A program made the translations under genes and the position numbers. A stretch of DNA of 64,000 bases. It comes from Alphaproteobacteria bacterium. Its GTDB lineage: Bacteria > Pseudomonadota > Alphaproteobacteria > SHVV01. Below, one piece after another: positions 1-64,000 of this stretch (position 1 is the stretch's first letter; each line of letters begins with the position of its first letter). The stretch is from the NCBI GenBank assembly GCA_016869275.1, contig VGEO01000005.1, positions 1-64,000 of the forward strand, given 5' to 3'. The notes beneath the pieces are model-generated. The model searched no databases. It saw nothing but the letters and a program-made list of their open reading frames with translations, and was not told where the DNA came from.

Positions 1-165
1 CTGGCGCCGGCCAAACCGGGCGAGTGGTTGGAAGGTCGCGCCCGCGTCGTGCGCGCGGGCAAGACGCTCGCTTTCGTCGAGGGCGAAGGCGGGGTCGGGG
101 GTCGCGCCGTCTTCACCGCCGCCGGCACGTTCCGGCTCACCGGCGAGGCCGGCTTGACGCGCTAG
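1..165 (+). CDS. PaaI/hotdog-fold thioesterase, C-terminal part (truncated by window start)
   Basis: Frame 1 reads PGEWLEGRARVVRAGKTLAFVEGEGGVGGRAVFTAAGTFRLTG to a TAG at 163-165; typical C-terminus of PaaI-family thioesterases. Confidence 0.6.
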   Translation: MAPAKPGEWLEGRARVVRAGKTLAFVEGEGGVGGRAVFTAAGTFRLTGEAGLTR

Positions 166-198
166 GGCGCTCCCCTTAAGCAAGGAAGCGGTTTCGAC

Positions 199-275
199 CG
201 GGGCGTGGCGCAGCCTGGTAGCGCGGCTGCTTTGGGAGCAGTAGGTCGCTGGTTCGAATCCAGTCGCCCCGACCA
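199..275 (+). tRNA. tRNA-Pro (anticodon TGG)
   Basis: CGGGGCG...CGCCCCG acceptor stem, anticodon loop TTTGGGA, GGTTCGAATCC T-arm, encoded ACCA end. Confidence 0.96.
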
Positions 276-289
276 CTTCGACGAGGACC

Positions 290-583
290 ATGGAAGCGCG
301 CATCTATAAACCGGCCAAGACCGCGATGCAGTCCGGCCATGCCAATACCAAGGACTGGGTGCTCGAGTTCGCGCCCGAGGTCGCACGCACGATCGACACC
401 CTGATGGGCTGGACCGGATCGAGCGACATGCAGGGCCAGGTCGTGATCCGTTTCGCGACCAAGAACGAAGCCGTGACCTTCGCCGAGAAGCACGGGCTCC
501 CGTACCGGCTGATCGACCCGCATCCGAGAACGCCCAAGAAGCGGGCGTACGCCGACAACTACCGCTGGGACAAGGTCGGCTGA
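290..583 (+). CDS. ETC complex I subunit (NDUFS4/18 kDa AQDQ-like)
   Basis: 97 aa; ARIYKPAKTAMQSGHANTKDWVLEF ... EKHGLPYRLIDPHPRTPKKRAYADNYRWDKVG matches the ETC_C1 NDUFS4 family. Confidence 0.92.
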   Translation: MEARIYKPAKTAMQSGHANTKDWVLEFAPEVARTIDTLMGWTGSSDMQGQVVIRFATKNEAVTFAEKHGLPYRLIDPHPRTPKKRAYADNYRWDKVG

Positions 584-667
584 GCTGGGCCCGCGGGAGA
601 GTTGCCGTGCCGGGACCGTCCGGCACATCCGCACGTTGGTCGGCGTTTCCCGCTATTCTAGGTTCGG

Positions 668-745
668 GCGCCCGTAGCTCAGGTGGAATAGAGCAACAGC
701 CTTCTAAGCTGTGGGTCGCTGGTTCGAGTCCAGCCGGGCGCACCA
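668..745 (+). tRNA. tRNA-Arg (anticodon TCT)
   Basis: GCGCCCG...CGGGCGC acceptor stem, loop CTTCTAA, GGTTCGAGTCC T-arm, encoded ACCA end. Confidence 0.96.
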
Positions 746-812
746 GTTTCGTGACCCGAGTGTCTCCGAAGGAGGCCCTCGCAAGTGCTGAGGCCGGCGA
801 CGGCGTCGCGAT

Positions 813-847
813 ATAGGTGAAATCACCTATTTTTATAGGTGAAATCA
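813..847. repeat. Two direct copies of ATAGGTGAAATCA spaced 22 bp start-to-start, first overlapping inverted repeat TAGGTG-AAAT-CACCTA
   Basis: 813-825 and 835-847 identical 13-mers; inverted repeat 814-829. Confidence 0.7.
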
Positions 848-929
848 ATAATTCGGTAAGGATTAAAGCCTAAATCCACTTCGCGGCCGGCAGCGGGCCT
901 GCCGTCTTTGGGAAGAAGGGATCTAGGCT

Positions 930-1325
930 TTGTGCAAGGTCGCGAAAGCCGGAGTAGTTTCCGGAATTTTTTCTTTGTTCATCAGTGGATTATCTAACGC
1001 CGCCCCGATTCAAGTCGAGCGGTTTAGGACCTTCCCCTCCGACCCGCGTGGGAATGCGCTGGCGATCGAAGCCGCATGCGAAGGGGAGTCGGTTGTCTTC
1101 AAGGTTAGCAACACGGGCGGTACATGGCCGGCGACAGGCGTATTCGCGCTCTATGACGGGCGGGGCGAACCGGTTCGTCAATGGACCCGGCGTTTGACCG
1201 CCGGCCAGACCATCACTTTCGTCCGCCCGATGACGCCGGCCGACCGGAGCTTCGGATTGCGTATCGATCCGACCTGGAACGGGGCCGCCCCCCGCATGGA
1301 CGATGCCCGGATCGCCTGCTCGTAA
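930..1325 (+). CDS. hypothetical secreted protein
   Basis: 131 aa ORF with N-terminal signal peptide-like stretch (GVVSGIFSLFISGLSNA); no family recognised. Confidence 0.6.
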   Translation: MCKVAKAGVVSGIFSLFISGLSNAAPIQVERFRTFPSDPRGNALAIEAACEGESVVFKVSNTGGTWPATGVFALYDGRGEPVRQWTRRLTAGQTITFVRPMTPADRSFGLRIDPTWNGAAPRMDDARIACS

Positions 1326-1341
1326 ATCGGGTTGTTGTTTG

Positions 1342-1377
1342 TCGCGGGTCGCCCCGCGTGGCGAGTGCGACCCGCGA
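1342..1377 (+). terminator. Hairpin downstream of hypothetical gene (11-bp perfect stem TCGCGGGTCGC/GCGACCCGCGA)
   Basis: Perfect inverted repeat followed by TTTCAC; only a weak T-tract. Confidence 0.5.
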
Positions 1378-1450
1378 TTTCACAAACCTCCTGTGCTAAA
1401 TTTGGCCTCAAGCCAATAAGCCCCACAAGGTACCCAACAGGAGGAACTTC

Positions 1451-3022
1451 ATGATCCGCAACGTGCTGATGGCAGGAGCGGTCGCGGCGGTTGCCGCCCT
1501 TGCGCCGATGCAGGCCCCGGCGCAATCGACGCTCCGCGTCGCCAACATGGGCGAGCCCGAATCGCTCGACCCGCATTTCGTTTCCGGTACTTGGGAAAAT
1601 CGCATCATCGGCGATCTGTTCCTGGGTCTCACCACCGAGGCCGCCGACGGCTCGGTCATCGCGGGCGCGGCCGAACGGTGGGCGATCTCGGAGGATGGCC
1701 GTGTCTATACCTTCAAGATCCGGAGCCACAAATGGTCGGACGGTCAGCCGGTGACGGCGGCCGACTTCGAGTTCGCGCTCCGCCGCATCCTCGCGCCCGA
1801 GACCACCGCGAAATACGCGTCGCTCCTCTATCCGATCAAGAACGCCGAAAAATTCAAGAAGAACGAGACCAAGGAACTTGGGGTCAAGACGCTCGGCACC
1901 GACACGCTCGAGGTCACGCTCGAGAATCCGACCCCCTATTTCCTCGCCCAGCTCACCCATTACACCGCGTTCCCGGTGCCCAAGCACGCAGTCGAGAAGC
2001 ACGGCAAGGACTGGATCAAGCCCGGCAACTTCGTCTCGAACGGCGCCTACGTGATGACCGAATGGACGCCGTCCTCCCATGTCAAGGCGATCAAGAACCC
2101 CAACTTCTACGACGCCGCCAACGTCAAGATCGAGGCGGTGATCTGGTATCCGGGCGAGGACCGCGCCGCGGCGACCAAGCGCTTCCGCGCCGGCGAGATC
2201 GAAGTCGCGACCGATTTCGCGTCCGACCAGATCGAGCTGCTCAAAAAAGAAATCCCCAAAGAGACGCGGATCTCGCCTTATCTCGGCATCTACTACTTCG
2301 CCTTCAACACCGCGAAGAAGCCGTTCGACGACGTCCGCGTCCGCCAGGCGCTGTCGATGGCGATCGACCGCGAGGCGATCACCGACAAGGTGCTGAAGAC
2401 CGGCGAGATCGCGGCCTACAGCTTCGTGCCGCCCGGCACCGACAATTACGGCGAGCCGGCTTACGTCGCGTTCAAGGGTCAGGCTTATGACGCCAACAAG
2501 AAAAAGGCGATCGAGCTTTTGACCACGGCCGGCTACGGCCCGGGCAAGCCGTTGAAGCTCACCATCGCCTACAACACCTCCGAGAACCACAAGAAGATCT
2601 GCATCGCGCTGGCGGCGATGTGGAAGGAGCTCGGGGTCGAATCCGAGCTCTTCAACACCGAGGTCAAGGTCCACTACAACAACCTGAACGAAGGCGCCTT
2701 CGAAGTCGGGCGCGCCGGGTGGATCGCCGACTACAACGATGCGCAGAACTTCCTGTTCCTGATGCAGACCTCGAGCGGCAAGCTCAACTATGCCAAATAC
2801 TCGAGCCCCGAATTCGACAAGCTGATGGACGAGGCCAACCGCACCGTCGACTTGAAGAAGCGGGCGGCAATCATGCGCGAGGCGGAGGCGATCTCGATGC
2901 GCGACCTCCCCAACATCCCGATCTATTACTACGTGTCGAAGAACCTGGTCTCGCCCAAGGTCAAAGGCTGGATCGACAACACCAAGGACATCCACCGCAC
3001 GCGCTGGCTGAGCTTGGGCTGA
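1451..3022 (+). CDS. peptide ABC transporter substrate-binding protein (SBP family 5, OppA-like)
   Basis: Signal peptide then STLRVANMGEPESLDPHFVSGTWENRIIGDLFLGLTTE; followed by opp permease and ATPase genes. Confidence 0.93.
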   Translation: MIRNVLMAGAVAAVAALAPMQAPAQSTLRVANMGEPESLDPHFVSGTWENRIIGDLFLGLTTEAADGSVIAGAAERWAISEDGRVYTFKIRSHKWSDGQPVTAADFEFALRRILAPETTAKYASLLYPIKNAEKFKKNETKELGVKTLGTDTLEVTLENPTPYFLAQLTHYTAFPVPKHAVEKHGKDWIKPGNFVSNGAYVMTEWTPSSHVKAIKNPNFYDAANVKIEAVIWYPGEDRAAATKRFRAGEIEVATDFASDQIELLKKEIPKETRISPYLGIYYFAFNTAKKPFDDVRVRQALSMAIDREAITDKVLKTGEIAAYSFVPPGTDNYGEPAYVAFKGQAYDANKKKAIELLTTAGYGPGKPLKLTIAYNTSENHKKICIALAAMWKELGVESELFNTEVKVHYNNLNEGAFEVGRAGWIADYNDAQNFLFLMQTSSGKLNYAKYSSPEFDKLMDEANRTVDLKKRAAIMREAEAISMRDLPNIPIYYYVSKNLVSPKVKGWIDNTKDIHRTRWLSLG

Positions 3023-3035
3023 CGCAACGCAGTAG

Positions 3036-3134
3036 TCCCCTCCTCCTCGGAGAGGGGGAGGGTAGGGTGGGGGGCAGCCTCAATCCCTCCCCCTACCCCC
3101 TCCCTCAACGGGTCCCTCAACGGGAGGGGGGTCC
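3036..3134. repeat. GC-rich intergenic palindromic repeat element (two CCCTCCCC/GGGGAGGG hairpin units)
   Basis: cccctcctcctcggagagggggagggtagggtgggg ... ccctccccctaccccctccctcaacggg ... cgggagggggg between SBP and permease gene. Confidence 0.75.
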
Positions 3135-3138
3135 TTCG

Positions 3139-4062
3139 ATGTTCGCCTACGTCGTCCGCCGCATCGCCGCCGCAATCCCGACGCTCGCGGTGATCGTAAC
3201 GATTGCCTTTTTCATGATGCGGGTGGCACCCGGCGGCCCGTTCGACCTGGACCGCGCGTTGACGCCCGAGATCGAAGCCCGGATCAAAGCCGCCTACCGG
3301 CTCGACCAGCCGCTCCACCGCCAATACCTGGCTTACGTCGGCGATGTGCTTTCGGGCGATTTCGGTCCCTCGTTCAAGTCGCGCGATTTCACCGTCGCCG
3401 AGCTGATGAAGGCCGGGTTCCCGGCCAGTCTCCGCATCGGCGCCGCCGCGATCGTGCTCGCGATCCTGGTCGGCATGGGCTTAGGCACGCTGGCGGCGCT
3501 CCGTCAAAACACACCCGCGGACTACGCGACCATGGGCCTCGCCATGACCGGGATCACGATCCCCAACTTCGTCATGGCGCCGCTCCTGACCTTGGTGTTC
3601 GGCGTCTACCTGTCGCTCCTCCCGGTCGCGGGCTGGAACGACGGCGCGATCCGCAATCTGGTCCTGCCGGTGATCGTGCTGGCGCTGCCGCAGATCGCTT
3701 ACATCGCCAGGCTGACGCGCGGATCGATGGTCGAGGTGCTGGGCGCCAACTACATTCGTACGGCGCGCGCCAAGGGCATGCCCGAGCGGATCGTCGTCGT
3801 CCGCCACGCGCTCAAGGCGGCGGCGCTCCCGGTCGTCTCCTATCTCGGCCCCGCGACCGCCGGGATTCTGACCGGCTCGGTCGTGGTCGAGACGATCTTC
3901 GATCTGCCCGGCATGGGCCGCTACTTCGTCCAGGGCGCGCTCAACCGCGACTACACGCTGGTGATGGCGACGGTGATCGTTTACGCCGCGCTCATCATCG
4001 TTCTGAACCTGATCGTCGATCTGCTTTACGGCGTGCTCGATCCCAAGGTGCGCTACGCATGA
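3139..4062 (+). CDS. peptide ABC transporter permease (OppB/DppB type)
   Basis: MFAYVVRRIAAAIPTLAVIVTIAFFMMRVAPGGPFD...; BPD_transp_1. The ORF track's start at 2620 is an upstream artefact. Confidence 0.93.
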   Translation: MFAYVVRRIAAAIPTLAVIVTIAFFMMRVAPGGPFDLDRALTPEIEARIKAAYRLDQPLHRQYLAYVGDVLSGDFGPSFKSRDFTVAELMKAGFPASLRIGAAAIVLAILVGMGLGTLAALRQNTPADYATMGLAMTGITIPNFVMAPLLTLVFGVYLSLLPVAGWNDGAIRNLVLPVIVLALPQIAYIARLTRGSMVEVLGANYIRTARAKGMPERIVVVRHALKAAALPVVSYLGPATAGILTGSVVVETIFDLPGMGRYFVQGALNRDYTLVMATVIVYAALIIVLNLIVDLLYGVLDPKVRYA

Positions 4063-4949
4063 CCGTGCTCGCCGCCGGGCCGAGCGAGCGCGCGGTCGCG
4101 GGCCGGAGTCTCTGGCGCGACGCCCGCGCGCGTTTGCTGCGCAACCGTGCCGCGGTCGGTTCGCTCGTCGTCCTCGGCGCGATCGCGCTCTTGGCGCTGC
4201 TCGCGCCTTATTTGAGCATTCACCCTTACGATAAAGTCTATTTCGACCGCATCCAGGTGCCGCCCGAGTTCGCCGCCGGCCACTGGTTCGGCACCGACGG
4301 CTCGGGCCGCGACCTCTTCGTCCGCACCCTGTATGGGGCTCGGGTCTCGCTGATGGTCGGGCTGCTCGCGACCGCGGTCGCGCTCGCGATCGGCGTCGTC
4401 TACGGCGCGGTCGCCGGCTTCGTCGGCGGCCGCGTCGACGAACTCATGATGCGCGCGGTCGACGTCATGTACTCGCTGCCGTTCATGTTCTTCGTCATCA
4501 TTCTGATGGTGATGTTCGGCCGCAACATTTACCTGATCTTCGTCGCGCTCGGCGCGGTCGAGTGGCTGACGATGGCGCGGATCGTGCGCGGCCAGACGCT
4601 TTCGGTGCGGCGCAAGGAGTACATCGAAGCTGCGCGCGCGAGCGGCGTGCCGGCGCCGACCATCATCCGGCGCCACGTCATTCCGAACGTGTTGGGACCG
4701 GTCATCGTCTATGTGACGCTGACTGTGCCGCACGTCATCATCGTCGAAAGCTTCATCTCGTTTCTGGGCCTTGGCGTCCAGGAACCGCTCACCAGCTGGG
4801 GCGTCCTCGTTTCCGAGGGCGCCCGCGTCATGGAAGAGGCGCCGTGGATGTTGTTGTTCCCGGCCGGTTTCTTGGCGGCGACGCTGTTCTCCCTCAACTT
4901 CGTCGGCGACGGCTTACGCGACGCGCTCGACCCCAAGCAGCGGCCATGA
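4059..4949 (+). CDS. peptide ABC transporter permease (OppC/DppC type)
   Basis: GTDGSGRDLFVRTLYGARVSLMVG, EAARASGVPAPTIIRRHVIPN; overlaps previous gene by 4 nt. Confidence 0.93.
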   Translation: MTVLAAGPSERAVAGRSLWRDARARLLRNRAAVGSLVVLGAIALLALLAPYLSIHPYDKVYFDRIQVPPEFAAGHWFGTDGSGRDLFVRTLYGARVSLMVGLLATAVALAIGVVYGAVAGFVGGRVDELMMRAVDVMYSLPFMFFVIILMVMFGRNIYLIFVALGAVEWLTMARIVRGQTLSVRRKEYIEAARASGVPAPTIIRRHVIPNVLGPVIVYVTLTVPHVIIVESFISFLGLGVQEPLTSWGVLVSEGARVMEEAPWMLLFPAGFLAATLFSLNFVGDGLRDALDPKQRP

Positions 4950-5914
4950 CCGAGCCGCTGCTCGCGATCCAGGGCCTCGACGTCCGCTTCGCGACGCCGG
5001 ACGGCGAGGTGCCGGCGGTGCGCGACGTCGGGCTTGCGATCGAACCCGGCGAGTGCGTGGGGATCGTCGGCGAGTCGGGCAGCGGCAAGACGCAAGCGTT
5101 CCTGGCGGTGATGGGGCTGTTGGCCGCCAACGGGCGCGCGAGCGGCAGCGTCCGCTTCGAGGGTGAGGAGCTCCTGGGCCGCGACCGCGCGAGCCTCGAC
5201 CGCATCCGCGGCCGTCGCCTCGCCATGGTGTTCCAGGACCCGATGACGTCCTTGAACCCCTACCTCACCGTCAGCCGGCAGATGACCGAGGTCCTGATGG
5301 TGCATCAGGGGCTGGATGAACCGGCGGCGCGGGCGGAGTCGCTGCGACTGCTCGATCGCGTCGGCATTCCCGATGCGGCCCAGCGTTTCGACCACTACCC
5401 GCATGCCTATTCGGGCGGGATGCGCCAGCGGGCGATGCTGGCGATGGCGCTTCTGTGCCGGCCGGCGCTCCTGATCGCGGACGAGCCGACCACGGCGCTC
5501 GACGTCACCGTGCAGGCGCAGATCTTGGCGCTGTTGGCCGAGCTCAGGCGCGAGACCAACGCCGCGATCGTGCTCATCACCCACGACTTGGGCGTGATCG
5601 CGGGCCTGGCCGACCGGGTCGGCGTCATGTACGCGGGTGCGCTGGTCGAGGTCGGACCGGCGGCGGCCGTGTTCGCGAGCCCGCGCCACCCCTATACGCG
5701 GGCGCTGTTGGGTTCGACCGTGCGCCTCGATCGCGCCGGCACCGGCGACCTCGTCGCGATCGACGGCCAGCCGCCCAATCCGCTCCGGTTGCCGCCGGGC
5801 TGCGCGTTCAGCGACCGCTGCCCGCAGACGTTCGCGCGCTGCTTGGGCGAACGGCCGCCGCTGCGCGATGTCGCGCCGGCGCGCGCCGCCGCTTGTCATC
5901 TCGATACCGCATGA
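4946..5914 (+). CDS. peptide ABC transporter ATP-binding protein (OppD/DppD type)
   Basis: GESGSGKTQAF Walker A, YSGGMRQRAMLAMAL signature, LIADEPTTALDVT Walker B; ATG at 4946. Confidence 0.93.
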   Translation: MTEPLLAIQGLDVRFATPDGEVPAVRDVGLAIEPGECVGIVGESGSGKTQAFLAVMGLLAANGRASGSVRFEGEELLGRDRASLDRIRGRRLAMVFQDPMTSLNPYLTVSRQMTEVLMVHQGLDEPAARAESLRLLDRVGIPDAAQRFDHYPHAYSGGMRQRAMLAMALLCRPALLIADEPTTALDVTVQAQILALLAELRRETNAAIVLITHDLGVIAGLADRVGVMYAGALVEVGPAAAVFASPRHPYTRALLGSTVRLDRAGTGDLVAIDGQPPNPLRLPPGCAFSDRCPQTFARCLGERPPLRDVAPARAAACHLDTA

Positions 5915-6900
5915 CCGCGTCGCTGCTTTCCGTCGACAAGCTCGACGTCCGCTTCGCACTCCGTGCTCGCCGCGGGCTGCTTCCGACCTGGATCGACCTC
6001 CGCGCCGTCGATTCGGTGAGCTTCACGCTCGGCGCCGGCGAGACGCTCGGCATCGTCGGCGAGTCGGGATGCGGCAAGTCGACCCTCGCGCGGGCCATCC
6101 TGCGGTTGGTCCCGGCCGCGGGCGGCCGCGTGCTGTGGCTAGGCGAGGACCTGACCAAGCTCGACGACGACGCCTTTCGCCGGCAGCGGCGCGAGTTCCA
6201 GATCGTGTTCCAGGACCCGTTAGCCGCGCTCGACCCGCGCATGACCGCGGGCGCGATCATCGCCGAGCCGCTGCGGACCTTTCACCCCGAATTGTCGCGG
6301 GCCGCGACCGAAGCCAAGGTCGCCGCGACCATGCGCGACGTCGGGCTCGCGCCCGAGCATATCAACCGTTACCCGCATGAGTTCTCGGGCGGCCAGTGCC
6401 AGCGGATCGGGATTGCCCGCGCCATCGTGCTCGAGCCCAAGCTGCTCGTCTGCGACGAGCCGGTCTCGGCGCTCGATGTCTCGATCCAGGCCCAGATCAT
6501 CAACCTCCTGAAGCGGCTTCAGCGCGACCGCGGCATGGCGATGATCTTCATCTCGCACAACCTGGCCGTGGTGCAACACCTGTGCCACCGCGTGCTCGTG
6601 CTCTATCTCGGCAAGGCGGTCGAGCTCGCCCCGACCGAGCGGCTGTTCGCGCGCCCGCTCCACCCCTATACCCAGGCGTTGATCGCCGCGGTGCCGGTGC
6701 CCGATCCCGCGGTCGAGCGCCACCGAACCAAGGTCGTGCTGCGCGGCGATCTGCCATCGCCGCTCGCCCCGCCCTCGGGCTGCCCGTTCCGCACCCGCTG
6801 CCCCGAGGCCGACGCCGTCTGCGCGCAGTCGATGCCGGCGCTGCTGCCGGCGGCGAGCGATCACACCGTCGCCTGCCACCATGCCGGCCGAGTACGCTAG
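5911..6900 (+). CDS. peptide ABC transporter ATP-binding protein (OppF/DppF type)
   Basis: GESGCGKSTLARAIL, FSGGQCQRIGIARAI, LVCDEPVSALDVS; ATG at 5911. Confidence 0.93.
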   Translation: MTASLLSVDKLDVRFALRARRGLLPTWIDLRAVDSVSFTLGAGETLGIVGESGCGKSTLARAILRLVPAAGGRVLWLGEDLTKLDDDAFRRQRREFQIVFQDPLAALDPRMTAGAIIAEPLRTFHPELSRAATEAKVAATMRDVGLAPEHINRYPHEFSGGQCQRIGIARAIVLEPKLLVCDEPVSALDVSIQAQIINLLKRLQRDRGMAMIFISHNLAVVQHLCHRVLVLYLGKAVELAPTERLFARPLHPYTQALIAAVPVPDPAVERHRTKVVLRGDLPSPLAPPSGCPFRTRCPEADAVCAQSMPALLPAASDHTVACHHAGRVR

Positions 6901-6940
6901 GATCGGCCGGTCACGTTGGATTCCAACCGGAGATGTTCGC

Positions 6941-7456
6941 ATGTCGCTTTCGATGTACCAGGCCTCGGTGCCGGTATTCGTCAAGTTCCTGACCGCACTC
7001 GCGGGCGTGATCGACAAGGCGGTCGCGCACGCTCAGGCCAAGAAGATCGATCCGGCGGTGCTCTTGGGCATGCGGCTCTATCCCGACATGTTCCCGCTCG
7101 CGACCCAGATCTGGGAGGCGGCCGACTTCGCGGTCAAGGGCGTGGGCGGCCTGGCTGGCATCGAAATTCCCAAGCTCGGCGATCCCGACACGACGTTCGA
7201 CGCCGCCAAGCAGCGGCTCGCCAAGGCGGTCGCGTTCTTGCAGAGCCTGAAGCCGGCCGCGATCGACGGTTCGGAGGCGCGCGATGTCACGCTCACGCTG
7301 GGCGGCAAGCCCCGCGTCTTCAAGGGCCAGGACCTGCTCCTCACCTGGTCGCTCCCCAACTTTTATTTCCACGTGACGACCGCCTACGGAATCCTCCGCC
7401 ACGCCGGCGTCGAGATCGGCAAGCGCGATTTCCTCGGACTGCCGCCGTCGGCGTGA
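6941..7456 (+). CDS. DUF1993 domain-containing protein
   Basis: MSLSMYQASVPVFVKFLTALAGVIDKAVAHA...RLYPDMFPLATQIWEAADFAVKG; DUF1993 pattern. Confidence 0.8.
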   Translation: MSLSMYQASVPVFVKFLTALAGVIDKAVAHAQAKKIDPAVLLGMRLYPDMFPLATQIWEAADFAVKGVGGLAGIEIPKLGDPDTTFDAAKQRLAKAVAFLQSLKPAAIDGSEARDVTLTLGGKPRVFKGQDLLLTWSLPNFYFHVTTAYGILRHAGVEIGKRDFLGLPPSA

Positions 7457-7531
7457 CAGCGCCGCGCTGGTTTACACGCCGGCACTCGGATACCCTTGAG
7501 CGACTAAGACGCCTCGTCGTGGGAGGGTTAC

Positions 7532-8674
7532 ATGGCGCTACTGTCCGCCGTCCGGCTACCGTCCGAGCGATACTCGGCCGATCCCGACCGCGCGCTCACG
7601 CTGCCGGCGCGCTATTACTTCGAGCCGGCGATCTTCGCGCGCGAAAAGGAAGAGATCTGGTTCAAGACCTGGCAGTTCGTCGGCTTCGCCGCCGATGTCG
7701 CCAAGCCCGGCGACTTTTTCGCCGAGACCGTCGTTGATCAACCGATCTTCGTCATCCGCACCAAGCAGGGTGAGCTTCGCGCCTTCTACAACGTCTGCAT
7801 GCACCGCGGCCACATCTTGGTCGAGGGCCGCGGCAACAAGACGATTCTCACCTGCCCGTTCCACGCCTGGTCGTACGATACGACCGGTGCACTCAAGGCA
7901 GCCGGCAACGCCGAGAACGTGGCCGGCTTCCGGCTCGACGATTTCTCGCTCACCGAAATCCGCGTCGGCGTGCTCGCCAACATGGTGTTCGTCAATTTGG
8001 ACGACGCGGCGCCGCCGCTCGAGGAATACCTGGCCGGTTTCGAGGCCGACGTGCGTGCCAAGGTGCCCAAGTTCGACCAGCTCAAGTGGGCGCGGCGCGA
8101 CCATTACGATTGCGACTTCAATTGGAAGTTCGTGATGGATCAGAACGAGTGCTACCACTGCCCGCACATCCATCCCGGCGTGATGGCGGGCGAGGGTGCC
8201 TATCTCGAGCCCTCGTTCGAGGTCACGATGTTCGAGCACTGGGACGCGGTGATCGCCTATTCATCGGCCGAGAAGAAGAGCCCGTACGGCGCCGGCCAGG
8301 GCGACGAGATCGAGAACGTCTACATCTGGACGGTGTTCCCGAACCTCATCATCTCGACCCACCAGGGGCCTTCGAACTTCAAGGTCCAGCGGGTGGTGCC
8401 GAACGGCCCGGAAACAGCGTGGAGCACGGTCGACAATCTCTGCGTCAACGACCCGCCGACCGAGATGGACATCAAGCAGTTCAACTATTTCCGCGACCGC
8501 GTCTGGCCCGAGGACTCGCCCTGCATGACCAAGCAGCAGCGCGGCATGAAATCGCTGGGCTACCGCCAAGGCCGGTTGATGGTCGATGCCGAGCGCTCGT
8601 GGCGCAGTGAACACGCCGTCCACCACTTCGACAAGCAAGTGTGGGAAGCGCTGAACGGGAAGAATTACGGGTAG
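7532..8674 (+). CDS. Rieske aromatic ring-hydroxylating oxygenase, alpha subunit
   Basis: Rieske motif CMHRGHILVEGRGNKTILTCPFHAWSYD; mononuclear iron motif NECYHCPHIHPG. Confidence 0.92.
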   Translation: MALLSAVRLPSERYSADPDRALTLPARYYFEPAIFAREKEEIWFKTWQFVGFAADVAKPGDFFAETVVDQPIFVIRTKQGELRAFYNVCMHRGHILVEGRGNKTILTCPFHAWSYDTTGALKAAGNAENVAGFRLDDFSLTEIRVGVLANMVFVNLDDAAPPLEEYLAGFEADVRAKVPKFDQLKWARRDHYDCDFNWKFVMDQNECYHCPHIHPGVMAGEGAYLEPSFEVTMFEHWDAVIAYSSAEKKSPYGAGQGDEIENVYIWTVFPNLIISTHQGPSNFKVQRVVPNGPETAWSTVDNLCVNDPPTEMDIKQFNYFRDRVWPEDSPCMTKQQRGMKSLGYRQGRLMVDAERSWRSEHAVHHFDKQVWEALNGKNYG

Positions 8675-8844
8675 GCCCACTCGCCCCGCCCCAACCGAGC
8701 GTTGGGCCGAGTTGACCGAGGCCGGTACTGTTCTCTGGAGCGGGTGCGAGCTCGCCGCGCCGGAGCCACCCGTGCGCGGCGGCTGCTCGCGCGTCCGGGC
8801 CGATCGTCTGGCCCGCTCCTTGGCTCGGCCGGCTCGGCGTCGAT

Positions 8845-9606
8845 TTACCGCTTGATGACGAGACCCTGTCCGGTCGGCATTTCGAGGGCCAGACATCCGT
8901 GCTTGGCTAACCACGCGGCGTGCGCTTCGTTAAGCGCGCCGTTCTCCTGGCGCCCGAAGTCGTCGAGCAGGATCAACCCGCCCGGCGAAACGCGGTCGAA
9001 CAGCGCATCGAGTGCTCCGACCTCGGCTTGCGCCGCGTTGAGGTCGAGGTGCAGGAGCGCGATCCGCTCGGGCGCCCGCTCCGATAGGACATCGGGTACG
9101 ACCCCGCGTATCACCTCGACGTTGGCGCACAACGCGAACCGGTCGAGCACGGCTTGGTAGACGGTTTCGTCCCGATACCCGCCGCCGACGCGGTCGCGCT
9201 CTGCCTGGGTCGATGTTGCCTCGGGCAGGCCGCTGAAGGTGTCGTAGAGGAAAAGGCGTTTGGGGTGGCGCTGAAACTCGACGTGCTGGGTCATCACCGC
9301 CGAATAAAGTCCGCGAAAGACCCCGCATTCGACGAAGTCGCCGGCGAGCGGAAGCGCGGAACGCGCAGCCCAGCAGTAGACGTAGACGCGCCAGAGTTTC
9401 TGGTCGTCGGCGCCGCCGCCGCTGAAAGTCTGGAACGCGGTCATGAAGCCGGCGTCGCGGCTGAACGAGAACACGCGGCCCAACACGAGCAGATTGTCGG
9501 CCAAGAAAGTCTGTAGGCCGTTCTTCTGGAAGATCGCGCGAATCCCGAGGAGATGCGCCGTGACTGCGTCGATGTCCTTGGGGTCGGTGAGCGGGTAGAC
9601 CGACAC
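8845..9606 (-). CDS. TylF/MycF-family class I SAM O-methyltransferase
   Basis: GDFVECGVFRGLYSAVMTQHVEF...LFLYDTFSGLPEAT...LLHLDLNAAQAE...GGLILLDDFG. Confidence 0.82.
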   Translation of the reverse strand: MSVYPLTDPKDIDAVTAHLLGIRAIFQKNGLQTFLADNLLVLGRVFSFSRDAGFMTAFQTFSGGGADDQKLWRVYVYCWAARSALPLAGDFVECGVFRGLYSAVMTQHVEFQRHPKRLFLYDTFSGLPEATSTQAERDRVGGGYRDETVYQAVLDRFALCANVEVIRGVVPDVLSERAPERIALLHLDLNAAQAEVGALDALFDRVSPGGLILLDDFGRQENGALNEAHAAWLAKHGCLALEMPTGQGLVIKR

Positions 9607-9769
9607 GGCGAAGGTCTCCCTGTTGCCGGGACTTTACCAGGGGAACGCGCGCGCGGGTCCAATATACGGGGAGCGGTCCGGATCGGGCCTCAGCCGGCCG
9701 CGCTTGACCGCCCACCCCGGCGGCGCGGATGATGGGCCCAACCAAGCGTCTTCCAGGGAGATTTTCGCC

Positions 9770-10750
9770 ATGAACAAGCTCTTGTGGTCGGCGGCGGTCG
9801 CCGCCGCGCTCGGGCTCGGCGCCGGCGCCGACGCCCAGACCAAATGGGACATGCCGATGGGCTATCCCCAAAACAACTTCCACACCGTCAACGCCCAGAA
9901 GTTCGCCGACGCGATCAAGGCGCGCTCGGGCGGTAAGCTCGAGATCGTGATCCACGCCAACGGCTCGCTGTTCAAGGCGCCCGAGATCAAGCGCGCCGTC
10001 CAGACCGGCCAGGCGCAGATCGGCGAGGTGCTGATGGTCAACCTGAACAACGAGGACGCGTTCTTCGGCGCCGACGGCGTGCCGTTCCTGGCGACCGACT
10101 ATGCCAGTGCGCGCAAGCTCCTGGCGGCGCAGAAGCCCGGGATCGAGAAGCGCGCGGCGGCGCAAGGCATGATGTTCCTCTACGCGGTGGCGTGGCCGCC
10201 GCAGGGCATCTACGCGAATAAAGAGCTCAAGGCCGTCGCCGACATGGAGAACTTGAAGTGGCGCGCCTATAGCCCGCAGACCGCGCGCATCGCCGAGATC
10301 GTCAAGGCGCAACCGCTCACCATCCAGGCGGCCGAGCTCGCCCAGGCGATGGCGACCGGCAAGGTCAACTCGTTCATGTCTTCCGGCGTCACCGGCGTCG
10401 ATACCAAGGTCTACGAGCACCTCTCGCACTTCCACGACACCCAGGCGTGGTTGCCGAAGAACATGGTGATCGTCAACAAGGCGGCACTCGACAAGTTGGA
10501 CGAAGCGACCCGCAAGATCGTGGTCGAGGAAGCGGCCAAGGCCGAGGAGGCCGGCTGGCAGGCGAGCCAAAAGGTGCAGAGCGACAGCCTCACCGAACTC
10601 GCGGCCAAGAAGATGACCGTAGTCAAGCCCTCGGCCGCGTTCATGGGCGAACTCAAGACCAAGGTCGGCGGGCCGATGATCGATGAGTGGAAGAAAGGCG
10701 TCGGTGCCGATGCGGATGCGCTGGTCCGCGCCGTCCAGGTGACGAACTAG
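9770..10750 (+). CDS. TRAP transporter substrate-binding protein (DctP family)
   Basis: KWDMPMGYPQNNFHTVNAQKFADAIKARSGGKLEIVIHANGSLFKAPEIKRAVQTGQAQIGE. Confidence 0.92.
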   Translation: MNKLLWSAAVAAALGLGAGADAQTKWDMPMGYPQNNFHTVNAQKFADAIKARSGGKLEIVIHANGSLFKAPEIKRAVQTGQAQIGEVLMVNLNNEDAFFGADGVPFLATDYASARKLLAAQKPGIEKRAAAQGMMFLYAVAWPPQGIYANKELKAVADMENLKWRAYSPQTARIAEIVKAQPLTIQAAELAQAMATGKVNSFMSSGVTGVDTKVYEHLSHFHDTQAWLPKNMVIVNKAALDKLDEATRKIVVEEAAKAEEAGWQASQKVQSDSLTELAAKKMTVVKPSAAFMGELKTKVGGPMIDEWKKGVGADADALVRAVQVTN

Positions 10751-10775
10751 TCGGCGACACCTCCTCCGACACCGC

Positions 10776-10810
10776 GCCCCCTCCCTCTAGGGAGGGGGTA
10801 GGGGAGGGGA
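10776..10810. repeat. GC-rich intergenic palindromic repeat element
   Basis: cccctccctctagggagggggtaggggagggg between dctP-like and dctQ-like genes. Confidence 0.7.
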
Positions 10811-10831
10811 CATGCTATTCGTGGGTGCGAC

Positions 10832-11359
10832 GTGCCGCCCGATAACCCCCGCCATTCTTTCGTCAGCCGCGCGCTCGGCACGCTTTACGAGCTTTGTGGC
10901 TGGGCGGCCGGTCTGTTCCTGATCGCGATCCTGGCGACGATCCTGCTCCAGATCGGCGGGCCGATTTTCGGCTACATCTTCCGCGCCGGGGACGAGCTTT
11001 CCGGCTATTTCATGGCCGCTTCGTTCTTCCTGGCGCTCGCCCACGCGTTCGGCCGCGGCGAGCATATCCGCGTCACCCTGATCGTCGAACGTCTCGCCGG
11101 TCGCCCGCGCCGCGCGATCGAGCTGTGGGCCTTGGGCGCGGGCGCGCTCCTGGCCGGTTTTTTCGCCTTCTACGCCGTCAAGATGTGCTGGCTGTCGTGG
11201 GTGTTGAAGGATGTTTCGCAGGGCTTGATCCCATTTCCGTTGTGGGTGCCGCAGCTCGGCATGGCGGCGGGCGGTGTCGGGCTGGCACTCGCCCTGATCG
11301 AACAATTCGCGATCGTCGCCGCCGGCGGTCCGTTGCCTGCGAACAAGGCGCGCGAGTAG
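10832..11359 (+). CDS. TRAP transporter small permease (DctQ family)
   Basis: 175 aa, four hydrophobic segments, ELSGYFMAASFFLALAHAFGRGEHIRVTL. Confidence 0.88.
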   Translation: MPPDNPRHSFVSRALGTLYELCGWAAGLFLIAILATILLQIGGPIFGYIFRAGDELSGYFMAASFFLALAHAFGRGEHIRVTLIVERLAGRPRRAIELWALGAGALLAGFFAFYAVKMCWLSWVLKDVSQGLIPFPLWVPQLGMAAGGVGLALALIEQFAIVAAGGPLPANKARE

Positions 11360-11362
11360 GCG

Positions 11363-12673
11363 ATGGACGATATCGGCATCGCGCTCGCGCTCCTCGTGGT
11401 CCTGTTCGCGCTGTTGGGTTCGGGCGTCTGGGTCGGACTGGCGCTGATCGGGGTCGCCTGGATCGGCATGGCGCTTTTCACGACCCGACCGGCCGGCGAC
11501 GCGATGGCGACGACGATCTGGGGCGCGTCGTCGAGCTGGACGCTGACCGCGCTGCCGCTATTCATCTGGATGGGCGAAATCTTATTTCGGACGCGGCTCT
11601 CGGAGGACATGTTCCGCGGGCTCGCGCCGTGGATGCAGCGCCTGCCAGGCCGGCTGTTGCACACTAACGTGATCGGCTGCGCGATCTTTGCCGCCGTTTC
11701 GGGCTCTTCGGCGGCGACCTGCGCCACCATCGGCAAGATGACGATCCCCGAGCTCGCGCGCCGCGGCTATCCGGAATCGGCGGCGATCGGATCGCTCGCC
11801 GGTGCCGGTACGCTCGGGCTCCTGATCCCGCCCTCGATCATCATGATCGTCTACGGCGTCGCTGCCGATCAGTCGGTCGCCAAGCTGTTCATCGCCGGCG
11901 TCATCCCCGGCATCATGCTCGCGGTGCTGTTCTCGGGCTACCTCGCGCTGTGGGCGCTCTTCAACCGCGACAAGATTCCGCCGGCCGACATCGCGCTGTC
12001 GTTGCGCGAAAAAATGTGGGCAGCGCGGTCGCTGATCCCGGTCGTGATCCTGATCCTCCTCGTGCTCGGCTCGATCTATGCGGGCATTGCCACCGCGACC
12101 GAGGCCGCCGCCTTGGGCGTGGTCGGGGCGCTCGGCTTGGCCGCGGTCCAGGGCGGGCTCACGGTCGAGACGTTTTGGGCGAGTGTCATGGGCGCGACCC
12201 GGCTCTCGGCGGTGATCGCGCTCATCTTGGCCGGCGCCGCGTTCCTGTCGCTGGCGATGGGTTTCACCGGACTGCCGCGGCACCTGGCCGAGTGGATCAA
12301 GGCGCTCGAGCTCTCGCCGCTCGCGCTGATCGCCGCGCTCACCGTCTTCTATGTGATCCTCGGCTGCTTCTTGGACGGCATCTCGATGGTGGTGCTCACG
12401 ATCGCGATCGTGCTGCCGATGATCGAGCAGTCCGGGTTCGATCTGATCTGGTTCGGCATCTTCGTCGTGCTAGTGGTCGAGATGGCGCAGGTGACGCCGC
12501 CGGTCGGCTTCAATCTGTTCGTGCTGCAGGGCATGACCGGGCGCTCGATCTTCGCGATCGGGGCCTATGCGTTTCCGTATTTTCTCCTGATGGTGGTCGC
12601 GGTCGCCTTGATCGTCGCATTTCCCGAGATCGCGACCTGGCTGCCGGCGCAGATGAAGACGCGCGCGGGGTAG
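11363..12673 (+). CDS. TRAP transporter large permease (DctM family)
   Basis: FAAVSGSSAATCATIGKMTIPELARRGYPESAAIGSLAGAGTLGLLIPPSIIMIVYG. Confidence 0.95.
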   Translation: MDDIGIALALLVVLFALLGSGVWVGLALIGVAWIGMALFTTRPAGDAMATTIWGASSSWTLTALPLFIWMGEILFRTRLSEDMFRGLAPWMQRLPGRLLHTNVIGCAIFAAVSGSSAATCATIGKMTIPELARRGYPESAAIGSLAGAGTLGLLIPPSIIMIVYGVAADQSVAKLFIAGVIPGIMLAVLFSGYLALWALFNRDKIPPADIALSLREKMWAARSLIPVVILILLVLGSIYAGIATATEAAALGVVGALGLAAVQGGLTVETFWASVMGATRLSAVIALILAGAAFLSLAMGFTGLPRHLAEWIKALELSPLALIAALTVFYVILGCFLDGISMVVLTIAIVLPMIEQSGFDLIWFGIFVVLVVEMAQVTPPVGFNLFVLQGMTGRSIFAIGAYAFPYFLLMVVAVALIVAFPEIATWLPAQMKTRAG

Positions 12674-12697
12674 CGCGCGCCGGCGCCGCAGGCCCCG

Positions 12698-14014
12698 CTA
12701 CTGCCCCGGTCCCATCAGTGCGGTCGGGAGCCAGGTCGCGAACCCGGGCACGAAGCAGAGCACGACCATGAATCCGAGCATGATCCCGACGAACGGCAGC
12801 GAGCCCTTGAGCACCGTCGAGACCGGAATGTCGGGAGCGACCCCGCGCAGCACGTAGAGGTTCAGCCCGACCGGCGGCGTGATCAGCCCGACTTCGAGGT
12901 TGATGGTGAGCATGACCCCGAACCAGATCAGGTCGAAGCCGTTCCGTTCCAGCACCGGGGTCAGGATCGGCATGATCATCAGGATGATCGCGACCGGCGG
13001 CAGGAAGCAGCCGGCGATCAGCAGGAAGACGTTGATCAGGAGCAGGAGAACCCAGCGGTTGAGCGAGAGGCTCACCAGCGCGTCGGCGGCGGTCTGGGTC
13101 ACGTACAAGAGCGACATCATGTACGAAAAGAGCGCCGCGGCGCCGATGATGACCATGATCATGGTCGACTCGCGGATGGTGTCGCGGTAGATCGCCCACC
13201 AATCGCCGAGCCGCCAGGTGCGGTAAATCGCGATCACCAGGATGAGCGCGAGGAACGCGCCCAGTGCGGCGACCTCGGACGGGGTCGCGAGCCCGCCATA
13301 CATGGCATAGCCGATGGCGACGATGATGCCGAGGAACGGCGCCACCCGGACCAGGCCCTCGACTTTTTCGCGGAGCGTGAAGCGCTCGACCGGGTGCGGC
13401 CGCGCCTTCAAATCGCGGCGGGCGGCGAGCCAGGCGTAGATCGAGAACAAGACCACCAGCGCCACCCCCGGCAGCACGCCGGCGATGAACAGCCGGCCGA
13501 TCGAGGTTTCGGTGACGAGGCCATAGAGGATCAAGGTGATCGAGGGCGGAATCAGGATGCCGAGCGTGCCCCCGGCGCAGATCGCGCCGGTGGCGAGCGC
13601 GGGTCGCACGCCGCGCTGGATCATCTCCGGCACGCCGATCTTGCCGATCGCGGCGGCGGTCGCCGGTGAAGAACCGCACACGGCGGCGAACATGCCGCAG
13701 GCGAGGATGTTGGCGATCACCAGCCCACCCGGGACCCGCGCCAGCAGGCGGTGAAGCGAAGCGTAGATGTCGCGCCCGGCCGCCGAGACCCCGATCGCCG
13801 CGCCCAGCAGAATGAAGAGCGGGATGGTAAGCAGCGCGAACGAGGCGAGCTCGTCCATCACGGTGTGAGGAACGACGGCCAGCGCATTGGGGCTGCCGAA
13901 CACGGCGAGGAAGCCGACCGCGACCAGTACCAACCCCCACGCGATCGGCAAGCCGCTGAATAGGACCGCCAGCGTGACAACCAGCAGCAGCAGCCCGATC
14001 GCACCCTCGCTCAC
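12698..14014 (-). CDS. TRAP transporter large permease (DctM family), second system
   Basis: FAAVCGSSPATAAAIGKIGVPEMIQRG...GGTLGILIPPSITLILYG; GTG start at 14014 overlapping the small permease stop. Confidence 0.94.
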   Translation of the reverse strand: MSEGAIGLLLLVVTLAVLFSGLPIAWGLVLVAVGFLAVFGSPNALAVVPHTVMDELASFALLTIPLFILLGAAIGVSAAGRDIYASLHRLLARVPGGLVIANILACGMFAAVCGSSPATAAAIGKIGVPEMIQRGVRPALATGAICAGGTLGILIPPSITLILYGLVTETSIGRLFIAGVLPGVALVVLFSIYAWLAARRDLKARPHPVERFTLREKVEGLVRVAPFLGIIVAIGYAMYGGLATPSEVAALGAFLALILVIAIYRTWRLGDWWAIYRDTIRESTMIMVIIGAAALFSYMMSLLYVTQTAADALVSLSLNRWVLLLLINVFLLIAGCFLPPVAIILMIMPILTPVLERNGFDLIWFGVMLTINLEVGLITPPVGLNLYVLRGVAPDIPVSTVLKGSLPFVGIMLGFMVVLCFVPGFATWLPTALMGPGQ

Positions 14015-14499
14015 GCACCCTCCGCGTCGGCGCGTGGGCGCAGGAGCTCGGCCACATACTGGAGCGCGGTCAAGCCGAGTCCGAGCGGCATGGTCGCGTA
14101 GAACGGCCACTTGGCCGGGCGCCATAGGCTTTCGGTGGTTTCGCCGGTGTGCCACGCCTTGAGCGCGAGGCCGGCCCCCTCGACCGTGAGGTAGAGACAG
14201 ACGATCAGACTCAAGACCGCGACCGCCATCGCCATCGCGAGCTTGGCGCGCGGCGGCAGATACTCGCTCAGAAGGTCGACCCCGACATGGCCGTTGGTGC
14301 GGGCGCAGTAAGGCGAACCGAGGAAAATCGCGGCGACCGTTGCGTAAACCGCAAACTCGATCTCCCAATAGGCCGAGTTACCGAGGGCGCGCCACAGCAC
14401 CATCCAGGTGACGACCAGGACCGCGGCCGTCACCAACGCCGCCGCGAGGACCGCGCACACGATCGCGATCGTATCGACCGTGCGAACGAACGATCTCAT
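14011..14499 (-). CDS. TRAP transporter small permease (DctQ family), second system
   Basis: 162 aa membrane protein; YWEIEFAVYATVAAIFLGSPYCARTNGHVGVDLL. Confidence 0.9.
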   Translation of the reverse strand: MRSFVRTVDTIAIVCAVLAAALVTAAVLVVTWMVLWRALGNSAYWEIEFAVYATVAAIFLGSPYCARTNGHVGVDLLSEYLPPRAKLAMAMAVAVLSLIVCLYLTVEGAGLALKAWHTGETTESLWRPAKWPFYATMPLGLGLTALQYVAELLRPRADAEGA

Positions 14500-14532
14500 C
14501 GACGAGTAAACGACCGCCGTGCCAAAGCCGAG

Positions 14533-14564
14533 CCGTCTCCCCCTCGGGGCCGAAGGGGAGACGG
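14533..14564. repeat. Intercistronic hairpin (10-bp perfect stem CCGTCTCCCC/GGGGAGACGG)
   Basis: Between second-system dctP-like and dctQ-like genes. Confidence 0.7.
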
Positions 14565-14575
14565 TCGCCCGCCGG

Positions 14576-15586
14576 TTACTTCACGTCCGCGATCAGATCG
14601 AGCAGCTCTTTACCGGCCTTGGCGGTCTTGGCGTACTCGACCCACGCGGTCTTCTTGGCGAGGTCGACCCAGGCGTCGTACTCGGCCTTGCTGAGTTGCC
14701 GCACCTTGGCGCCGGCCTTGGTGTAGACCTCGGTCATCTTCGCGGTCGCCTCCTGCTGGGTCCCGTCGAAGAACGTGTCGCTGATATCGGCGGCCTCCTG
14801 AAACGCTTTCTTCTGCGCCGGGGTGAGCTTGTCCCACGCCGACTTCGCCATCACCAGCGGCTGCAGCAGCATCCACAACGTGTAGTTGCCGCCGACCGTC
14901 GCGTGCTTGGTCTGCTCGAAAATCTTCATGCTGACGAAGGTCTCGGCCGAGGTCAGCGTCGCGTTGAGCACTCCTGACTGCAGCGCCGGGTAGATTTCGG
15001 TCGAGGCCATGTTGTGCACCGACGAACCCGCCGCCTTGAGCATCGCTTCGAAGGTCGGATCGGCGGCGCGCATCGAAAGCCCTTTGACCGTCTCCGGCCC
15101 GCCGATCTCGCGATCCTTGGAGGCGAACCCGCCCGGCGTCCACCACCACGTGATGACGCGGATGCCGTTCGCTTCCGCGACATCCTGGAGCCGCTGGAAG
15201 AACTTGGTGCCCTTCATGCGCTTGGCGTGCTCGAGCGAAGTCACGGTACCCGGCATGATCGTGATCGAGAATTCTGGAATCTTGCCGACCGCGTACGACA
15301 GCGGATAGACCGCCATCTCGAGCGTTCCGGCCTGCATCGCATCGAGTTGGGCGACGGGTTTGATGTTGAGCGAGCTCGACGGATAGATGCGGAACTTGAC
15401 GTTGGGGTCGCGCTTATTGACCTCGCTCACGAACACGCGGGTGGCGCGGTCGCGTGCGTCGGTCCCTTCCTTCCATTGGTGCGAAATCTTGATTTCCTGG
15501 GCGCCAGCGGCGAGCGGCAGGATTGCGGCGATGCCGGCGGCGAGGGCAAGCGTAGCGAGACGCGGGATCAACGTGGCGATCGACAT
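14576..15586 (-). CDS. TRAP transporter substrate-binding protein (DctP family), second system
   Basis: QEIKISHQWKEGTDARDRATRVFVSEVNKRDPNVKFRIYPSSSLNIKPVAQLDAMQAGTLEMAVYP. Confidence 0.92.
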   Translation of the reverse strand: MSIATLIPRLATLALAAGIAAILPLAAGAQEIKISHQWKEGTDARDRATRVFVSEVNKRDPNVKFRIYPSSSLNIKPVAQLDAMQAGTLEMAVYPLSYAVGKIPEFSITIMPGTVTSLEHAKRMKGTKFFQRLQDVAEANGIRVITWWWTPGGFASKDREIGGPETVKGLSMRAADPTFEAMLKAAGSSVHNMASTEIYPALQSGVLNATLTSAETFVSMKIFEQTKHATVGGNYTLWMLLQPLVMAKSAWDKLTPAQKKAFQEAADISDTFFDGTQQEATAKMTEVYTKAGAKVRQLSKAEYDAWVDLAKKTAWVEYAKTAKAGKELLDLIADVK

Positions 15587-15692
15587 GAGGAACTCCCTTT
15601 GGTCAATGACGACGGCGCGATCGGCCGGGTCGTGATTGTCGTTGCCGCCATTCTAGCCGGACTCGCGCGGCCCGCCGAGGGGTGCCATTCCG

Positions 15693-16604
15693 CTACTTCA
15701 GGTAGCGGTCGAACCAGTCGAGCCCGAGACCGAGGAGCTTGGGCAGGTTGTCGCCGTAGTAGACCGCGTGGTGGCCGATCGCCGGAAACAAGTGGAGCGC
15801 CTTGGGTTCGTGCGCATTCTCGTAGAGCGCAAGGGTTTCGCGGGTCGGCACCAGCCGGTCTTCTTCGACGCCGATGAAGAGGCTCGCGCGCGGCGCGATC
15901 CGGGCGACGATCGCTTCGGGTTTGAACGCGATGATGCCCTCGGCGGTATCGAGCGTCACCTGGGTTACGCGGTCGGGGTGCCGTACTCGCGCTTCGGCCT
16001 CGTGCTCGAGCGCCTCGGGGTCGCGGATCAGCACCTCGGAGGTATCGACCAATTCGGAGGCGCCGGTGAGGGCGCGGCGGCGGCGGTCCTCGGCCAAGCG
16101 CTTTTGGAAGTCGATCCACTCGTACTCGCGCCGGAGCGAGCGCAGCCAGCGCTCGCCATCGCCATAACCGACGACGCAGGCCATCGCCGCGATGCGCGGG
16201 TCGATCGCTGCCGCATAGGCGGCGTTGGCGCCGCCATAGGAGATGCCGTAGAGTGCGATCCGCGCCGCATCGATGTCGGGCCGGGTCTCGAGAAACGTGA
16301 CCGCGGCTTGGATGTCGGCGACCTGCTCGATCGGAATCAGCCGGAGTCTGGGACCTTCCGAATCGCCGGTGCCGCGGTGGTCGAAGGCGAACACGGCGTA
16401 GCCCGCGGCCGTGAAAAATGCGGCGAACTCGGGAAACCAGAATTTCCGCAAGCCGCCGAAGCCGTGGCACAGCACGATCGCCGGATGGCGTCGCCCGCTC
16501 TTGCTGTGTCGGGTACTGGCCGGGAGATAAAGGTCGGCGGCAAGGCGCAGGCCCTCGCTATGAAAGTGCACGGATTCCGGCATCGGCTTTCCTGGCGCGC
16601 CCAA
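15693..16604 (-). CDS. alpha/beta hydrolase (dienelactone hydrolase-like)
   Basis: VLCHGFGGLRKFWFPEFAAFFTAAGYAVFAFDHRGTGDSEG, GISYGGANA nucleophile elbow. Confidence 0.88.
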   Translation of the reverse strand: MGAPGKPMPESVHFHSEGLRLAADLYLPASTRHSKSGRRHPAIVLCHGFGGLRKFWFPEFAAFFTAAGYAVFAFDHRGTGDSEGPRLRLIPIEQVADIQAAVTFLETRPDIDAARIALYGISYGGANAAYAAAIDPRIAAMACVVGYGDGERWLRSLRREYEWIDFQKRLAEDRRRRALTGASELVDTSEVLIRDPEALEHEAEARVRHPDRVTQVTLDTAEGIIAFKPEAIVARIAPRASLFIGVEEDRLVPTRETLALYENAHEPKALHLFPAIGHHAVYYGDNLPKLLGLGLDWFDRYLK

Positions 16605-16727
16605 GACTGACGCGCGGTCGCGTCCGGCGCGAATGCGCTGTCGCGTCCGGAGCTAACGGGGCGCTTCGCGGTTCGTCAAGCGTATGGCGCCGCGCTAGGG
16701 TGTACCCTCGCCTGTGTGGAGAACCCG

Positions 16728-17498
16728 ATGACCGATAGTTTCGCCAGCCTCGAAGATCGCGTCGTGATCGTCACCGGTGCCGGCCGCGGCATCGGTCGCG
16801 CCTATGCCCACGGCTTTGCGCGGAACGGCGCGGTCGCCGTGATCGCCGAGGTGAACGCCGACAACGCCAGGAGCGTCGAGGCCGAGATCGCGGCCGCCGG
16901 CGGACGGGCGCTCGCCATCCCGACCGACATCACCGACGCCCAGTCGGTGCAGGCGATGGTCGAGCGCACCGCGCGCGCGTTCGGGCGGATCGACGGCCTC
17001 GTCAACAATGCCGCGTTCTTTGCCGACATCGACATGAAGCCGTTCTACGAAATGGCCGATGCCGACTGGGACAAGGCGATGCGAACCAACGTCACCGGCG
17101 CCTATCTGTGCTCCAAGGCAGTGGTGCCGCACATGCGCGCCCGCCAATGGGGCCGGATCGTTCACATTTCATCGACCGTCGTGCAGACCGGCCGGGCCAA
17201 CTATCTCCACTACGTGACATCGAAGGCGGCCCTGGTCGGCATGACCCGCGGCATGGCGCGCGAACTGGGCGAATTCGGCATCACGGTCAACGCGGTTATG
17301 CCGGGTCTCACACGGACCGAACTGCCGCGCAAGACCACGAACGAGGAGTCCTATCGCATCACCAAGGCCGGCCAAGCGATCAAGCGCACCGAGACGCCCG
17401 AAGATCTTGTCGGAGTCGTGCTGTTCCTGGTCTCCGACGGCGCCGGGTTCGTGACCGGCCAGACGCTTCCGGTCGATGGCGGCGGCGTGTTCCGGTGA
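16728..17498 (+). CDS. SDR family NAD(P)-dependent oxidoreductase
   Basis: VTGAGRGIGRAYA, LVNNAAF, YVTSKAALVGMTR. Confidence 0.95.
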   Translation: MTDSFASLEDRVVIVTGAGRGIGRAYAHGFARNGAVAVIAEVNADNARSVEAEIAAAGGRALAIPTDITDAQSVQAMVERTARAFGRIDGLVNNAAFFADIDMKPFYEMADADWDKAMRTNVTGAYLCSKAVVPHMRARQWGRIVHISSTVVQTGRANYLHYVTSKAALVGMTRGMARELGEFGITVNAVMPGLTRTELPRKTTNEESYRITKAGQAIKRTETPEDLVGVVLFLVSDGAGFVTGQTLPVDGGGVFR

Positions 17499-17510
17499 TC
17501 GCCGAGCCGC

Positions 17511-18176
17511 TCACTGCGGCATGTTGAGCTTGTAGGTCTTGCTGTCGCGCGAAGCGAGTTCGACGTAGCGGCGGGTGCCGATCGAAGAGGCGACGCGGAG
17601 TTCTCCGGTCACGAAATAGCCCGGCGTCACGTTGACGTTGGCTTTGATGATCTCGGTCACCTTGGCGATGGTCGGTTCGTCGTAGGCCGACCACGGGATC
17701 CAGATGGTAATGTCGAGCGCGCGCACGATCTTCGAGGGATCGGACGCGAGCGGGCCGGTTCGCGTGTTGAGCGACACTTCGGAACGGACGCCGGCGCCCT
17801 TGGCGATCGCATCCTCGATCCGTTGCGGTACCGCGCGTTCGCTGGCCGCGGTCAGGCCCTTGATCCCGCCCGCCGCCGACGCCGCGGTCCATCCGACCAC
17901 GGCGGCCGCACCGGTCGCGATCCCGGCGATGGCATAGGCCCAGCGCCAACGCCCGCCGACCGCCTCGGGCGCCACGGCGGCATCGAGCCAGGCGACGCGG
18001 GTGCCCGTCACCATGTCGTGCAGCAGCTCTCCTTCGGGTCGTGCGAACGCGAGGACAACGTTAGCGACGAGGATGCCGGTCGCCAGCCCTTGAACGAGCG
18101 ACGTCACGAGCAGCGAGGCGTCAGGGACGACGCTCCCGATCAGTTCGTCCCAGCGCAGGAAGGCAAGCCCGAGCAC
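17511..18176 (-). pseudogene. RDD-family membrane protein, N-terminally truncated
   Basis: Only the RDD C-terminal motif (ELLHDMVTGTRVAWL) is present; N-terminal part of the domain missing, abutting IS fragment at ~18180. Confidence 0.5.
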
Positions 18177-18181
18177 GGCGG

Positions 18182-18418
18182 TGCACCGAGGTGATCCCGC
18201 ACGCCTTCGGCGCGCGCGCGGTCTTGAAACTCATGTATGCAGCCTTGATCCGCGCCGCCGAACGCTGGCGCGGGATCAGGGTGACCGAGTTCGAGCAGCG
18301 TCGGTTGAAGGCAATCTGCGACGAACTCGACCGAGACCATGCCGGGCTAACCGCGTCAGCAGTCCGCCCTAACATCACCGCATCCCAATCCCGTTTATCC
18401 GGCAAGGATCTGACTTGA
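18182..18418 (+). mobile_element. 3' fragment of an IS256/mutator-type transposase gene (IS remnant)
   Basis: VIPHAFGARAVLKLMYAALIRAAERWRGIRVTEFEQRRLKAICDELDRDHA...SQSRLSGK resembles the C-terminus of IS256-family transposases; no 5' part. Confidence 0.65.
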
Positions 18419-18658
18419 CCGCCACTTGTAGGTCGTCATCTTGTCTTCACTCTCGGGTTATCCGAGTTATTCCACATATGTATGGAGTTTTATCCTAGTC
18501 TGCCACCGCTATGCACGCGTTTTGCGCTTTACCGCAGTTGGTAAAGGGGAGCGCCCAATACAACCGTGTGTAGCTTGGGGTGCGACTGCGGCGCCACCAT
18601 CGACGCCGCCCGATTAGTTGCTTTCTCTCCGCCGCCATGAGTACGGCTTTCGTCCGCT

Positions 18659-19080
18659 ATGGCTGAGCGCCGTCGCGTCCGCATCTTCATTTCGTCGCCT
18701 TCCGATGTCCGCCCTGAGCGCTTGATCGCAGCGCGCGTGATCGAACGGCTGGGACGCGAGTTCGGCGGTCATCTCGTGGTCGAGCCGCTGTTGTGGGAGC
18801 GCGAGCCGCTACTCGCGACTCAACACTTTCAGGACCTGATCACACCGCCGCACGAGACCGACATCGTGGTCGTGATCTTGTGGTCGCGCCTGGGTGGACG
18901 CTCGGCGACTTGTTCGACAAAGCCGGCGACCGCGCCAGCGCCAAGGCGGTGTTCGAACGCGGTGTGGCGGCCGCCGACCTGTTGATCGAACGCGAGCCGG
19001 CCGGCACCATCGCGCCAGTCCTCAAGCGCGACATTCTCGATCGCCTGCAGGACATCGAAAAAGGGGGCGAAAGAACTAAG
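18659..19080 (+). pseudogene. Internally deleted DUF4062 / STAND-NTPase-TPR type gene: N-terminal part fused out of frame to C-terminal part
   Basis: N part RRVRIFISSPSDVRPERLIAARVIERLGREFGGHLVVEPLLWEREPLLATQHFQDLITPPHETDIVVVILWSRLG (frame 2) stops matching at ~18892; C part WTLGDLFDKAGDRASAKAVFERGVAAADLLIEREPAG...LDRLQDIEKGGE resumes in frame 1. Confidence 0.65.
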
Positions 19081-19189
19081 AACTCCCTCCCGCTCGCTCT
19101 GCTCGCATCCTCCCCTGCATGCAGGGCAGGGCAATCGCATTTGGTTTGCTGGTGGGACACGGGCACACCCTAAGCGCCCTCTCCCGAGG

Positions 19190-19600
19190 CTATTTCGCCG
19201 CGCCCAACTGCTTCATGAACTCGGCGTGGTTCGAGAAGTGCCAGCGCGCGACGAATTGGCCGCCGCGCACCTGATGCATGCTGAGCGAGCGCGATTCGAC
19301 CTGCTTCCCGGTCGGCGTTTCGCCGTAGAGCGAGCCCTTGTGGGTCCCGCTGAGCGCGCCGTTCAAGACGACCATGTCGCCCTCGGCGACCAGGTGATCG
19401 ATCCGGATCTTGGCGTCGGGGATGGCGGCGCGGATCTTGGTGATGACGCCGCGCAGGCCTTCGCGGGTCGCGGCGGCGCCCGGCGGCGCGCCGTGGTTGA
19501 CGAAATCGGGTGCGTAAAGCTCGTCGATCAGCGCGAGATTGCCGCCTTCGAGCACCTCGCGCAGGAAACGGCGCATCAACGCCTTGTTCTGTTCCGACAT
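19190..19600 (-). CDS. SnoaL-like/NTF2-fold ester cyclase family protein
   Basis: NKALMRRFLREVLEGGNLALIDELYAPDFVNHGAPPG...VESRSLSMHQVRGGQFVARWHFSN. Confidence 0.85.
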   Translation of the reverse strand: MSEQNKALMRRFLREVLEGGNLALIDELYAPDFVNHGAPPGAAATREGLRGVITKIRAAIPDAKIRIDHLVAEGDMVVLNGALSGTHKGSLYGETPTGKQVESRSLSMHQVRGGQFVARWHFSNHAEFMKQLGAAK

Positions 19601-19665
19601 CGGCCGGCTCCCAAAGAAAAAGCGGCCGGCCTCGCGATCGAAGCCGGCCGCGCGCGCTTAGGCCG

Positions 19666-20811
19666 TCAGTTCCACTTGCGGAGCAGGCCGTTGGCATCGA
19701 GCGTGACGAAGATCGGCTCGGCGCGGATCACGTCGCCGTCCTTCATCCACTTCACCTTGCCGCTCACGGTCTCGATCTCGCCGGCCTTGATGAAGGCGTC
19801 GCGGATCTCCTGACGGTTGTTCAGGTCTTTCACGCTGCGCAGCACTTGCGCCAAGATATTAACGGCGTCGTAAGTCGCGACCACGAAGGCGTCGGGCGCC
19901 TTGTCTTTCTGCCCAGTCACTTCGCGCCACAGCTTGATGTAGTTCTGCACGACCGGACGCTGGTCATCGGCGGCGTAGAGCGCGTAGCCGACGCTCCCTT
20001 CCGCCTTGCCCTGGCTGAGCTTGAAGTAGTCGACGCTGCCGATGATCGAGTCGAGCACGACCTGGGCGGTGACGCCGCGATCGCGGAGCTGCGCCAGGAA
20101 CGTGCCGGCATCGCCCGGCTGATGCGAGAGCCAGACCGCATCGGGGCTGGCTTGGCGATGGTTCGCGACTTGCGACGCAAAATTGATTTCCTTGTTCTTG
20201 AACGACTGGTCGGAAACGATCTTGACCTTCAGGTCGTCGAGCGTCTTCCTGACGATCCGGATGTTGGTCAGGGTCGCGTCGTCATCGAGCGTATGCGAGA
20301 TCGCCATGGTCGCGAACTTGAACTTGTCCTGCGATTTTTTGAGCAGGATCGGGATCACTTGCGCCGCGTCGGGCTGGTAGCGGAAGATCCAGCCGCCGAA
20401 ATCGGGCGGCCCCCACGCGCCGGCCGAGGTCGGGGCCAGGATCGGGAACGCGCAGCGCTTCAAGTCTTCGTAGACCGACATCACCGTCTTGGTAGCGCCG
20501 ATGCCGAAGATCATCGGGATCGCCTTGTCGTCGCAAATGCGCCGGTAGTCGGCCAAAAACTGGGCGGTGTCGGGGAAGCGCGTATCGATCTTGTAGAACT
20601 CGAGCGGCCGGCCGTTGATGCCGCCTTGCTCGTTGATGACTTTGAGCGCCGGCATCGCGCCTTCGTTCCAGCCGCGGTTGCCGAAGTCGACGAACGGGCC
20701 GCTGAACCCGGCCGCGTAGGGGAGCCGGATCGGCTCCTTGGACTGCGCCAGCGCTGGGCCGGCGGTAATGGCGACGGCGACGGCCGCCGCGACCACGAGT
20801 AGCTTCTTCAT
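19666..20811 (-). CDS. ABC transporter substrate-binding protein (branched-chain amino acid type, Peripla_BP_6)
   Basis: SKEPIRLPYAAGFSGPFVDFGNRGWNEGAMPALKVINEQGGINGRPLEFYKIDTRFPDTAQFLADYRR. Confidence 0.9.
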   Translation of the reverse strand: MKKLLVVAAAVAVAITAGPALAQSKEPIRLPYAAGFSGPFVDFGNRGWNEGAMPALKVINEQGGINGRPLEFYKIDTRFPDTAQFLADYRRICDDKAIPMIFGIGATKTVMSVYEDLKRCAFPILAPTSAGAWGPPDFGGWIFRYQPDAAQVIPILLKKSQDKFKFATMAISHTLDDDATLTNIRIVRKTLDDLKVKIVSDQSFKNKEINFASQVANHRQASPDAVWLSHQPGDAGTFLAQLRDRGVTAQVVLDSIIGSVDYFKLSQGKAEGSVGYALYAADDQRPVVQNYIKLWREVTGQKDKAPDAFVVATYDAVNILAQVLRSVKDLNNRQEIRDAFIKAGEIETVSGKVKWMKDGDVIRAEPIFVTLDANGLLRKWN

Positions 20812-20881
20812 CTAAGTACCTCCCCTCGATGGTTTTGGTCGGGCCCGATCGCGGCGTGCGACCCCACTCGACCGGTTTCGG

Positions 20882-22027
20882 TTAGTTCCACTTCTTCAGG
20901 ATGCCGTTCGGATCGAGTTGGACAAAGATCGGCTCGGAGCGCACGGCATCGCCGTCCTTAGGCCAGCTCACTTTCCCGCTGATGGTGTCGAGGTCGCGCA
21001 GCTTGGTGAACGCGTCGCGAATCTCCTGGCGGTTGTTGATGTCCTTTACCGAACGCAATACCTGACCCAGGATAATGACCGCGTCGTAGGTCGCGGTCAC
21101 GAACACGTCGGGCACTTTGTCCGACTGGTTGGTCATCTGCCGCCACTGCTTGATCCAGTTCTGCACCACCGGGCGCGGATCGTCGGCGGCGTAGAGCGCG
21201 TACCCAACGGCCCCGGCCGCTTTGCCCTGCGAGAGCTTCCAGAAGTCGACCGAGCCGATGATACCGTCGGTCATCGCCTGGACGTTGAGGCCACGCTCGC
21301 GGAGCTGCAGCAGGAAAGTTCCAGCGTCACCCGGCTGGTGCGACATCCAGACTGCGTCCGGGTTGCTCTGGCGGTGCGCCGCGACCTGCGAGGCGAAGTT
21401 GGTTTCCTTGTTCTTGAACGACTGGTCGGATGATACCTTGACCCCGATCTCGTCGAGCGTCTTGCGCACGATCCGGATGTTGGTGACGGTCGCGTCGTCG
21501 TCGTTGGTGTGCGAGAGCGCGACGTTCTTGAAGCCGAACTTGCCGTGCGCCTTCTTGACCAGGAGCGGCACCACCTGCGCCGCGTCAGGCTGGTAGCGGA
21601 AGATCCAGCCGCCGAAGTCAGGCGGACCCCAGGCGCCGGCCGAGCTCGGGTTCAGGATCGGCAGGCCGCAGCGCTTGAGGTCTTCATAGACCGCGATCGT
21701 CGCCTTGGTGGCGCCGATGCCGAAGATCATCGGCGTTCCCTTATCGTCGCAGACGCGGCGGAAATCGGCGAGGAACTGCGAGGTGTCGGGGAAGCGAGTA
21801 TCCATCTTGTAGAATTCGAGTGGCCGACCGTTGATGCCGCCCTGATCGTTGATGATCTTGAGCGCCGGCAGCGCGCCTTCTTTCCACATGCGCTCGCCGA
21901 AATCGACGAACGGGCCGCTGAAGGCCGAAGCGTAGGGGAGCCGGATCGGCTCCTTCGACTGGGCTGCGGCGTCGGCCGCGACCAGGAACGCGGCCGCGGC
22001 GACGGCGGCCGACAACGTGAGCTTCAT
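20882..22027 (-). CDS. ABC transporter substrate-binding protein, tandem paralog of 19666-20811
   Basis: Same length (381 aa), colinear similarity over the whole protein. Confidence 0.9.
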   Translation of the reverse strand: MKLTLSAAVAAAAFLVAADAAAQSKEPIRLPYASAFSGPFVDFGERMWKEGALPALKIINDQGGINGRPLEFYKMDTRFPDTSQFLADFRRVCDDKGTPMIFGIGATKATIAVYEDLKRCGLPILNPSSAGAWGPPDFGGWIFRYQPDAAQVVPLLVKKAHGKFGFKNVALSHTNDDDATVTNIRIVRKTLDEIGVKVSSDQSFKNKETNFASQVAAHRQSNPDAVWMSHQPGDAGTFLLQLRERGLNVQAMTDGIIGSVDFWKLSQGKAAGAVGYALYAADDPRPVVQNWIKQWRQMTNQSDKVPDVFVTATYDAVIILGQVLRSVKDINNRQEIRDAFTKLRDLDTISGKVSWPKDGDAVRSEPIFVQLDPNGILKKWN

Positions 22028-22049
22028 CGTGACGTCTCCCAGGTGACGT

Positions 22050-23144
22050 TTAGTTGAGGTAGAGCGCGGCGGCGTTGGTATGGACGATTTTCTCCTGATC
22101 CGACCGCGGTAGTTTGTTCAGGAGCTGCGCGACGTCGCTCTGGGCGTTCAACGCCATCGAGCGGACGTGCGGGAAATCGGAGCCCCACATCAAGCGATCG
22201 GCGCTCACCGCTTCCATGCCGTGCTCGCCGAACGGGTCGTCGACCCAGCCGAACCAGGCGTTGCGGCGGACATAGTCGGAGGGTTTGGCGAGTTCGAGCT
22301 TGGGCAGCGACACGCGGCTCGCGAACGCGGTCGCCAGCGAGTCGATGCGCCAGTTGAAGTGCGGCAACCACGAGAACTCGAACTCGCTGATGACGAGCTT
22401 GAGCTTGGGGTGGCGGTCGAGGACCTTGCCGAAGATGAAGTCGGCAGCGAGCGTGCCCTTGATCTCCTCGAAGGTATCGATCGCCATCCGCGGCGCTTCG
22501 CCGGCTTCGTCCTTGGACTGCGGGTGGAAGAAGTCGGGGACCCATCCGGTCAGCGTGTGCAGCGTGAGCGGCATGTCGATCTCGACGCAGCGGGCGAAGA
22601 ACGGATCCCAGATCGGATCGCGATAGGGTGGAATCCCCATCGGCGGGCGTACGTTGATGGTAACGCCCTTGAAGCCGTCCTTGGCCGAACGGTCGAGCTC
22701 CTTGATCGCCCACTGCGGATCGACGGTCGGGATCGAGGCGATGCCGATCAAGCGCTTCTTGTCGTGCGAGAAAAATTCGCGCATCCAGTCGTTGTAGACC
22801 TCGGCGCAAGCGGCGAGCGCGCGGTAGTGCTTGGACTGCATCACCACCAGCATGAAGGTCGGGTAAAGCACCTCGGCCGAGACTTTGGCTTCTTTTTGAA
22901 ATTTCAGCCGCGCCTCGGGTTCGAACCCGGCCGCCGAGAGGCCCTTGTCGCGGTGTTCCTTGTCGGCGTCGCCCAGGCGCACGATCTGCCGCCCGGTGTA
23001 ATAGAACCGGCCTTTTTCGCCGCGGAACTCGGCGACCGGGTGCGGGATCTCGTCGCCGTACTTGTTGCCGAGGGCGTTGATCCAAAGATCGTGCTTTTCG
23101 AGGATATGCGAATCGCCCGAAACGAGCGTGTACTCTGCCGCCAC
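22050..23144 (-). CDS. amidohydrolase family protein (Amidohydro_2)
   Basis: SGDSHILEKHDLWINALG...MWGSDFPHVRS...KIVHTNAAALYLN. Confidence 0.88.
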   Translation of the reverse strand: MAAEYTLVSGDSHILEKHDLWINALGNKYGDEIPHPVAEFRGEKGRFYYTGRQIVRLGDADKEHRDKGLSAAGFEPEARLKFQKEAKVSAEVLYPTFMLVVMQSKHYRALAACAEVYNDWMREFFSHDKKRLIGIASIPTVDPQWAIKELDRSAKDGFKGVTINVRPPMGIPPYRDPIWDPFFARCVEIDMPLTLHTLTGWVPDFFHPQSKDEAGEAPRMAIDTFEEIKGTLAADFIFGKVLDRHPKLKLVISEFEFSWLPHFNWRIDSLATAFASRVSLPKLELAKPSDYVRRNAWFGWVDDPFGEHGMEAVSADRLMWGSDFPHVRSMALNAQSDVAQLLNKLPRSDQEKIVHTNAAALYLN

Positions 23145-23318
23145 TTCAAACCCTCCCGATGGCTGTGCCGACGCGCTGGCCGGTCTTGTTCGTTATTCGA
23201 GGCGGGCCGAGGTTAGCATCGGCCCCGGCGGCGGTCCACAAAGCCGCCGGCCGCGGCCGTTGTCAGCGGCCTCGCCACGGCGCAAGATTCGGCGGTCCAC
23301 GACCGATAGGAGGGCTCG

Positions 23319-23855
23319 ATGTCCGTGACCGACCGTACCGGCGACGCCGGGTTTTTCGAGCGCCAGATGGCGACCTACGCGACCTATCACACCAACGCCC
23401 GCAATCGTCTCACCCACTTCATCGGCATTCCAGCCATCGTGTTCTCGATCATGCTGGTGCTGGCACCGGCGCGGATCGAGTTGGCCGGGGTTGCGCTGTC
23501 GTGGGGCATCGTGGTCACGGCGGCGGCGTTCGTGCTGTGGGTCGCGCTCGACCGGGCGATCGGACTCGCGATGGCGCTGTTCCTGGTGCCGGGCTTGGTC
23601 GTTGCCGAGGCCTGGATCGGGGCGCGGCCGGGCGATGCCTGGAGCGCGTTCGCGGTCTTTTTTGTCGGTGGCTGGGTGTTCCAGTTCTGGGGCCACGCCA
23701 TCGAGGGACGCCGGCCGGCCCTGGTCGACAACCTGTTTCAAGCCCTGATCGGGCCGATGTTCATCGCGGCCGAGCTCTTGTTTGCCGCCGGCCTCAAGCG
23801 CGACCTCAAGGATCGGGTCGCCGCCCTCGCGGCCGCCGCCCGGCCCGCCCGGTAA
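23319..23855 (+). CDS. Mpo1-like/DUF962 protein
   Basis: FFERQMATYATYHTNARNRLTHFIGIPAIVFSIMLVL... GWVFQFWGHAIEGRRPALVDNLFQALIGPMFIAAEL. Confidence 0.88.
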   Translation: MSVTDRTGDAGFFERQMATYATYHTNARNRLTHFIGIPAIVFSIMLVLAPARIELAGVALSWGIVVTAAAFVLWVALDRAIGLAMALFLVPGLVVAEAWIGARPGDAWSAFAVFFVGGWVFQFWGHAIEGRRPALVDNLFQALIGPMFIAAELLFAAGLKRDLKDRVAALAAAARPAR

Positions 23856-23885
23856 TAAAGTATTAGGCATAAAGCACTAATTATT

Positions 23886-24056
23886 CGGACGTTGCGAAAG
23901 AGGTGAGGGGCGCTCGAAAGCGGTGGACAACCGCGCCGCCTGCTCGTAAACGTCCGGATCATGCGCGTGAGCCGCGAACCCTTGGTCGTCGTCGTACGAC
24001 TCATTACCGGCCCGGTCTCTCTGGGAGACCGGGATCGGTCCGGACGTTCGTACGAC
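23886..24056 (+). promoter_or_regulatory. Structured leader with alternative pairings and a Val-rich leader ORF (candidate attenuator)
   Basis: CGGACGTT (23886-23893) and TCCGGACGTT (24039-24048) both pair with AACGTCCGGA (23949-23958); inner hairpin CCCGGTCTC/GAGACCGGG (24011-24019/24025-24033); leader ORF from 23961 reads MRVSREPLVVVVRLIT. Confidence 0.5.
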
Positions 24057-24078
24057 GCACCCTTGGAGCCTGCGGCCC

Positions 24079-24396
24079 ATGTTGAAGCACTCGACTAACC
24101 TAGCCACCACCCCCGACAAGACGACCGCCGAACCGGCGCCCGACGCGGCGCCCGGGCGTTACCGCTATTCGGTCAAGGCCTTCGCCCAGCCCTCGATCCT
24201 CTCCAAGGTGCTCGAAGTGTTCGCGATCCGGAGCCTGGTGCCGGTCCGGGTATCGAGCCGGATGAGCGAACTCGCGCCGGGCGAACTTCGAATCGAAGTC
24301 GAAGTCGGCGGTCTGGAGCCCGGCGCGGCGGAACACCTGCGCGCCCGGATCGAGCAGTTCCCCGACGTCCGCAGCGTCCGCCTGCTCGGGCTTTAA
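24079..24396 (+). CDS. small ACT-domain-like protein (IlvM-like)
   Basis: RYRYSVKAFAQPSILSKVLEVFAIRSLVPVRVSSRMSELAPGELRIEVEVGGLEPGAAEHLRARIEQFPDVRSVRLL: single ACT-like beta-alpha-beta module. Confidence 0.6.
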   Translation: MLKHSTNLATTPDKTTAEPAPDAAPGRYRYSVKAFAQPSILSKVLEVFAIRSLVPVRVSSRMSELAPGELRIEVEVGGLEPGAAEHLRARIEQFPDVRSVRLLGL

Positions 24397-24424
24397 CGCA
24401 CGCTTCTCGAACCCTTCCCGCTCG

Positions 24425-25780
24425 CTATTCCTCGGCGAGCGCCTTGACCCGCGCGACCACGCGCGCGTGGCGCGCGACACCTTGCCCGTTCGCCGGATCG
24501 GTGACGATGTCGGCGACGCCGTGGCCGATCCGCCACAGCGTCTGCTCGTCGTCGACGCCGTCGCGCTTCGGCACCCGGACGACCGTATCGGTGCAGTAGG
24601 TCGAAATAATCCGGCCGACCGAGCCGCGCACCGCCTTGGGTTCGCGCCCGGCCACGACCGCTTCCTGACCCTCGCGGATCAGGCGCCGCATCATCGCGAT
24701 TCCCTTGTCCGAGCCTTGCAGGTGCTCGAGCGCGTGGATCGCGATCGGGCGCTGCGAGACCTGGGCGTCGTAGTCGCCGGGGATGCGCTGGCGCTCGGCG
24801 TAGGGTCGCTCGCCGGTCTGGCCGATGAAGTCGACCGATTCCTTGCCGACCGCGCGTTTGTCGCCTTTGCCGGTCGGGTCCGTCTCGGGATTGAACAGGC
24901 GCCAACCGATCGCCAAGCAGCTCTCGTCGTCGATCGGCACGCACCAACGCAGCAGACTGCCGCGGGTGAAGTGCTTTTCGCGGTACCCGTCTTCCCACAC
25001 GAAGCCGGCGCGGAGGATGTTGGGCATGACGACGTCGTTCATCCTGACCCAAACCTTGTCGCCGACGCGGCGCGGCGTGATGTAGTACATGCCCAAGTCG
25101 GACTCGCGGAACTCGAGCAGCGGCAGATCGCCGAACGATTCCGAGAATTGGGCGCCGGCGATCCGCGTGTGCAAAAAGACGCCGTGGACCGGGTCCATGA
25201 TGTTCTCGAATACCTGGATCCAGTTGCAGGGCGTGGTGATGGCGTACGGGACCAGGTCCTGCGCCGGGTCGGCGGCGACGTCGTAGGTCGGGAACTCGGG
25301 CTTGGCGTCGGGCGGCCCCATGTAGACGAACACCAGCCCTTTTTCCTCGTGCACCGGATAGGCGCCGTGACAGATCCGGTCTTTGAGCGTGCTCGCGGGG
25401 TCGTTCGGTGTTTCCAAGACGGTGCCGTCGACGTCGAACAGCCAGCCGTGATAGCAGCACCGCAAGCCGCGCTCCTCGATGGCGCCGAACTCGAGCGAGG
25501 TGCCGCGGTGGCTGCAGTGCGGCTCGAGGCAGCCGACCCGTCCCGAGCGGTCGCGGAAGAGAACGACCTCCTCGCCCATCGCCGTGACCTTGACCGGGAG
25601 GTCCTTGAGCTCGGCCGAAAGCGCGATCGGCTGCCAGAACCGGCGCAGATACTCGCCGCCGGCCGTACCCGGCCCGGCCTCCGCCAGCGTGCGGTCGGGC
25701 GCCGGGGTGCGGCGTCGATAATATTGCCCGTAGGGCTGCTTCAGGCTGCGCGGGCGCGGCGCGCCGCTGGCATCGTTCAT
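24425..25780 (-). CDS. Rieske 2Fe-2S aromatic ring-hydroxylating oxygenase, alpha subunit
   Basis: CLEPHCSHRGTSLEFGAIEERGLRCCYHGWLFD; probable ATG at 25780 (MNDASGAPRPRSLKQPYGQYYRR). Confidence 0.9.
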   Translation of the reverse strand: MNDASGAPRPRSLKQPYGQYYRRRTPAPDRTLAEAGPGTAGGEYLRRFWQPIALSAELKDLPVKVTAMGEEVVLFRDRSGRVGCLEPHCSHRGTSLEFGAIEERGLRCCYHGWLFDVDGTVLETPNDPASTLKDRICHGAYPVHEEKGLVFVYMGPPDAKPEFPTYDVAADPAQDLVPYAITTPCNWIQVFENIMDPVHGVFLHTRIAGAQFSESFGDLPLLEFRESDLGMYYITPRRVGDKVWVRMNDVVMPNILRAGFVWEDGYREKHFTRGSLLRWCVPIDDESCLAIGWRLFNPETDPTGKGDKRAVGKESVDFIGQTGERPYAERQRIPGDYDAQVSQRPIAIHALEHLQGSDKGIAMMRRLIREGQEAVVAGREPKAVRGSVGRIISTYCTDTVVRVPKRDGVDDEQTLWRIGHGVADIVTDPANGQGVARHARVVARVKALAEE

Positions 25781-26033
25781 CGCGTCGTCTCCGTTGCGGC
25801 AGGCGGCTGCCGCACGCCGGCATTGTTCCCCAAACGACGACGGCTGGCTACCCAGGCGCCGGACGATGGCGCCGAAAAAAGGCGCCGGTCCCGCTCGGGC
25901 AGCGGTGGCCGGCGCGGTCATGCCTGCTCCTGGCGGGGGTTACGTCGTGGCAGGCTGAACGTCGATTGGGAGCGTCGCCCTGGCGTCTTTTTCGCCCTCT
26001 TCCTTGGCGGCGAGCGCCGCGGCGCGCCGTAGC

Positions 26034-27125
26034 TCAGCGCGCCTGCAGTCCGGCATCGACCGCGACCGACTTGACGAGGGCATGGATCGGGGTCCCGGCG
26101 GCCAATTCGAGCGCGACCGCCGACTTGCGGGTGATGCGGGCCCAGAGCAGGATGCCGACGTCGATCAGGACGTCGACCTGCGGACCCTCCGCCGGGGCGA
26201 TCGCGGTCACCTTCCCGCACAGCACGTTGAGGGTGCTGATCGCTGCGGGCTCGACTCGGGCGAGTGCGACATCGCGGGCGTGGATGCGGACGCGCAGGCG
26301 CGCGCCTTCGGGCAGGTCCAAGCGCGGTACCACGAGTTCGCCGCCGGCGAAGGCGAGGTGGGTGAGGGCGTAGGCCGGATCGTGCCGGGCGACCGTGACC
26401 GCGACGACTGCACCGGCCTCGGCGCCGCCGATATAGGGCGCGAGATCGGGGCGCAACATCGTCGCCTCGAGCGGGCCGGCGGCGACGACGGTGCCGCGCT
26501 CGAGCACGACCACGGTCGTCGCCAGGCGTACCAGCTCATCGACCGCGTGGGTGACGTAGATGATCGGTACGCCGGCGTCATGGCCGAGCTGCTCGATAAA
26601 GGGCAGGATCTCATCCCGCCGCGGCCGGTCGAGGCTCGCGAGCGGCTCGTCCATCAGCAGAAGTTCGGGGTTCGCGAGGAGGGCGCGGCCGATCGCCACC
26701 CGTTGACGCTCGCCGCCCGAGAGCCGATGCGGCCGACGGCCCAGCAGCGCCTCGATGCCCAATAGCGCGACCACCCGGTCGAAGCCGATCCGCCGCTCGG
26801 CCGGCGCCAGCCGCCGCCAGCCGTAGCGCAGGTTGTTGGCGACCGAGAGGTGGGGGAACAGGCGGCTATCCTGGAACACGTAGCCGATGCGGCGGCGCTC
26901 GGGTGCGAGGTCGATGCCGGCGTCGCGGTCGAACAAGACGCGGCCCCCGAGCGCGATGCGGCCGGCGCTAGGACGTACCAACCCGGCGAGCGCGTCCACC
27001 ACCATCGTCTTGCCGGCCCCGGAGCGACCGAACAGCACGGTGATCCCCTGCGCGGCTTCGAAGCCGACGTCGAGGACGAAGCCCGGAACCTCGTGGCGAA
27101 GGCGAACGCTGATCGCGGCCGGCAT
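26034..27125 (-). CDS. modC: molybdate ABC transporter ATP-binding protein
   Basis: FGRSGAGKTMVVDALAG, LSGGERQRVAIGRALLANPELLLMDEPLASLD, C-terminal TOBE-like domain; next to modB and modA. Confidence 0.93.
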   Translation of the reverse strand: MPAAISVRLRHEVPGFVLDVGFEAAQGITVLFGRSGAGKTMVVDALAGLVRPSAGRIALGGRVLFDRDAGIDLAPERRRIGYVFQDSRLFPHLSVANNLRYGWRRLAPAERRIGFDRVVALLGIEALLGRRPHRLSGGERQRVAIGRALLANPELLLMDEPLASLDRPRRDEILPFIEQLGHDAGVPIIYVTHAVDELVRLATTVVVLERGTVVAAGPLEATMLRPDLAPYIGGAEAGAVVAVTVARHDPAYALTHLAFAGGELVVPRLDLPEGARLRVRIHARDVALARVEPAAISTLNVLCGKVTAIAPAEGPQVDVLIDVGILLWARITRKSAVALELAAGTPIHALVKSVAVDAGLQAR

Positions 27126-27128
27126 CGG

Positions 27129-27825
27129 TCAGGTCCCGAGCCAGCGCGCGATCCGGCGCGACAGCCCTTCGGCGGCGAGCAGCGCGGCGACCGCGATCGC
27201 GAACGACAGCGCCATCAGCCGGACCGCCGCCTCTTCGTTATCGGGCGACTGCATAACGGCGTAAAGCGCGAGCGGGAGCGTGCGCGTCTCGCCGGGGATC
27301 GAGGCGGCAAAGGCGATGGTGGCGCCGAATTCGCCGAGCGCGCGCGCGAACGCGAGCACGATCCCGGCGAGCAGACCCGGCGCCGCCAGCGGGAGCGTGA
27401 CGCTCGCGAACGTATCGAGCGGGCCCGCGCCCAATGTGCGCGCCGCGACCTCGATCCGACGGTCGATCGCCTCGAACGATAGCCTAAGCGCCCGCACGAA
27501 CAGCGGGAACGCCATCACCGCGGCGGCGATCGCCGCGCCCTGCCAGGTGAAAGCGAGCGTGATGCCGAACGCGTCGTGGAGCGGCACGCCGATCAAGCCC
27601 TGTCGGCCGAACAGGAGCAGCAAGAGATACCCGACCGCGACCGGCGGCAGCACCAGCGGCAAGTGAACGATGCCATCGAGCAAGGCCTTGCCGGGGAAAT
27701 CGTGGCGCGCCAGCAACCAGCCGATCGCGACCGCGAACGGCAGGCTGCCCGCGACGCTCCAGGCCGCCACCTGGAGCGACAGGGTCAAGGCTTCGGACTC
27801 GAGCGGTGAAAGAATGATTGGGCCC
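27129..27825 (-). CDS. modB: molybdate ABC transporter permease (start codon uncertain)
   Basis: LTLSLQVAAWSVAGSLPFAVAIGWLLARHDFPGKALLDGIVHLPLVLPPVAVGYLLL...ARALGEFGATIAFAASIPGETRTLPLALY. Confidence 0.92.
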
Positions 27826-28596
27826 CTATGAACGCGGCGGCGGTGTGGTGAAGCCGTGGCGGGCGAATACGGCGAGCGCGGCGGGCGAGCGTAGGAACGC
27901 GTCGAACCGGCTGAGCATTGCCGACGAACGGCCGGCCACCAAGGCGAATGGGTAAACGATCGGCGGATGAGTGTCGGGCGGAAAGGCGCCGACGATGCGG
28001 ACCCGCGCTTCGCCGGCGGCGTCCGACGCATAGACGACGCCGAGTTGGGCTTCGCCGGCGACGACGAAGCCGAGCGCGCGGCGGACGTCTTCGGCGATCG
28101 CAAGACGGTCCGCGACCGCCGGCCAAGCCCCGAGCGCGGTCAACGCGTGGCGGGCGTAGAGGCCGGCCGGGACGTGGTCGGGATCGGCGAGCGCCAGCCG
28201 GCCCGGCCCAAGCGCGGCGCGGAGCGGCATCGCCGGCGCGATGGCGAGCGCGATTGGATGCGCCCGCGGCGCGACCAGCACCAGCCGGTTGCCGAGCAGG
28301 TCCGTGCGCGAGCCGGGCACGATGCGGCCGGTGCGCTCGAGCCGATCCATCCAGGCCGGGCTCGCCGACAGGAACGCATCGGCCGGGGCGCCGCGCTCGA
28401 TCTGGTGGGCGAGGGTCGAGCTCGCGCCGATACTGATACGCAGGCGGCCGGGCCCAGTAGCGGCGAACTGGGTCTCGATCTCGGCCAACGCCGGGCCGGT
28501 GCTGGCGGCGGCGAACAGCACGACCGTATCGGCTGCCGCCACGACCGGCACCGCCGCGAGCGCCGCGACCGCCAGCCCGATCCAGGCTCGGCTCAC
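27826..28596 (-). CDS. modA: molybdate ABC transporter substrate-binding protein
   Basis: Signal peptide then ADTVVLFAAASTGPALAEIETQFAATGPGRLRISIGASSTLAHQIERGAPADAFLSAS; GTG start at 28596. Confidence 0.92.
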   Translation of the reverse strand: MSRAWIGLAVAALAAVPVVAAADTVVLFAAASTGPALAEIETQFAATGPGRLRISIGASSTLAHQIERGAPADAFLSASPAWMDRLERTGRIVPGSRTDLLGNRLVLVAPRAHPIALAIAPAMPLRAALGPGRLALADPDHVPAGLYARHALTALGAWPAVADRLAIAEDVRRALGFVVAGEAQLGVVYASDAAGEARVRIVGAFPPDTHPPIVYPFALVAGRSSAMLSRFDAFLRSPAALAVFARHGFTTPPPRS

Positions 28597-28622
28597 TTTT
28601 TCCCTATTGGATAAGCAGTTAG

Positions 28623-28646
28623 CGTTAGTTACGGCCGAATATAACG
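28623..28646. promoter_or_regulatory. ModE/Mo-box-like operator upstream of modA
   Basis: Minus strand CGTTATATTCGGCCGTAACTAACG: CGTTA...TAACG half-sites, 24 bp, 26 bp upstream of the modA start. Confidence 0.55.
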
Positions 28647-28762
28647 GAGCGATGCCGGTGTCGTCCACCGGAACGCCGGCGATCCCCGTCTGGTGGCGCT
28701 AGGGGGTCGATTCTAAATGGGACGGTGGGCCGCCTCGGTCGGCAGGCCAAGGGAGACGCGGA

Positions 28763-29092
28763 ATGCGCCATGTCATACGCGACGCGAATCGGCAGATTCT
28801 CGCCGTTTACGCCGAGCCGCAGCCGGGGACCGAGCCGATCGCCCCGGACGACCCGGAAGTCGTCGCGTTCGCGACCGAGTCCGATTCGGAGGCGGCGCTG
28901 CGGGCGCTGCTGGCCAGCAGCGACGAGGACTTGATCCGCATCGTCGAGGACTTGATCAACGTCCTGATCGATCAAAACGTCATTCTGCTAACCGATTTTC
29001 CCGCCGGCGCCCAGCGCAAGCTGCTGCGCCGCCAGGGTGTGCGCCAAAAGCTGCAATCGATGGACGCCATCCATCCGCAGCGCGGACGTTAG
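28763..29092 (+). CDS. conserved small protein often annotated 'tryptophan synthase subunit beta-like'
   Basis: RHVIRDANRQILAVYAEPQPGTEPIAPDDPEVVAF...DLIRIVEDLINVLIDQNVILLTDFPAGAQRKLLRRQGVRQ. Confidence 0.75.
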   Translation: MRHVIRDANRQILAVYAEPQPGTEPIAPDDPEVVAFATESDSEAALRALLASSDEDLIRIVEDLINVLIDQNVILLTDFPAGAQRKLLRRQGVRQKLQSMDAIHPQRGR

Positions 29093-29244
29093 CGAGCGTC
29101 ATCGCGCTTGCGGCGCTTCGGCAAACAGCCAGTCCCGCGACCTCGGGCAGATCGGCGCTCGCTTCGAGTGTGACCAGATAATAGGCCGGAACCTGTGGAT
29201 GCCGCGCGTCGGATCGATGACGCGGGCGTAACTTCGTGGCTCGA

Positions 29245-30540
29245 TCAAGCCAAGTCGGTCATGTACGAGAGCCACGTTTTGAACTGCCCCCGCATCGGCG
29301 CTTCGCTCGCGACGGGCCCCGTGATCGTGCCGGACCGCGCAACGCGGTCCTCTTCGGCGCCCCGCGCGAACAGCACCCAGTCCGTCCCTTGCGTGGCAAG
29401 CCCGCGCTGACAACGCTCGAAGGTCTCGAGATCGTCGGTCTGGATGAGCGAAGCGGCGGCGTGCGTAATATTGAGATAGCGGATGACCTCGGTGTGCATC
29501 TCGTCCGGCGCGCCCTTGAGCTTGACCGCATAGACGCTGACTTCGGTCAGATCCACTGCCACAGGGCGGATCACGCGGAGGTGCTGGGATACCTGTTGGA
29601 CGACGAGGTTCGGGTACAAGAACATGTTGTGGTGCTTGGGTGCGAGTATCTCCCGCGTGCGCATTTCTCCGTGGCGGGCAACGAGCTTCGCACGGTACTT
29701 GCGGAATACCGGTCCGTCAGGTTCGGCTGCGAATCGCATGGAGCCCACGGAACTATGTCCGGAGGGGTAACTCCACACGCCCGCAACGTAGACATCAATC
29801 ATGCCGGCATCGCCAAAGAACACGGGGCGCCCATGGTCGTCGCCGGCGCGCCGGTTGAACTGACGTCCGTCGGACGCAAGCGAAGAGGCATGCCCGAACG
29901 GCGGATGATATTGATCGCAGACGTTCTCGGTCTGGAGCTTCCAGTTGCCGCGGTAGTAATACTTGTGGACCCCACCCACGAGCTCAATCTCGCCATCGGG
30001 TGCACGATCGATGAGATCGTCGATGCCGATGGTTGCCTCGCCCAGGTACTCACGAAGCGACGGCCCGTCGGCGGCAAGACTGGCGAACACGAACCCATGA
30101 TAAGTCGCCGTGCGCGGTACCTCGATCATGCCGAACGATGGGTCGTCGAGATCGATCGCTGAGCCGTAGCCGTCGGCGAGCGGGATGCCAGCAAGGCTAC
30201 CGTCCGTGTGGAATGACCAGCCATGGTAACCGCACCGGAACTGTTTTACGCGACCGCTCGCCTCCGCGACCACGAGAGCGCCGCGGTGGCCGCAGCGATT
30301 GAAGAGCACATGAACCTTTCCATCGCCGTGCTGCGCCATCACCACCGGTTGGGCGCCGATTGACGTCGTGATGAAGTCGCCGGCATTGGGAATCTGGCTA
30401 TCGTGGCCGACAAATACCCACGCGTGCCCGAAAATCTCCTCCATCTCGCGAGCGAAGATCTCCGGATCGAGATACACACGCCGGTGAACACGATCGCTGC
30501 GGACTAGTTCTTGGGGTCTGACTGTTGGCGACGCGCTCAT
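29245..30540 (-). CDS. Rieske aromatic ring-hydroxylating oxygenase, alpha subunit
   Basis: CGHRGALVVAEASGRVKQFRCGYHGWSFH; N-terminus YLDPEIFAREMEEIFGHAWVFVGHDSQIPNAGDF; ATG at 30540. Confidence 0.92.
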   Translation of the reverse strand: MSASPTVRPQELVRSDRVHRRVYLDPEIFAREMEEIFGHAWVFVGHDSQIPNAGDFITTSIGAQPVVMAQHGDGKVHVLFNRCGHRGALVVAEASGRVKQFRCGYHGWSFHTDGSLAGIPLADGYGSAIDLDDPSFGMIEVPRTATYHGFVFASLAADGPSLREYLGEATIGIDDLIDRAPDGEIELVGGVHKYYYRGNWKLQTENVCDQYHPPFGHASSLASDGRQFNRRAGDDHGRPVFFGDAGMIDVYVAGVWSYPSGHSSVGSMRFAAEPDGPVFRKYRAKLVARHGEMRTREILAPKHHNMFLYPNLVVQQVSQHLRVIRPVAVDLTEVSVYAVKLKGAPDEMHTEVIRYLNITHAAASLIQTDDLETFERCQRGLATQGTDWVLFARGAEEDRVARSGTITGPVASEAPMRGQFKTWLSYMTDLA

Positions 30541-30787
30541 GATTCGACCCGCTCCGATTACGTCCACGTTGTTCCGAACGGTACGATAAACGCAAGAGAT
30601 ATGCCGTCTAAATCGATCGGACGGGGGCGTTTCCAAGCGTTGGTGAAGGTCGCTCCCTCGCGGCGGAGGCAATACTCGTTAACGGCCGCCGAACGTGCGT
30701 TGATCGTGTGCCCGCGGTACGCAGGCACTGGGAGGACACAAGAAACCGAACAATCCTCGCCTGCGGGGCACGATGGCTTCGCATGGA

Positions 30788-31240
30788 CTAGCGGCGATAG
30801 ATCGTGGCCGGATCGACCTCGACCGCGGCGGTCTCGGCGAAGCCGTCCGCGCGCAAAGAGCGAAAGAAGCAATGGCGCCGGCCGGTGTGGCAAGCGACTC
30901 CGGTCTGCGCCACTTTGAGCAGCACGGTGTCGCCGTCGCAGTCGAGGCAGAACTCGAGCACGCGCTGCGTGTGGCCCGAGGTCTCGCCTTTGCGCCAGAG
31001 TTTCTGGCGCGAGCGCGACCAGTAGCAACCCTCACCGGTCTTCAAGGTTTCGGCAACCGCGGCGCGGTCCATCCACGCCACCATCAAGACCTCGCCGCTG
31101 TCGTGCTGCTGCGCGACCGCCGGCACGAGGCCGTGAGCGTCGAAGGCGATCTGGGCCAGCACCGATTCAATGAGGGCGGACGGTGCGGGGATCGGCGTTA
31201 GCGCCGTAGGGTTGGCGGTCGATCCGCGGGTCGGCGGCAT
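30788..31240 (-). CDS. hisI: phosphoribosyl-AMP cyclohydrolase
   Basis: [44 protein letters not shown]...[30 protein letters not shown]; start at 31240 preferred so that the promoter region contains the Zur-like palindrome. Confidence 0.93.
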
Positions 31241-31279
31241 GGCTGGGCTCCTTGAACCGTCGCTAAGGGTCGCACGGTC

Positions 31280-31300
31280 GGACGTTATAATGTAACGTCC
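31280..31300. promoter_or_regulatory. Zur box-like palindrome in the hisI/zur divergent promoter
   Basis: GGACGTTA-TAATG-TAACGTCC; perfect 8-bp arms with GTTATAAT..AAC core. Confidence 0.75.
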
Positions 31301-31332
31301 GGCCGGTCGCACCCCGTATCCGAGGTTCGAGG

Positions 31333-31845
31333 ATGTCCGCTTCTCCTGCTTCGCGCCATATCGGCGCGCTCGCTCACGACAGCCACGACCACGCGCGCTG
31401 CGTCGCCGATGCGCTCACCAAGGCAGCGACGCTGTGCGCCAAGCGCGGCGCGCGCCTGACCGCGCTCCGTCAATGCGTGCTCGAGCACGTCTGGGACTCG
31501 CACGTACCAGTCGGCGCCTATGCGCTGCTCGATCGCCTGCGCGCCGACGGCTACCGCGCGGCGCCGCCCACCGTATACCGCGCGCTCGCGTTCCTCGCCG
31601 AGGAAGGACTCATCCATCGCATCGAGGCCCTCAACGCCTATATCGGCTGCGGCCAGGCCGACCGCCCGCATCAGGCGCAATACCTGATCTGCCAGCGCTG
31701 CGGCAGCACCGCCGAAATGGACGCGAGCGCAGTCCACCGTGCGATCGCCGATCAAGCAGACGGGGCCGGGTTCAACGTGACGCGCCAGAGCGTCGAGGTG
31801 TTGGGCGTGTGCCGGCGCTGCCAAACGAGTACCGCCCATGCTTGA
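31333..31845 (+). CDS. zur: Fur-family zinc uptake regulator
   Basis: [68 protein letters not shown]...[10 protein letters not shown]...CRRCQ; followed by znuCB. Confidence 0.92.
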
Positions 31846-32680
31846 TCGGCCGACCCCGGGGTCGCTCGGCGCCGAACTGTTGCGGCTCGAAGCGGCGACA
31901 GTCCGCATCGGCGAGGCGACGTTGATCGATCGCGTCGACCTCGCGGTCCACCGCCGCGAGATCGTGACCGTGGTCGGGCCCAACGGCGGCGGCAAGACCA
32001 CCTTGATCAAGGCGGCACTCGGGCTCACGCCGCTCGCTGCCGGCCGCGTCGCGGCCAGGTCCGGACTCCGCATCGGCTATGTGCCGCAGCGCTTCGCGCC
32101 GGATCCGGTGCTGCCGCTCACGGTCGATCGATTCCTCACGCTTTCGGCGCCTGCCGCCGCGGCGGCGCGCCGGGAGGCACTGGTGCGGGTCGGGGCGGCG
32201 GGGTTGGCCAGCGCCCAGCTCGCGACCCTTTCCGGCGGCGAGCTCCGGCGCGTACTCCTGGCCCGGGCGCTTCTGCGCGAGCCCGAACTCCTGGTGCTCG
32301 ACGAACCGGTCGCCGGGGTCGACGTCGCCGGTCAGCCCGAGCTTTACGACGTCATCGCCGCACTTGCGCGCGAGCGCGACCTCGGCGTCCTCATGGCGTC
32401 GCACGACATGCACTTGGTTATGGCGGCCTCGACGCGGGTGCTGTGCCTGAACCGTCACGTCTGCTGTGCCGGGCAGCCCGACGCCGTGACCCGGCATCCC
32501 GAGTACATCGCGCTGTTCGGCTCGGCCTGGGTCGAGGGCCTCGCCGTCTACAGCCATCACCACGACCACCGCCACGACGCGCACGGCAACGTCGTGCACG
32601 GCCATAACCACGACCACAGCCACAGCCATGACGACGACCATACGCACGGCGCTGACGGCGAGCGCCCGCGCCATGGATGA
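31838..32680 (+). CDS. znuC: zinc ABC transporter ATP-binding protein with His-rich C-terminal tail
   Basis: GPNGGGKTTLIKAALGL, LSGGELRRVLLARALL; tail HHHDHRHDAHGNVVHGHNHDHSHSHDDDHTHG. Confidence 0.93.
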   Translation: MLDRPTPGSLGAELLRLEAATVRIGEATLIDRVDLAVHRREIVTVVGPNGGGKTTLIKAALGLTPLAAGRVAARSGLRIGYVPQRFAPDPVLPLTVDRFLTLSAPAAAAARREALVRVGAAGLASAQLATLSGGELRRVLLARALLREPELLVLDEPVAGVDVAGQPELYDVIAALARERDLGVLMASHDMHLVMAASTRVLCLNRHVCCAGQPDAVTRHPEYIALFGSAWVEGLAVYSHHHDHRHDAHGNVVHGHNHDHSHSHDDDHTHGADGERPRHG

Positions 32681-33488
32681 CTTTCTCGCCCGCGCATTGG
32701 CGGCTGGCGTCGGCGCGGCGCTCGCCGCCGGGCCGCTCGGCTGTTTCGTGGTCTGGCACCGGCTCGCTTATTTCGGCGAGACCATGGCCCACGCCGGCCT
32801 TTTGGGTGTCGCGCTCGCGCTCGCGTTCGAGGCCGACGTTTCGATCGGCGTAATCGTGGTCGCGGTGGCGATCGCCGGGCTGATCGTTGTCCTCGAGCGC
32901 CTGCCCGGCCTGGCGACCGATACGCTGCTCGGCATCCTTGCCAACGGCGCACTGGCGGCCGGCGTCATCGTCATCGCGCTGTTCGAGACCGTGCGCATCG
33001 ACGTGACCTCGTACCTGTTCGGCGACGTCTTGGCCGTTTCGACACGCGATCTCGGTTGGATCTGGGGCGGCGGCGCGCTTTGTCTCGCCACGGTCGTCGG
33101 ATTGTGGCGGCCCTTGATCGCGATGACGGTCGAGACCGACATTGCCCGGGTCGAGGGCGTGCCGGTCGCGTGGCTGCGCCCGGTCCTGGTGGTGCTGCTT
33201 GCGGTCGTCATCGCGGTGGCGATGAAAGTAGTCGGCATCCTGATGATCGTCTCGCTCCTGATCGTCCCGGCCGCCGCGGCGCGGCGAATCGCGGCGACGC
33301 CCGAGACGATGGCGATCGCCGCCGGCGCGCTCGGCGTCGCCGCCGTCGTCGCCGGCATGGCGGGCGCGGTCGCGTGGGACCTGCCGGCCGGGCCGACGAT
33401 CGTGGTCGCGACGATGGCGATCTTCGTCGCGGTCGCCGCCGTTCAAGCCGACGCGCGTGCGCTCAGGCCGCCGCGCGTAAGCGCGTGA
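32673..33488 (+). CDS. znuB: zinc ABC transporter permease
   Basis: GPLGCFVVWHRLAYFGETMAHAGLLGVALAL...LFGDVLAVSTRDL; ABC-3 family; ATG at 32673. Confidence 0.93.
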   Translation: MDDFLARALAAGVGAALAAGPLGCFVVWHRLAYFGETMAHAGLLGVALALAFEADVSIGVIVVAVAIAGLIVVLERLPGLATDTLLGILANGALAAGVIVIALFETVRIDVTSYLFGDVLAVSTRDLGWIWGGGALCLATVVGLWRPLIAMTVETDIARVEGVPVAWLRPVLVVLLAVVIAVAMKVVGILMIVSLLIVPAAAARRIAATPETMAIAAGALGVAAVVAGMAGAVAWDLPAGPTIVVATMAIFVAVAAVQADARALRPPRVSA

Positions 33489-34626
33489 AGCCGGCGTCGA
33501 GATCCGCTTTCAAGTCCTCGATATCTTCGAGGCCGACGTTGATGCGGAGGCTCGGCCCCTCGGCCCGCCATTGGGTGGCGGTGCGGAAACGTTCGGGGTG
33601 GGTCGGCATGATCAGGCTTTCGAAGCCGCCCCACGACGCACCCATGCCGTAGAGTTCGAGCCCGTCCAGCATGGCGGCGACAGCGGCCGCGCTCGCCGGC
33701 TCGAGGACGAGGCCAAAGAGACCCGAGGCGCCGGTGAAGTCGCGCCGCCACAGCGCATGCCCGGGATCGCCTTCGAGCGCCGGGTGGAGGACGCGGGCGA
33801 CTTCCGGGCGGCGCGCGAGCCAGCCGGCCAAGTCGAGCGCGGCCGCTTCCTGATGGCGAAGCCGGACGCCGAGCGTCCGCAGGCCGCGCTGCGCAAGATA
33901 GATGTCGTCGGGCCCGGCGCAAAAGCCGACCTCGGTCGCGCCCTTCTTCAAGGTCTGGGCGGCGGTGGCGTTCGCGGTCGCAACGCCCAGCATCGCATCG
34001 GAGTGACCGACGATGTACTTGGTCGCGGCGTGGACCGAAACGTCGACGCCGCGGTCGAGCGCCTTAAAGAAGAGCGGCGTCGCCCAGGTATTGTCGAGGA
34101 TCACGGTCGCCCCGCGCTTTTGCGCGACCGCGGCGATCGCCGGGACGTCCTGGACCTCGAAGGTGAGCGACCCCGGCGACTCGAGGAAGACGACGCGCGT
34201 GGTAGGACGGAACAGCGCCTCGATGCCGGCGCCGATCAGCGGGTCGAAATAAGTGGTCTCGACGCCGTAGCGCTTGAGCACGTGGTCGCAAAAGCGCCGG
34301 GTCGGGCCATAGACGCAGTCGGCGACCAAGAGGTGATTTCCGGCCTCGAGAAAGGCGAGCAAAGCGCCATTGCAGGCCGCCAAGCCCGATGGGTAGAGCG
34401 CGCATTCGGTCCCGCCTTCGAGGACGCAGAGCGCCTCCTCGAGCGCGAACGTGGTCGGCGTGCCGTGGCGGCCGTAGAACATCGAATCACGCTTGGGCTT
34501 GCGCGCATCGAGGTCGGCTACGGTCTCGAACAGGATGGTCGAGGCGCGGTATATCGGCGGGTTGACGGCGCCGTGGAAGCGTTCCGGGTGGCGGCCGGCG
34601 GTGACGATTTTGGTGTCCTCTTTCAT
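33463..34626 (-). CDS. metC: cystathionine beta-lyase (Cys/Met metabolism PLP enzyme)
   Basis: MKEDTKIVTAGRHPERFHGAVNPPIYRASTILFET...FYGRHGTPTTFALEEALCVLEGG...DNTWATPLFFKALDRGVDVSVHAATKYIVGHSD. Confidence 0.9.
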   Translation of the reverse strand: MKEDTKIVTAGRHPERFHGAVNPPIYRASTILFETVADLDARKPKRDSMFYGRHGTPTTFALEEALCVLEGGTECALYPSGLAACNGALLAFLEAGNHLLVADCVYGPTRRFCDHVLKRYGVETTYFDPLIGAGIEALFRPTTRVVFLESPGSLTFEVQDVPAIAAVAQKRGATVILDNTWATPLFFKALDRGVDVSVHAATKYIVGHSDAMLGVATANATAAQTLKKGATEVGFCAGPDDIYLAQRGLRTLGVRLRHQEAAALDLAGWLARRPEVARVLHPALEGDPGHALWRRDFTGASGLFGLVLEPASAAAVAAMLDGLELYGMGASWGGFESLIMPTHPERFRTATQWRAEGPSLRINVGLEDIEDLKADLDAGFTRLRAAA

Positions 34627-35234
34627 GGCGTTCCTCGGGGGTCGACGGCTTCTGGCTCGGGCGGGGGATGCGGATCGGGGTCGGGGTCGACCCAGACGGC
34701 CCGGCGCGCGTAAGGGACGAAGCCCATGCGCTGGTAAAGCGGCAGCGCGCGCGGATGGTCGAAAGTGTTGGTATTGACGGTGAAGCGCGCCGGCTCGGGC
34801 TTTTGCTCCCAGGCGTAGCGGACGGTCCAATTCAAGAAATAACCGCCGAGGCCGCGGCCGATGAACTCCGGCACCAAGCCGAAATAAGCGAGGTTGAAGT
34901 CCGGCGCCTTGCGGCGGTCGATCTCGGCGTAGCCGGCCGGGACGCCCTGGACGTAGAGCACGAAGATGTCGACGCTCGGGTCCTGCACGATTGCACGCAA
35001 TTCGGAATCGCGGAGCCGCTTGCAGTCGGTCCACAGCCATGGCCGGCCGACCGCATCGTAGAGATACCGATAGAACGACACCGTCGGCCGCTCGGCTCGT
35101 AACAGCGCCATCTTGAGCGCCGGCGGGTGGAGCGGCGGCAGCACCGGCCGCGCCGTCATTTCGAGGAACGTGATCGTGCATTCGAGCCGGGCGCTATTGG
35201 CGGGCTCGGGCGGCGTCCCGGGGTCGATCGTCAT
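34623..35234 (-). CDS. GNAT family N-acetyltransferase
   Basis: AYFGLVPEFIGRGLGGYFLNWTVRYAWEQKPEPARFTVNTNTFDHPRALPLYQRMGFVPYARR. Confidence 0.88.
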   Translation of the reverse strand: MTIDPGTPPEPANSARLECTITFLEMTARPVLPPLHPPALKMALLRAERPTVSFYRYLYDAVGRPWLWTDCKRLRDSELRAIVQDPSVDIFVLYVQGVPAGYAEIDRRKAPDFNLAYFGLVPEFIGRGLGGYFLNWTVRYAWEQKPEPARFTVNTNTFDHPRALPLYQRMGFVPYARRAVWVDPDPDPHPPPEPEAVDPRGTP

Positions 35235-35260
35235 GGCGGTGCGGTCGCCGGCACCGCGGC

Positions 35261-36118
35261 TCACGTCTCGATCGGCGTATCGGTGCGCCCGCCCCACTCG
35301 GTCCACGAGCCGTCATAGACCGCATTGTCGCGGTGGCCGAGGAGATGGAGGCCGAGGGTGAGGACGGTGGCGACGATCCCCGAACCGCAGCTCGTCACGA
35401 TCGGGCGCGTCAGATCGACACCGGCCGCCTTGAACGCGCGCTCGATCGCCGCCGGCGGGATCAGCGTGCCGGTCGCGGGGTCGACCAACTGCGCGTACGG
35501 GAGATTACAAGCGCCGGGCACGTGGCCGGCGCGGATGCCGGGCCGGGGCTCCGGCATTTCGGCCTTGAAGCGGGCGGTGGCTCGGGCATCGACGAACTGC
35601 TCGCGGCGCGAGGCGAGGTTCGAGCGGATATCTTCGAGCGAGCGCACCCAGCGGCGGTCGAAGGTCGCGACGAACGGCGGCGCCGCCGGCGCGGGCGCGG
35701 CGAACGGCACGCTCTCGACCGGTCGGTTCTCGGCTCGCCACTTGCGGAAGCCGCCATCGAGAACGACCACCTTATCGTGGCCGAAGGTGCAGAACTCCCA
35801 CCATAGCCGCGCGGCGCTGAAGAGCCCGTGGCCGTCGTAGCAGACGACGGTGTGGCTGTTATTGATGCCGAGCGCGGTGACGCACGCCGCGAAGGACGAG
35901 GCGTCGGGCAGCATGTGCGGGAGCGTCGTTGTCTTGTCGGCGATGGCGTCGATATCGAAGAAGCGCGCGCCGGGAATGCGCGCGGCGGCGAACTCGGCCT
36001 TGGCGTCGCGATTCTCCTGCGGCAGGTACCAGGAGCCGTCGAGGATGCGGATCGTCGGGTCGGCGAGGCGCTCGCCGAGCCAGGCGGTCGTGACCAGCGC
36101 GTGAGTGGGTGATTTCAT
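35261..36118 (-). CDS. sseA: sulfurtransferase (3-mercaptopyruvate/thiosulfate type, two rhodanese domains)
   Basis: TIRILDGSWYLPQENRDAKAEFAAARIPGARFFDIDAIAD...RPIVTSCGSGIVATVLTLGLHLLGHRDNAVYDGSWTEWGG. Confidence 0.92.
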   Translation of the reverse strand: MKSPTHALVTTAWLGERLADPTIRILDGSWYLPQENRDAKAEFAAARIPGARFFDIDAIADKTTTLPHMLPDASSFAACVTALGINNSHTVVCYDGHGLFSAARLWWEFCTFGHDKVVVLDGGFRKWRAENRPVESVPFAAPAPAAPPFVATFDRRWVRSLEDIRSNLASRREQFVDARATARFKAEMPEPRPGIRAGHVPGACNLPYAQLVDPATGTLIPPAAIERAFKAAGVDLTRPIVTSCGSGIVATVLTLGLHLLGHRDNAVYDGSWTEWGGRTDTPIET

Positions 36119-36128
36119 GCGACATGCC

Positions 36129-36842
36129 CTAAGCAAGTTGGATGGCGACGCGGCGGTTGAGCCGGCCTTTCTTCTCGATCTTGGTCACTAGCACCGCGCC
36201 GATCTCGCCAGTGGCGCGGACGTGGGTGCCGCCGCAGGCCTGGAGGTCGCAGCCGGCCACGCGGATCAGCCGCACCCGGCCCGAGCCGGCCGGCGGCTTG
36301 ACCGACATCGTCTTCACCATCTCCGGATTGGCGGCGAGCTCGACATCGGTGATCCATTCGGCCCCGACCGCGTGGTTCTCGCGGATGAGCCGGTTCAGAT
36401 CGGCCGCGATCTTTTCCTTGTCGAGCGTCGCTTCCGGTATGTCGAAATCGAGCCGGCCCTTGCCGTCCGACACCTGCCCGCCGGTCACGGCATAGGGCAG
36501 CACCGCCGAGAGCAGATGCAAACAGGTGTGAACCCGCATGTGACGGTGGCGCCGCTCCCAATCGAGGGTCGCGGTGACTGTGGTGCCAGGGGCGGGAAGC
36601 GCGGCGCCCGGCGCCGGAACATGAAGGACGCTATCCGGCGTCTCGCCCTTGCGCGCTTCGACGATCGCGATGGTGCCGCCGGCATGGACCAGCGCGCCGC
36701 TGTCGCCGGGCTGGCCGCCGCCGGTCGGGTAGAAGACGGTGCGGTCGATCACGATCCCGCGCTCATCGGCGCGCGCCACCGTCGCTTCGCAGCTCTGGGC
36801 GTAGGGATCGTCGCGGAACACGAAGTGCGTCGCGTCCGACAT
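36129..36842 (-). CDS. alanyl-tRNA editing protein (AlaX-like)
   Basis: IDRTVFYPTGGGQPGDSG...RHMRVHTCLHLLSAVLP...CDLQACGGTHVRATGEIG. Confidence 0.92.
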   Translation of the reverse strand: MSDATHFVFRDDPYAQSCEATVARADERGIVIDRTVFYPTGGGQPGDSGALVHAGGTIAIVEARKGETPDSVLHVPAPGAALPAPGTTVTATLDWERRHRHMRVHTCLHLLSAVLPYAVTGGQVSDGKGRLDFDIPEATLDKEKIAADLNRLIRENHAVGAEWITDVELAANPEMVKTMSVKPPAGSGRVRLIRVAGCDLQACGGTHVRATGEIGAVLVTKIEKKGRLNRRVAIQLA

Positions 36843-36844
36843 CG

Positions 36845-37849
36845 TCAGCCTTCGAGCCAAGCCGGGACCGGCAGGCTCTTTTCGCGCAAGAACGCGGGGT
36901 TGAAAAGTTTGCTCTGATAGCGTGTGCCGAAATCGCAGAGCAGCGTGACGATGGTCTTGCCGGGTCCGAGCTCGCGCGCGAGCCGCACCGCGCCTGCCAT
37001 GTTGATCGCGGTCGAGGTCCCCATGCACAGGCCCTCGTACTGGAGGAGATCGAAGATGTAGGGCAGCGCTTCGGCGTCGGAAATCCGATAGGCGCGGTCG
37101 ACCGGCGCGCCTTCGAGGTTCTTCGTCACGCGGCCCTGGCCGATGCCCTCGGTGATCGAGCTGCCCTCGGCTTTGAGCTCGCCGCTCGTGTAATAGCTAT
37201 AGAGCGCGGCACCGTGCGGGTCGGCGAGCGCGATCTGGACGTTCTTGTTGCGCTCCTTCAGCGCGATGCCGACGCCGGCGAGCGTTCCGCCGGTGCCGAC
37301 CGCCGAGACGAAGCCGTCGATCTTGCCGTCGAGCTGGCGCCAGATCTCGGGCCCGGTGCCCTCGATGTGGGCCTGGCGGTTGGCGACATTGTCGAACTGG
37401 TTGGCCCAGATCGCGCCGTTCGGCTCCTTGGCGGCCAGCTCCGCGGCGACGCGGCCCGAGAGCCGCACGTAGTTGTCGGGGTTCGAGTACGGCACCGCCG
37501 GCACCATGCGTACGTCGGCGCCGCAGATCTTGAGCATCGTGATCTTTTCGGCGCTTTGCGTCTCGGGGATCACGATCACGGTGCGGTAGCCGAGCGCGTT
37601 CCCGACCAGCGCCAGGCCGATCCCGGTATTGCCGGCGGTGCCTTCGACGATGACGCCTCCCGGTCTCAGGAGCCCGCGCCGCTCAGCGTCGCGGACGATG
37701 TAGAGCGCAGCGCGGTCCTTGACCGAGCTCCCGGGGTTCAAGAACTCGCACTTGCCGTAGATGTCGCAGCCGGTCGCCTCCGACACGCGCTTCAGCTTCA
37801 CGAGCGGCGTGTTGCCGATGAGGCCAATGAAATCCTGACGAACGTCCAC
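36845..37849 (-). CDS. cysK: cysteine synthase A
   Basis: IGNTPLVKLKRVSEATGCDIYGKCEFLNPGSSVKDRAALYIV, EGTAGNTGIGLA, TSTAINMAGAVRLA. Confidence 0.93.
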   Translation of the reverse strand: MDVRQDFIGLIGNTPLVKLKRVSEATGCDIYGKCEFLNPGSSVKDRAALYIVRDAERRGLLRPGGVIVEGTAGNTGIGLALVGNALGYRTVIVIPETQSAEKITMLKICGADVRMVPAVPYSNPDNYVRLSGRVAAELAAKEPNGAIWANQFDNVANRQAHIEGTGPEIWRQLDGKIDGFVSAVGTGGTLAGVGIALKERNKNVQIALADPHGAALYSYYTSGELKAEGSSITEGIGQGRVTKNLEGAPVDRAYRISDAEALPYIFDLLQYEGLCMGTSTAINMAGAVRLARELGPGKTIVTLLCDFGTRYQSKLFNPAFLREKSLPVPAWLEG

Positions 37850-37923
37850 GCAAAATCCACAATGCGGGAGGAAGAGGCGAGGAATGAAAATCTATCGGGC
37901 GACCCCGACCCGCGCAATGCGGC

Positions 37924-38544
37924 TCACCCCCATTTGGCGAGCATCCGCTCGCGGTTGAGCGTGAGCCACTGCAGCGCGATGATCGCCGAAGCGGCGACGA
38001 TGCGGCCGGCAGCCAGCGCCGCCATCGCCTCGGCGTAGGCGAGCGGGATCACCTTGATGTCCTCGTCGTGATCGGCGCCGAACACGCCGCCGGCGCCGCG
38101 CGCATCGACCCGGCCCGCGAACAGCGAGACGCTTTCGCTGGTCCCGCCCGGGCTCGCCAGGAACCGGCAGATCGGTTCAAGCGCGGTTAGGTCGAGTCCG
38201 GTCTCTTCCTTGACCTCGCGGTGGGCGACCGCTTCTTCGGACTCGCCCGGGTCGATGATGCCGGCGGCGATCTCGAGGAGTCGCACCGGGCCGCCACCGA
38301 CCAGTGCCGGCAGCCGCACCTGCTCGATCATCACGATGCGGTCGAGCGCCGGATCGTAGAGCAGGACGCCGACGGCGTGGCCGCGCTCGAACACTTCGCG
38401 CGTGGTCGGGCGGCTCCAGCCGCCGTTATAGAGCCGGTAGCGGAAGCGGTAGCGATCGACCCGGAAGTGTCCTTGGAACGGCGTCGTAACGTCGATCAGA
38501 TCGATGTCGTCCGATGGCGTTAGCGGCATGGCGGTATTTCGCAC
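37924..38544 (-). CDS. NUDIX hydrolase (ADP-ribose pyrophosphatase type)
   Basis: LLEIAAGIIDPGESEEAVAHREVKEETGLDL Nudix box. Confidence 0.9.
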   Translation of the reverse strand: MRNTAMPLTPSDDIDLIDVTTPFQGHFRVDRYRFRYRLYNGGWSRPTTREVFERGHAVGVLLYDPALDRIVMIEQVRLPALVGGGPVRLLEIAAGIIDPGESEEAVAHREVKEETGLDLTALEPICRFLASPGGTSESVSLFAGRVDARGAGGVFGADHDEDIKVIPLAYAEAMAALAAGRIVAASAIIALQWLTLNRERMLAKWG

Positions 38545-38593
38545 GCGTGAAACGAAAGATGCCTCACGTCGATCCTGGCGGCGGGGCGTGGTA

Positions 38594-38661
38594 CCCCCAC
38601 CCGGCGCTGCGCGCCCCGCCCCCTGGAGGGGGCGGGTGAGCGTGAGGGTGGGGGTGAGGGC
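38594..38661. repeat. GC-rich intergenic palindromic repeat element
   Basis: cccccacccggcgctgcgcgccccgccccctggagggggcgggtgagcgtgagggtgggggtgaggg. Confidence 0.65.
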
Positions 38662-38685
38662 GTTCGCGGCGGGGCAGTCGTCGGC

Positions 38686-39402
38686 TCAGTAGTACTGCCA
38701 GCAGTTGTACTGGTTGTAGTAGCAGTCGCCGGTGTGGATGACGGCGCGGCGCACCGCTTCCTGGGCCTGGGCGGTGGTCGCGTAGCGCGCCATCGCGGTC
38801 GGCGCGAGCGAGCCGTGCTCTTCCTCGACGTCCGAGGCGTGGACCGCGAATGACTGCATCGCCGCCTCGGAGAGGTCGTAGTGCTTGCGCAAGCCCTTCT
38901 CCAATTCGCCGAACACCAACGGGTTGATGCGCTCGGCCGCGAACGAGAGCGCCGACAGGCCCTCGACGAACGGCCGGTTGCGCATCACCACCTCGAACCA
39001 GTGTTTCAGGAGCCACGACTCCATCTTCAGGCCTTCCTTGGCGCGGCGCTTCTTGGTCCAGCCCAGCTCCCCGAGTGTGGTGTCGATCAGGCGCATGTGG
39101 CCGGCGGTTTTCGAGCTTTCGCCGTACTCCTCCTCGAGCATGTTCTCGAGGATGCCCTGGCGGAGGTCGTCGTCGGGGCACTTCGACCACAGCACGCCGA
39201 ACAGCTTGTTGGTCGGGTCGGCCCACGATGCGAACTGATGGAGCCAACCGGCGATCTGGTCCTTGGTCGCCTTGCCGCTCTTGACCGCCATCACGAACGG
39301 ATGACGGGTGCGGTCGCGCACCTTGTCGAACAGCGCTTTCTCGAGCTCGGCTACCAGCTGATCGTTGGAAACGGCCTTGGCTTTGACTTCGACGACGCCC
39401 AT
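38686..39402 (-). CDS. PqqC/TenA-fold (heme-oxygenase-like, putative diiron oxidase) protein, paralog 1
   Basis: HPFVMAVKSGKATKDQIAGWLHQFASWADPTNKLFGVLW, ILENMLEEEYGESSKTAGHMRLI, VHASDVEEEHGSL, terminal YYNQYNCWQYY. Confidence 0.8.
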   Translation of the reverse strand: MGVVEVKAKAVSNDQLVAELEKALFDKVRDRTRHPFVMAVKSGKATKDQIAGWLHQFASWADPTNKLFGVLWSKCPDDDLRQGILENMLEEEYGESSKTAGHMRLIDTTLGELGWTKKRRAKEGLKMESWLLKHWFEVVMRNRPFVEGLSALSFAAERINPLVFGELEKGLRKHYDLSEAAMQSFAVHASDVEEEHGSLAPTAMARYATTAQAQEAVRRAVIHTGDCYYNQYNCWQYY

Positions 39403-39454
39403 CGGGATCTCCTTGCCTATCGTTCCTGCGCTGCGGCCGGCGCGGACGCGGGAC

Positions 39455-40243
39455 TCAGTAATAATTCCAGACGTTGTACTGGTTGTAATAGACGTCGGCG
39501 GTGTGCGTCACCGCGAAGCGGACCCCGTCCTGCGCCTGCTTGGTGGTGGCGTAGCGGCGCATCGCGATCGGCCCCAAGGAACCGTGCTCTTCCTCGACAT
39601 GCGAGGCGTGCACCGAGACCGAACGCAGGCCGTCCTCGGTCAGCCGGTAGTGTTTGCGCAGGCCCTTCTCCAGAAGCGCGAACACGAACGGGTTCATGCG
39701 CTCGGCGGTGAACGAGGTCGCCGCCAGCGACTCGACGATCGGGCGGTTCCTGATCACGACCTCGATCCAGTGCTTCTGCAGGCACGACTCGGGCTTGATC
39801 TCGTCGGCTTCCTGTTTCTTCTTGCTCCAGCCCAGTTCCACGAGCGTCTTGTCGATCAGCCGCATGTGGCCCGCGGTCTTCGAGAACTCGCCATACTCTT
39901 CTTCGAGCATGTTTTCGAGGATGCCCTGGCGCAGGTCATCGTCCGGGCAGCGCGCCCACATCACCCCGAACAGCTTGTTCGAGGGGTCGGCCCACAGCGC
40001 GAATTGATGCAGCCAGCCGGCGATTTGGTTATTGGTCGCCTTGCCGGCCAGGACCGCCTGCACGAACGGGTGCTTGGTACGGTCGCGCGCCTTCTGGTGG
40101 ATGATCGCGTCGAGTTCCTGGGTCAGTTCCTCGGTGCTGACGGCACCGACCGCGCGGACGATCGTTGGGGCATTGCGCGCCGGCGCGGTCCGTTTCGCGC
40201 TTTTCTTACTGGGGGCTTTCTTCTTCGCCGCTTTCTTGGCCAT
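39455..40243 (-). CDS. PqqC/TenA-fold (heme-oxygenase-like, putative diiron oxidase) protein, paralog 2, Lys/Ala-rich N-terminus
   Basis: MAKKAAKKKAPSKKSAKR..., HPFVQAVLAGKATNNQIAGWLHQF, ILENMLEEEYGEFSKTAGHMRLI, VHASHVEEEHGSL, terminal YYNQYNVWNYY. Confidence 0.8.
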   Translation of the reverse strand: MAKKAAKKKAPSKKSAKRTAPARNAPTIVRAVGAVSTEELTQELDAIIHQKARDRTKHPFVQAVLAGKATNNQIAGWLHQFALWADPSNKLFGVMWARCPDDDLRQGILENMLEEEYGEFSKTAGHMRLIDKTLVELGWSKKKQEADEIKPESCLQKHWIEVVIRNRPIVESLAATSFTAERMNPFVFALLEKGLRKHYRLTEDGLRSVSVHASHVEEEHGSLGPIAMRRYATTKQAQDGVRFAVTHTADVYYNQYNVWNYY

Positions 40244-40276
40244 CGCCGTGCTCCGTTTTCTTGCGGTCGTCTCGGC

Positions 40277-40999
40277 TCAGTAATATTGCCAGACGTTGTA
40301 CTGCTGATAGTACATCTCGGCGGTGTGCTTGACCGAGAAGCGGATGCGCTCCTGATCGTAGGCCGAGACGCCGTAGCGCTGGATCGCCATCGGCCCCAGG
40401 CTCGCGTGCTCTTCTTCGACGTCGGACGCGTGCACGGCGACCGACTGCAGCGCCGTTTCGCTCAACTTGTAGTGCTTGCGCAGGCCCTTCTCGATCTTGG
40501 CGAACACTTTTTGGTTCATGCGCTCGGCGGTGAACGAGGTGGCGCAGATCGCCTCGACGAACGGCCGCCGGGTCATGATGCACTCGAACCAGTGATGCAG
40601 CGCCCACGACTCGTAGCGCTTGGGATCGTTGGCGCGGCGCTTCTTGTCCCAGCCGATCGCATCGAGGGTGCGGTTGATCAATTCGACGTGGCCGGCGATC
40701 CCCGACTGGTAGCCGTGCTCTTCCTCGCGCATGTTTTCGAGGATGCCTTCGCGGATGTCGTCGTCGGGGCAGTTCGCCCACATCTCGCCCAGATACTTGT
40801 TGCAAGGGTCGGCCCAGGACGCGAATTGGTGGATCCAGCCGGCGAACTGGTCGAGCGTGGCGGTGCCGTTTTCGACTGCCAGAACAAAGGGATGGTAGAT
40901 GCGGTTGCGCTCAGGCGCATCGACGATGTCTTCCAATTCTTTGATGAAAACGTCGTAGGGAAGGGCCTTGCGATCCTCGATCTTTTCGGCGACGGCCAT
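40277..40999 (-). CDS. PqqC/TenA-fold (heme-oxygenase-like, putative diiron oxidase) protein, paralog 3
   Basis: HPFVLAVENGTATLDQFAGWIHQFASWADPCNKYLGEMW, ILENMREEEHGYQSGIAGHVELI, VHASDVEEEHASL, terminal YYQQYNVWQYY; ATG at 40999. Confidence 0.8.
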   Translation of the reverse strand: MAVAEKIEDRKALPYDVFIKELEDIVDAPERNRIYHPFVLAVENGTATLDQFAGWIHQFASWADPCNKYLGEMWANCPDDDIREGILENMREEEHGYQSGIAGHVELINRTLDAIGWDKKRRANDPKRYESWALHHWFECIMTRRPFVEAICATSFTAERMNQKVFAKIEKGLRKHYKLSETALQSVAVHASDVEEEHASLGPMAIQRYGVSAYDQERIRFSVKHTAEMYYQQYNVWQYY

Positions 41000-41194
41000 C
41001 GGGCAACTCCTGAGCAATGGGATCGGCCATCCTAGGGCTTCGGGTCGGGCCCCGACAAGTCCGGCGAATAGCCCTAAGTCGGCCACCGGTAAGGGGCAAA
41101 TTCTGCCGCGTTAACCGAAACTTTCCGAATGCGGGGCGATAACCGGGGCGTGCCGAAGGTCTTTTTCTCCGAGCTTTGAGGGGTAACGAGGGGA

Positions 41195-42073
41195 ATGCTG
41201 AACAAATCGACGTCTCCGACCATGAGCGGCGCCGAAAAGGCGGCCGTGGTCATGCTGGCGCTCAACAACGGGCAGTCCGTCAACCTGCTCGCGCGCATGA
41301 AGGAAACCGAAATCCAGGAAATTTCCGCCGCGATGGCAAAGATCGGCGTGATGAAGTCGGCCGCCGTCGAAAATGTCCTGGGCGAGTTCGTGAGCCGCTC
41401 GCCGTTGGCCGGCCAAGACGAGCCGGCGCCCGCGCCGGGAGCCGCGCTGCCGCAATTGCTGGCAGGGATCGAAGACGAACGCTTGGCTGCGTATCTCGAA
41501 AGCGAGTATCCGCAGACGATCGCCGTCGTGCTCTCGCAGCTGCCGCGCTCGCGCTCGGCGCGCCTGATCCAGCTCTTGCCGACCGAGGTCAGCGCCGACG
41601 TCATGAGCCGCATGCTGACGATGGGCGAGGTCAAGCCGGTGGTGATCGCTTCGGTCGAAAAGGCGCTCAAAGCCGAACTCGAGCGCGGGTTGCCCAAGCG
41701 CCGGCGCGGAACCATGGCGCCGGTCGCCCCGACGGCGGCGCCGGAAACCGCGACCCTGCGGCCCAAATCCGCGACCGCCATGATCACCTTCAACGACCTC
41801 TCGAAGCTCGACGATCCCAGCGTCCGCACCCTGATCGGGGCGGTCGACCGCGCCATGCTGGCACTCGCGCTCAAGGGCGCGTCGGACAGCCTTCGCGATC
41901 GCGTCGCCCTCGGCATGACGCCGCGTGCGGCGCAGATTTTGCGCAGCGCGATCGATAGTTTGGGACCGGTCCGCTTGCGCGACGTCGATGTCGCCCAGGC
42001 CGCGATCGTCGCGACCGCGAGCCGGCTCGCGGCCTCGGGTGCGATCGCTTTCGCCCGGATCGCGCGCAACTAA
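41195..42073 (+). CDS. FliG-like flagellar motor switch protein, outside any flagellar cluster
   Basis: MSGAEKAAVVMLALNNGQSVNLLARMKETEIQEISAAMAKIG; LAAYLESEYPQTIAVVLSQLPRSRSARLIQLLP; ITFNDLSKLDDPSVRTLI...LALALKGASDSLRDRVALGMTPRAAQILRSAIDSLGPVRLRDVDVAQ: N, M and C FliG segments. Confidence 0.85.
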   Translation: MLNKSTSPTMSGAEKAAVVMLALNNGQSVNLLARMKETEIQEISAAMAKIGVMKSAAVENVLGEFVSRSPLAGQDEPAPAPGAALPQLLAGIEDERLAAYLESEYPQTIAVVLSQLPRSRSARLIQLLPTEVSADVMSRMLTMGEVKPVVIASVEKALKAELERGLPKRRRGTMAPVAPTAAPETATLRPKSATAMITFNDLSKLDDPSVRTLIGAVDRAMLALALKGASDSLRDRVALGMTPRAAQILRSAIDSLGPVRLRDVDVAQAAIVATASRLAASGAIAFARIARN

Positions 42074-42188
42074 CCGCTCAACGCTCGCGCAACCCCCGTG
42101 TGGGTCGGCCCGCGCGGGGGTTTCGTCGTTCGAGGGGTGTGGCGCCGAGCCGCGCCCGCGGGTACAAACGCAACCGCGGGGGCGGCAG

Positions 42189-44261
42189 TTGAAACACATC
42201 GGCGTCGATATCGGCGGAACGTTCACGGACCTCGTCCTTTGGGACGATACCAGCGACGCGATCTGGGTCCACAAGCTCCCCTCGACCCCACACGATCCGG
42301 CCGAGGCGGCCGTCGCCGGCATCGCCGACCTGTGCCGCCTGGCGGCGACCGACCCGGCCAATATCGACCACGTTTTCCACGGCACCACCGTCGCCACCAA
42401 CATCCTGATCGAGCGTTCGGGCGCGAGCGTCGGCCTGATCACGACCAAGGGGTTTCGCGACATCCTCTACATCGGGCGCAAGAAACGGCCGCTCAATTTC
42501 TCGAACTACCAGGACGTGCCGTGGCAGAGCTACCCGATCGTGAAACGCCGATACCGGCTGCCGGTGACCGAGCGCGTGGTCGCGCCCAAGGGCGAGGTCG
42601 CGGTCGCGCTCAACGAAAAAGAGGCGATCACCGCGATCCGAAAGCTGAAAGCGGCCGGGGTCGAGGCGGTCGCGGTCTGCTTTCTGTTTTCGTTCTTGAA
42701 CCCGCGCCACGAGAAGCGGGTGAAGACACTGCTCAAGAAAGAGTTCAACGACGCGTTCGTTTCGATCAGCCACGAAGTGGTGCCGCTCTATCGCGAATAC
42801 GAGCGCTTTGCGACCACGTGCCTCAACGCTTACGTCGGCCCCAAGACAGCGCGCTATATCGACCGTTTCGCCGAGGCGCTCGGCACGATCGGGATCCGAT
42901 CCGAGCTGCGCCTGATGACATCTGCGGGCGGCGTCGTCACCGCCGACGGCGCCAAGGCGTTGCCGGCCGCGCTCCTGCTGTCGGGGCCGGCGGCCGGGTT
43001 GATTTCTGGGATCGCGTCGGGCGATTCGGCGGCGAGCCCGAGCGTGATTACCCTCGACGTCGGCGGCACCTCGGCCGACATCGGCGTCGCACCGAACGGC
43101 GAGCTCCGCGAGAAGCACCTGCTCGACACCCGCATTCGCGACTACGACGCCATGCTGCCGATGGCCGACATCGACACCATCGGCGCCGGCGGCGGCTCGA
43201 TCGCCTATGTCGACGCCGGCGGCATGTTCCGCGTCGGCCCGCGCAGCGCCGGCGCGGTCCCCGGGCCCGCCTGCTACGGCCGCGGCGGCACCGAGCCGAC
43301 GGTCACCGATGCGCTGGTGACGGCCCGCTGGCTGCGCGCCGAGGGCTTCCGCCACAAAGGACTCGCGATCGATCGCGAGCGCGGACGGCAGGCGATCGCG
43401 GATACAGTCGCGCAGCGGTTGGGACTGGGGGTCGAAGAAGCCGCGCTCGGGATCTTGCGGATCGTCGTCCACAACATGGTCGATGCCATCGCACTCAACT
43501 CGATCCGCAAGGGCTTCGATCCGCGCGACTTCACGCTCGTCGCGCTGGGCGGCGCCGGGCCGGTGTTCACGGTGCCGATCGCGCGCGAGCTCGCGATCCC
43601 CAAGATCATCGTGCCGCCGCACCCCGGCGTCGGCGCGGCGATGGGGCTCCTCTGCAGCGACGTTCGCTACACCTATCAGGCGACGCTCTGGGAGACGCTC
43701 GACGACCCGCGCCCGACACGGATCGCTCGCGCCTATGCCGCGCTCGAAGCCCAAGCCCGCGCCCGGCTCGAGGCCGACGGCTTCGCCGCGGACCGGATCG
43801 CGCTCGACCGCCGCGCCAATTGCCGGTACGTCGGCCAGGGCTACGAGCTCACGGTCGACGCCCCGGCCGGCGCCATCGACCCAGCATGGGTCGCGACCGT
43901 GGTCGAGCGCTTCCACCGGCTGCACGAGCGCACCTATCGGCGCCGCTTCGCCGACAAGAGCGTCCAGATCGTGAACGTCGGTACGGTCGGCCGCGCGGCA
44001 CGCGCGCGCGCGTTCGTGCCGCGCTCCGCGGCGAGCGAAGCGGGGGCGGCGACCGCGCTCGTGGCGACCGGCGAAGCGTTGTTCGCGACGGCGACCGGCT
44101 ACGAGCGGGCGAGCGCCTCCTATTACGATCGGCGCGGCCTGACCGTCGGTGATGTCGTCGCCGGTCCGGCGGTGATCGAACAGCTCGACGCCACCACCGT
44201 GCTGCCGCCCGGGTCGCGGGCCGAAGTCGATCCGATCGGAAACCTGATCGTGTATCCTTAG
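42189..44261 (+). CDS. hydantoinase/oxoprolinase subunit A (HyuA)
   Basis: KHIGVDIGGTFTDLVLWDD...HGTTVATNILIERSGASVGLITTKGFRDIL; TTG start at 42189. Confidence 0.93.
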   Translation: MKHIGVDIGGTFTDLVLWDDTSDAIWVHKLPSTPHDPAEAAVAGIADLCRLAATDPANIDHVFHGTTVATNILIERSGASVGLITTKGFRDILYIGRKKRPLNFSNYQDVPWQSYPIVKRRYRLPVTERVVAPKGEVAVALNEKEAITAIRKLKAAGVEAVAVCFLFSFLNPRHEKRVKTLLKKEFNDAFVSISHEVVPLYREYERFATTCLNAYVGPKTARYIDRFAEALGTIGIRSELRLMTSAGGVVTADGAKALPAALLLSGPAAGLISGIASGDSAASPSVITLDVGGTSADIGVAPNGELREKHLLDTRIRDYDAMLPMADIDTIGAGGGSIAYVDAGGMFRVGPRSAGAVPGPACYGRGGTEPTVTDALVTARWLRAEGFRHKGLAIDRERGRQAIADTVAQRLGLGVEEAALGILRIVVHNMVDAIALNSIRKGFDPRDFTLVALGGAGPVFTVPIARELAIPKIIVPPHPGVGAAMGLLCSDVRYTYQATLWETLDDPRPTRIARAYAALEAQARARLEADGFAADRIALDRRANCRYVGQGYELTVDAPAGAIDPAWVATVVERFHRLHERTYRRRFADKSVQIVNVGTVGRAARARAFVPRSAASEAGAATALVATGEALFATATGYERASASYYDRRGLTVGDVVAGPAVIEQLDATTVLPPGSRAEVDPIGNLIVYP

Positions 44262-44274
44262 AGGCGTAACGCCA

Positions 44275-46137
44275 ATGGCCCGTCCCACCGCTACCGCCCG
44301 CTCCGGCGCCTCGCTCGCCCAAATCGCCGCGACCCGCCGCTTCACCAAGGTCAACGTCGACCCGGTGACGCTGCAGGTCTTGGGCGGTGCGTTCCGCGCC
44401 GTCGCCGGCCAGATGGCCGAGCTTCTGATCCGCATGGCCTATTCCAACATCATGCGCGAGAGCCAGGACATCGGTGCCGGCATCCTCGACACCGCCGGGC
44501 GTCAGATTTGCGAGAGCGATTCGACCCCGATGCATTGCGGCTCGCTTCCCGCCTACGTCCGCGGCGTCGATCGCAAGCTCGCCGGCACCTACCGGCCGGG
44601 CGACGTCATCCTCCACAACCACCCCTATCACGGCGCCTCGCACAGCCCCGACTATGGCGTGTTGATCCCGATCTTTCACAAGGGTGAGCATGTCGGGTTC
44701 GCCGGCTGCACCGGCCACATCCTCGACATCGGCGCCGCGCATCCCGGCTTCTCGGTCGACGTCCCCGATCTCTACGCCGAGGGCAACATCATCGACGCGG
44801 CCAAGATCTACGACGCCGGCAAGCGCAACGATCCGTTGTGGGCGCACATCATGGATAACGTGCGCACGCCCGATGCCAACGCCGGCGACCTCGAGGCCTT
44901 GATTGCGTGCTGCCGGTTCGGCGAAGAAAAGTACGGCGCGCTGCTCGAGCGCTACGGCCTCGACGTGGTGATGAGCGCGGCCGAGATGTGGATGGACTAC
45001 GCCGAGACCCGGCTGCGCCAAGAGATCGCGCGGGTTCGGTCGGGCCGCTACCGCGCGCCCGACGGCTGGCTCGAGGATGACGGCAAGAACTGGAACGTTC
45101 CGCTCAAGATCGCGACCAGCGTCACGGTCGACGGCAGTGACGTCACGATCGACCTGACCGGCTCGAATGCCGAGGTCGAGACCGGGTTCAACGTGCCGTT
45201 CGAAGGCAGCGTCCTGCCGACCGCCAACTTCGCCATCCGCACGCTGTTCCTGGACGAAGCGACCACACCCGATCCGGTGCCGCAGAACGACGGCATCTTC
45301 CGCCCGATCCACGTGATCGCGCCCGAAGGCACCATCTACAATCCGCGCTTCCCGCGCGGCTGCGAGGCGCGCTTCGTCCAGATCAACCGCATTCCCGACC
45401 AGGTGCTGCAGGCGTTCGCGCAAGCGTTGCCCGAGCGCGTCACCGCCGGCAACTCGGCCAACGTCAGCGCCATGGTCTATAGCGGCTTCGGCGCGGCGGC
45501 CCGGGCCTATTGGGTGGTGATCGAGGTCAACGAAGGCTCCTACGGCGGTCGCTTCGGCAAGGACGGGATCGACGCCATCGACAATCTGATGGCCAACACG
45601 CGCAATACGCCGATCGAGGAAAGCGAGCTTCGGGTGCCGATCCGGTGCGAGCGCTACGAGCTTCGCGACGAAGCGCCAGCGGCCGGCCGCTGGCGCGGCG
45701 GTATCGGCAGCGTCAAGCGCTGGCGATTCTTGAGCAATGCCGCGGTCAACTCGACCGGCGATCACCGTTCGGTCGATCCGCCGCGTGGGCTGTTTGGCGG
45801 CGCCGATGGCACGCCCGGACGCATCACCCGCAACCCCGGCACCAAGCGCGCGCAAAAGCTTCCCGCCAAAGTCTCGGATTTACGCATCGAGAAAGGCGAC
45901 ACGATCGAGATCGTGACGGTGTCGGCGGCCGGTTACGGCGACCCGTTCGCGCGCGATCCGGAGGCGGTCGCCGAGGACGTGCGCGAGGGACTGGTCTCGG
46001 CCGCCGCCGCCCGCCGCGACTACGGCGTCGCACTCACGGGGGCCGCGGCGGCGGTCGATGCGGCCGCGACCGCGCGGCTCCGCGTTAAGAAACGCCCCGC
46101 CGCGCGGGCAACCGAACGACGGAGACAACAGGGATGA
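44275..46137 (+). CDS. hydantoinase/oxoprolinase subunit B (HyuB)
   Basis: VDPVTLQVLGGAFRAVAGQMAELLIRMAYSNIMRESQDIGAGILD...NHPYHGASHSPDYGVLIPIF. Confidence 0.94.
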   Translation: MARPTATARSGASLAQIAATRRFTKVNVDPVTLQVLGGAFRAVAGQMAELLIRMAYSNIMRESQDIGAGILDTAGRQICESDSTPMHCGSLPAYVRGVDRKLAGTYRPGDVILHNHPYHGASHSPDYGVLIPIFHKGEHVGFAGCTGHILDIGAAHPGFSVDVPDLYAEGNIIDAAKIYDAGKRNDPLWAHIMDNVRTPDANAGDLEALIACCRFGEEKYGALLERYGLDVVMSAAEMWMDYAETRLRQEIARVRSGRYRAPDGWLEDDGKNWNVPLKIATSVTVDGSDVTIDLTGSNAEVETGFNVPFEGSVLPTANFAIRTLFLDEATTPDPVPQNDGIFRPIHVIAPEGTIYNPRFPRGCEARFVQINRIPDQVLQAFAQALPERVTAGNSANVSAMVYSGFGAAARAYWVVIEVNEGSYGGRFGKDGIDAIDNLMANTRNTPIEESELRVPIRCERYELRDEAPAAGRWRGGIGSVKRWRFLSNAAVNSTGDHRSVDPPRGLFGGADGTPGRITRNPGTKRAQKLPAKVSDLRIEKGDTIEIVTVSAAGYGDPFARDPEAVAEDVREGLVSAAAARRDYGVALTGAAAAVDAAATARLRVKKRPAARATERRRQQG

Positions 46138-47015
46138 AGCGCCGTGCGAGTTCGACCGGGATCGATCACATCGGCATCGTCGGTCGCAAGCTGGACGGTC
46201 TCGAACGGGCGTTTCGGCACCTCGGCTTCAACGTGGCGCCGCGCTGCGCGCTTCTGAAGCCGGCGGCCGGTGGCGGCTTCGAACCGATGGACCAGGTCAA
46301 CCACCACGTCATTCTCGGCAATGGCTATATCGAGTTGACGGCGATGACCAAGACCTCGGCTCGTCACCATTTGGCGCCGCTGATCGCGCGCTACGCCGGG
46401 CTCCATATCGTCGCGTTGACGACCGATTTGGCCGAAGCCAGCGCCGCCGAGCTGCATCGCAACGGAATCGAGGTGCCGGCGCCGGCCGGTGCCGCGCGCG
46501 ACGTTCGCTACCCGGGCGCGAGCGGGACCGCCCAGTTCCGCTGGTTCAAGCTCCCCGACGAAGTCGCCGGCGAGGGCCTGTTCTGCTACGTCGAACACCT
46601 GACGCGCGAACTCGTGGTGCGGCCCGAGCTCGCGACGCATGCGAACGGCGCCCGCGACCTGACCCACATCACGATGTGCGTGGCGCGGCCGCGCGCCGTC
46701 ATCAAACGCTACATGCAGATTTTCGGCGTTCCGGCACGGCAGGGGAAGGTCGGCTATTGGTTCGATCTCGCGATCGGCAAGCTCCGCGTCGTCGACCGCG
46801 CGCAACTGAAGACGCTCTATCCTGGCGTCGAGCCGCCTTACATGCCGTGGCTCGCGGGGTTCACGGTGAGCGTCCCGAGCCTCGCCGAGACCGCCGCCTG
46901 TCTCAAGGAACAGGGCGTTCGTGCCCACGGCAAGGGACGCAAGCGGTTGTGGGTTCACCCCGATGACGCCGGCGGCGCGATCGTGAGCTTCGTCCGCTCG
47001 GCGACGGCAGCGTGA
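46134..47015 (+). CDS. VOC/glyoxalase-like domain protein
   Basis: IDHIGIVGRKLDGLERAFRHLGFNVAPRCALL...NHHVILGNGYIELTAM; overlaps hyuB-like stop by 4 nt. Confidence 0.85.
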   Translation: MKRRASSTGIDHIGIVGRKLDGLERAFRHLGFNVAPRCALLKPAAGGGFEPMDQVNHHVILGNGYIELTAMTKTSARHHLAPLIARYAGLHIVALTTDLAEASAAELHRNGIEVPAPAGAARDVRYPGASGTAQFRWFKLPDEVAGEGLFCYVEHLTRELVVRPELATHANGARDLTHITMCVARPRAVIKRYMQIFGVPARQGKVGYWFDLAIGKLRVVDRAQLKTLYPGVEPPYMPWLAGFTVSVPSLAETAACLKEQGVRAHGKGRKRLWVHPDDAGGAIVSFVRSATAA

Positions 47016-47054
47016 GCAGCCACCCGCCGGCCGCCAGGGATCGCCAAGCCGCGT

Positions 47055-47846
47055 TCAAACCGGCGACGGGATGAACCGGACCAGCGCGTCGGCGTAGAAC
47101 TCGGGCGCGCGCCACGCCAACTGGCCGCGGATGCCGCCGGCGATCTCGAGGCGGGCGCCGGGAACGTGAGCAGCAGCCCGATTGTCGATCGCGGCCAGGC
47201 TGTCGCCCTCGGCGTTGACGAACAGGGTCGGACACCGGATCTGGGCGACCGCGGGACCCAAGTCGTGCGCGAACACGGCCTCGAGCGCCCACAGCGAGCG
47301 CGGGTAGGCCTTCAAGAGATCGAGCGTTCCCCACTGCAGCAGATCGTCGGGCGCGTCCTCGCCCCAACTCTTGAGCCGTCCTTGCCACGCCTGGACGAGA
47401 TGCGCGCCGCCGCGGTCGAAGGCAGGAAGCGCGAGCCGGGCGGCGAAGGCGCGCCGCTGCTCGGCGTCGAGCAGCGGCAGGCCCGAGAACGCGAGGTGGC
47501 TGACCTGCGAGGGCGCCGCGGCCGCGATCTCGGCGGCGATGGCAGCGCCAGTGTGAACGCCGGCCGCGGCGAAGCGGCCGATCTCGAGCACGGCCAGGGC
47601 GGCCATGAGGCGGCGCGCGTATTCGTGGAGCGAAATCCGCTCGGCCGGCGCGTCCGATTCGCCGTAACCCGGCGTATCGAAGGCGATCGCGCGAAAATGG
47701 CGGCCCAAGAGCGGCAGCGCGCGCTCGAACTCGCGCGAGGAGAGCGGCGATTCATGGAACAACGCGAGCCACGGGCCGTGCGCGCCGGCCGAGCGATAGT
47801 GAACCTGGCCCCACGGCGTTTCGACATAACCGCGCTCGATGATCAT
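47055..47846 (-). CDS. alpha/beta fold hydrolase
   Basis: ETPWGQVHYRSAGAHGPWLALFHESPLSSREFERALPLLGRHFRAIAFDTPGYGESDAP. Confidence 0.9.
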   Translation of the reverse strand: MIIERGYVETPWGQVHYRSAGAHGPWLALFHESPLSSREFERALPLLGRHFRAIAFDTPGYGESDAPAERISLHEYARRLMAALAVLEIGRFAAAGVHTGAAIAAEIAAAAPSQVSHLAFSGLPLLDAEQRRAFAARLALPAFDRGGAHLVQAWQGRLKSWGEDAPDDLLQWGTLDLLKAYPRSLWALEAVFAHDLGPAVAQIRCPTLFVNAEGDSLAAIDNRAAAHVPGARLEIAGGIRGQLAWRAPEFYADALVRFIPSPV

Positions 47847-48904
47847 TTCTTCCCTACTGTTTGGTCGTGCTCGGCGCGCGACACCCCGTCCGGCTCGCTC
47901 CTCCCCCTGCGAAGCAGGGGGAGGGTAGGGAGGGGGTACAAGTGGCAGCTTACCGTATGGCCGGCGGCGATCGCTGTCGGCTCAGGCCGCACGCTCGAGC
48001 AGTCGGGTCGCGCGCGCGGGCAGCGCGGGTGGAAGGCGCAGCCGCTCGGAATGTAGGCGGCGCTGGTGACTTCGCCCTTGAGTTCGGGGCGCTCGGGCAG
48101 CTGCGCGCGCTCGGCCGGATCGATCACCGGGATCGCCGAAAACAGCGCCTGCGTGTAGGGGTGGGCAGGGCTGCCGAAAATCTGCGCCGTCGACCCTTCT
48201 TCGACGATGCGTCCGAGATACATGACCGCGACCCGGTCGGCGACGTGGCGGATGACGCCCAGATTGTGCGAGACCATGATCTGCGCGATGCCGAGCTTCT
48301 TCTGAAGTTCGCCGAGCAGACCCAAGACGCGGGCCTGCACCGAGACGTCGAGCGACGCGGTCGGCTCGTCCAACACCAGGAGGTCGGGATTGATCGCGAG
48401 CGCGCGGGCGATCCCGACCCGTTGGCGCTGGCCGCCGGACAGGCGGTCGGGCCGAGTGTGGCGATAGCGCTGCGGCAGCCCGACTTGGTCCAGCAGCTCC
48501 TTGACGCGGTCGAGCCGCTCGCGCGCGGAGCCGATCTTCTGCGCGATCAAGGGCAGCATCACGATCTGCTCGACCGACTTCTTGGGATTGAGCGAGGAGA
48601 GCGGGTCCTGGAACACCATCTGCACGGTGCGGCGGATATGGCGCTCGTCTGCGGGCGCGAGCGCGGTGACGTCGCGCCCGCCGATCTCGATCCGTCCGGC
48701 ACTGGCGCGGGTGAGGCCGACGATCAGGCGCGCGGTCGTGGTCTTGCCCGAGCCCGACTCGCCCACCAGTCCTAGCCGCTCGCCCTTGTCGAGCGCGAGC
48801 GAAACCTCGCTCACGGCGCGAACCTCGGCGCCGGGCCGGCGCCCCAGCCAGCGTTGCACGATGCCGAACACCTTGCTGACGCGATCGAGGCGGAGCACCG
48901 TCAT
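47843..48904 (-). CDS. peptide ABC transporter ATP-binding protein (DppF/OppF type)
   Basis: GESGSGKTTTARLIVGL, LSGGQRQRVGIARALAINPDLLVLDEPTASLD; ATG at 48904. Confidence 0.92.
   Translation of the reverse strand: MTVLRLDRVSKVFGIVQRWLGRRPGAEVRAVSEVSLALDKGERLGLVGESGSGKTTTARLIVGLTRASAGRIEIGGRDVTALAPADERHIRRTVQMVFQDPLSSLNPKKSVEQIVMLPLIAQKIGSARERLDRVKELLDQVGLPQRYRHTRPDRLSGGQRQRVGIARALAINPDLLVLDEPTASLDVSVQARVLGLLGELQKKLGIAQIMVSHNLGVIRHVADRVAVMYLGRIVEEGSTAQIFGSPAHPYTQALFSAIPVIDPAERAQLPERPELKGEVTSAAYIPSGCAFHPRCPRARPDCSSVRPEPTAIAAGHTVSCHLYPLPTLPLLRRGRSEPDGVSRAEHDQTVGKK
47898..47937. repeat. GC-rich palindromic repeat element inside/at the 3' end of ABC ATPase ORF
   Basis: gctcctccccctgcgaagcagggggagggtagggagggggt; shares cctgcgaagcaggg core with 51861-51965. 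Confidence 0.7.
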
Positions 48905-49941
48905 AGCGCGATCTCGGCCGAGCGCGGGCAGGCGGCGGCTTGCGCCGGCGCGACCGCGGCGAGCGGTGGTGTCGCGGCGCTGCATGCCGGCACCGCGAAG
49001 TCGCAGCGAAAGCGGAACGCACAGCCTTCGCCCAGCGTTTTCGGATCGGGCAGCACGCCGCGGATGCCCTTGATCGGCGCCGCCGACAGCCGCGGCACCG
49101 AATCGATCAGCCCGCGCGTATAGGGATGGCGCGGGCGCGCGAAGACCTGGGCGGTCGCGCCCGTCTCGACCACGCGCCCCGCGTACATGACGAATACCCG
49201 GTCCGAGAGTTCGCGCGCGATGCCCAAGTCGTGGGTGATGTAGAGCATCGCGGTCCTTTGTTCGCGGACCTTGGCGAGCAGCAGCCGGTTGATCTGGGCC
49301 TCGATGGTGACGTCGAGCGCGGTGCCCGGCTCGTCGGCGATGATGAGCTTGGGCGTCGACAAGAGCGCCATCGCGATCAGGACGCGCTGGCACATGCCGC
49401 CCGAGAGCTCGGACGGGTAGCGATCGATCACGCCCTCGGGGTCGGGCAGGCTCACGCTCTTGAGCGCGGCGATCGTCGCGGCGCGGTTGCGGTCGCGAGC
49501 GGTGCGATCGAGGCGCGGGCGCAGGTAGCCGAGCGGCCCGATGCTGGCGCGGCCTTGAAACGAGAGCAGGTCGAAGAACTGCTCGCCCACCGTGAACACC
49601 GGATTGAGCGAGGAGAGCGGATGCTGCGGTACCAGCGTCATGGCGCGGCCGCGGAGCGCGTGGATGGCGTCGGCGCCGAGCCCGAGCAGGTCGACGCCAT
49701 CGAAGCGGATGGTCCCGGCCGTGACCTCTAGCGGCGGGCTCTGCAGCAGGCCCAGGACCGCGCGCGTGGTGAGGGTCTTGCCGCAGCCCGACTCGCCCAC
49801 CAGCGCCACGATCTCACCGCGTCGGACTTGGATGTCGACCCCGCGCAAGAGCGTGACCTCGGTGCGGTCGACGTCGGTGAAGCCGATCGTCAAGCCGCGG
49901 ATGTCGAGGAGCGGGTCAGTCGCGGCCGCCGAGGATGTCAT
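48901..49941 (-). CDS. peptide ABC transporter ATP-binding protein (DppD/OppD type)
   Basis: GESGCGKTLTTRAVLGLL, LSGGMCQRVLIAMALL, LIIADEPGTALDVT. Confidence 0.92.
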   Translation of the reverse strand: MTSSAAATDPLLDIRGLTIGFTDVDRTEVTLLRGVDIQVRRGEIVALVGESGCGKTLTTRAVLGLLQSPPLEVTAGTIRFDGVDLLGLGADAIHALRGRAMTLVPQHPLSSLNPVFTVGEQFFDLLSFQGRASIGPLGYLRPRLDRTARDRNRAATIAALKSVSLPDPEGVIDRYPSELSGGMCQRVLIAMALLSTPKLIIADEPGTALDVTIEAQINRLLLAKVREQRTAMLYITHDLGIARELSDRVFVMYAGRVVETGATAQVFARPRHPYTRGLIDSVPRLSAAPIKGIRGVLPDPKTLGEGCAFRFRCDFAVPACSAATPPLAAVAPAQAAACPRSAEIAL

Positions 49942-50827
49942 TCAGGCCGTCGCCGAACAGGTTGAAGCCGACCACCGCTGCGAACACGGCGAGGCCGGGA
50001 AAGGTCGTGAGCCACCACGCGTCGGGGAGCTGCTCGCGGCCTTCGGCCACCATCGTGCCCCATTCCGGGACCGGCGGCTGTGGCCCCAGGCCCAGGAACC
50101 CGAGCGAGGCACCGAGCAGGATGACGTAACCCAGGTCTAGCGTGATCTTGACCGTCAGCACCGAGGTCAGGTTCGGAAGAATCTCGCCGAACGCGATCCG
50201 CATTTCCGACGCGCCCGAGGTGCGGGCGGCATCGACGAATTGCTCCTGCTTGATCGAGAGCACTTCGCCGTAGGCGAGCCGCGCGTACCACGTCCACCAC
50301 GCGAGTGCGATCGCGAAGATCGTGACCGGCAGGCTCGGCCGCATCAACGAGCTCACCACCAGCACGAACACCAACGACGGGATCGCGAGGAACACTTCGT
50401 TGACGCGCATGATTGAGGCGCCGGGCCAGCCGCCGCGATAGGCAGCGATTACGCCCAGCGGCACGCCGATCAACACCGCCAGCACGATCACCGCGACCGA
50501 GGTCACGAGCGAGATGCGCGCGCCCATGATGATCCGGGACAGCACGTCGCGGCCGACCAGATCGGTGCCGAACCAATGCGCGGCCGAGGGCGGCTGCAGG
50601 CGCTGCTGGAACTTGACCACCGCGCCGGCGTCCTCAGGGTAGGGCGCGATCCATGGCGCGAACGCGGCGAGCACGACGAAGCCCAGGCAGATCGCGAAAC
50701 CGACCACCGTGAGCGGGCTCTTGCGGAGCGCCGCCCCGAATCGGGTCGCATAGCTCGCGGCGACCGAGCGCGGCTCTTCCTCAGCGGGCGCCGCCGCCGG
50801 TGCCGGGAAGCGTTCATCCACCGTCAT
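49916..50827 (-). CDS. peptide ABC transporter permease (DppC/OppC type)
   Basis: HWFGTDLVGRDVLSRIIMGARISLVTSVAV...DAARTSGASEMRIAFGEILPNL; ATG at 50827. Confidence 0.92.
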   Translation of the reverse strand: MTVDERFPAPAAAPAEEEPRSVAASYATRFGAALRKSPLTVVGFAICLGFVVLAAFAPWIAPYPEDAGAVVKFQQRLQPPSAAHWFGTDLVGRDVLSRIIMGARISLVTSVAVIVLAVLIGVPLGVIAAYRGGWPGASIMRVNEVFLAIPSLVFVLVVSSLMRPSLPVTIFAIALAWWTWYARLAYGEVLSIKQEQFVDAARTSGASEMRIAFGEILPNLTSVLTVKITLDLGYVILLGASLGFLGLGPQPPVPEWGTMVAEGREQLPDAWWLTTFPGLAVFAAVVGFNLFGDGLNDILGGRD

Positions 50828-51840
50828 TTGCGCGCGCTCAAGCGAAGCCGCGGGTCGAGCCAGCCGTACAGCACGGTCACCACGGTGTTGGCGAGGGCAT
50901 AGGCGATGCCGACGATCAAGGTCACGGCGACGATGGCGTTGAAGTCCTTGAACTGGAGCGCGCGCACGCCGTAGCGCCCGAGGCCCGGCCAGGAGAATAC
51001 GGTCTCGACGATGAAGGCCGAGCCGACGAAATAGCCGACCAGCAGACCGACAATGGTGAGCGTCGCCGAGAACGCGTTGCGGAGCATGTATTTGTAGACG
51101 ACGAGCACGGCCGGCATGCCGTTCGCACGCGCGGTCAGGACGTAGTCCTTGCCCATCTCCTCGAGCATCGAGGCACGTACCAGCCGCATGATCATCGCCA
51201 TCGGCGAGGCGGCGAGCGCCAGCGCCGGCAACAAGAGGAACGTCAAACAGTGGAAGAAGAGGCCGAGATCGAGCGCGATCAGCGAGTCGATCAGGTAAAA
51301 GCCGGTGACGTCGGGCGGCGGCTGGACGTTGCGCCCGATCCGGCCGAGCGACGGCAGCCAGCCCAGGCGGAACGCGATCACCAGCTGGATCATCAGCGCG
51401 AGCCAAAACACCGGGACCGCGACCCCCGAAAAGGCGAGCACCCGGCTCGCCTGATCCTGCCAACGGTCGCGGTAGAGCGCCGCCGTCACGCCCAAGGGCA
51501 CGCCGAGCAGGATCGCGAGTGCCATCGCGAAGATCGCGAGCTCGATGCTCGCCGGCAAGTAGGTGGCGATGTCGGCACCGACGCTTCCGAAGGGCGGGAT
51601 GGTCGAGCGGCCGAAATTGCCGGAAAACGCGCCTTCGATCAGGCGCAGATACTGGACGCCGAGCGCGTCGTCGAGCCCCATCTCGGCCCGCATCTGCGCG
51701 ATCTGCTCGGGCGTGGCGTTGGGCCCGAGCGCATAGCGGATCGGATCGCCCGGCAAGACCCGCGAGATCACGAAGATCAGGAGCGAGAGCCCGACCAGGA
51801 CGATGACGAGTTCGATGAAGCGGCGGACGACGAAGCGCAT
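50824..51840 (-). CDS. peptide ABC transporter permease (DppB/OppB type)
   Basis: MRFVVRRFIELVIVLVGLSLLIFVISRVLPGDPIRYALG...VVETVFSWPGLGRYGVRAL. Confidence 0.93.
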   Translation of the reverse strand: MRFVVRRFIELVIVLVGLSLLIFVISRVLPGDPIRYALGPNATPEQIAQMRAEMGLDDALGVQYLRLIEGAFSGNFGRSTIPPFGSVGADIATYLPASIELAIFAMALAILLGVPLGVTAALYRDRWQDQASRVLAFSGVAVPVFWLALMIQLVIAFRLGWLPSLGRIGRNVQPPPDVTGFYLIDSLIALDLGLFFHCLTFLLLPALALAASPMAMIMRLVRASMLEEMGKDYVLTARANGMPAVLVVYKYMLRNAFSATLTIVGLLVGYFVGSAFIVETVFSWPGLGRYGVRALQFKDFNAIVAVTLIVGIAYALANTVVTVLYGWLDPRLRLSARK

Positions 51841-51860
51841 GGGACGCGTCCCTTAGCTAT

Positions 51861-51965
51861 CCGCTCCTCCCCTGCGAAGCAGGGGGGTTAGGGTGGGGAG
51901 CCGCGTATCGCACTAGTCGAATGCGACCCCCTCCCTACCCTCCCCCTCTGTGAGGGGGAGGGGAT
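51861..51965. repeat. GC-rich intergenic palindromic repeat element (two units in opposite orientation)
   Basis: cgctcctcccctgcgaagcaggggggttagggtgggga ... ccccctccctaccctccccctctgtgagggggagggg between dppB-like and SBP genes. Confidence 0.75.
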
Positions 51966-51978
51966 CGCCTTGAGGTAA

Positions 51979-53583
51979 TTACTCGTACCGCAGGTTGTAG
52001 GCGCGCAAGTCGAACGCCATCACCCCGATGTGCTGGTAGTTCTTGACCCGCTTGTTGACGGCAACGCGGTGGTAGGGGTAGGCGACCCACAACGCTGGCG
52101 CTTCGTCGACCACGATCTTGGCGGCGTCGGCGAACAACTTGTTGCGCTTGGTTGCATCGGCGGTCGCGCGTGCGTCGTCGATCATCTTGGTGACGGTCGG
52201 GTTCGAGTAATGACTTGCCGCCTGCCAGCCGCCATGGCTCTGCGGATGGTACATGGCGTGGGTGTAGGCATCGGGCGAGGGGTACTTGGCGGTGTTGTAG
52301 ACCGGGAAGAAGTGCGGCGCGGTGTCAGGCTTGGCCGCGTTCTTCGATAGAACCGGCCACTGCTCGGTCTTGATTTCGACCTTGATGCCGAGCTGGGCCA
52401 TGTTGGCCTGGAACAACAGGCTCATCGGCTCGTGCACGCCGGCCTTGATGAAGTTGTATTCGAGCACGTACTGGTCGGGTTTGTACTTCGACTTGGCCAG
52501 GAACTCCTTGGCCTTGGCGAGGTCGGTAGCGGCCTTGGGGGTCGAGGGATCGAACCCGGGCATGCTCGACGGGATCGGGCCCTGGCCCAGGACGGCGCCG
52601 CCCATGATCTGCTCGACCGCGGTCTTGTAGTCGAATGCGTGTGCGATCGCGCGCCGGAAGTTGACGTCGTCGAGCGGCGGCTTCTGGGTGTTCATTTGGA
52701 TGAAGTAAAGCTTCATATCCGGCGTCTCGGGCACCGTGACCTTGGTTTCCCTGGCGACGTTCTTATAGAAGTCGACCGGCTGCCACTGATCGACGAAGTC
52801 GACGTCGCCCTTGGCGATCAGCTCGCGCGCGGTCGCCGCTTCGCCGACGATTTGCACGACGACCCGGTTGAACTGCTTGTCCTTCCAGCCGCCCCAGTAG
52901 CCGTCGAACTTCTTGTAGGCGCGGCGCGAGTCGGGAACGACTTCGGCCAGCGCATAAGGACCCGAGCCGGCGTCGGCTTTTTTCAGGAACGCGGTGCCGT
53001 AGTCGCCGTTGGCGGCGTAGGGGCCTTCCTTGGCGGTGTTGGCTTTGACCAGCTCGCTGTTGAGAACGAAGAATTGAACCAGCGTGTCGACGAACGGGCC
53101 GAACGGCTTCTCCAGCGTGAAGCGTACCGTGTGGTCGTCGACCGCGGCGGTACCGCCGGCCTTGAGAATGCCGACCCACAGGTAAGCGTAGCCCTTATTA
53201 ATCGTCAGCATCCGGTCCATCGAGTAGACGACATCCTTGGCCGTCAACGGCTTGCCGTCGTGGAACTTGACGTTCCGGCGCAACTTGAAGGTCCAGACTT
53301 TGGCGTCGGGCGACTCCCACGACTCGGCCAGCGCCCCGATCGGCGCCGCCCCCTTCTGCGGGTAAACCAACGGCTCGTAGAGGTTGATGATGTCCATCGC
53401 ATCGTACTCGGCGAAGTGAAACGCCGGGTCGAAGCTGGTGTCGGTCAAACGGGTGATGACAGTGAGCGTCGCCGGATCGCTCTGCGCGGCGGCTGGCGCG
53501 ATCGCGGCTGGGCCGCCCAGCGCGGTTGTGACGAGCAGGGCGCCGGCGGCGAGCGCGGCACGGCGGGTGAACGTGAACGTCAT
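51979..53583 (-). CDS. peptide ABC transporter substrate-binding protein (SBP family 5)
   Basis: MTFTFTRRAALAAGALLVTTALGGPAAIAPAAAQSDPATLTVITRLTDTSFDPAFHFAEYDAMDIINLYEPLV. Confidence 0.93.
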   Translation of the reverse strand: MTFTFTRRAALAAGALLVTTALGGPAAIAPAAAQSDPATLTVITRLTDTSFDPAFHFAEYDAMDIINLYEPLVYPQKGAAPIGALAESWESPDAKVWTFKLRRNVKFHDGKPLTAKDVVYSMDRMLTINKGYAYLWVGILKAGGTAAVDDHTVRFTLEKPFGPFVDTLVQFFVLNSELVKANTAKEGPYAANGDYGTAFLKKADAGSGPYALAEVVPDSRRAYKKFDGYWGGWKDKQFNRVVVQIVGEAATARELIAKGDVDFVDQWQPVDFYKNVARETKVTVPETPDMKLYFIQMNTQKPPLDDVNFRRAIAHAFDYKTAVEQIMGGAVLGQGPIPSSMPGFDPSTPKAATDLAKAKEFLAKSKYKPDQYVLEYNFIKAGVHEPMSLLFQANMAQLGIKVEIKTEQWPVLSKNAAKPDTAPHFFPVYNTAKYPSPDAYTHAMYHPQSHGGWQAASHYSNPTVTKMIDDARATADATKRNKLFADAAKIVVDEAPALWVAYPYHRVAVNKRVKNYQHIGVMAFDLRAYNLRYE

Positions 53584-53699
53584 AGGCGAACCTCCCCGAG
53601 TTTCGAGAATTATTGGCGGAGTATAACCCGAGGAGCCGCCATGGACCAAGCCGCTGCGATCGCCTAGGGTCGATCCGATCACGCTCCCTTGAACGCACC

Positions 53700-55091
53700 A
53701 TGACCGCCGACGTCACCCAATCCTTCGTCGACTTCCTTACGAATATTCGAACCTTGTCGGTCCCGCCCGAGGGCTGGGCGGCGGTCCGAATCGGCTTCAC
53801 CGACTGCATTGGTGTCATGGTCGCCGGGCTGGACGAGCCGGTGACCGGCGCGCTCGCACGCGTGGTGGCGGCCGACGGCGGCACGCCCGAGGCCCGGGTT
53901 CTTTTAAGTGCCGCGAAAGCACCCGCCGCCAACGCGGCGATGGTCGGATCGGGCGCCGCGCATGCGCTCGATTTCGACGACTGGGCGTTCAGTTGCCACC
54001 CGAGTGCGGTGTTGGTGCCGGCGATCGTGGCCGAATCCGAGACCGTGGGCGCCTCGGGGCGCGACATGGCGCTCGCTTATCTCGCCGGCTACGAGGTGTG
54101 GGCCAAGCTGATGGGACGCGAGCCCGATCACCATTATGCCAAGGGCTGGCACCCGACCGGGACGTTCGGGCCCGTCGGCGTCGCCGCGGCGATTGCGGTG
54201 CTGCACAAGCTGGATGCGACGACCGCACGGAACGCGCTCGGCATCGCCGCCTCGCACGGCGGCGGCGTGATGGCGAATTTCGGCACCATGACCAAGCCCT
54301 ACCACGGCGGCCGCTCGGCCCAAGCCGGGATCGTCGCGGTGCGGCTCGCCAAGGCCGGGGTCGATGCCAGCGCGCACGCGATCGAGGCCAAGAACGGGCT
54401 CCTGTTCGCGGTCTCGCCCGGCGGGCGCGTCGATCTCGAAACGCCGATCGCCGATATGGGCAAGGTCTGGTACGTCGAAAAAGCCGGCCTGAACGTCAAG
54501 CGCTACCCGACGGTCGGCGCTTCGCAGCGCTGTGCCGATGCCGCGATCCAACTCCACACGACGGTAAAGCCGGACCTGGCCGCGATCGCGCGCGTGGTGC
54601 CGCGCGTGAGCCCGCGCCACGCCGAGGTGATGCCCTACCACCGGCCGACCACTGGGCTCCAGGCCAAGTTCAGCTTGGAGGCGATCGTCGCGCTCGGGCT
54701 CCTCTACGGCAATGTCGGCCTGGCCGAGCTCTCCGACGCCGTCGTGCAGCGGCGCGACGTGCAGGCGCTGATCGGCAAGGTCGCGATTGAACTCAGCGCC
54801 GACGACGATCCTGAATTTCCGAACGGTGCCCGCTTCGACACGGTGCGGGTCGAGATGATCGACGGCCGCGCCGTCACCAGTCCCGAAGTGCGCCGCCATC
54901 GCGGCCACGGCCAGAATCCGCTGACCGCCGACGAGCTGTGGCAGAAGTTTCGCATGTGCACGGCGGCTAAGCTCGACGAGCGCGCCGCGCGGACGCTGTT
55001 CGAGCGCCTACAACGGATTGACGAGCTCGAGAGCGCGGCGGAGATCCCTACACTCGAAACCATCCCCGCCCCCTCGAGGGGGGCGGGTTAG
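53700..55091 (+). CDS. MmgE/PrpD family protein
   Basis: AAMVGSGAAHALDFDDWAFSCHPSAVLVPAIVAESETVG...YPTVGASQRCADAAIQL; ATG at 53700. Confidence 0.92.
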   Translation: MTADVTQSFVDFLTNIRTLSVPPEGWAAVRIGFTDCIGVMVAGLDEPVTGALARVVAADGGTPEARVLLSAAKAPAANAAMVGSGAAHALDFDDWAFSCHPSAVLVPAIVAESETVGASGRDMALAYLAGYEVWAKLMGREPDHHYAKGWHPTGTFGPVGVAAAIAVLHKLDATTARNALGIAASHGGGVMANFGTMTKPYHGGRSAQAGIVAVRLAKAGVDASAHAIEAKNGLLFAVSPGGRVDLETPIADMGKVWYVEKAGLNVKRYPTVGASQRCADAAIQLHTTVKPDLAAIARVVPRVSPRHAEVMPYHRPTTGLQAKFSLEAIVALGLLYGNVGLAELSDAVVQRRDVQALIGKVAIELSADDDPEFPNGARFDTVRVEMIDGRAVTSPEVRRHRGHGQNPLTADELWQKFRMCTAAKLDERAARTLFERLQRIDELESAAEIPTLETIPAPSRGAG

Positions 55092-55104
55092 GGTGGGGGT
55101 GAGC
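55063..55104. repeat. GC-rich palindromic repeat element at 3' end of MmgE/PrpD gene
   Basis: ccccgccccctcgaggggggcgggttagggtgggggtgag; last codons of the CDS (APSRGAG) are read from the repeat. Confidence 0.65.
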
Positions 55105-55106
55105 GT

Positions 55107-56393
55107 CTAGGGACGTCGCGGCAGTACCGCTTCGACCGCCGCCGCGACCGCGAGGAGCTTGGCATCCGCTAGCCGGCGCCCCACCAACTGAATGCCGATC
55201 GGCAGCCCGCGTGCGCCGGCGAAGCCAGGGAGCGTGATGCAGGGGACGTGGAGCGCGGTCCACATCCGGTTGAAGGTCGCGAGCCCGGTCGATTCGAGTC
55301 CTTCCGGCGCCTCGCCCGGCACCGCTGGCGTCAGCCACGCGTCGTAGCGTGCGAGCAGCGGATCGAGCGCCACCCGGCAGCGTTCGATCAGCATGTAAGC
55401 GTCGCGCCATTGGTCGAGCGTGACGCCCTTCTTGTTTTCGACCTCGTCTTTGGTCTCCTGATGGAGGAGCGCGAACGCGTCGCGGTACTCCGGCAGGAAC
55501 GAGAACCGGCCCTCGCCGTGCATGACGGTGTCCTGGGCGGCGGTGAGATCGTCGAACAGGGGCGGGAGCGCGACCTCTTCGACGCGCGCGCCGGCCTGGC
55601 GAAGAAGTTCCGCCGCGCGCTCGATCGCGGCCTGGCAGGCAGGCTCGGCTTCGTGCCAATGCGGCGTACGGCAGAAGCCGATCGCCAGGCTCGCAAGCGG
55701 CGGCGGCGCGAGCGGGCGGTCGAGGAGCGCGTAACCCTCGGCGATCAGGGCGAGATCGGCTAGCGCGCGGCCGAACCAGCCGATGGTGTCGAAGCTCGGC
55801 GAATAGTGCTTGGCACCGTTCCAGTTGACGATTCCGTACGACGGCTTCATTGCCGCGACGCCGCAGAACGACGCCGGCCGGATGGTCGAGCCGCCGGTCT
55901 GGGTGCCGAGCGCGAGCGGCACCATGAAATCGGCGACCGCGGCCGCCGAGCCCGAGGACGAACCGCCTGGGGTGTGGGCGAGGCCGCGCGGGTTGCGGGT
56001 CCGGGCCTTGCGCCCGACCGAGGCGAACTCGACCGTATCGGTCTTGCCGATCACCACCGCACCCGCGCTCCGGAGCGCAGCGACGGCGGCCGCGTCCTCG
56101 CCTGGCCGGTGATTGGCGTAGACGAACGAGTTGTGCTGGGTCGGTAGGTCCTTGGTGTTGATCACGTCCTTGATCGCGATCGGAACGCCGTGGAGCGATC
56201 CCTTGCGCGGCCCGGCGTCGCGCCGCCGCGCCTCGTCCAGCGCGTGCTCTCGGTCGACGTGGGCGAACGCGCGCACGGTGGGGTCGCGCTTGGCGATGCG
56301 GTCTAGGCAGGCCGCGACCAGCGCCTCGCTCGTGAGCGTGCCGGCGGCGATCGCGCGCGCCGCGTCGACGGCGGTCAAGAACGCCGGGTCCAT
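55107..56393 (-). CDS. amidase (amidase signature family)
   Basis: GVPIAIKDVINTKDLPTQHNS...TRNPRGLAHTPGGSSSGSAAAVADFMVPLALGTQTGGSTIRPASFCGV. Confidence 0.94.
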   Translation of the reverse strand: MDPAFLTAVDAARAIAAGTLTSEALVAACLDRIAKRDPTVRAFAHVDREHALDEARRRDAGPRKGSLHGVPIAIKDVINTKDLPTQHNSFVYANHRPGEDAAAVAALRSAGAVVIGKTDTVEFASVGRKARTRNPRGLAHTPGGSSSGSAAAVADFMVPLALGTQTGGSTIRPASFCGVAAMKPSYGIVNWNGAKHYSPSFDTIGWFGRALADLALIAEGYALLDRPLAPPPLASLAIGFCRTPHWHEAEPACQAAIERAAELLRQAGARVEEVALPPLFDDLTAAQDTVMHGEGRFSFLPEYRDAFALLHQETKDEVENKKGVTLDQWRDAYMLIERCRVALDPLLARYDAWLTPAVPGEAPEGLESTGLATFNRMWTALHVPCITLPGFAGARGLPIGIQLVGRRLADAKLLAVAAAVEAVLPRRP

Positions 56394-56403
56394 GCCGCGC
56401 TTC

Positions 56404-57201
56404 CTACCACGCAAGCCTGCTGCCGTCGCGGAAGAAGCCACCGGTCGGCCCGTCGGCCGCGAGCGTCGCTGCCCACACGATGCTGCGCGCGCCTTCTTCG
56501 ACGCTCCGGCTGGCGCCGCTCCCGCCCATGTCGGTCCGCACCCAGCCCGGGCATACGGCGTTCACCAGGAGGCCGCGTTTCTTGAGCGTCGGCACCAACA
56601 GGCGGGTGAGCGCGTTGAGGGCGACCTTGGAGACGTTGTAGGCCGAGCTTGGCCAACCTTCGAGGCCATGACGGCCCTGTCCGACGTCGGCCACGAATTT
56701 TTCGACCAGGGCGAAGAGGCCGGCGGTCGTAAGCTTGGCGTCAGCGAACTGACGGCGGAGCGCCGGCGCGACCGCGGTCAGTTGACCCAAGCCGCTCGAC
56801 ACCATGACGACCCGCGCGCCGGCGGCGCTGCGCGGCAGCAGCGCGTCGGTAACGCGGGCGGCACCATAGAAGTTGGTGTCGATGGTGCGCCGCGCGACGT
56901 CCGCATTGAAGCCTTTGAGCGCGATCGCGGCGTTGTTGACCAGCACATCGACGGTGGCGCCGGTGCGGGCAAGATCGTCCGCGAGACCTGCGACGCTGGC
57001 ATCGTCGGTTACATCGAGCGGGCGGAACAGAACGGCCAAGCCCTGCTGGGCCAGCTCGGCGGCTGCGGCGGCGCCTTGGGCCGGGTCGCGGCCGGTGAGG
57101 ATCACTTCGTAGCCGGCGGCGGCGAGCTGGCGGCAGACTTCGCGCCCCAACCCGCGGTTGGCGCCGGTGACGACGGCGAGCGGACGTTTTCCGGGCGGCA
57201 T
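56404..57201 (-). CDS. SDR family oxidoreductase
   Basis: AVVTGANRGLGREVCRQLAAAG, DVLVNNAAIAL, YNVSKVALNALTR. Confidence 0.93.
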   Translation of the reverse strand: MPPGKRPLAVVTGANRGLGREVCRQLAAAGYEVILTGRDPAQGAAAAAELAQQGLAVLFRPLDVTDDASVAGLADDLARTGATVDVLVNNAAIALKGFNADVARRTIDTNFYGAARVTDALLPRSAAGARVVMVSSGLGQLTAVAPALRRQFADAKLTTAGLFALVEKFVADVGQGRHGLEGWPSSAYNVSKVALNALTRLLVPTLKKRGLLVNAVCPGWVRTDMGGSGASRSVEEGARSIVWAATLAADGPTGGFFRDGSRLAW

Positions 57202-57224
57202 CGCGCGCTCCCTCCGGGACCGTC

Positions 57225-57779
57225 CTATTCGACCGGCAGCACCTCGGCAAGATCGAACGGTTTGCCCGGTTCGTCGCCCTCGGCAAAATCGCCGGGCTGG
57301 GCAGCGGCGACGCCGATCGGCGCCATGGCCGTGTTGACGATCGCGATGTCGATCTGGTCGGCCGACTCGACCGTGGCGACGACGCCGGCGGGTGCGGTCG
57401 GGGTCGGAGCCGGACCGTCATCGGGCGGCGCGGTCCACGCCAGCCAGCCGATCGCTACCGCCGCCGCGGCCGCTGCCGCCGCGGTAACCGGCATCACAGA
57501 CCGGATGCCGGCGCCGCGGCGGGGTGCATCGGCCGCCCGGGGAAGCGGCCACCGCGTGAGGCGCGCGGTCAACGCTTCGGACGGAGCGGGCGGATCGAGC
57601 AGGGCGAGGGCACGGTCGAGCGAACGCTCATCGCCGACGATCGCCCGAGCATCGGGCGAGGCCGCGAGCAGCGCCCGCAAGGTGTCGCGCTCTGCGGCGG
57701 GCCAGCGCTCGGAGTCGGCGCCGTAGGCGGCGACCACCGCACGCAAACGCGCGAGCTCGGCAATCCGGGTGTCGGTCAT
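57225..57779 (-). CDS. putative membrane-anchored anti-sigma factor
   Basis: One predicted TM segment (VMPVTAAAAAAAAVAIGWLAWTA), cytoplasmic N-terminal region, 4-nt overlap with the upstream ECF sigma gene. Confidence 0.65.
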   Translation of the reverse strand: MTDTRIAELARLRAVVAAYGADSERWPAAERDTLRALLAASPDARAIVGDERSLDRALALLDPPAPSEALTARLTRWPLPRAADAPRRGAGIRSVMPVTAAAAAAAAVAIGWLAWTAPPDDGPAPTPTAPAGVVATVESADQIDIAIVNTAMAPIGVAAAQPGDFAEGDEPGKPFDLAEVLPVE

Positions 57780-58387
57780 GGCGCTACTCCGATGTCGTCG
57801 ATCACGTGCTTCAAGCGCTCCTTCAGCGCGCGGCGGGCGCGCGAGAGGAGCGATTCGAGGGCTTCGAGCCCGACGTCCAGCATGTGGGCGGCCTCCTTGT
57901 TCGAGAAGCCTTGGTAATAGACCAGCACCACCGCTGCGCGCTGACGCTCGGGGATTGCTCGCAGCGCGCGCGCGACCGCCCGCCGGCGATCGAACGCTTC
58001 GAGCGCGTCGGGCGCCGCCACGCTCATCGCGGCATCCGAATCGAGCGGCTCGCGCGCCGCGCGTTTTATCCGCTTGCGGTCGATGCAGAGGTTGACCGCG
58101 ACCCGGTGCAGCCAGGTCTTGAGTTGCGCGCCGCCCGGCTCCCAAGTGTCGACTTTGCGCACCAGGCGCAAGAACGCCTCCTGCGCCACGTCCTCGGCTT
58201 CGCCGCGATCGGCGAGTACGTACCAGCCGAGCGCGACCAGGTCGGGCAGATGGCGCGCAACCAACGCGTTCCACGCCGCGCGGTCGCCCCGTCCGGCGCG
58301 AGCGATCAGACCGTCGTCGGTCGGCTCGGCGCTCGCGGCGCCGAGCCCCGGCGGCGTATGCGGCTCTAGCGCCGGCCGTGGCGCCAC
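57776..58387 (-). CDS. ECF-family RNA polymerase sigma factor
   Basis: DLVALGWYVLADRGEAEDVAQEAFLRLVRKVDTWEPGGAQLKTWLHRVAVNLCIDRKR; RAIPERQRAAVVLVYYQGFSNKEAAHMLDVGLEALESLLSRARRALKE. Confidence 0.92.
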   Translation of the reverse strand: MAPRPALEPHTPPGLGAASAEPTDDGLIARAGRGDRAAWNALVARHLPDLVALGWYVLADRGEAEDVAQEAFLRLVRKVDTWEPGGAQLKTWLHRVAVNLCIDRKRIKRAAREPLDSDAAMSVAAPDALEAFDRRRAVARALRAIPERQRAAVVLVYYQGFSNKEAAHMLDVGLEALESLLSRARRALKERLKHVIDDIGVAP

Positions 58388-58839
58388 GGCGAATCCCCGA
58401 CGCCGCGTCCATGCTGGGCGAGCTCGTCGTCGTCGAGCTTGCCGTTGTTGTTGGTGTCGTAGCGCTTGAACCAGCGCTTCGACGGGTTCTGGATTTCGTC
58501 GAGCGTCACCGCAGAATCGCCGTTGGTGTCGAGCAGGTCGAACAGCGTGACCACGCTCAAGGCCTGGAACCAGGCGCCGCGGCGGCGGAACTCATCGGGC
58601 GAAAGCTTACCGTCGGCGTTGACGTCGGCGGCGGTGAACAGGCGTTTTTGCTCGGCGGCGATCTCCTCGGCGCTGATCTTGCCGTCGCCATCGGTATCGA
58701 GCAAGGCGATCAGGCGGCCGAAGCGATGCTCGGGCCCGGCTTGAGCCGGCGCCGGCGCTGGCTGCGCCACGGCCGCAGTCGCGCCGAGCAGAGCGACGAG
58801 CGCAACGGTCGCGGCGAAAAGAGTGGGGCGGTACGACAT
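58366..58839 (-). CDS. secreted EF-hand calcium-binding protein (four EF-hand loops)
   Basis: DTDGDGKISAEE, DVNADGKLSPDE, DTNGDSAVTLDE, DTNNNGKLDDDE; N-terminal signal peptide. Confidence 0.9.
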   Translation of the reverse strand: MSYRPTLFAATVALVALLGATAAVAQPAPAPAQAGPEHRFGRLIALLDTDGDGKISAEEIAAEQKRLFTAADVNADGKLSPDEFRRRGAWFQALSVVTLFDLLDTNGDSAVTLDEIQNPSKRWFKRYDTNNNGKLDDDELAQHGRGVGDSPWRHGRR

Positions 58840-58919
58840 GATTACCTCGTTCTGTGTCAACGACGGTCGAATAACCCATACACGGGATGCGATCGGCCGA
58901 TCCGTCGCTTCACCGGCTG

Positions 58920-60359
58920 CTACGCCGGCCAAGCCGGCGGGTCAGCGCCGAACGGCGCGGTCGGCCGCGCCCATCGGGGCGGCGTTTCCGACATTTGCAG
59001 CACCGGCGTCACGTATCGGAGCCGGCCATAGCCGGTCGCGGTCTCCGTCATATAGGGCGCGAGGTCGGCGGTGGTCGGCTCCGCGAGCGCGAGCGCGGCC
59101 GGGTCGGCCAAACGGCCCAACGATTGCAACCACACGCCGGTGCGGGCGAGCGAATAGCGGACGAGATAGCTTCCACCCGCCCGCGCCCGGCGCCGGAGCG
59201 CGACCAAGGTTGCGAACGCGCCCAAATAGCCGGCGGTAAAATCGATCGCCTGGGCGGGCAGGTGCTTGGGCTCGGCGAGGCCGAAGTCGCGCGCAACGTC
59301 GTGGGCGATTCCGCTCACCGACTGCACGAGGCTGTCGAACCCCGGCCGCTCGCGCCATGGGCCGGTCGGGCCATAGGCCGAGAGCGTCGTGAAGACGAGG
59401 CTCGGGTTCACCGCCGTCATCGCCTCGGGCGTGATGCCGTGGCGCGCCATCGCACCTGGCCGAAATCCCTGGACGACGACATCGGCCTCGCGCACCAGCG
59501 CGAGCAGCCGCGCGCGCCCTGCCGGCTCGCGGAGGTCGAGGTGGGCGGCGGCCTTGCCGTGCCCCATGTCGGCCGCCATGCCATAGTGGTTGAAGAGGTG
59601 CGGCGCCGAAAGCCTGAGCACGGTCGCGCCGTGCTCGGCCAGCGTCCGGCTGCAGAGCGGGCCGGCGATCAAGTGCGTGAGGTCGAGCACGCGGAGGCCG
59701 GCGAGCGGACGGTCCGCGGCGGCGAGCGGCTTGGCCGGTGCATCGCCCAATTTGACGATCTCGACCAGGGGCCCGCCGCCGGCCGCTTGACCTTGGGGAT
59801 GCGCGCGCCATTCGTCGGGCGTGCGGACGAGACCGGCGGTCAAGCCGGCGGCGGCGAAGGCGTCCTCGAGCGCTTGCCCGGGCCACGTCGCGACCGCGCG
59901 CGCGACCGCGGCGCGATCCTCGGCGGCGCCGAGCAACGCGAGCGCGCCGGCCTTGAGCCGCGGCTGGTTCAAGTGGAGTTGGATGAAACGATCGTCGGCG
60001 GTGCGATAGAAGCCCGAGACCGGGTCCCAGATCCGGAACGGCGCGCCGCCGATCGCCTGAATGTGGCGCTCGCTCCGGTAGGCGGCGCGGATTGCTGCGA
60101 CGTCGAGGCCGATCCGTTGGCGCCGGCCGCCGCGCGCCTGCCAGAGCGCGTTGACGGTCAAACCGACCGCGCCGATCGCGGCGGCGCCGGCGGTGCCGAT
60201 CCGGAACCGCGACGGCAGGATCGGGTCGTCGCCTGCTATCGTGAGACCATCGGTCGCGAGGTTCTCGCCCGCGGCGGCGAGGATGTCGGCGAGCGCGGCG
60301 CGGGTCGCCGCTGACTCGATGGCCGGCGGCGAATTCGGTTGCGGCGGCGACGCGGTCAT
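58920..60359 (-). CDS. CoA transferase (CaiB/BaiF, family III)
   Basis: LAGLRVLDLTHLIAGPLCSRTLAEHGATVLRLSAPH...DVVVQGFRPGAMARHGITPEAMTAVNPSLVFTTLSAYGPTGPWRERPGFDSLVQSVSGIA. Confidence 0.93.
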   Translation of the reverse strand: MTASPPQPNSPPAIESAATRAALADILAAAGENLATDGLTIAGDDPILPSRFRIGTAGAAAIGAVGLTVNALWQARGGRRQRIGLDVAAIRAAYRSERHIQAIGGAPFRIWDPVSGFYRTADDRFIQLHLNQPRLKAGALALLGAAEDRAAVARAVATWPGQALEDAFAAAGLTAGLVRTPDEWRAHPQGQAAGGGPLVEIVKLGDAPAKPLAAADRPLAGLRVLDLTHLIAGPLCSRTLAEHGATVLRLSAPHLFNHYGMAADMGHGKAAAHLDLREPAGRARLLALVREADVVVQGFRPGAMARHGITPEAMTAVNPSLVFTTLSAYGPTGPWRERPGFDSLVQSVSGIAHDVARDFGLAEPKHLPAQAIDFTAGYLGAFATLVALRRRARAGGSYLVRYSLARTGVWLQSLGRLADPAALALAEPTTADLAPYMTETATGYGRLRYVTPVLQMSETPPRWARPTAPFGADPPAWPA

Positions 60360-60434
60360 GATTTCAACCTAAGCGCGCTTTCCGCCTAACGTAAGCGCGC
60401 TTTCGGCTTGTTGTCGACGCTGGAGGTTCCGCCC

Positions 60435-61382
60435 GTGGCTCGCATCGCTTTGCTCGACGACTATCAGCGGATCGCGCTTGCGATCGCCGACTGGTCGCCG
60501 CTCGCCGACCATACGATCGTTCCGTTCGACGATCACGTGGCCGATATCGATGCGCTGGTCGAGCGGCTGCGCGGTTTCGCGGCGGTCGGCGTCATGCGCG
60601 AGCGGACCCCGTTCCCGCGCCATCTGATCGAGCGGCTGCCCGACCTGAAGCTGATCGTCACCACCGGCATGCGTAACGCCGCGATCGATCTCGCCGCGGC
60701 ACAAGAGCGCGGCATTCTCGTCTGCGGCACCGAGGGCACGGCGTGGGCGACGGTCGAGTTCGCGTGGGCGTCGATCATGGCCCTGGTGCGCCACATCGCC
60801 GCCGAAGACCGCGCCATGCGCGAGGGGCACTGGCAGCGAACGATCGGGATCCAGCTCCACGGCCGCACGCTCGGCGTGGTCGGCTTGGGCCGGATCGGCG
60901 CCGAGATCGCCAAGCTCGGGCACGCGTTCGGCATGACCGTGATCGCGTGGAGCCCGAACTTGACGGCCGAGCGGGCGCAAGCGTGCGGGGCGACGCTGGT
61001 CGACAAGGACGCGTTGCTCAAGACCGCTGACGTCGTCACGCTCCACGTCGTCCTCTCCGAGCGCTCGCGCGGCACGATCGGCGCGCGCGAGTTGGGCCTG
61101 ATGAAACGCGAGGCTTATCTGGTCAACACCTCGCGCGGGCCGATCGTCGAGGAAGCGGCGCTCATCGCCGCGCTCCGCGAGCGCCGAATCGCCGGCGCCG
61201 CGCTCGATGTGTTCGACATCGAGCCGCTGCCGGCCGCGCACGTGCTGCGCACGCTGCCAAACGTCCTGCTCTCGCCGCACCTGGGCTATGTCGCCGACGA
61301 AGGCTACCGGGTCTTCTACCGCGGCATGGTCGAGGCGATGCGCGCCTATTTCGACGGCCGGCCGATCCGGGTGATCGCTTAG
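60435..61382 (+). CDS. D-2-hydroxyacid dehydrogenase (NAD-binding)
   Basis: ARIALLDDYQRIALAIADWSPL...LGVVGLGRIGAEIAKLGHAFGMTVIAWSPN...LVNTSRGPIVEEAALIAALRERRIAGAALDVFDIEPLP; GGAGG upstream of GTG 60435. Confidence 0.93.
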   Translation: MARIALLDDYQRIALAIADWSPLADHTIVPFDDHVADIDALVERLRGFAAVGVMRERTPFPRHLIERLPDLKLIVTTGMRNAAIDLAAAQERGILVCGTEGTAWATVEFAWASIMALVRHIAAEDRAMREGHWQRTIGIQLHGRTLGVVGLGRIGAEIAKLGHAFGMTVIAWSPNLTAERAQACGATLVDKDALLKTADVVTLHVVLSERSRGTIGARELGLMKREAYLVNTSRGPIVEEAALIAALRERRIAGAALDVFDIEPLPAAHVLRTLPNVLLSPHLGYVADEGYRVFYRGMVEAMRAYFDGRPIRVIA

Positions 61383-62113
61383 AACGCGCCCGGAAACAGC
61401 GTCCGCAACCCCTCGATCAGTTCGCGCGTGATCGCGTCGAGCAACGCCTGGCCGGTCGCGGCGCTCGCCTAGCGCGGATCGCCGAGATAGCCCTCGGGGT
61501 CGGTCGCGGGCGCGAGTTCGATCGGCACGCGAAAGATCGAAGCCGGCGGGTGGGCGGGCGGGGTGGCGGCGATACGGTCGAGGCGGACGCGCTCGGGCGC
61601 GATCGCGAGCATGAGCGAGGTCTCGCGCTCATCGCCGTGGCCGCCGCCCGGGTTCTTGATGAGCGACGCCGCCGCCGACCCGAGTTCGCGCAAATACGCG
61701 CTCCCGACGCGGACGCCGTGTTTTTCCCAGATCGCCCGCGCGGCGAGCGCGATCGGCGCCTCGGTCGAGACACCGGTATTCAGGATCGCCAGTCGCGTCG
61801 CGCCTTGCGCGATGAAGCGATCGAGGAGATCCACCATCAGCGCGATCATGGTCGCAGCCTGCAGCGACTGGCTGCCCGGGTAGCGGACGAACGCCGGGTA
61901 GTGGCCGTGGCCGACCACCGGCGCGACCAGAACTGGGAGCGCTGCCGCCACGCGTCCCGCTAGGGCGCGCGCGATCAACCAGTCGGTGTTCATCGGGAGA
62001 TGCAGCCCGTGCTCCTTGGCGGCGGCGCCGACCGGGACCAGGACCGGCCAGCCGCTGGCAATCCGCTCGGCGACGTCGGGCCAGCTCGAGTCCTCGATCC
62101 AGTCGCCCGGCAT
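61379..62113 (-). CDS. creatininase family protein interrupted by an in-frame TAG near the C-terminus (ORF 61469-62113; homologous-looking extension to TAA at 61379)
   Basis: VLVPVGAAAKEHGLHLPMNTDWLIARALAGRV...GHGHYPAFVRYPGSQSL; reading through TAG gives GDPR*ASAATGQALLDAITRELIEGLRTLFPGAF. Confidence 0.8.
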
Positions 62114-62117
62114 CGCG

Positions 62118-63299
62118 TCAGCGGCGCCGGGGCGTTCGCCGCGACCGGGCCTTGACGCGCGGCTTCTTCGCCGACTTTCGCGCGCGCCGTCGTGCCGGTT
62201 TTCGCGCCTGCGGTCGCGCCCGACGCCCGGCGCGCGACAACCCGGCCCATACCGCCTCGGTCTCCTCGATCAAGCGTGCGAATAATTCGGCCGCCGGGAG
62301 TCCGCGCGCCAGCGCCGCCGCCTGGCCGGCATACATCGTTGAGAAATCGGTCGAGCCGCGCTGGATCGCTGCCGCGCCGAGCGGCTGGGTGAGCGCGAGC
62401 GGGAGCGGGAAGTCCGGCAAACCCGCTTCGAGCGCCGCCATCTCGGCGAGGAAGCGGTTGCCGATCGCGCGCGCCGGACGGCCGGTGAACGCGTTCGTCA
62501 CGCGCGTCGCGTCGTCGCGCGCCGCCATCACGCTCGCCTTGACGATCGCGTGCGCGCCCGATTCGGGCGTCGGGATGAAGGCAGTGCCGATCTGCGCGCC
62601 GACGGCGCCGAGCGCCAAGGCGGCGGCGACGCCGCGGCCATCGGCGATGCCGCCAGCGGCAATCACCGGCACGCGGACGGCGTCGACCACCTGCGGCACC
62701 AACGCCATGGTGCCGATCCGGCCGTTCTCGGTGGGCGAACCCAGGAACGTGCCGCGATGGCCGCCGGCTTCGACCCCTTGCGCGACGATCGCATCGACGC
62801 CGCCCTTTTCGAGCGCCTCGGCCTCGGCGACGGTGGTCGCGCTCCCGATCACGATGATGCCGGCTTCCTTCAATTTCGCGATCGCGCCGGCGCTGGGCAA
62901 CCCGAAGTGGAAGCTCACGACCGCCGGATGGGCGGCGACCACGGCCGCGAGCATCGCCGGCCCGAACGGCGCCGCTGCTGTGATCGCATCGGGCTGCGAA
63001 ATCCCGAGCTCGTCGTAGTAGGGGTCGAGCAATTCGCGCAGCCGCCGCTCGCGGGTCGGGTCGGGTTTGGGCTCGCGGTGGCAGAAGAAATTGACGTTGA
63101 ACGAGCGGTTGCTGTGCCGTCGCACGTCGTCGACCGCTTGGTTGAACTCATCGACCGAATGGCGCGCGGTGCCGAGCGCACCCAAGCCGCCGGCGTTCGA
63201 GACCGCGGCCGCCAGCGCCGGCGTCGAGGCCCCCGCCATTGGCGAAGCCAGGATCGGATAGTCGATCCTCAAAAGCTTTGTCAGGCGGGCCGGCCACAT
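62118..63299 (-). CDS. nitronate monooxygenase (2-nitropropane dioxygenase family) with Arg/Lys-rich C-terminal tail
   Basis: LLRIDYPILASPMAGASTPALAAAVSNAGGLGALGTA...GGVDAIVAQGVEAGGHRGTF...PVIAAGGIADGRGVAAALALGAVGAQIGTAFI. Confidence 0.93.
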   Translation of the reverse strand: MWPARLTKLLRIDYPILASPMAGASTPALAAAVSNAGGLGALGTARHSVDEFNQAVDDVRRHSNRSFNVNFFCHREPKPDPTRERRLRELLDPYYDELGISQPDAITAAAPFGPAMLAAVVAAHPAVVSFHFGLPSAGAIAKLKEAGIIVIGSATTVAEAEALEKGGVDAIVAQGVEAGGHRGTFLGSPTENGRIGTMALVPQVVDAVRVPVIAAGGIADGRGVAAALALGAVGAQIGTAFIPTPESGAHAIVKASVMAARDDATRVTNAFTGRPARAIGNRFLAEMAALEAGLPDFPLPLALTQPLGAAAIQRGSTDFSTMYAGQAAALARGLPAAELFARLIEETEAVWAGLSRAGRRARPQARKPARRRARKSAKKPRVKARSRRTPRRR

Positions 63300-63309
63300 G
63301 CGCCGGTCG

Positions 63310-64000
63310 CTAGCTGCCCCAAATTTCCTGGGTCATCGAGGCGTACCAGCCCTCGGCATAGACCGATTCCTGGAACCGGAACGCCGGCGGCGCTTCGCGC
63401 GGGCTGACGCCGCCCGCACCCTGCACCGCGACGATGCCTTGGTCGGTGACACGGTAGACGTCGGCCACCGAGATGCCGTACTCGCGCGACACCAGGCTGT
63501 AGCAGGTGTTGACGTAGGTCGGCGCCGCCATCGGCCGGTTGTTGACGGCGTTGACGACCGCCATTGCCGCGACCTTGCCTTGGCTGTTGGCCGCGAACCC
63601 CGACTTCGGCATCGCGCCGGCAATCGAGGCATCGCCGACGACGTGGACGTCGCGGTGCAGCGTCGACTCGAACGTGGTCTGATTGACCGGGCACCAGCCG
63701 GCTTCATTGGCGAGGCCGCTCGCGCGTGCGATCGCGCCGGCCCATTGCGGCGGGATCAGGTTTATGACGTCGCCCTTGTGCTTCTTGCCGAACTCTGTCG
63801 TCACTTCCTTGGCGTTGACGTCGATCTCGACCACCTTGCCGTCGTCCTTGAGCGGCACCCACGTGATCATATCGCCGTAGAGCGCCTTCCAGCCGTCCTG
63901 GAACAGGCCCTGCTTCGAGAACGCGTCCTTGGCGTCCAGGATCAGGATCTTCGAACGCGGCTTATTGGCCTTGAGGTAGTAGGCGATCATCGAGGCGCGC
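63310..64000 (-). CDS. FAD-dependent flavocytochrome c sulfide dehydrogenase flavoprotein subunit-like (partial at window end)
   Basis: MIAYYLKANKPRSKILILDAKDAFSKQGLFQDGWKALYGDMITWVPLKDDGKVVEIDVNAKEV...VHVVGDASIAGAMPKSGFAANSQGKVAAMAVVNAVNNRP. Confidence 0.82.
   Translation of the reverse strand, partial: RASMIAYYLKANKPRSKILILDAKDAFSKQGLFQDGWKALYGDMITWVPLKDDGKVVEIDVNAKEVTTEFGKKHKGDVINLIPPQWAGAIARASGLANEAGWCPVNQTTFESTLHRDVHVVGDASIAGAMPKSGFAANSQGKVAAMAVVNAVNNRPMAAPTYVNTCYSLVSREYGISVADVYRVTDQGIVAVQGAGGVSPREAPPAFRFQESVYAEGWYASMTQEIWGS

Follow-up and report, generated by a model that had tools for sequence, protein, structure and literature searches.

Three tandem genes on an alphaproteobacterial contig appear, on balance, to encode paralogous small-molecule oxidases of the heme-oxygenase-like dimetal oxidase (HDO) superfamily, whose heme-oxygenase-like (HO) fold places them with CADD and PqqC, and to form a new and narrow subfamily. 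The encoded proteins are called P1, P2, and P3 here. The genes lie in a window of 64,000 nucleotides (the whole stretch of DNA analyzed; contig VGEO01000005.1). The window genome (G000) is a 3.6-Mb alphaproteobacterial MAG of a freshwater genus, 95.75% complete and 6.5% contaminated. Reactions are known for about a dozen HDOs, of more than 10,000 sequences (PMC13108848).

Organization of the Triplet

All three genes are on the minus strand; P3 comes first, followed by P2 and then P1, with gaps of 33 bp (P3/P2) and 52 bp (P2/P1). Their positions and those of the other features are listed in Table 1. The P3 reading frame is open up to a GTG at 41086, yet the ATG at 40999 matches the orthologue. 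Pairwise identity is 67% for P1/P2, 58% for P1/P3, and 55% for P2/P3. The earlier note, made from the sequence alone, had described three consecutive same-strand paralogs with colinear motifs; this description held, and the motifs it quoted are exact. The terminal sequence YY[NQ]QYN[VC]W[QN]YY is likewise present exactly at the C-termini of all three proteins.

Orthologues of all three are found in a second species of the genus (G001). The dN/dS values between the window and G001 are 0.055 for P1, 0.117 for P2, and 0.056 for P3 (NG86 estimate), which indicates purifying selection; the values are approximate because orthologue dS is near or above 1. Orthologues with high dS and low dN/dS exclude a chance origin of the triplet.

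Table 1. Positions of the triplet genes, their motifs, and related features. Plain ranges refer to the window; ranges with an L prefix refer to other loci.
Feature	Position	Strand	Remarks
P1	38686..39402	-	238-aa HO-fold protein; third gene of the triplet
P2	39455..40243	-	262-aa HO-fold protein; middle gene; Lys/Ala-rich N-terminal extension
P3	40277..40999	-	240-aa HO-fold protein; first gene of the triplet
FliG-like protein	41195..42073	+	divergent upstream neighbor; related coding region also upstream of the triplet in G001
P1 motif HASDVEEEH (H188..H196)	38815..38841	-	from alignment; helix break in model
P2 motif HASHVEEEH (H212..H220)	39584..39610	-	
P3 motif HASDVEEEH (H190..H198)	40406..40432	-	
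P1 C-terminus YYNQYNCWQYY	38689..38721	-	end of last helix (residues 211-237)
P2 C-terminus YYNQYNVWNYY	39458..39490	-	
P3 C-terminus YYQQYNVWQYY	40280..40312	-	
Rieske ferredoxin beside HDO	L016:5345-5680		
Rieske ferredoxin beside HDO	L011:4740-5039		
Rieske ferredoxin beside HDO	L065:4711-5046		
Rieske ferredoxin beside HDO	L056:5318-5698		
Canonical/degenerate HDO pair	L017:7006-8802		
Canonical/degenerate HDO pair	L061:3278-4811		
Canonical/degenerate HDO pair	L064:1320-2936		

Family Membership and Fold

All three proteins score above the gathering threshold of PF14518 (iron-containing redox enzyme), at 50.7-57.1 bits against 28.9. They also pass PF03070 (TenA/PqqC) weakly, with 23.5-25.5 bits against 22, below the PF14518 match. 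AlphaFold models were made for P1 and P3 from seven input sequences each. Both have a heme-oxygenase-like alpha-helical fold, with pLDDT and a second score of 89.5 and 0.85 for P1, and 89.8 and 0.86 for P3. The best Foldseek matches are the CADD structures 1rcw and 8va9 (TMq 0.78-0.81, TMt 0.86-0.89), followed by PqqC, TenA, UndA, and BesC. A sequence search of the PDB returned CADD and NePabS first and PqqC after. PF14518, the models, and the structure matches thus agree with the placement proposed in the earlier note, a CADD/PqqC/TenA fold and putative dimetal-oxidase membership.

The closest NCBIfam models are those of CADD and PqqC, and both cut-offs are missed. The CADD model (TIGR04305, cut-off 200 bits) scores 60.4, 45.6, and 54.9 bits, about 140 bits short. 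The triplet proteins resemble CADD and NePabS in fold, in length, and in the aligned Glu-His pair of the first metal helix, but differ by 4 residues inserted between this Glu and His, an extra residue in the last ligand helix, and the replacement of two CADD residues described below. The PqqC model (TIGR02111, cut-off 240 bits) scores 18-35 bits, about 200 bits under. The fold of PqqC is similar (TM 0.79/0.74), and its HP and GW motifs near the N-terminus can be aligned, but the triplet proteins carry candidate metal ligands, and no pqqE above cut-off occurs in the genomes. PqqC identity was rejected on the TIGR02111 score and on the pqqE result, as the note had anticipated in calling these proteins not ordinary PqqC. 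The superfamily fold (UndA and BesC by Foldseek) and the His/Glu ligand pattern are shared with SznF, UndA, and BesC, whereas the alpha-3 spacing is noncanonical, a biosynthetic cluster is absent, and the UndA and BesC matches are weaker than those to CADD.

Candidate Metal Site

Residues E91, H102, E157, H188, E193, E195, and H196 (P1 numbering) are invariant in the alignment of the nine proteins called the tail family here. E137 is likewise invariant; in the SznF-type 3H/4C arrangement, an auxiliary helix supplies one more Glu ligand. The usual HDO ligand set (3H/3C) is spread over three core helices, the last of which carries H-x3-D-x2-H. In the nine members this last ligand helix has the sequence H-A-S-[DH]-V-E-x-E-H, one residue beyond the canonical pattern. 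In the triplet proteins the D of this pattern is replaced by E or shifted, and E, H, E, H, and H are present. Most other HDO paralogues of the same genome and genus keep the canonical pattern (VHDVADEDHS) with full ligand motifs. These paralogues are members of the same Pfam family and can be aligned throughout, including the [YFW]-[ND] of the last helix, but they fall in a separate clade.

The earlier reading of this site stood in part. The H-x7-H of the last helix is real, and corresponds to H-x3-D-x2-H with exactly one inserted residue. The SznF-like E-x9-H spacing also exists, but it depends on a third Glu, which the C31 paralogue replaces with Asn. The pair that does not vary is E91-x10-H102, and it aligns with the CADD Glu-His pair mentioned above. 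Both AlphaFold models interrupt the last metal helix just after its first His (H188 in P1). Given the extra alpha-3 residue and the interrupted helix of the two models, the site may have changed or lost its ligation, and the doubt previously expressed about metal ligation was justified. The alpha-3 helix of the HDO core is flexible and the metal cluster labile, and a mononuclear variant is known through loss of alpha-3 ligands (PMC13108848). P1-P3 probably bind metal, with V192, E193, and E195 as candidates for the metal-facing position of the last ligand helix.

The Aromatic C-Terminus

Of the last 11 positions, 6 are aromatic; no other segment of 11 residues has more than three or four. The tail can be aligned to the normal last helix of the other HDO paralogues, in which an aromatic residue followed by Asp or Asn is common (FLLYDD, MFWDG). 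An added module was rejected as an explanation on this alignment, [YFW]-[ND] being general there. The tail is degraded in the C28 paralogue (YYRQWMSFKHYA), and orthologue identity is 82-91% in the tail and 84-93% in the body, so that the tail is not clearly higher.

A functional Tyr/Trp tail had been suggested by analogy to the self-sacrificing chemistry of CADD. The self-sacrifice residues of CADD are Tyr27 and Lys152 (PMC11965152). Aligned to 9pj4 and 1rcw, the triplet proteins have Val at the Tyr27 position and Leu at that of Lys152 (Lys159 of NePabS), so the analogy is without support. Tyr at the Tyr27 position is absent from every paralogue in the alignment. These comparisons favor a specialized form of the ordinary last helix over a sacrificial tail.

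Distribution and Phylogeny

The triplet is present in the same order in G001 (record Baikal-deep-G48), so that neither the tail nor the tandem arrangement is confined to one genome. Two further tail-family genes stand singly elsewhere in G000 (C31 and C28), and one single homologue was found in another MAG (L019). The record of this MAG is titled 'Bordetella parapertussis isolate AH-24oct19-201', a label that is doubtful. No tail-family member was found in the third species of the genus (G002, 86% complete), and no further members in 385 genomes of the class and 399 of the phylum (about 1,000 genomes overall). A scan of 84,980 genomes, limited to two peptide patterns, matched two loci only, both of them already named. 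The spread is very narrow. Two species of a single genus carry the triplet, and the genome of L019 is the only one besides theirs with a tail-family member.

The tail family forms one clade (support 100/99). Within it, the window copies group one by one with their G001 orthologues, which places the triplication before the species split. P1 and P2 are a firm sister pair (99/98), while monophyly of the trio has moderate support only (91/69).

Gene Neighborhoods

Downstream of the triplet are genes for a NUDIX protein, cysteine synthase, AlaX, and a sulfurtransferase, which give no clue to the substrate. Upstream in G001, the FliG-like region (L018:4088-5357) is apparently split over two frames, as a pseudogene or through an assembly error. 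Next to the triplet there is neither a ferredoxin gene nor a pathway gene, the closest Rieske-motif protein being 8 kb off, and no folate genes are close to it. Neighbors of the C28 tail gene are a VOC gene, SsuBC-type transporter genes, and a gene for an isochorismatase-type hydrolase. The C31 tail gene has TRAP-transporter genes on one side and NMT1 genes on the other, and Rieske oxygenases are more distant.

By a rough count, Rieske oxygenases occur about once per 21 kb in the window and about once per 28 kb around HDO genes. They were rejected as context evidence for HDOs on this lack of enrichment. A Rieske oxygenase near an HDO gene is weak evidence alone, as such genes are common throughout G000.

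HDO Genes in the Genus

PF14518 has 22 matches in G000, 15 in G001 (63% complete), and 5 in G002. None of 56 other Alphaproteobacteria has more than 5, and 45 of them lack any match. The PF14518 proteins of the genus split into several clades in the tree.

Small Rieske ferredoxin genes lie 16-69 bp from an HDO gene at four loci, which cover three genomes (all three species) and two HDO clades. As context evidence, only ferredoxins at this distance are specific. This proximity suggests redox-fed HDOs in the genus, and the small ferredoxin is a candidate for the dedicated electron donor of the adjoining HDO.

Several canonical copies are next to VOC, FAA hydrolase, and NMT1-type transporter genes; those in C34 and C97 have VOC dioxygenases, an FAA hydrolase, aldo/keto reductases, and NMT1-type transporters as neighbors (some neighbor names, such as aldo/keto reductase and SDR, were assigned from reading translations rather than by family search). 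In a genome outside the genus (L072), the HDO gene likewise has a VOC gene beside it. In all three species a canonical HDO gene is paired with a degenerate one without the last-helix ligands (C97 of G000, C26 of G001, and C60 of G002), and the G000 pair adjoins NMT1-type ABC transporter genes. A catalytic/non-catalytic heterodimer is a possible reading of these pairs.

Chorismate-binding enzymes of PF00425 (TrpE, PabB) were not found in G000, G001, or G002, although folP is present. A lack of PabB is also a mark of CADD-family host genomes. The other genomes lacking PF00425 in the sample of relatives are all 1.9 Mb or smaller. This absence suggests Trp and pABA auxotrophy in the genus or an unknown pABA route. 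An HDO-type pABA synthase is thinkable.

Interpretation

If the triplet proteins are small-molecule oxidases of the HDO superfamily, they would be cytosolic enzymes, each probably binding a labile two-metal center. In P1 this putative center would be formed by E91, H102, E157, H188, E193 or a neighbor, and H196. A partner encoded elsewhere would supply the electrons for O2 activation, and a small organic molecule would be oxidized. The three copies arose by tandem duplication before the split of the two species; they have probably specialized in related substrates or form mixed dimers. The last helix, with its aromatic residues, would most likely pack over the active site or the dimer interface.

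An unlikely but not negligible alternative is that the dimetal site has been lost or changed. The insertion in the last metal helix would then cost the protein one or two ligands and leave a cofactorless site, as in the metal-free PqqC- or TenA-like proteins, or a mononuclear one, as in the one-metal FlcD-like proteins of the HO fold. The one-residue insertion in all nine members, the helix break in both models, the closeness of PqqC and TenA in fold, the passed PF03070 score, and the mononuclear variant on record (PMC13108848) argue for it. The PqqC cut-off is far from reached, however, and the His/Glu candidates, including H188, E193, E195, and H196, are invariant across divergent copies, which would be odd if metal had been abandoned. 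We regard it as improbable that the paralogues make up one hetero-oligomeric oxygenase in which some copies are structural. Such a complex would fit the gene order and tight spacing that two species share, as well as the canonical/degenerate pairs elsewhere in the genus. The close homologues at C31, C28, and L019 stand alone, though. The three-component system suggested in the earlier note is a possibility; no window copy looks like a dedicated non-catalytic subunit, since all three keep the same ligand candidates.

The least probable of the readings weighed here is a CADD-like self-sacrificing p-aminobenzoate synthase, or a variant in which tail tyrosines are consumed. In its favor, CADD is the nearest structure, the C-terminus is rich in Tyr and Trp, and the genus has folP without a chorismate-binding enzyme. 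Against a pABA synthase stand the Val and Leu at the sacrificial positions, 60 bits where 200 are required, the lack of folate genes close by, and the homology of the tail to a normal last helix; the third species also lacks PabB and has no tail family. CADD identity was rejected by sequence on the cut-off and both sacrificial residues, and residues, cut-offs, and absence from G002 likewise argue against the tail family as the pABA synthase of the genus. A far-reaching combination, in which a new alpha-3 dimetal geometry and an aromatic-helix radical relay operate in a mixed three-paralogue oxidase while HDOs of the genus replace chorismate-derived steps, is highly improbable.

With up to 22 HDOs per genome, an altered-helix subfamily, and small Rieske ferredoxins next to certain HDO genes, the genus is a natural test set for relating the ligand helix and redox partner to HDO chemistry. 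It could also show whether HDOs serve catabolism, beyond natural-product synthesis.

Other Observations

No papers on the source MAG or on PqqC/TenA expansions were found in the literature. A viral structure search gave one match under 1e-3, which was uninformative, and a plasmid search gave two matches only, both at 24.5% identity. Promoter and terminator scans gave no signal exceeding shuffled controls. Lys/Ala-rich N-terminal extensions are present on several HDO paralogues (window 40171-40243, L012 near 4600, and L017 near 8650; for example, MAKKAAKKKAPSKKSAKR).
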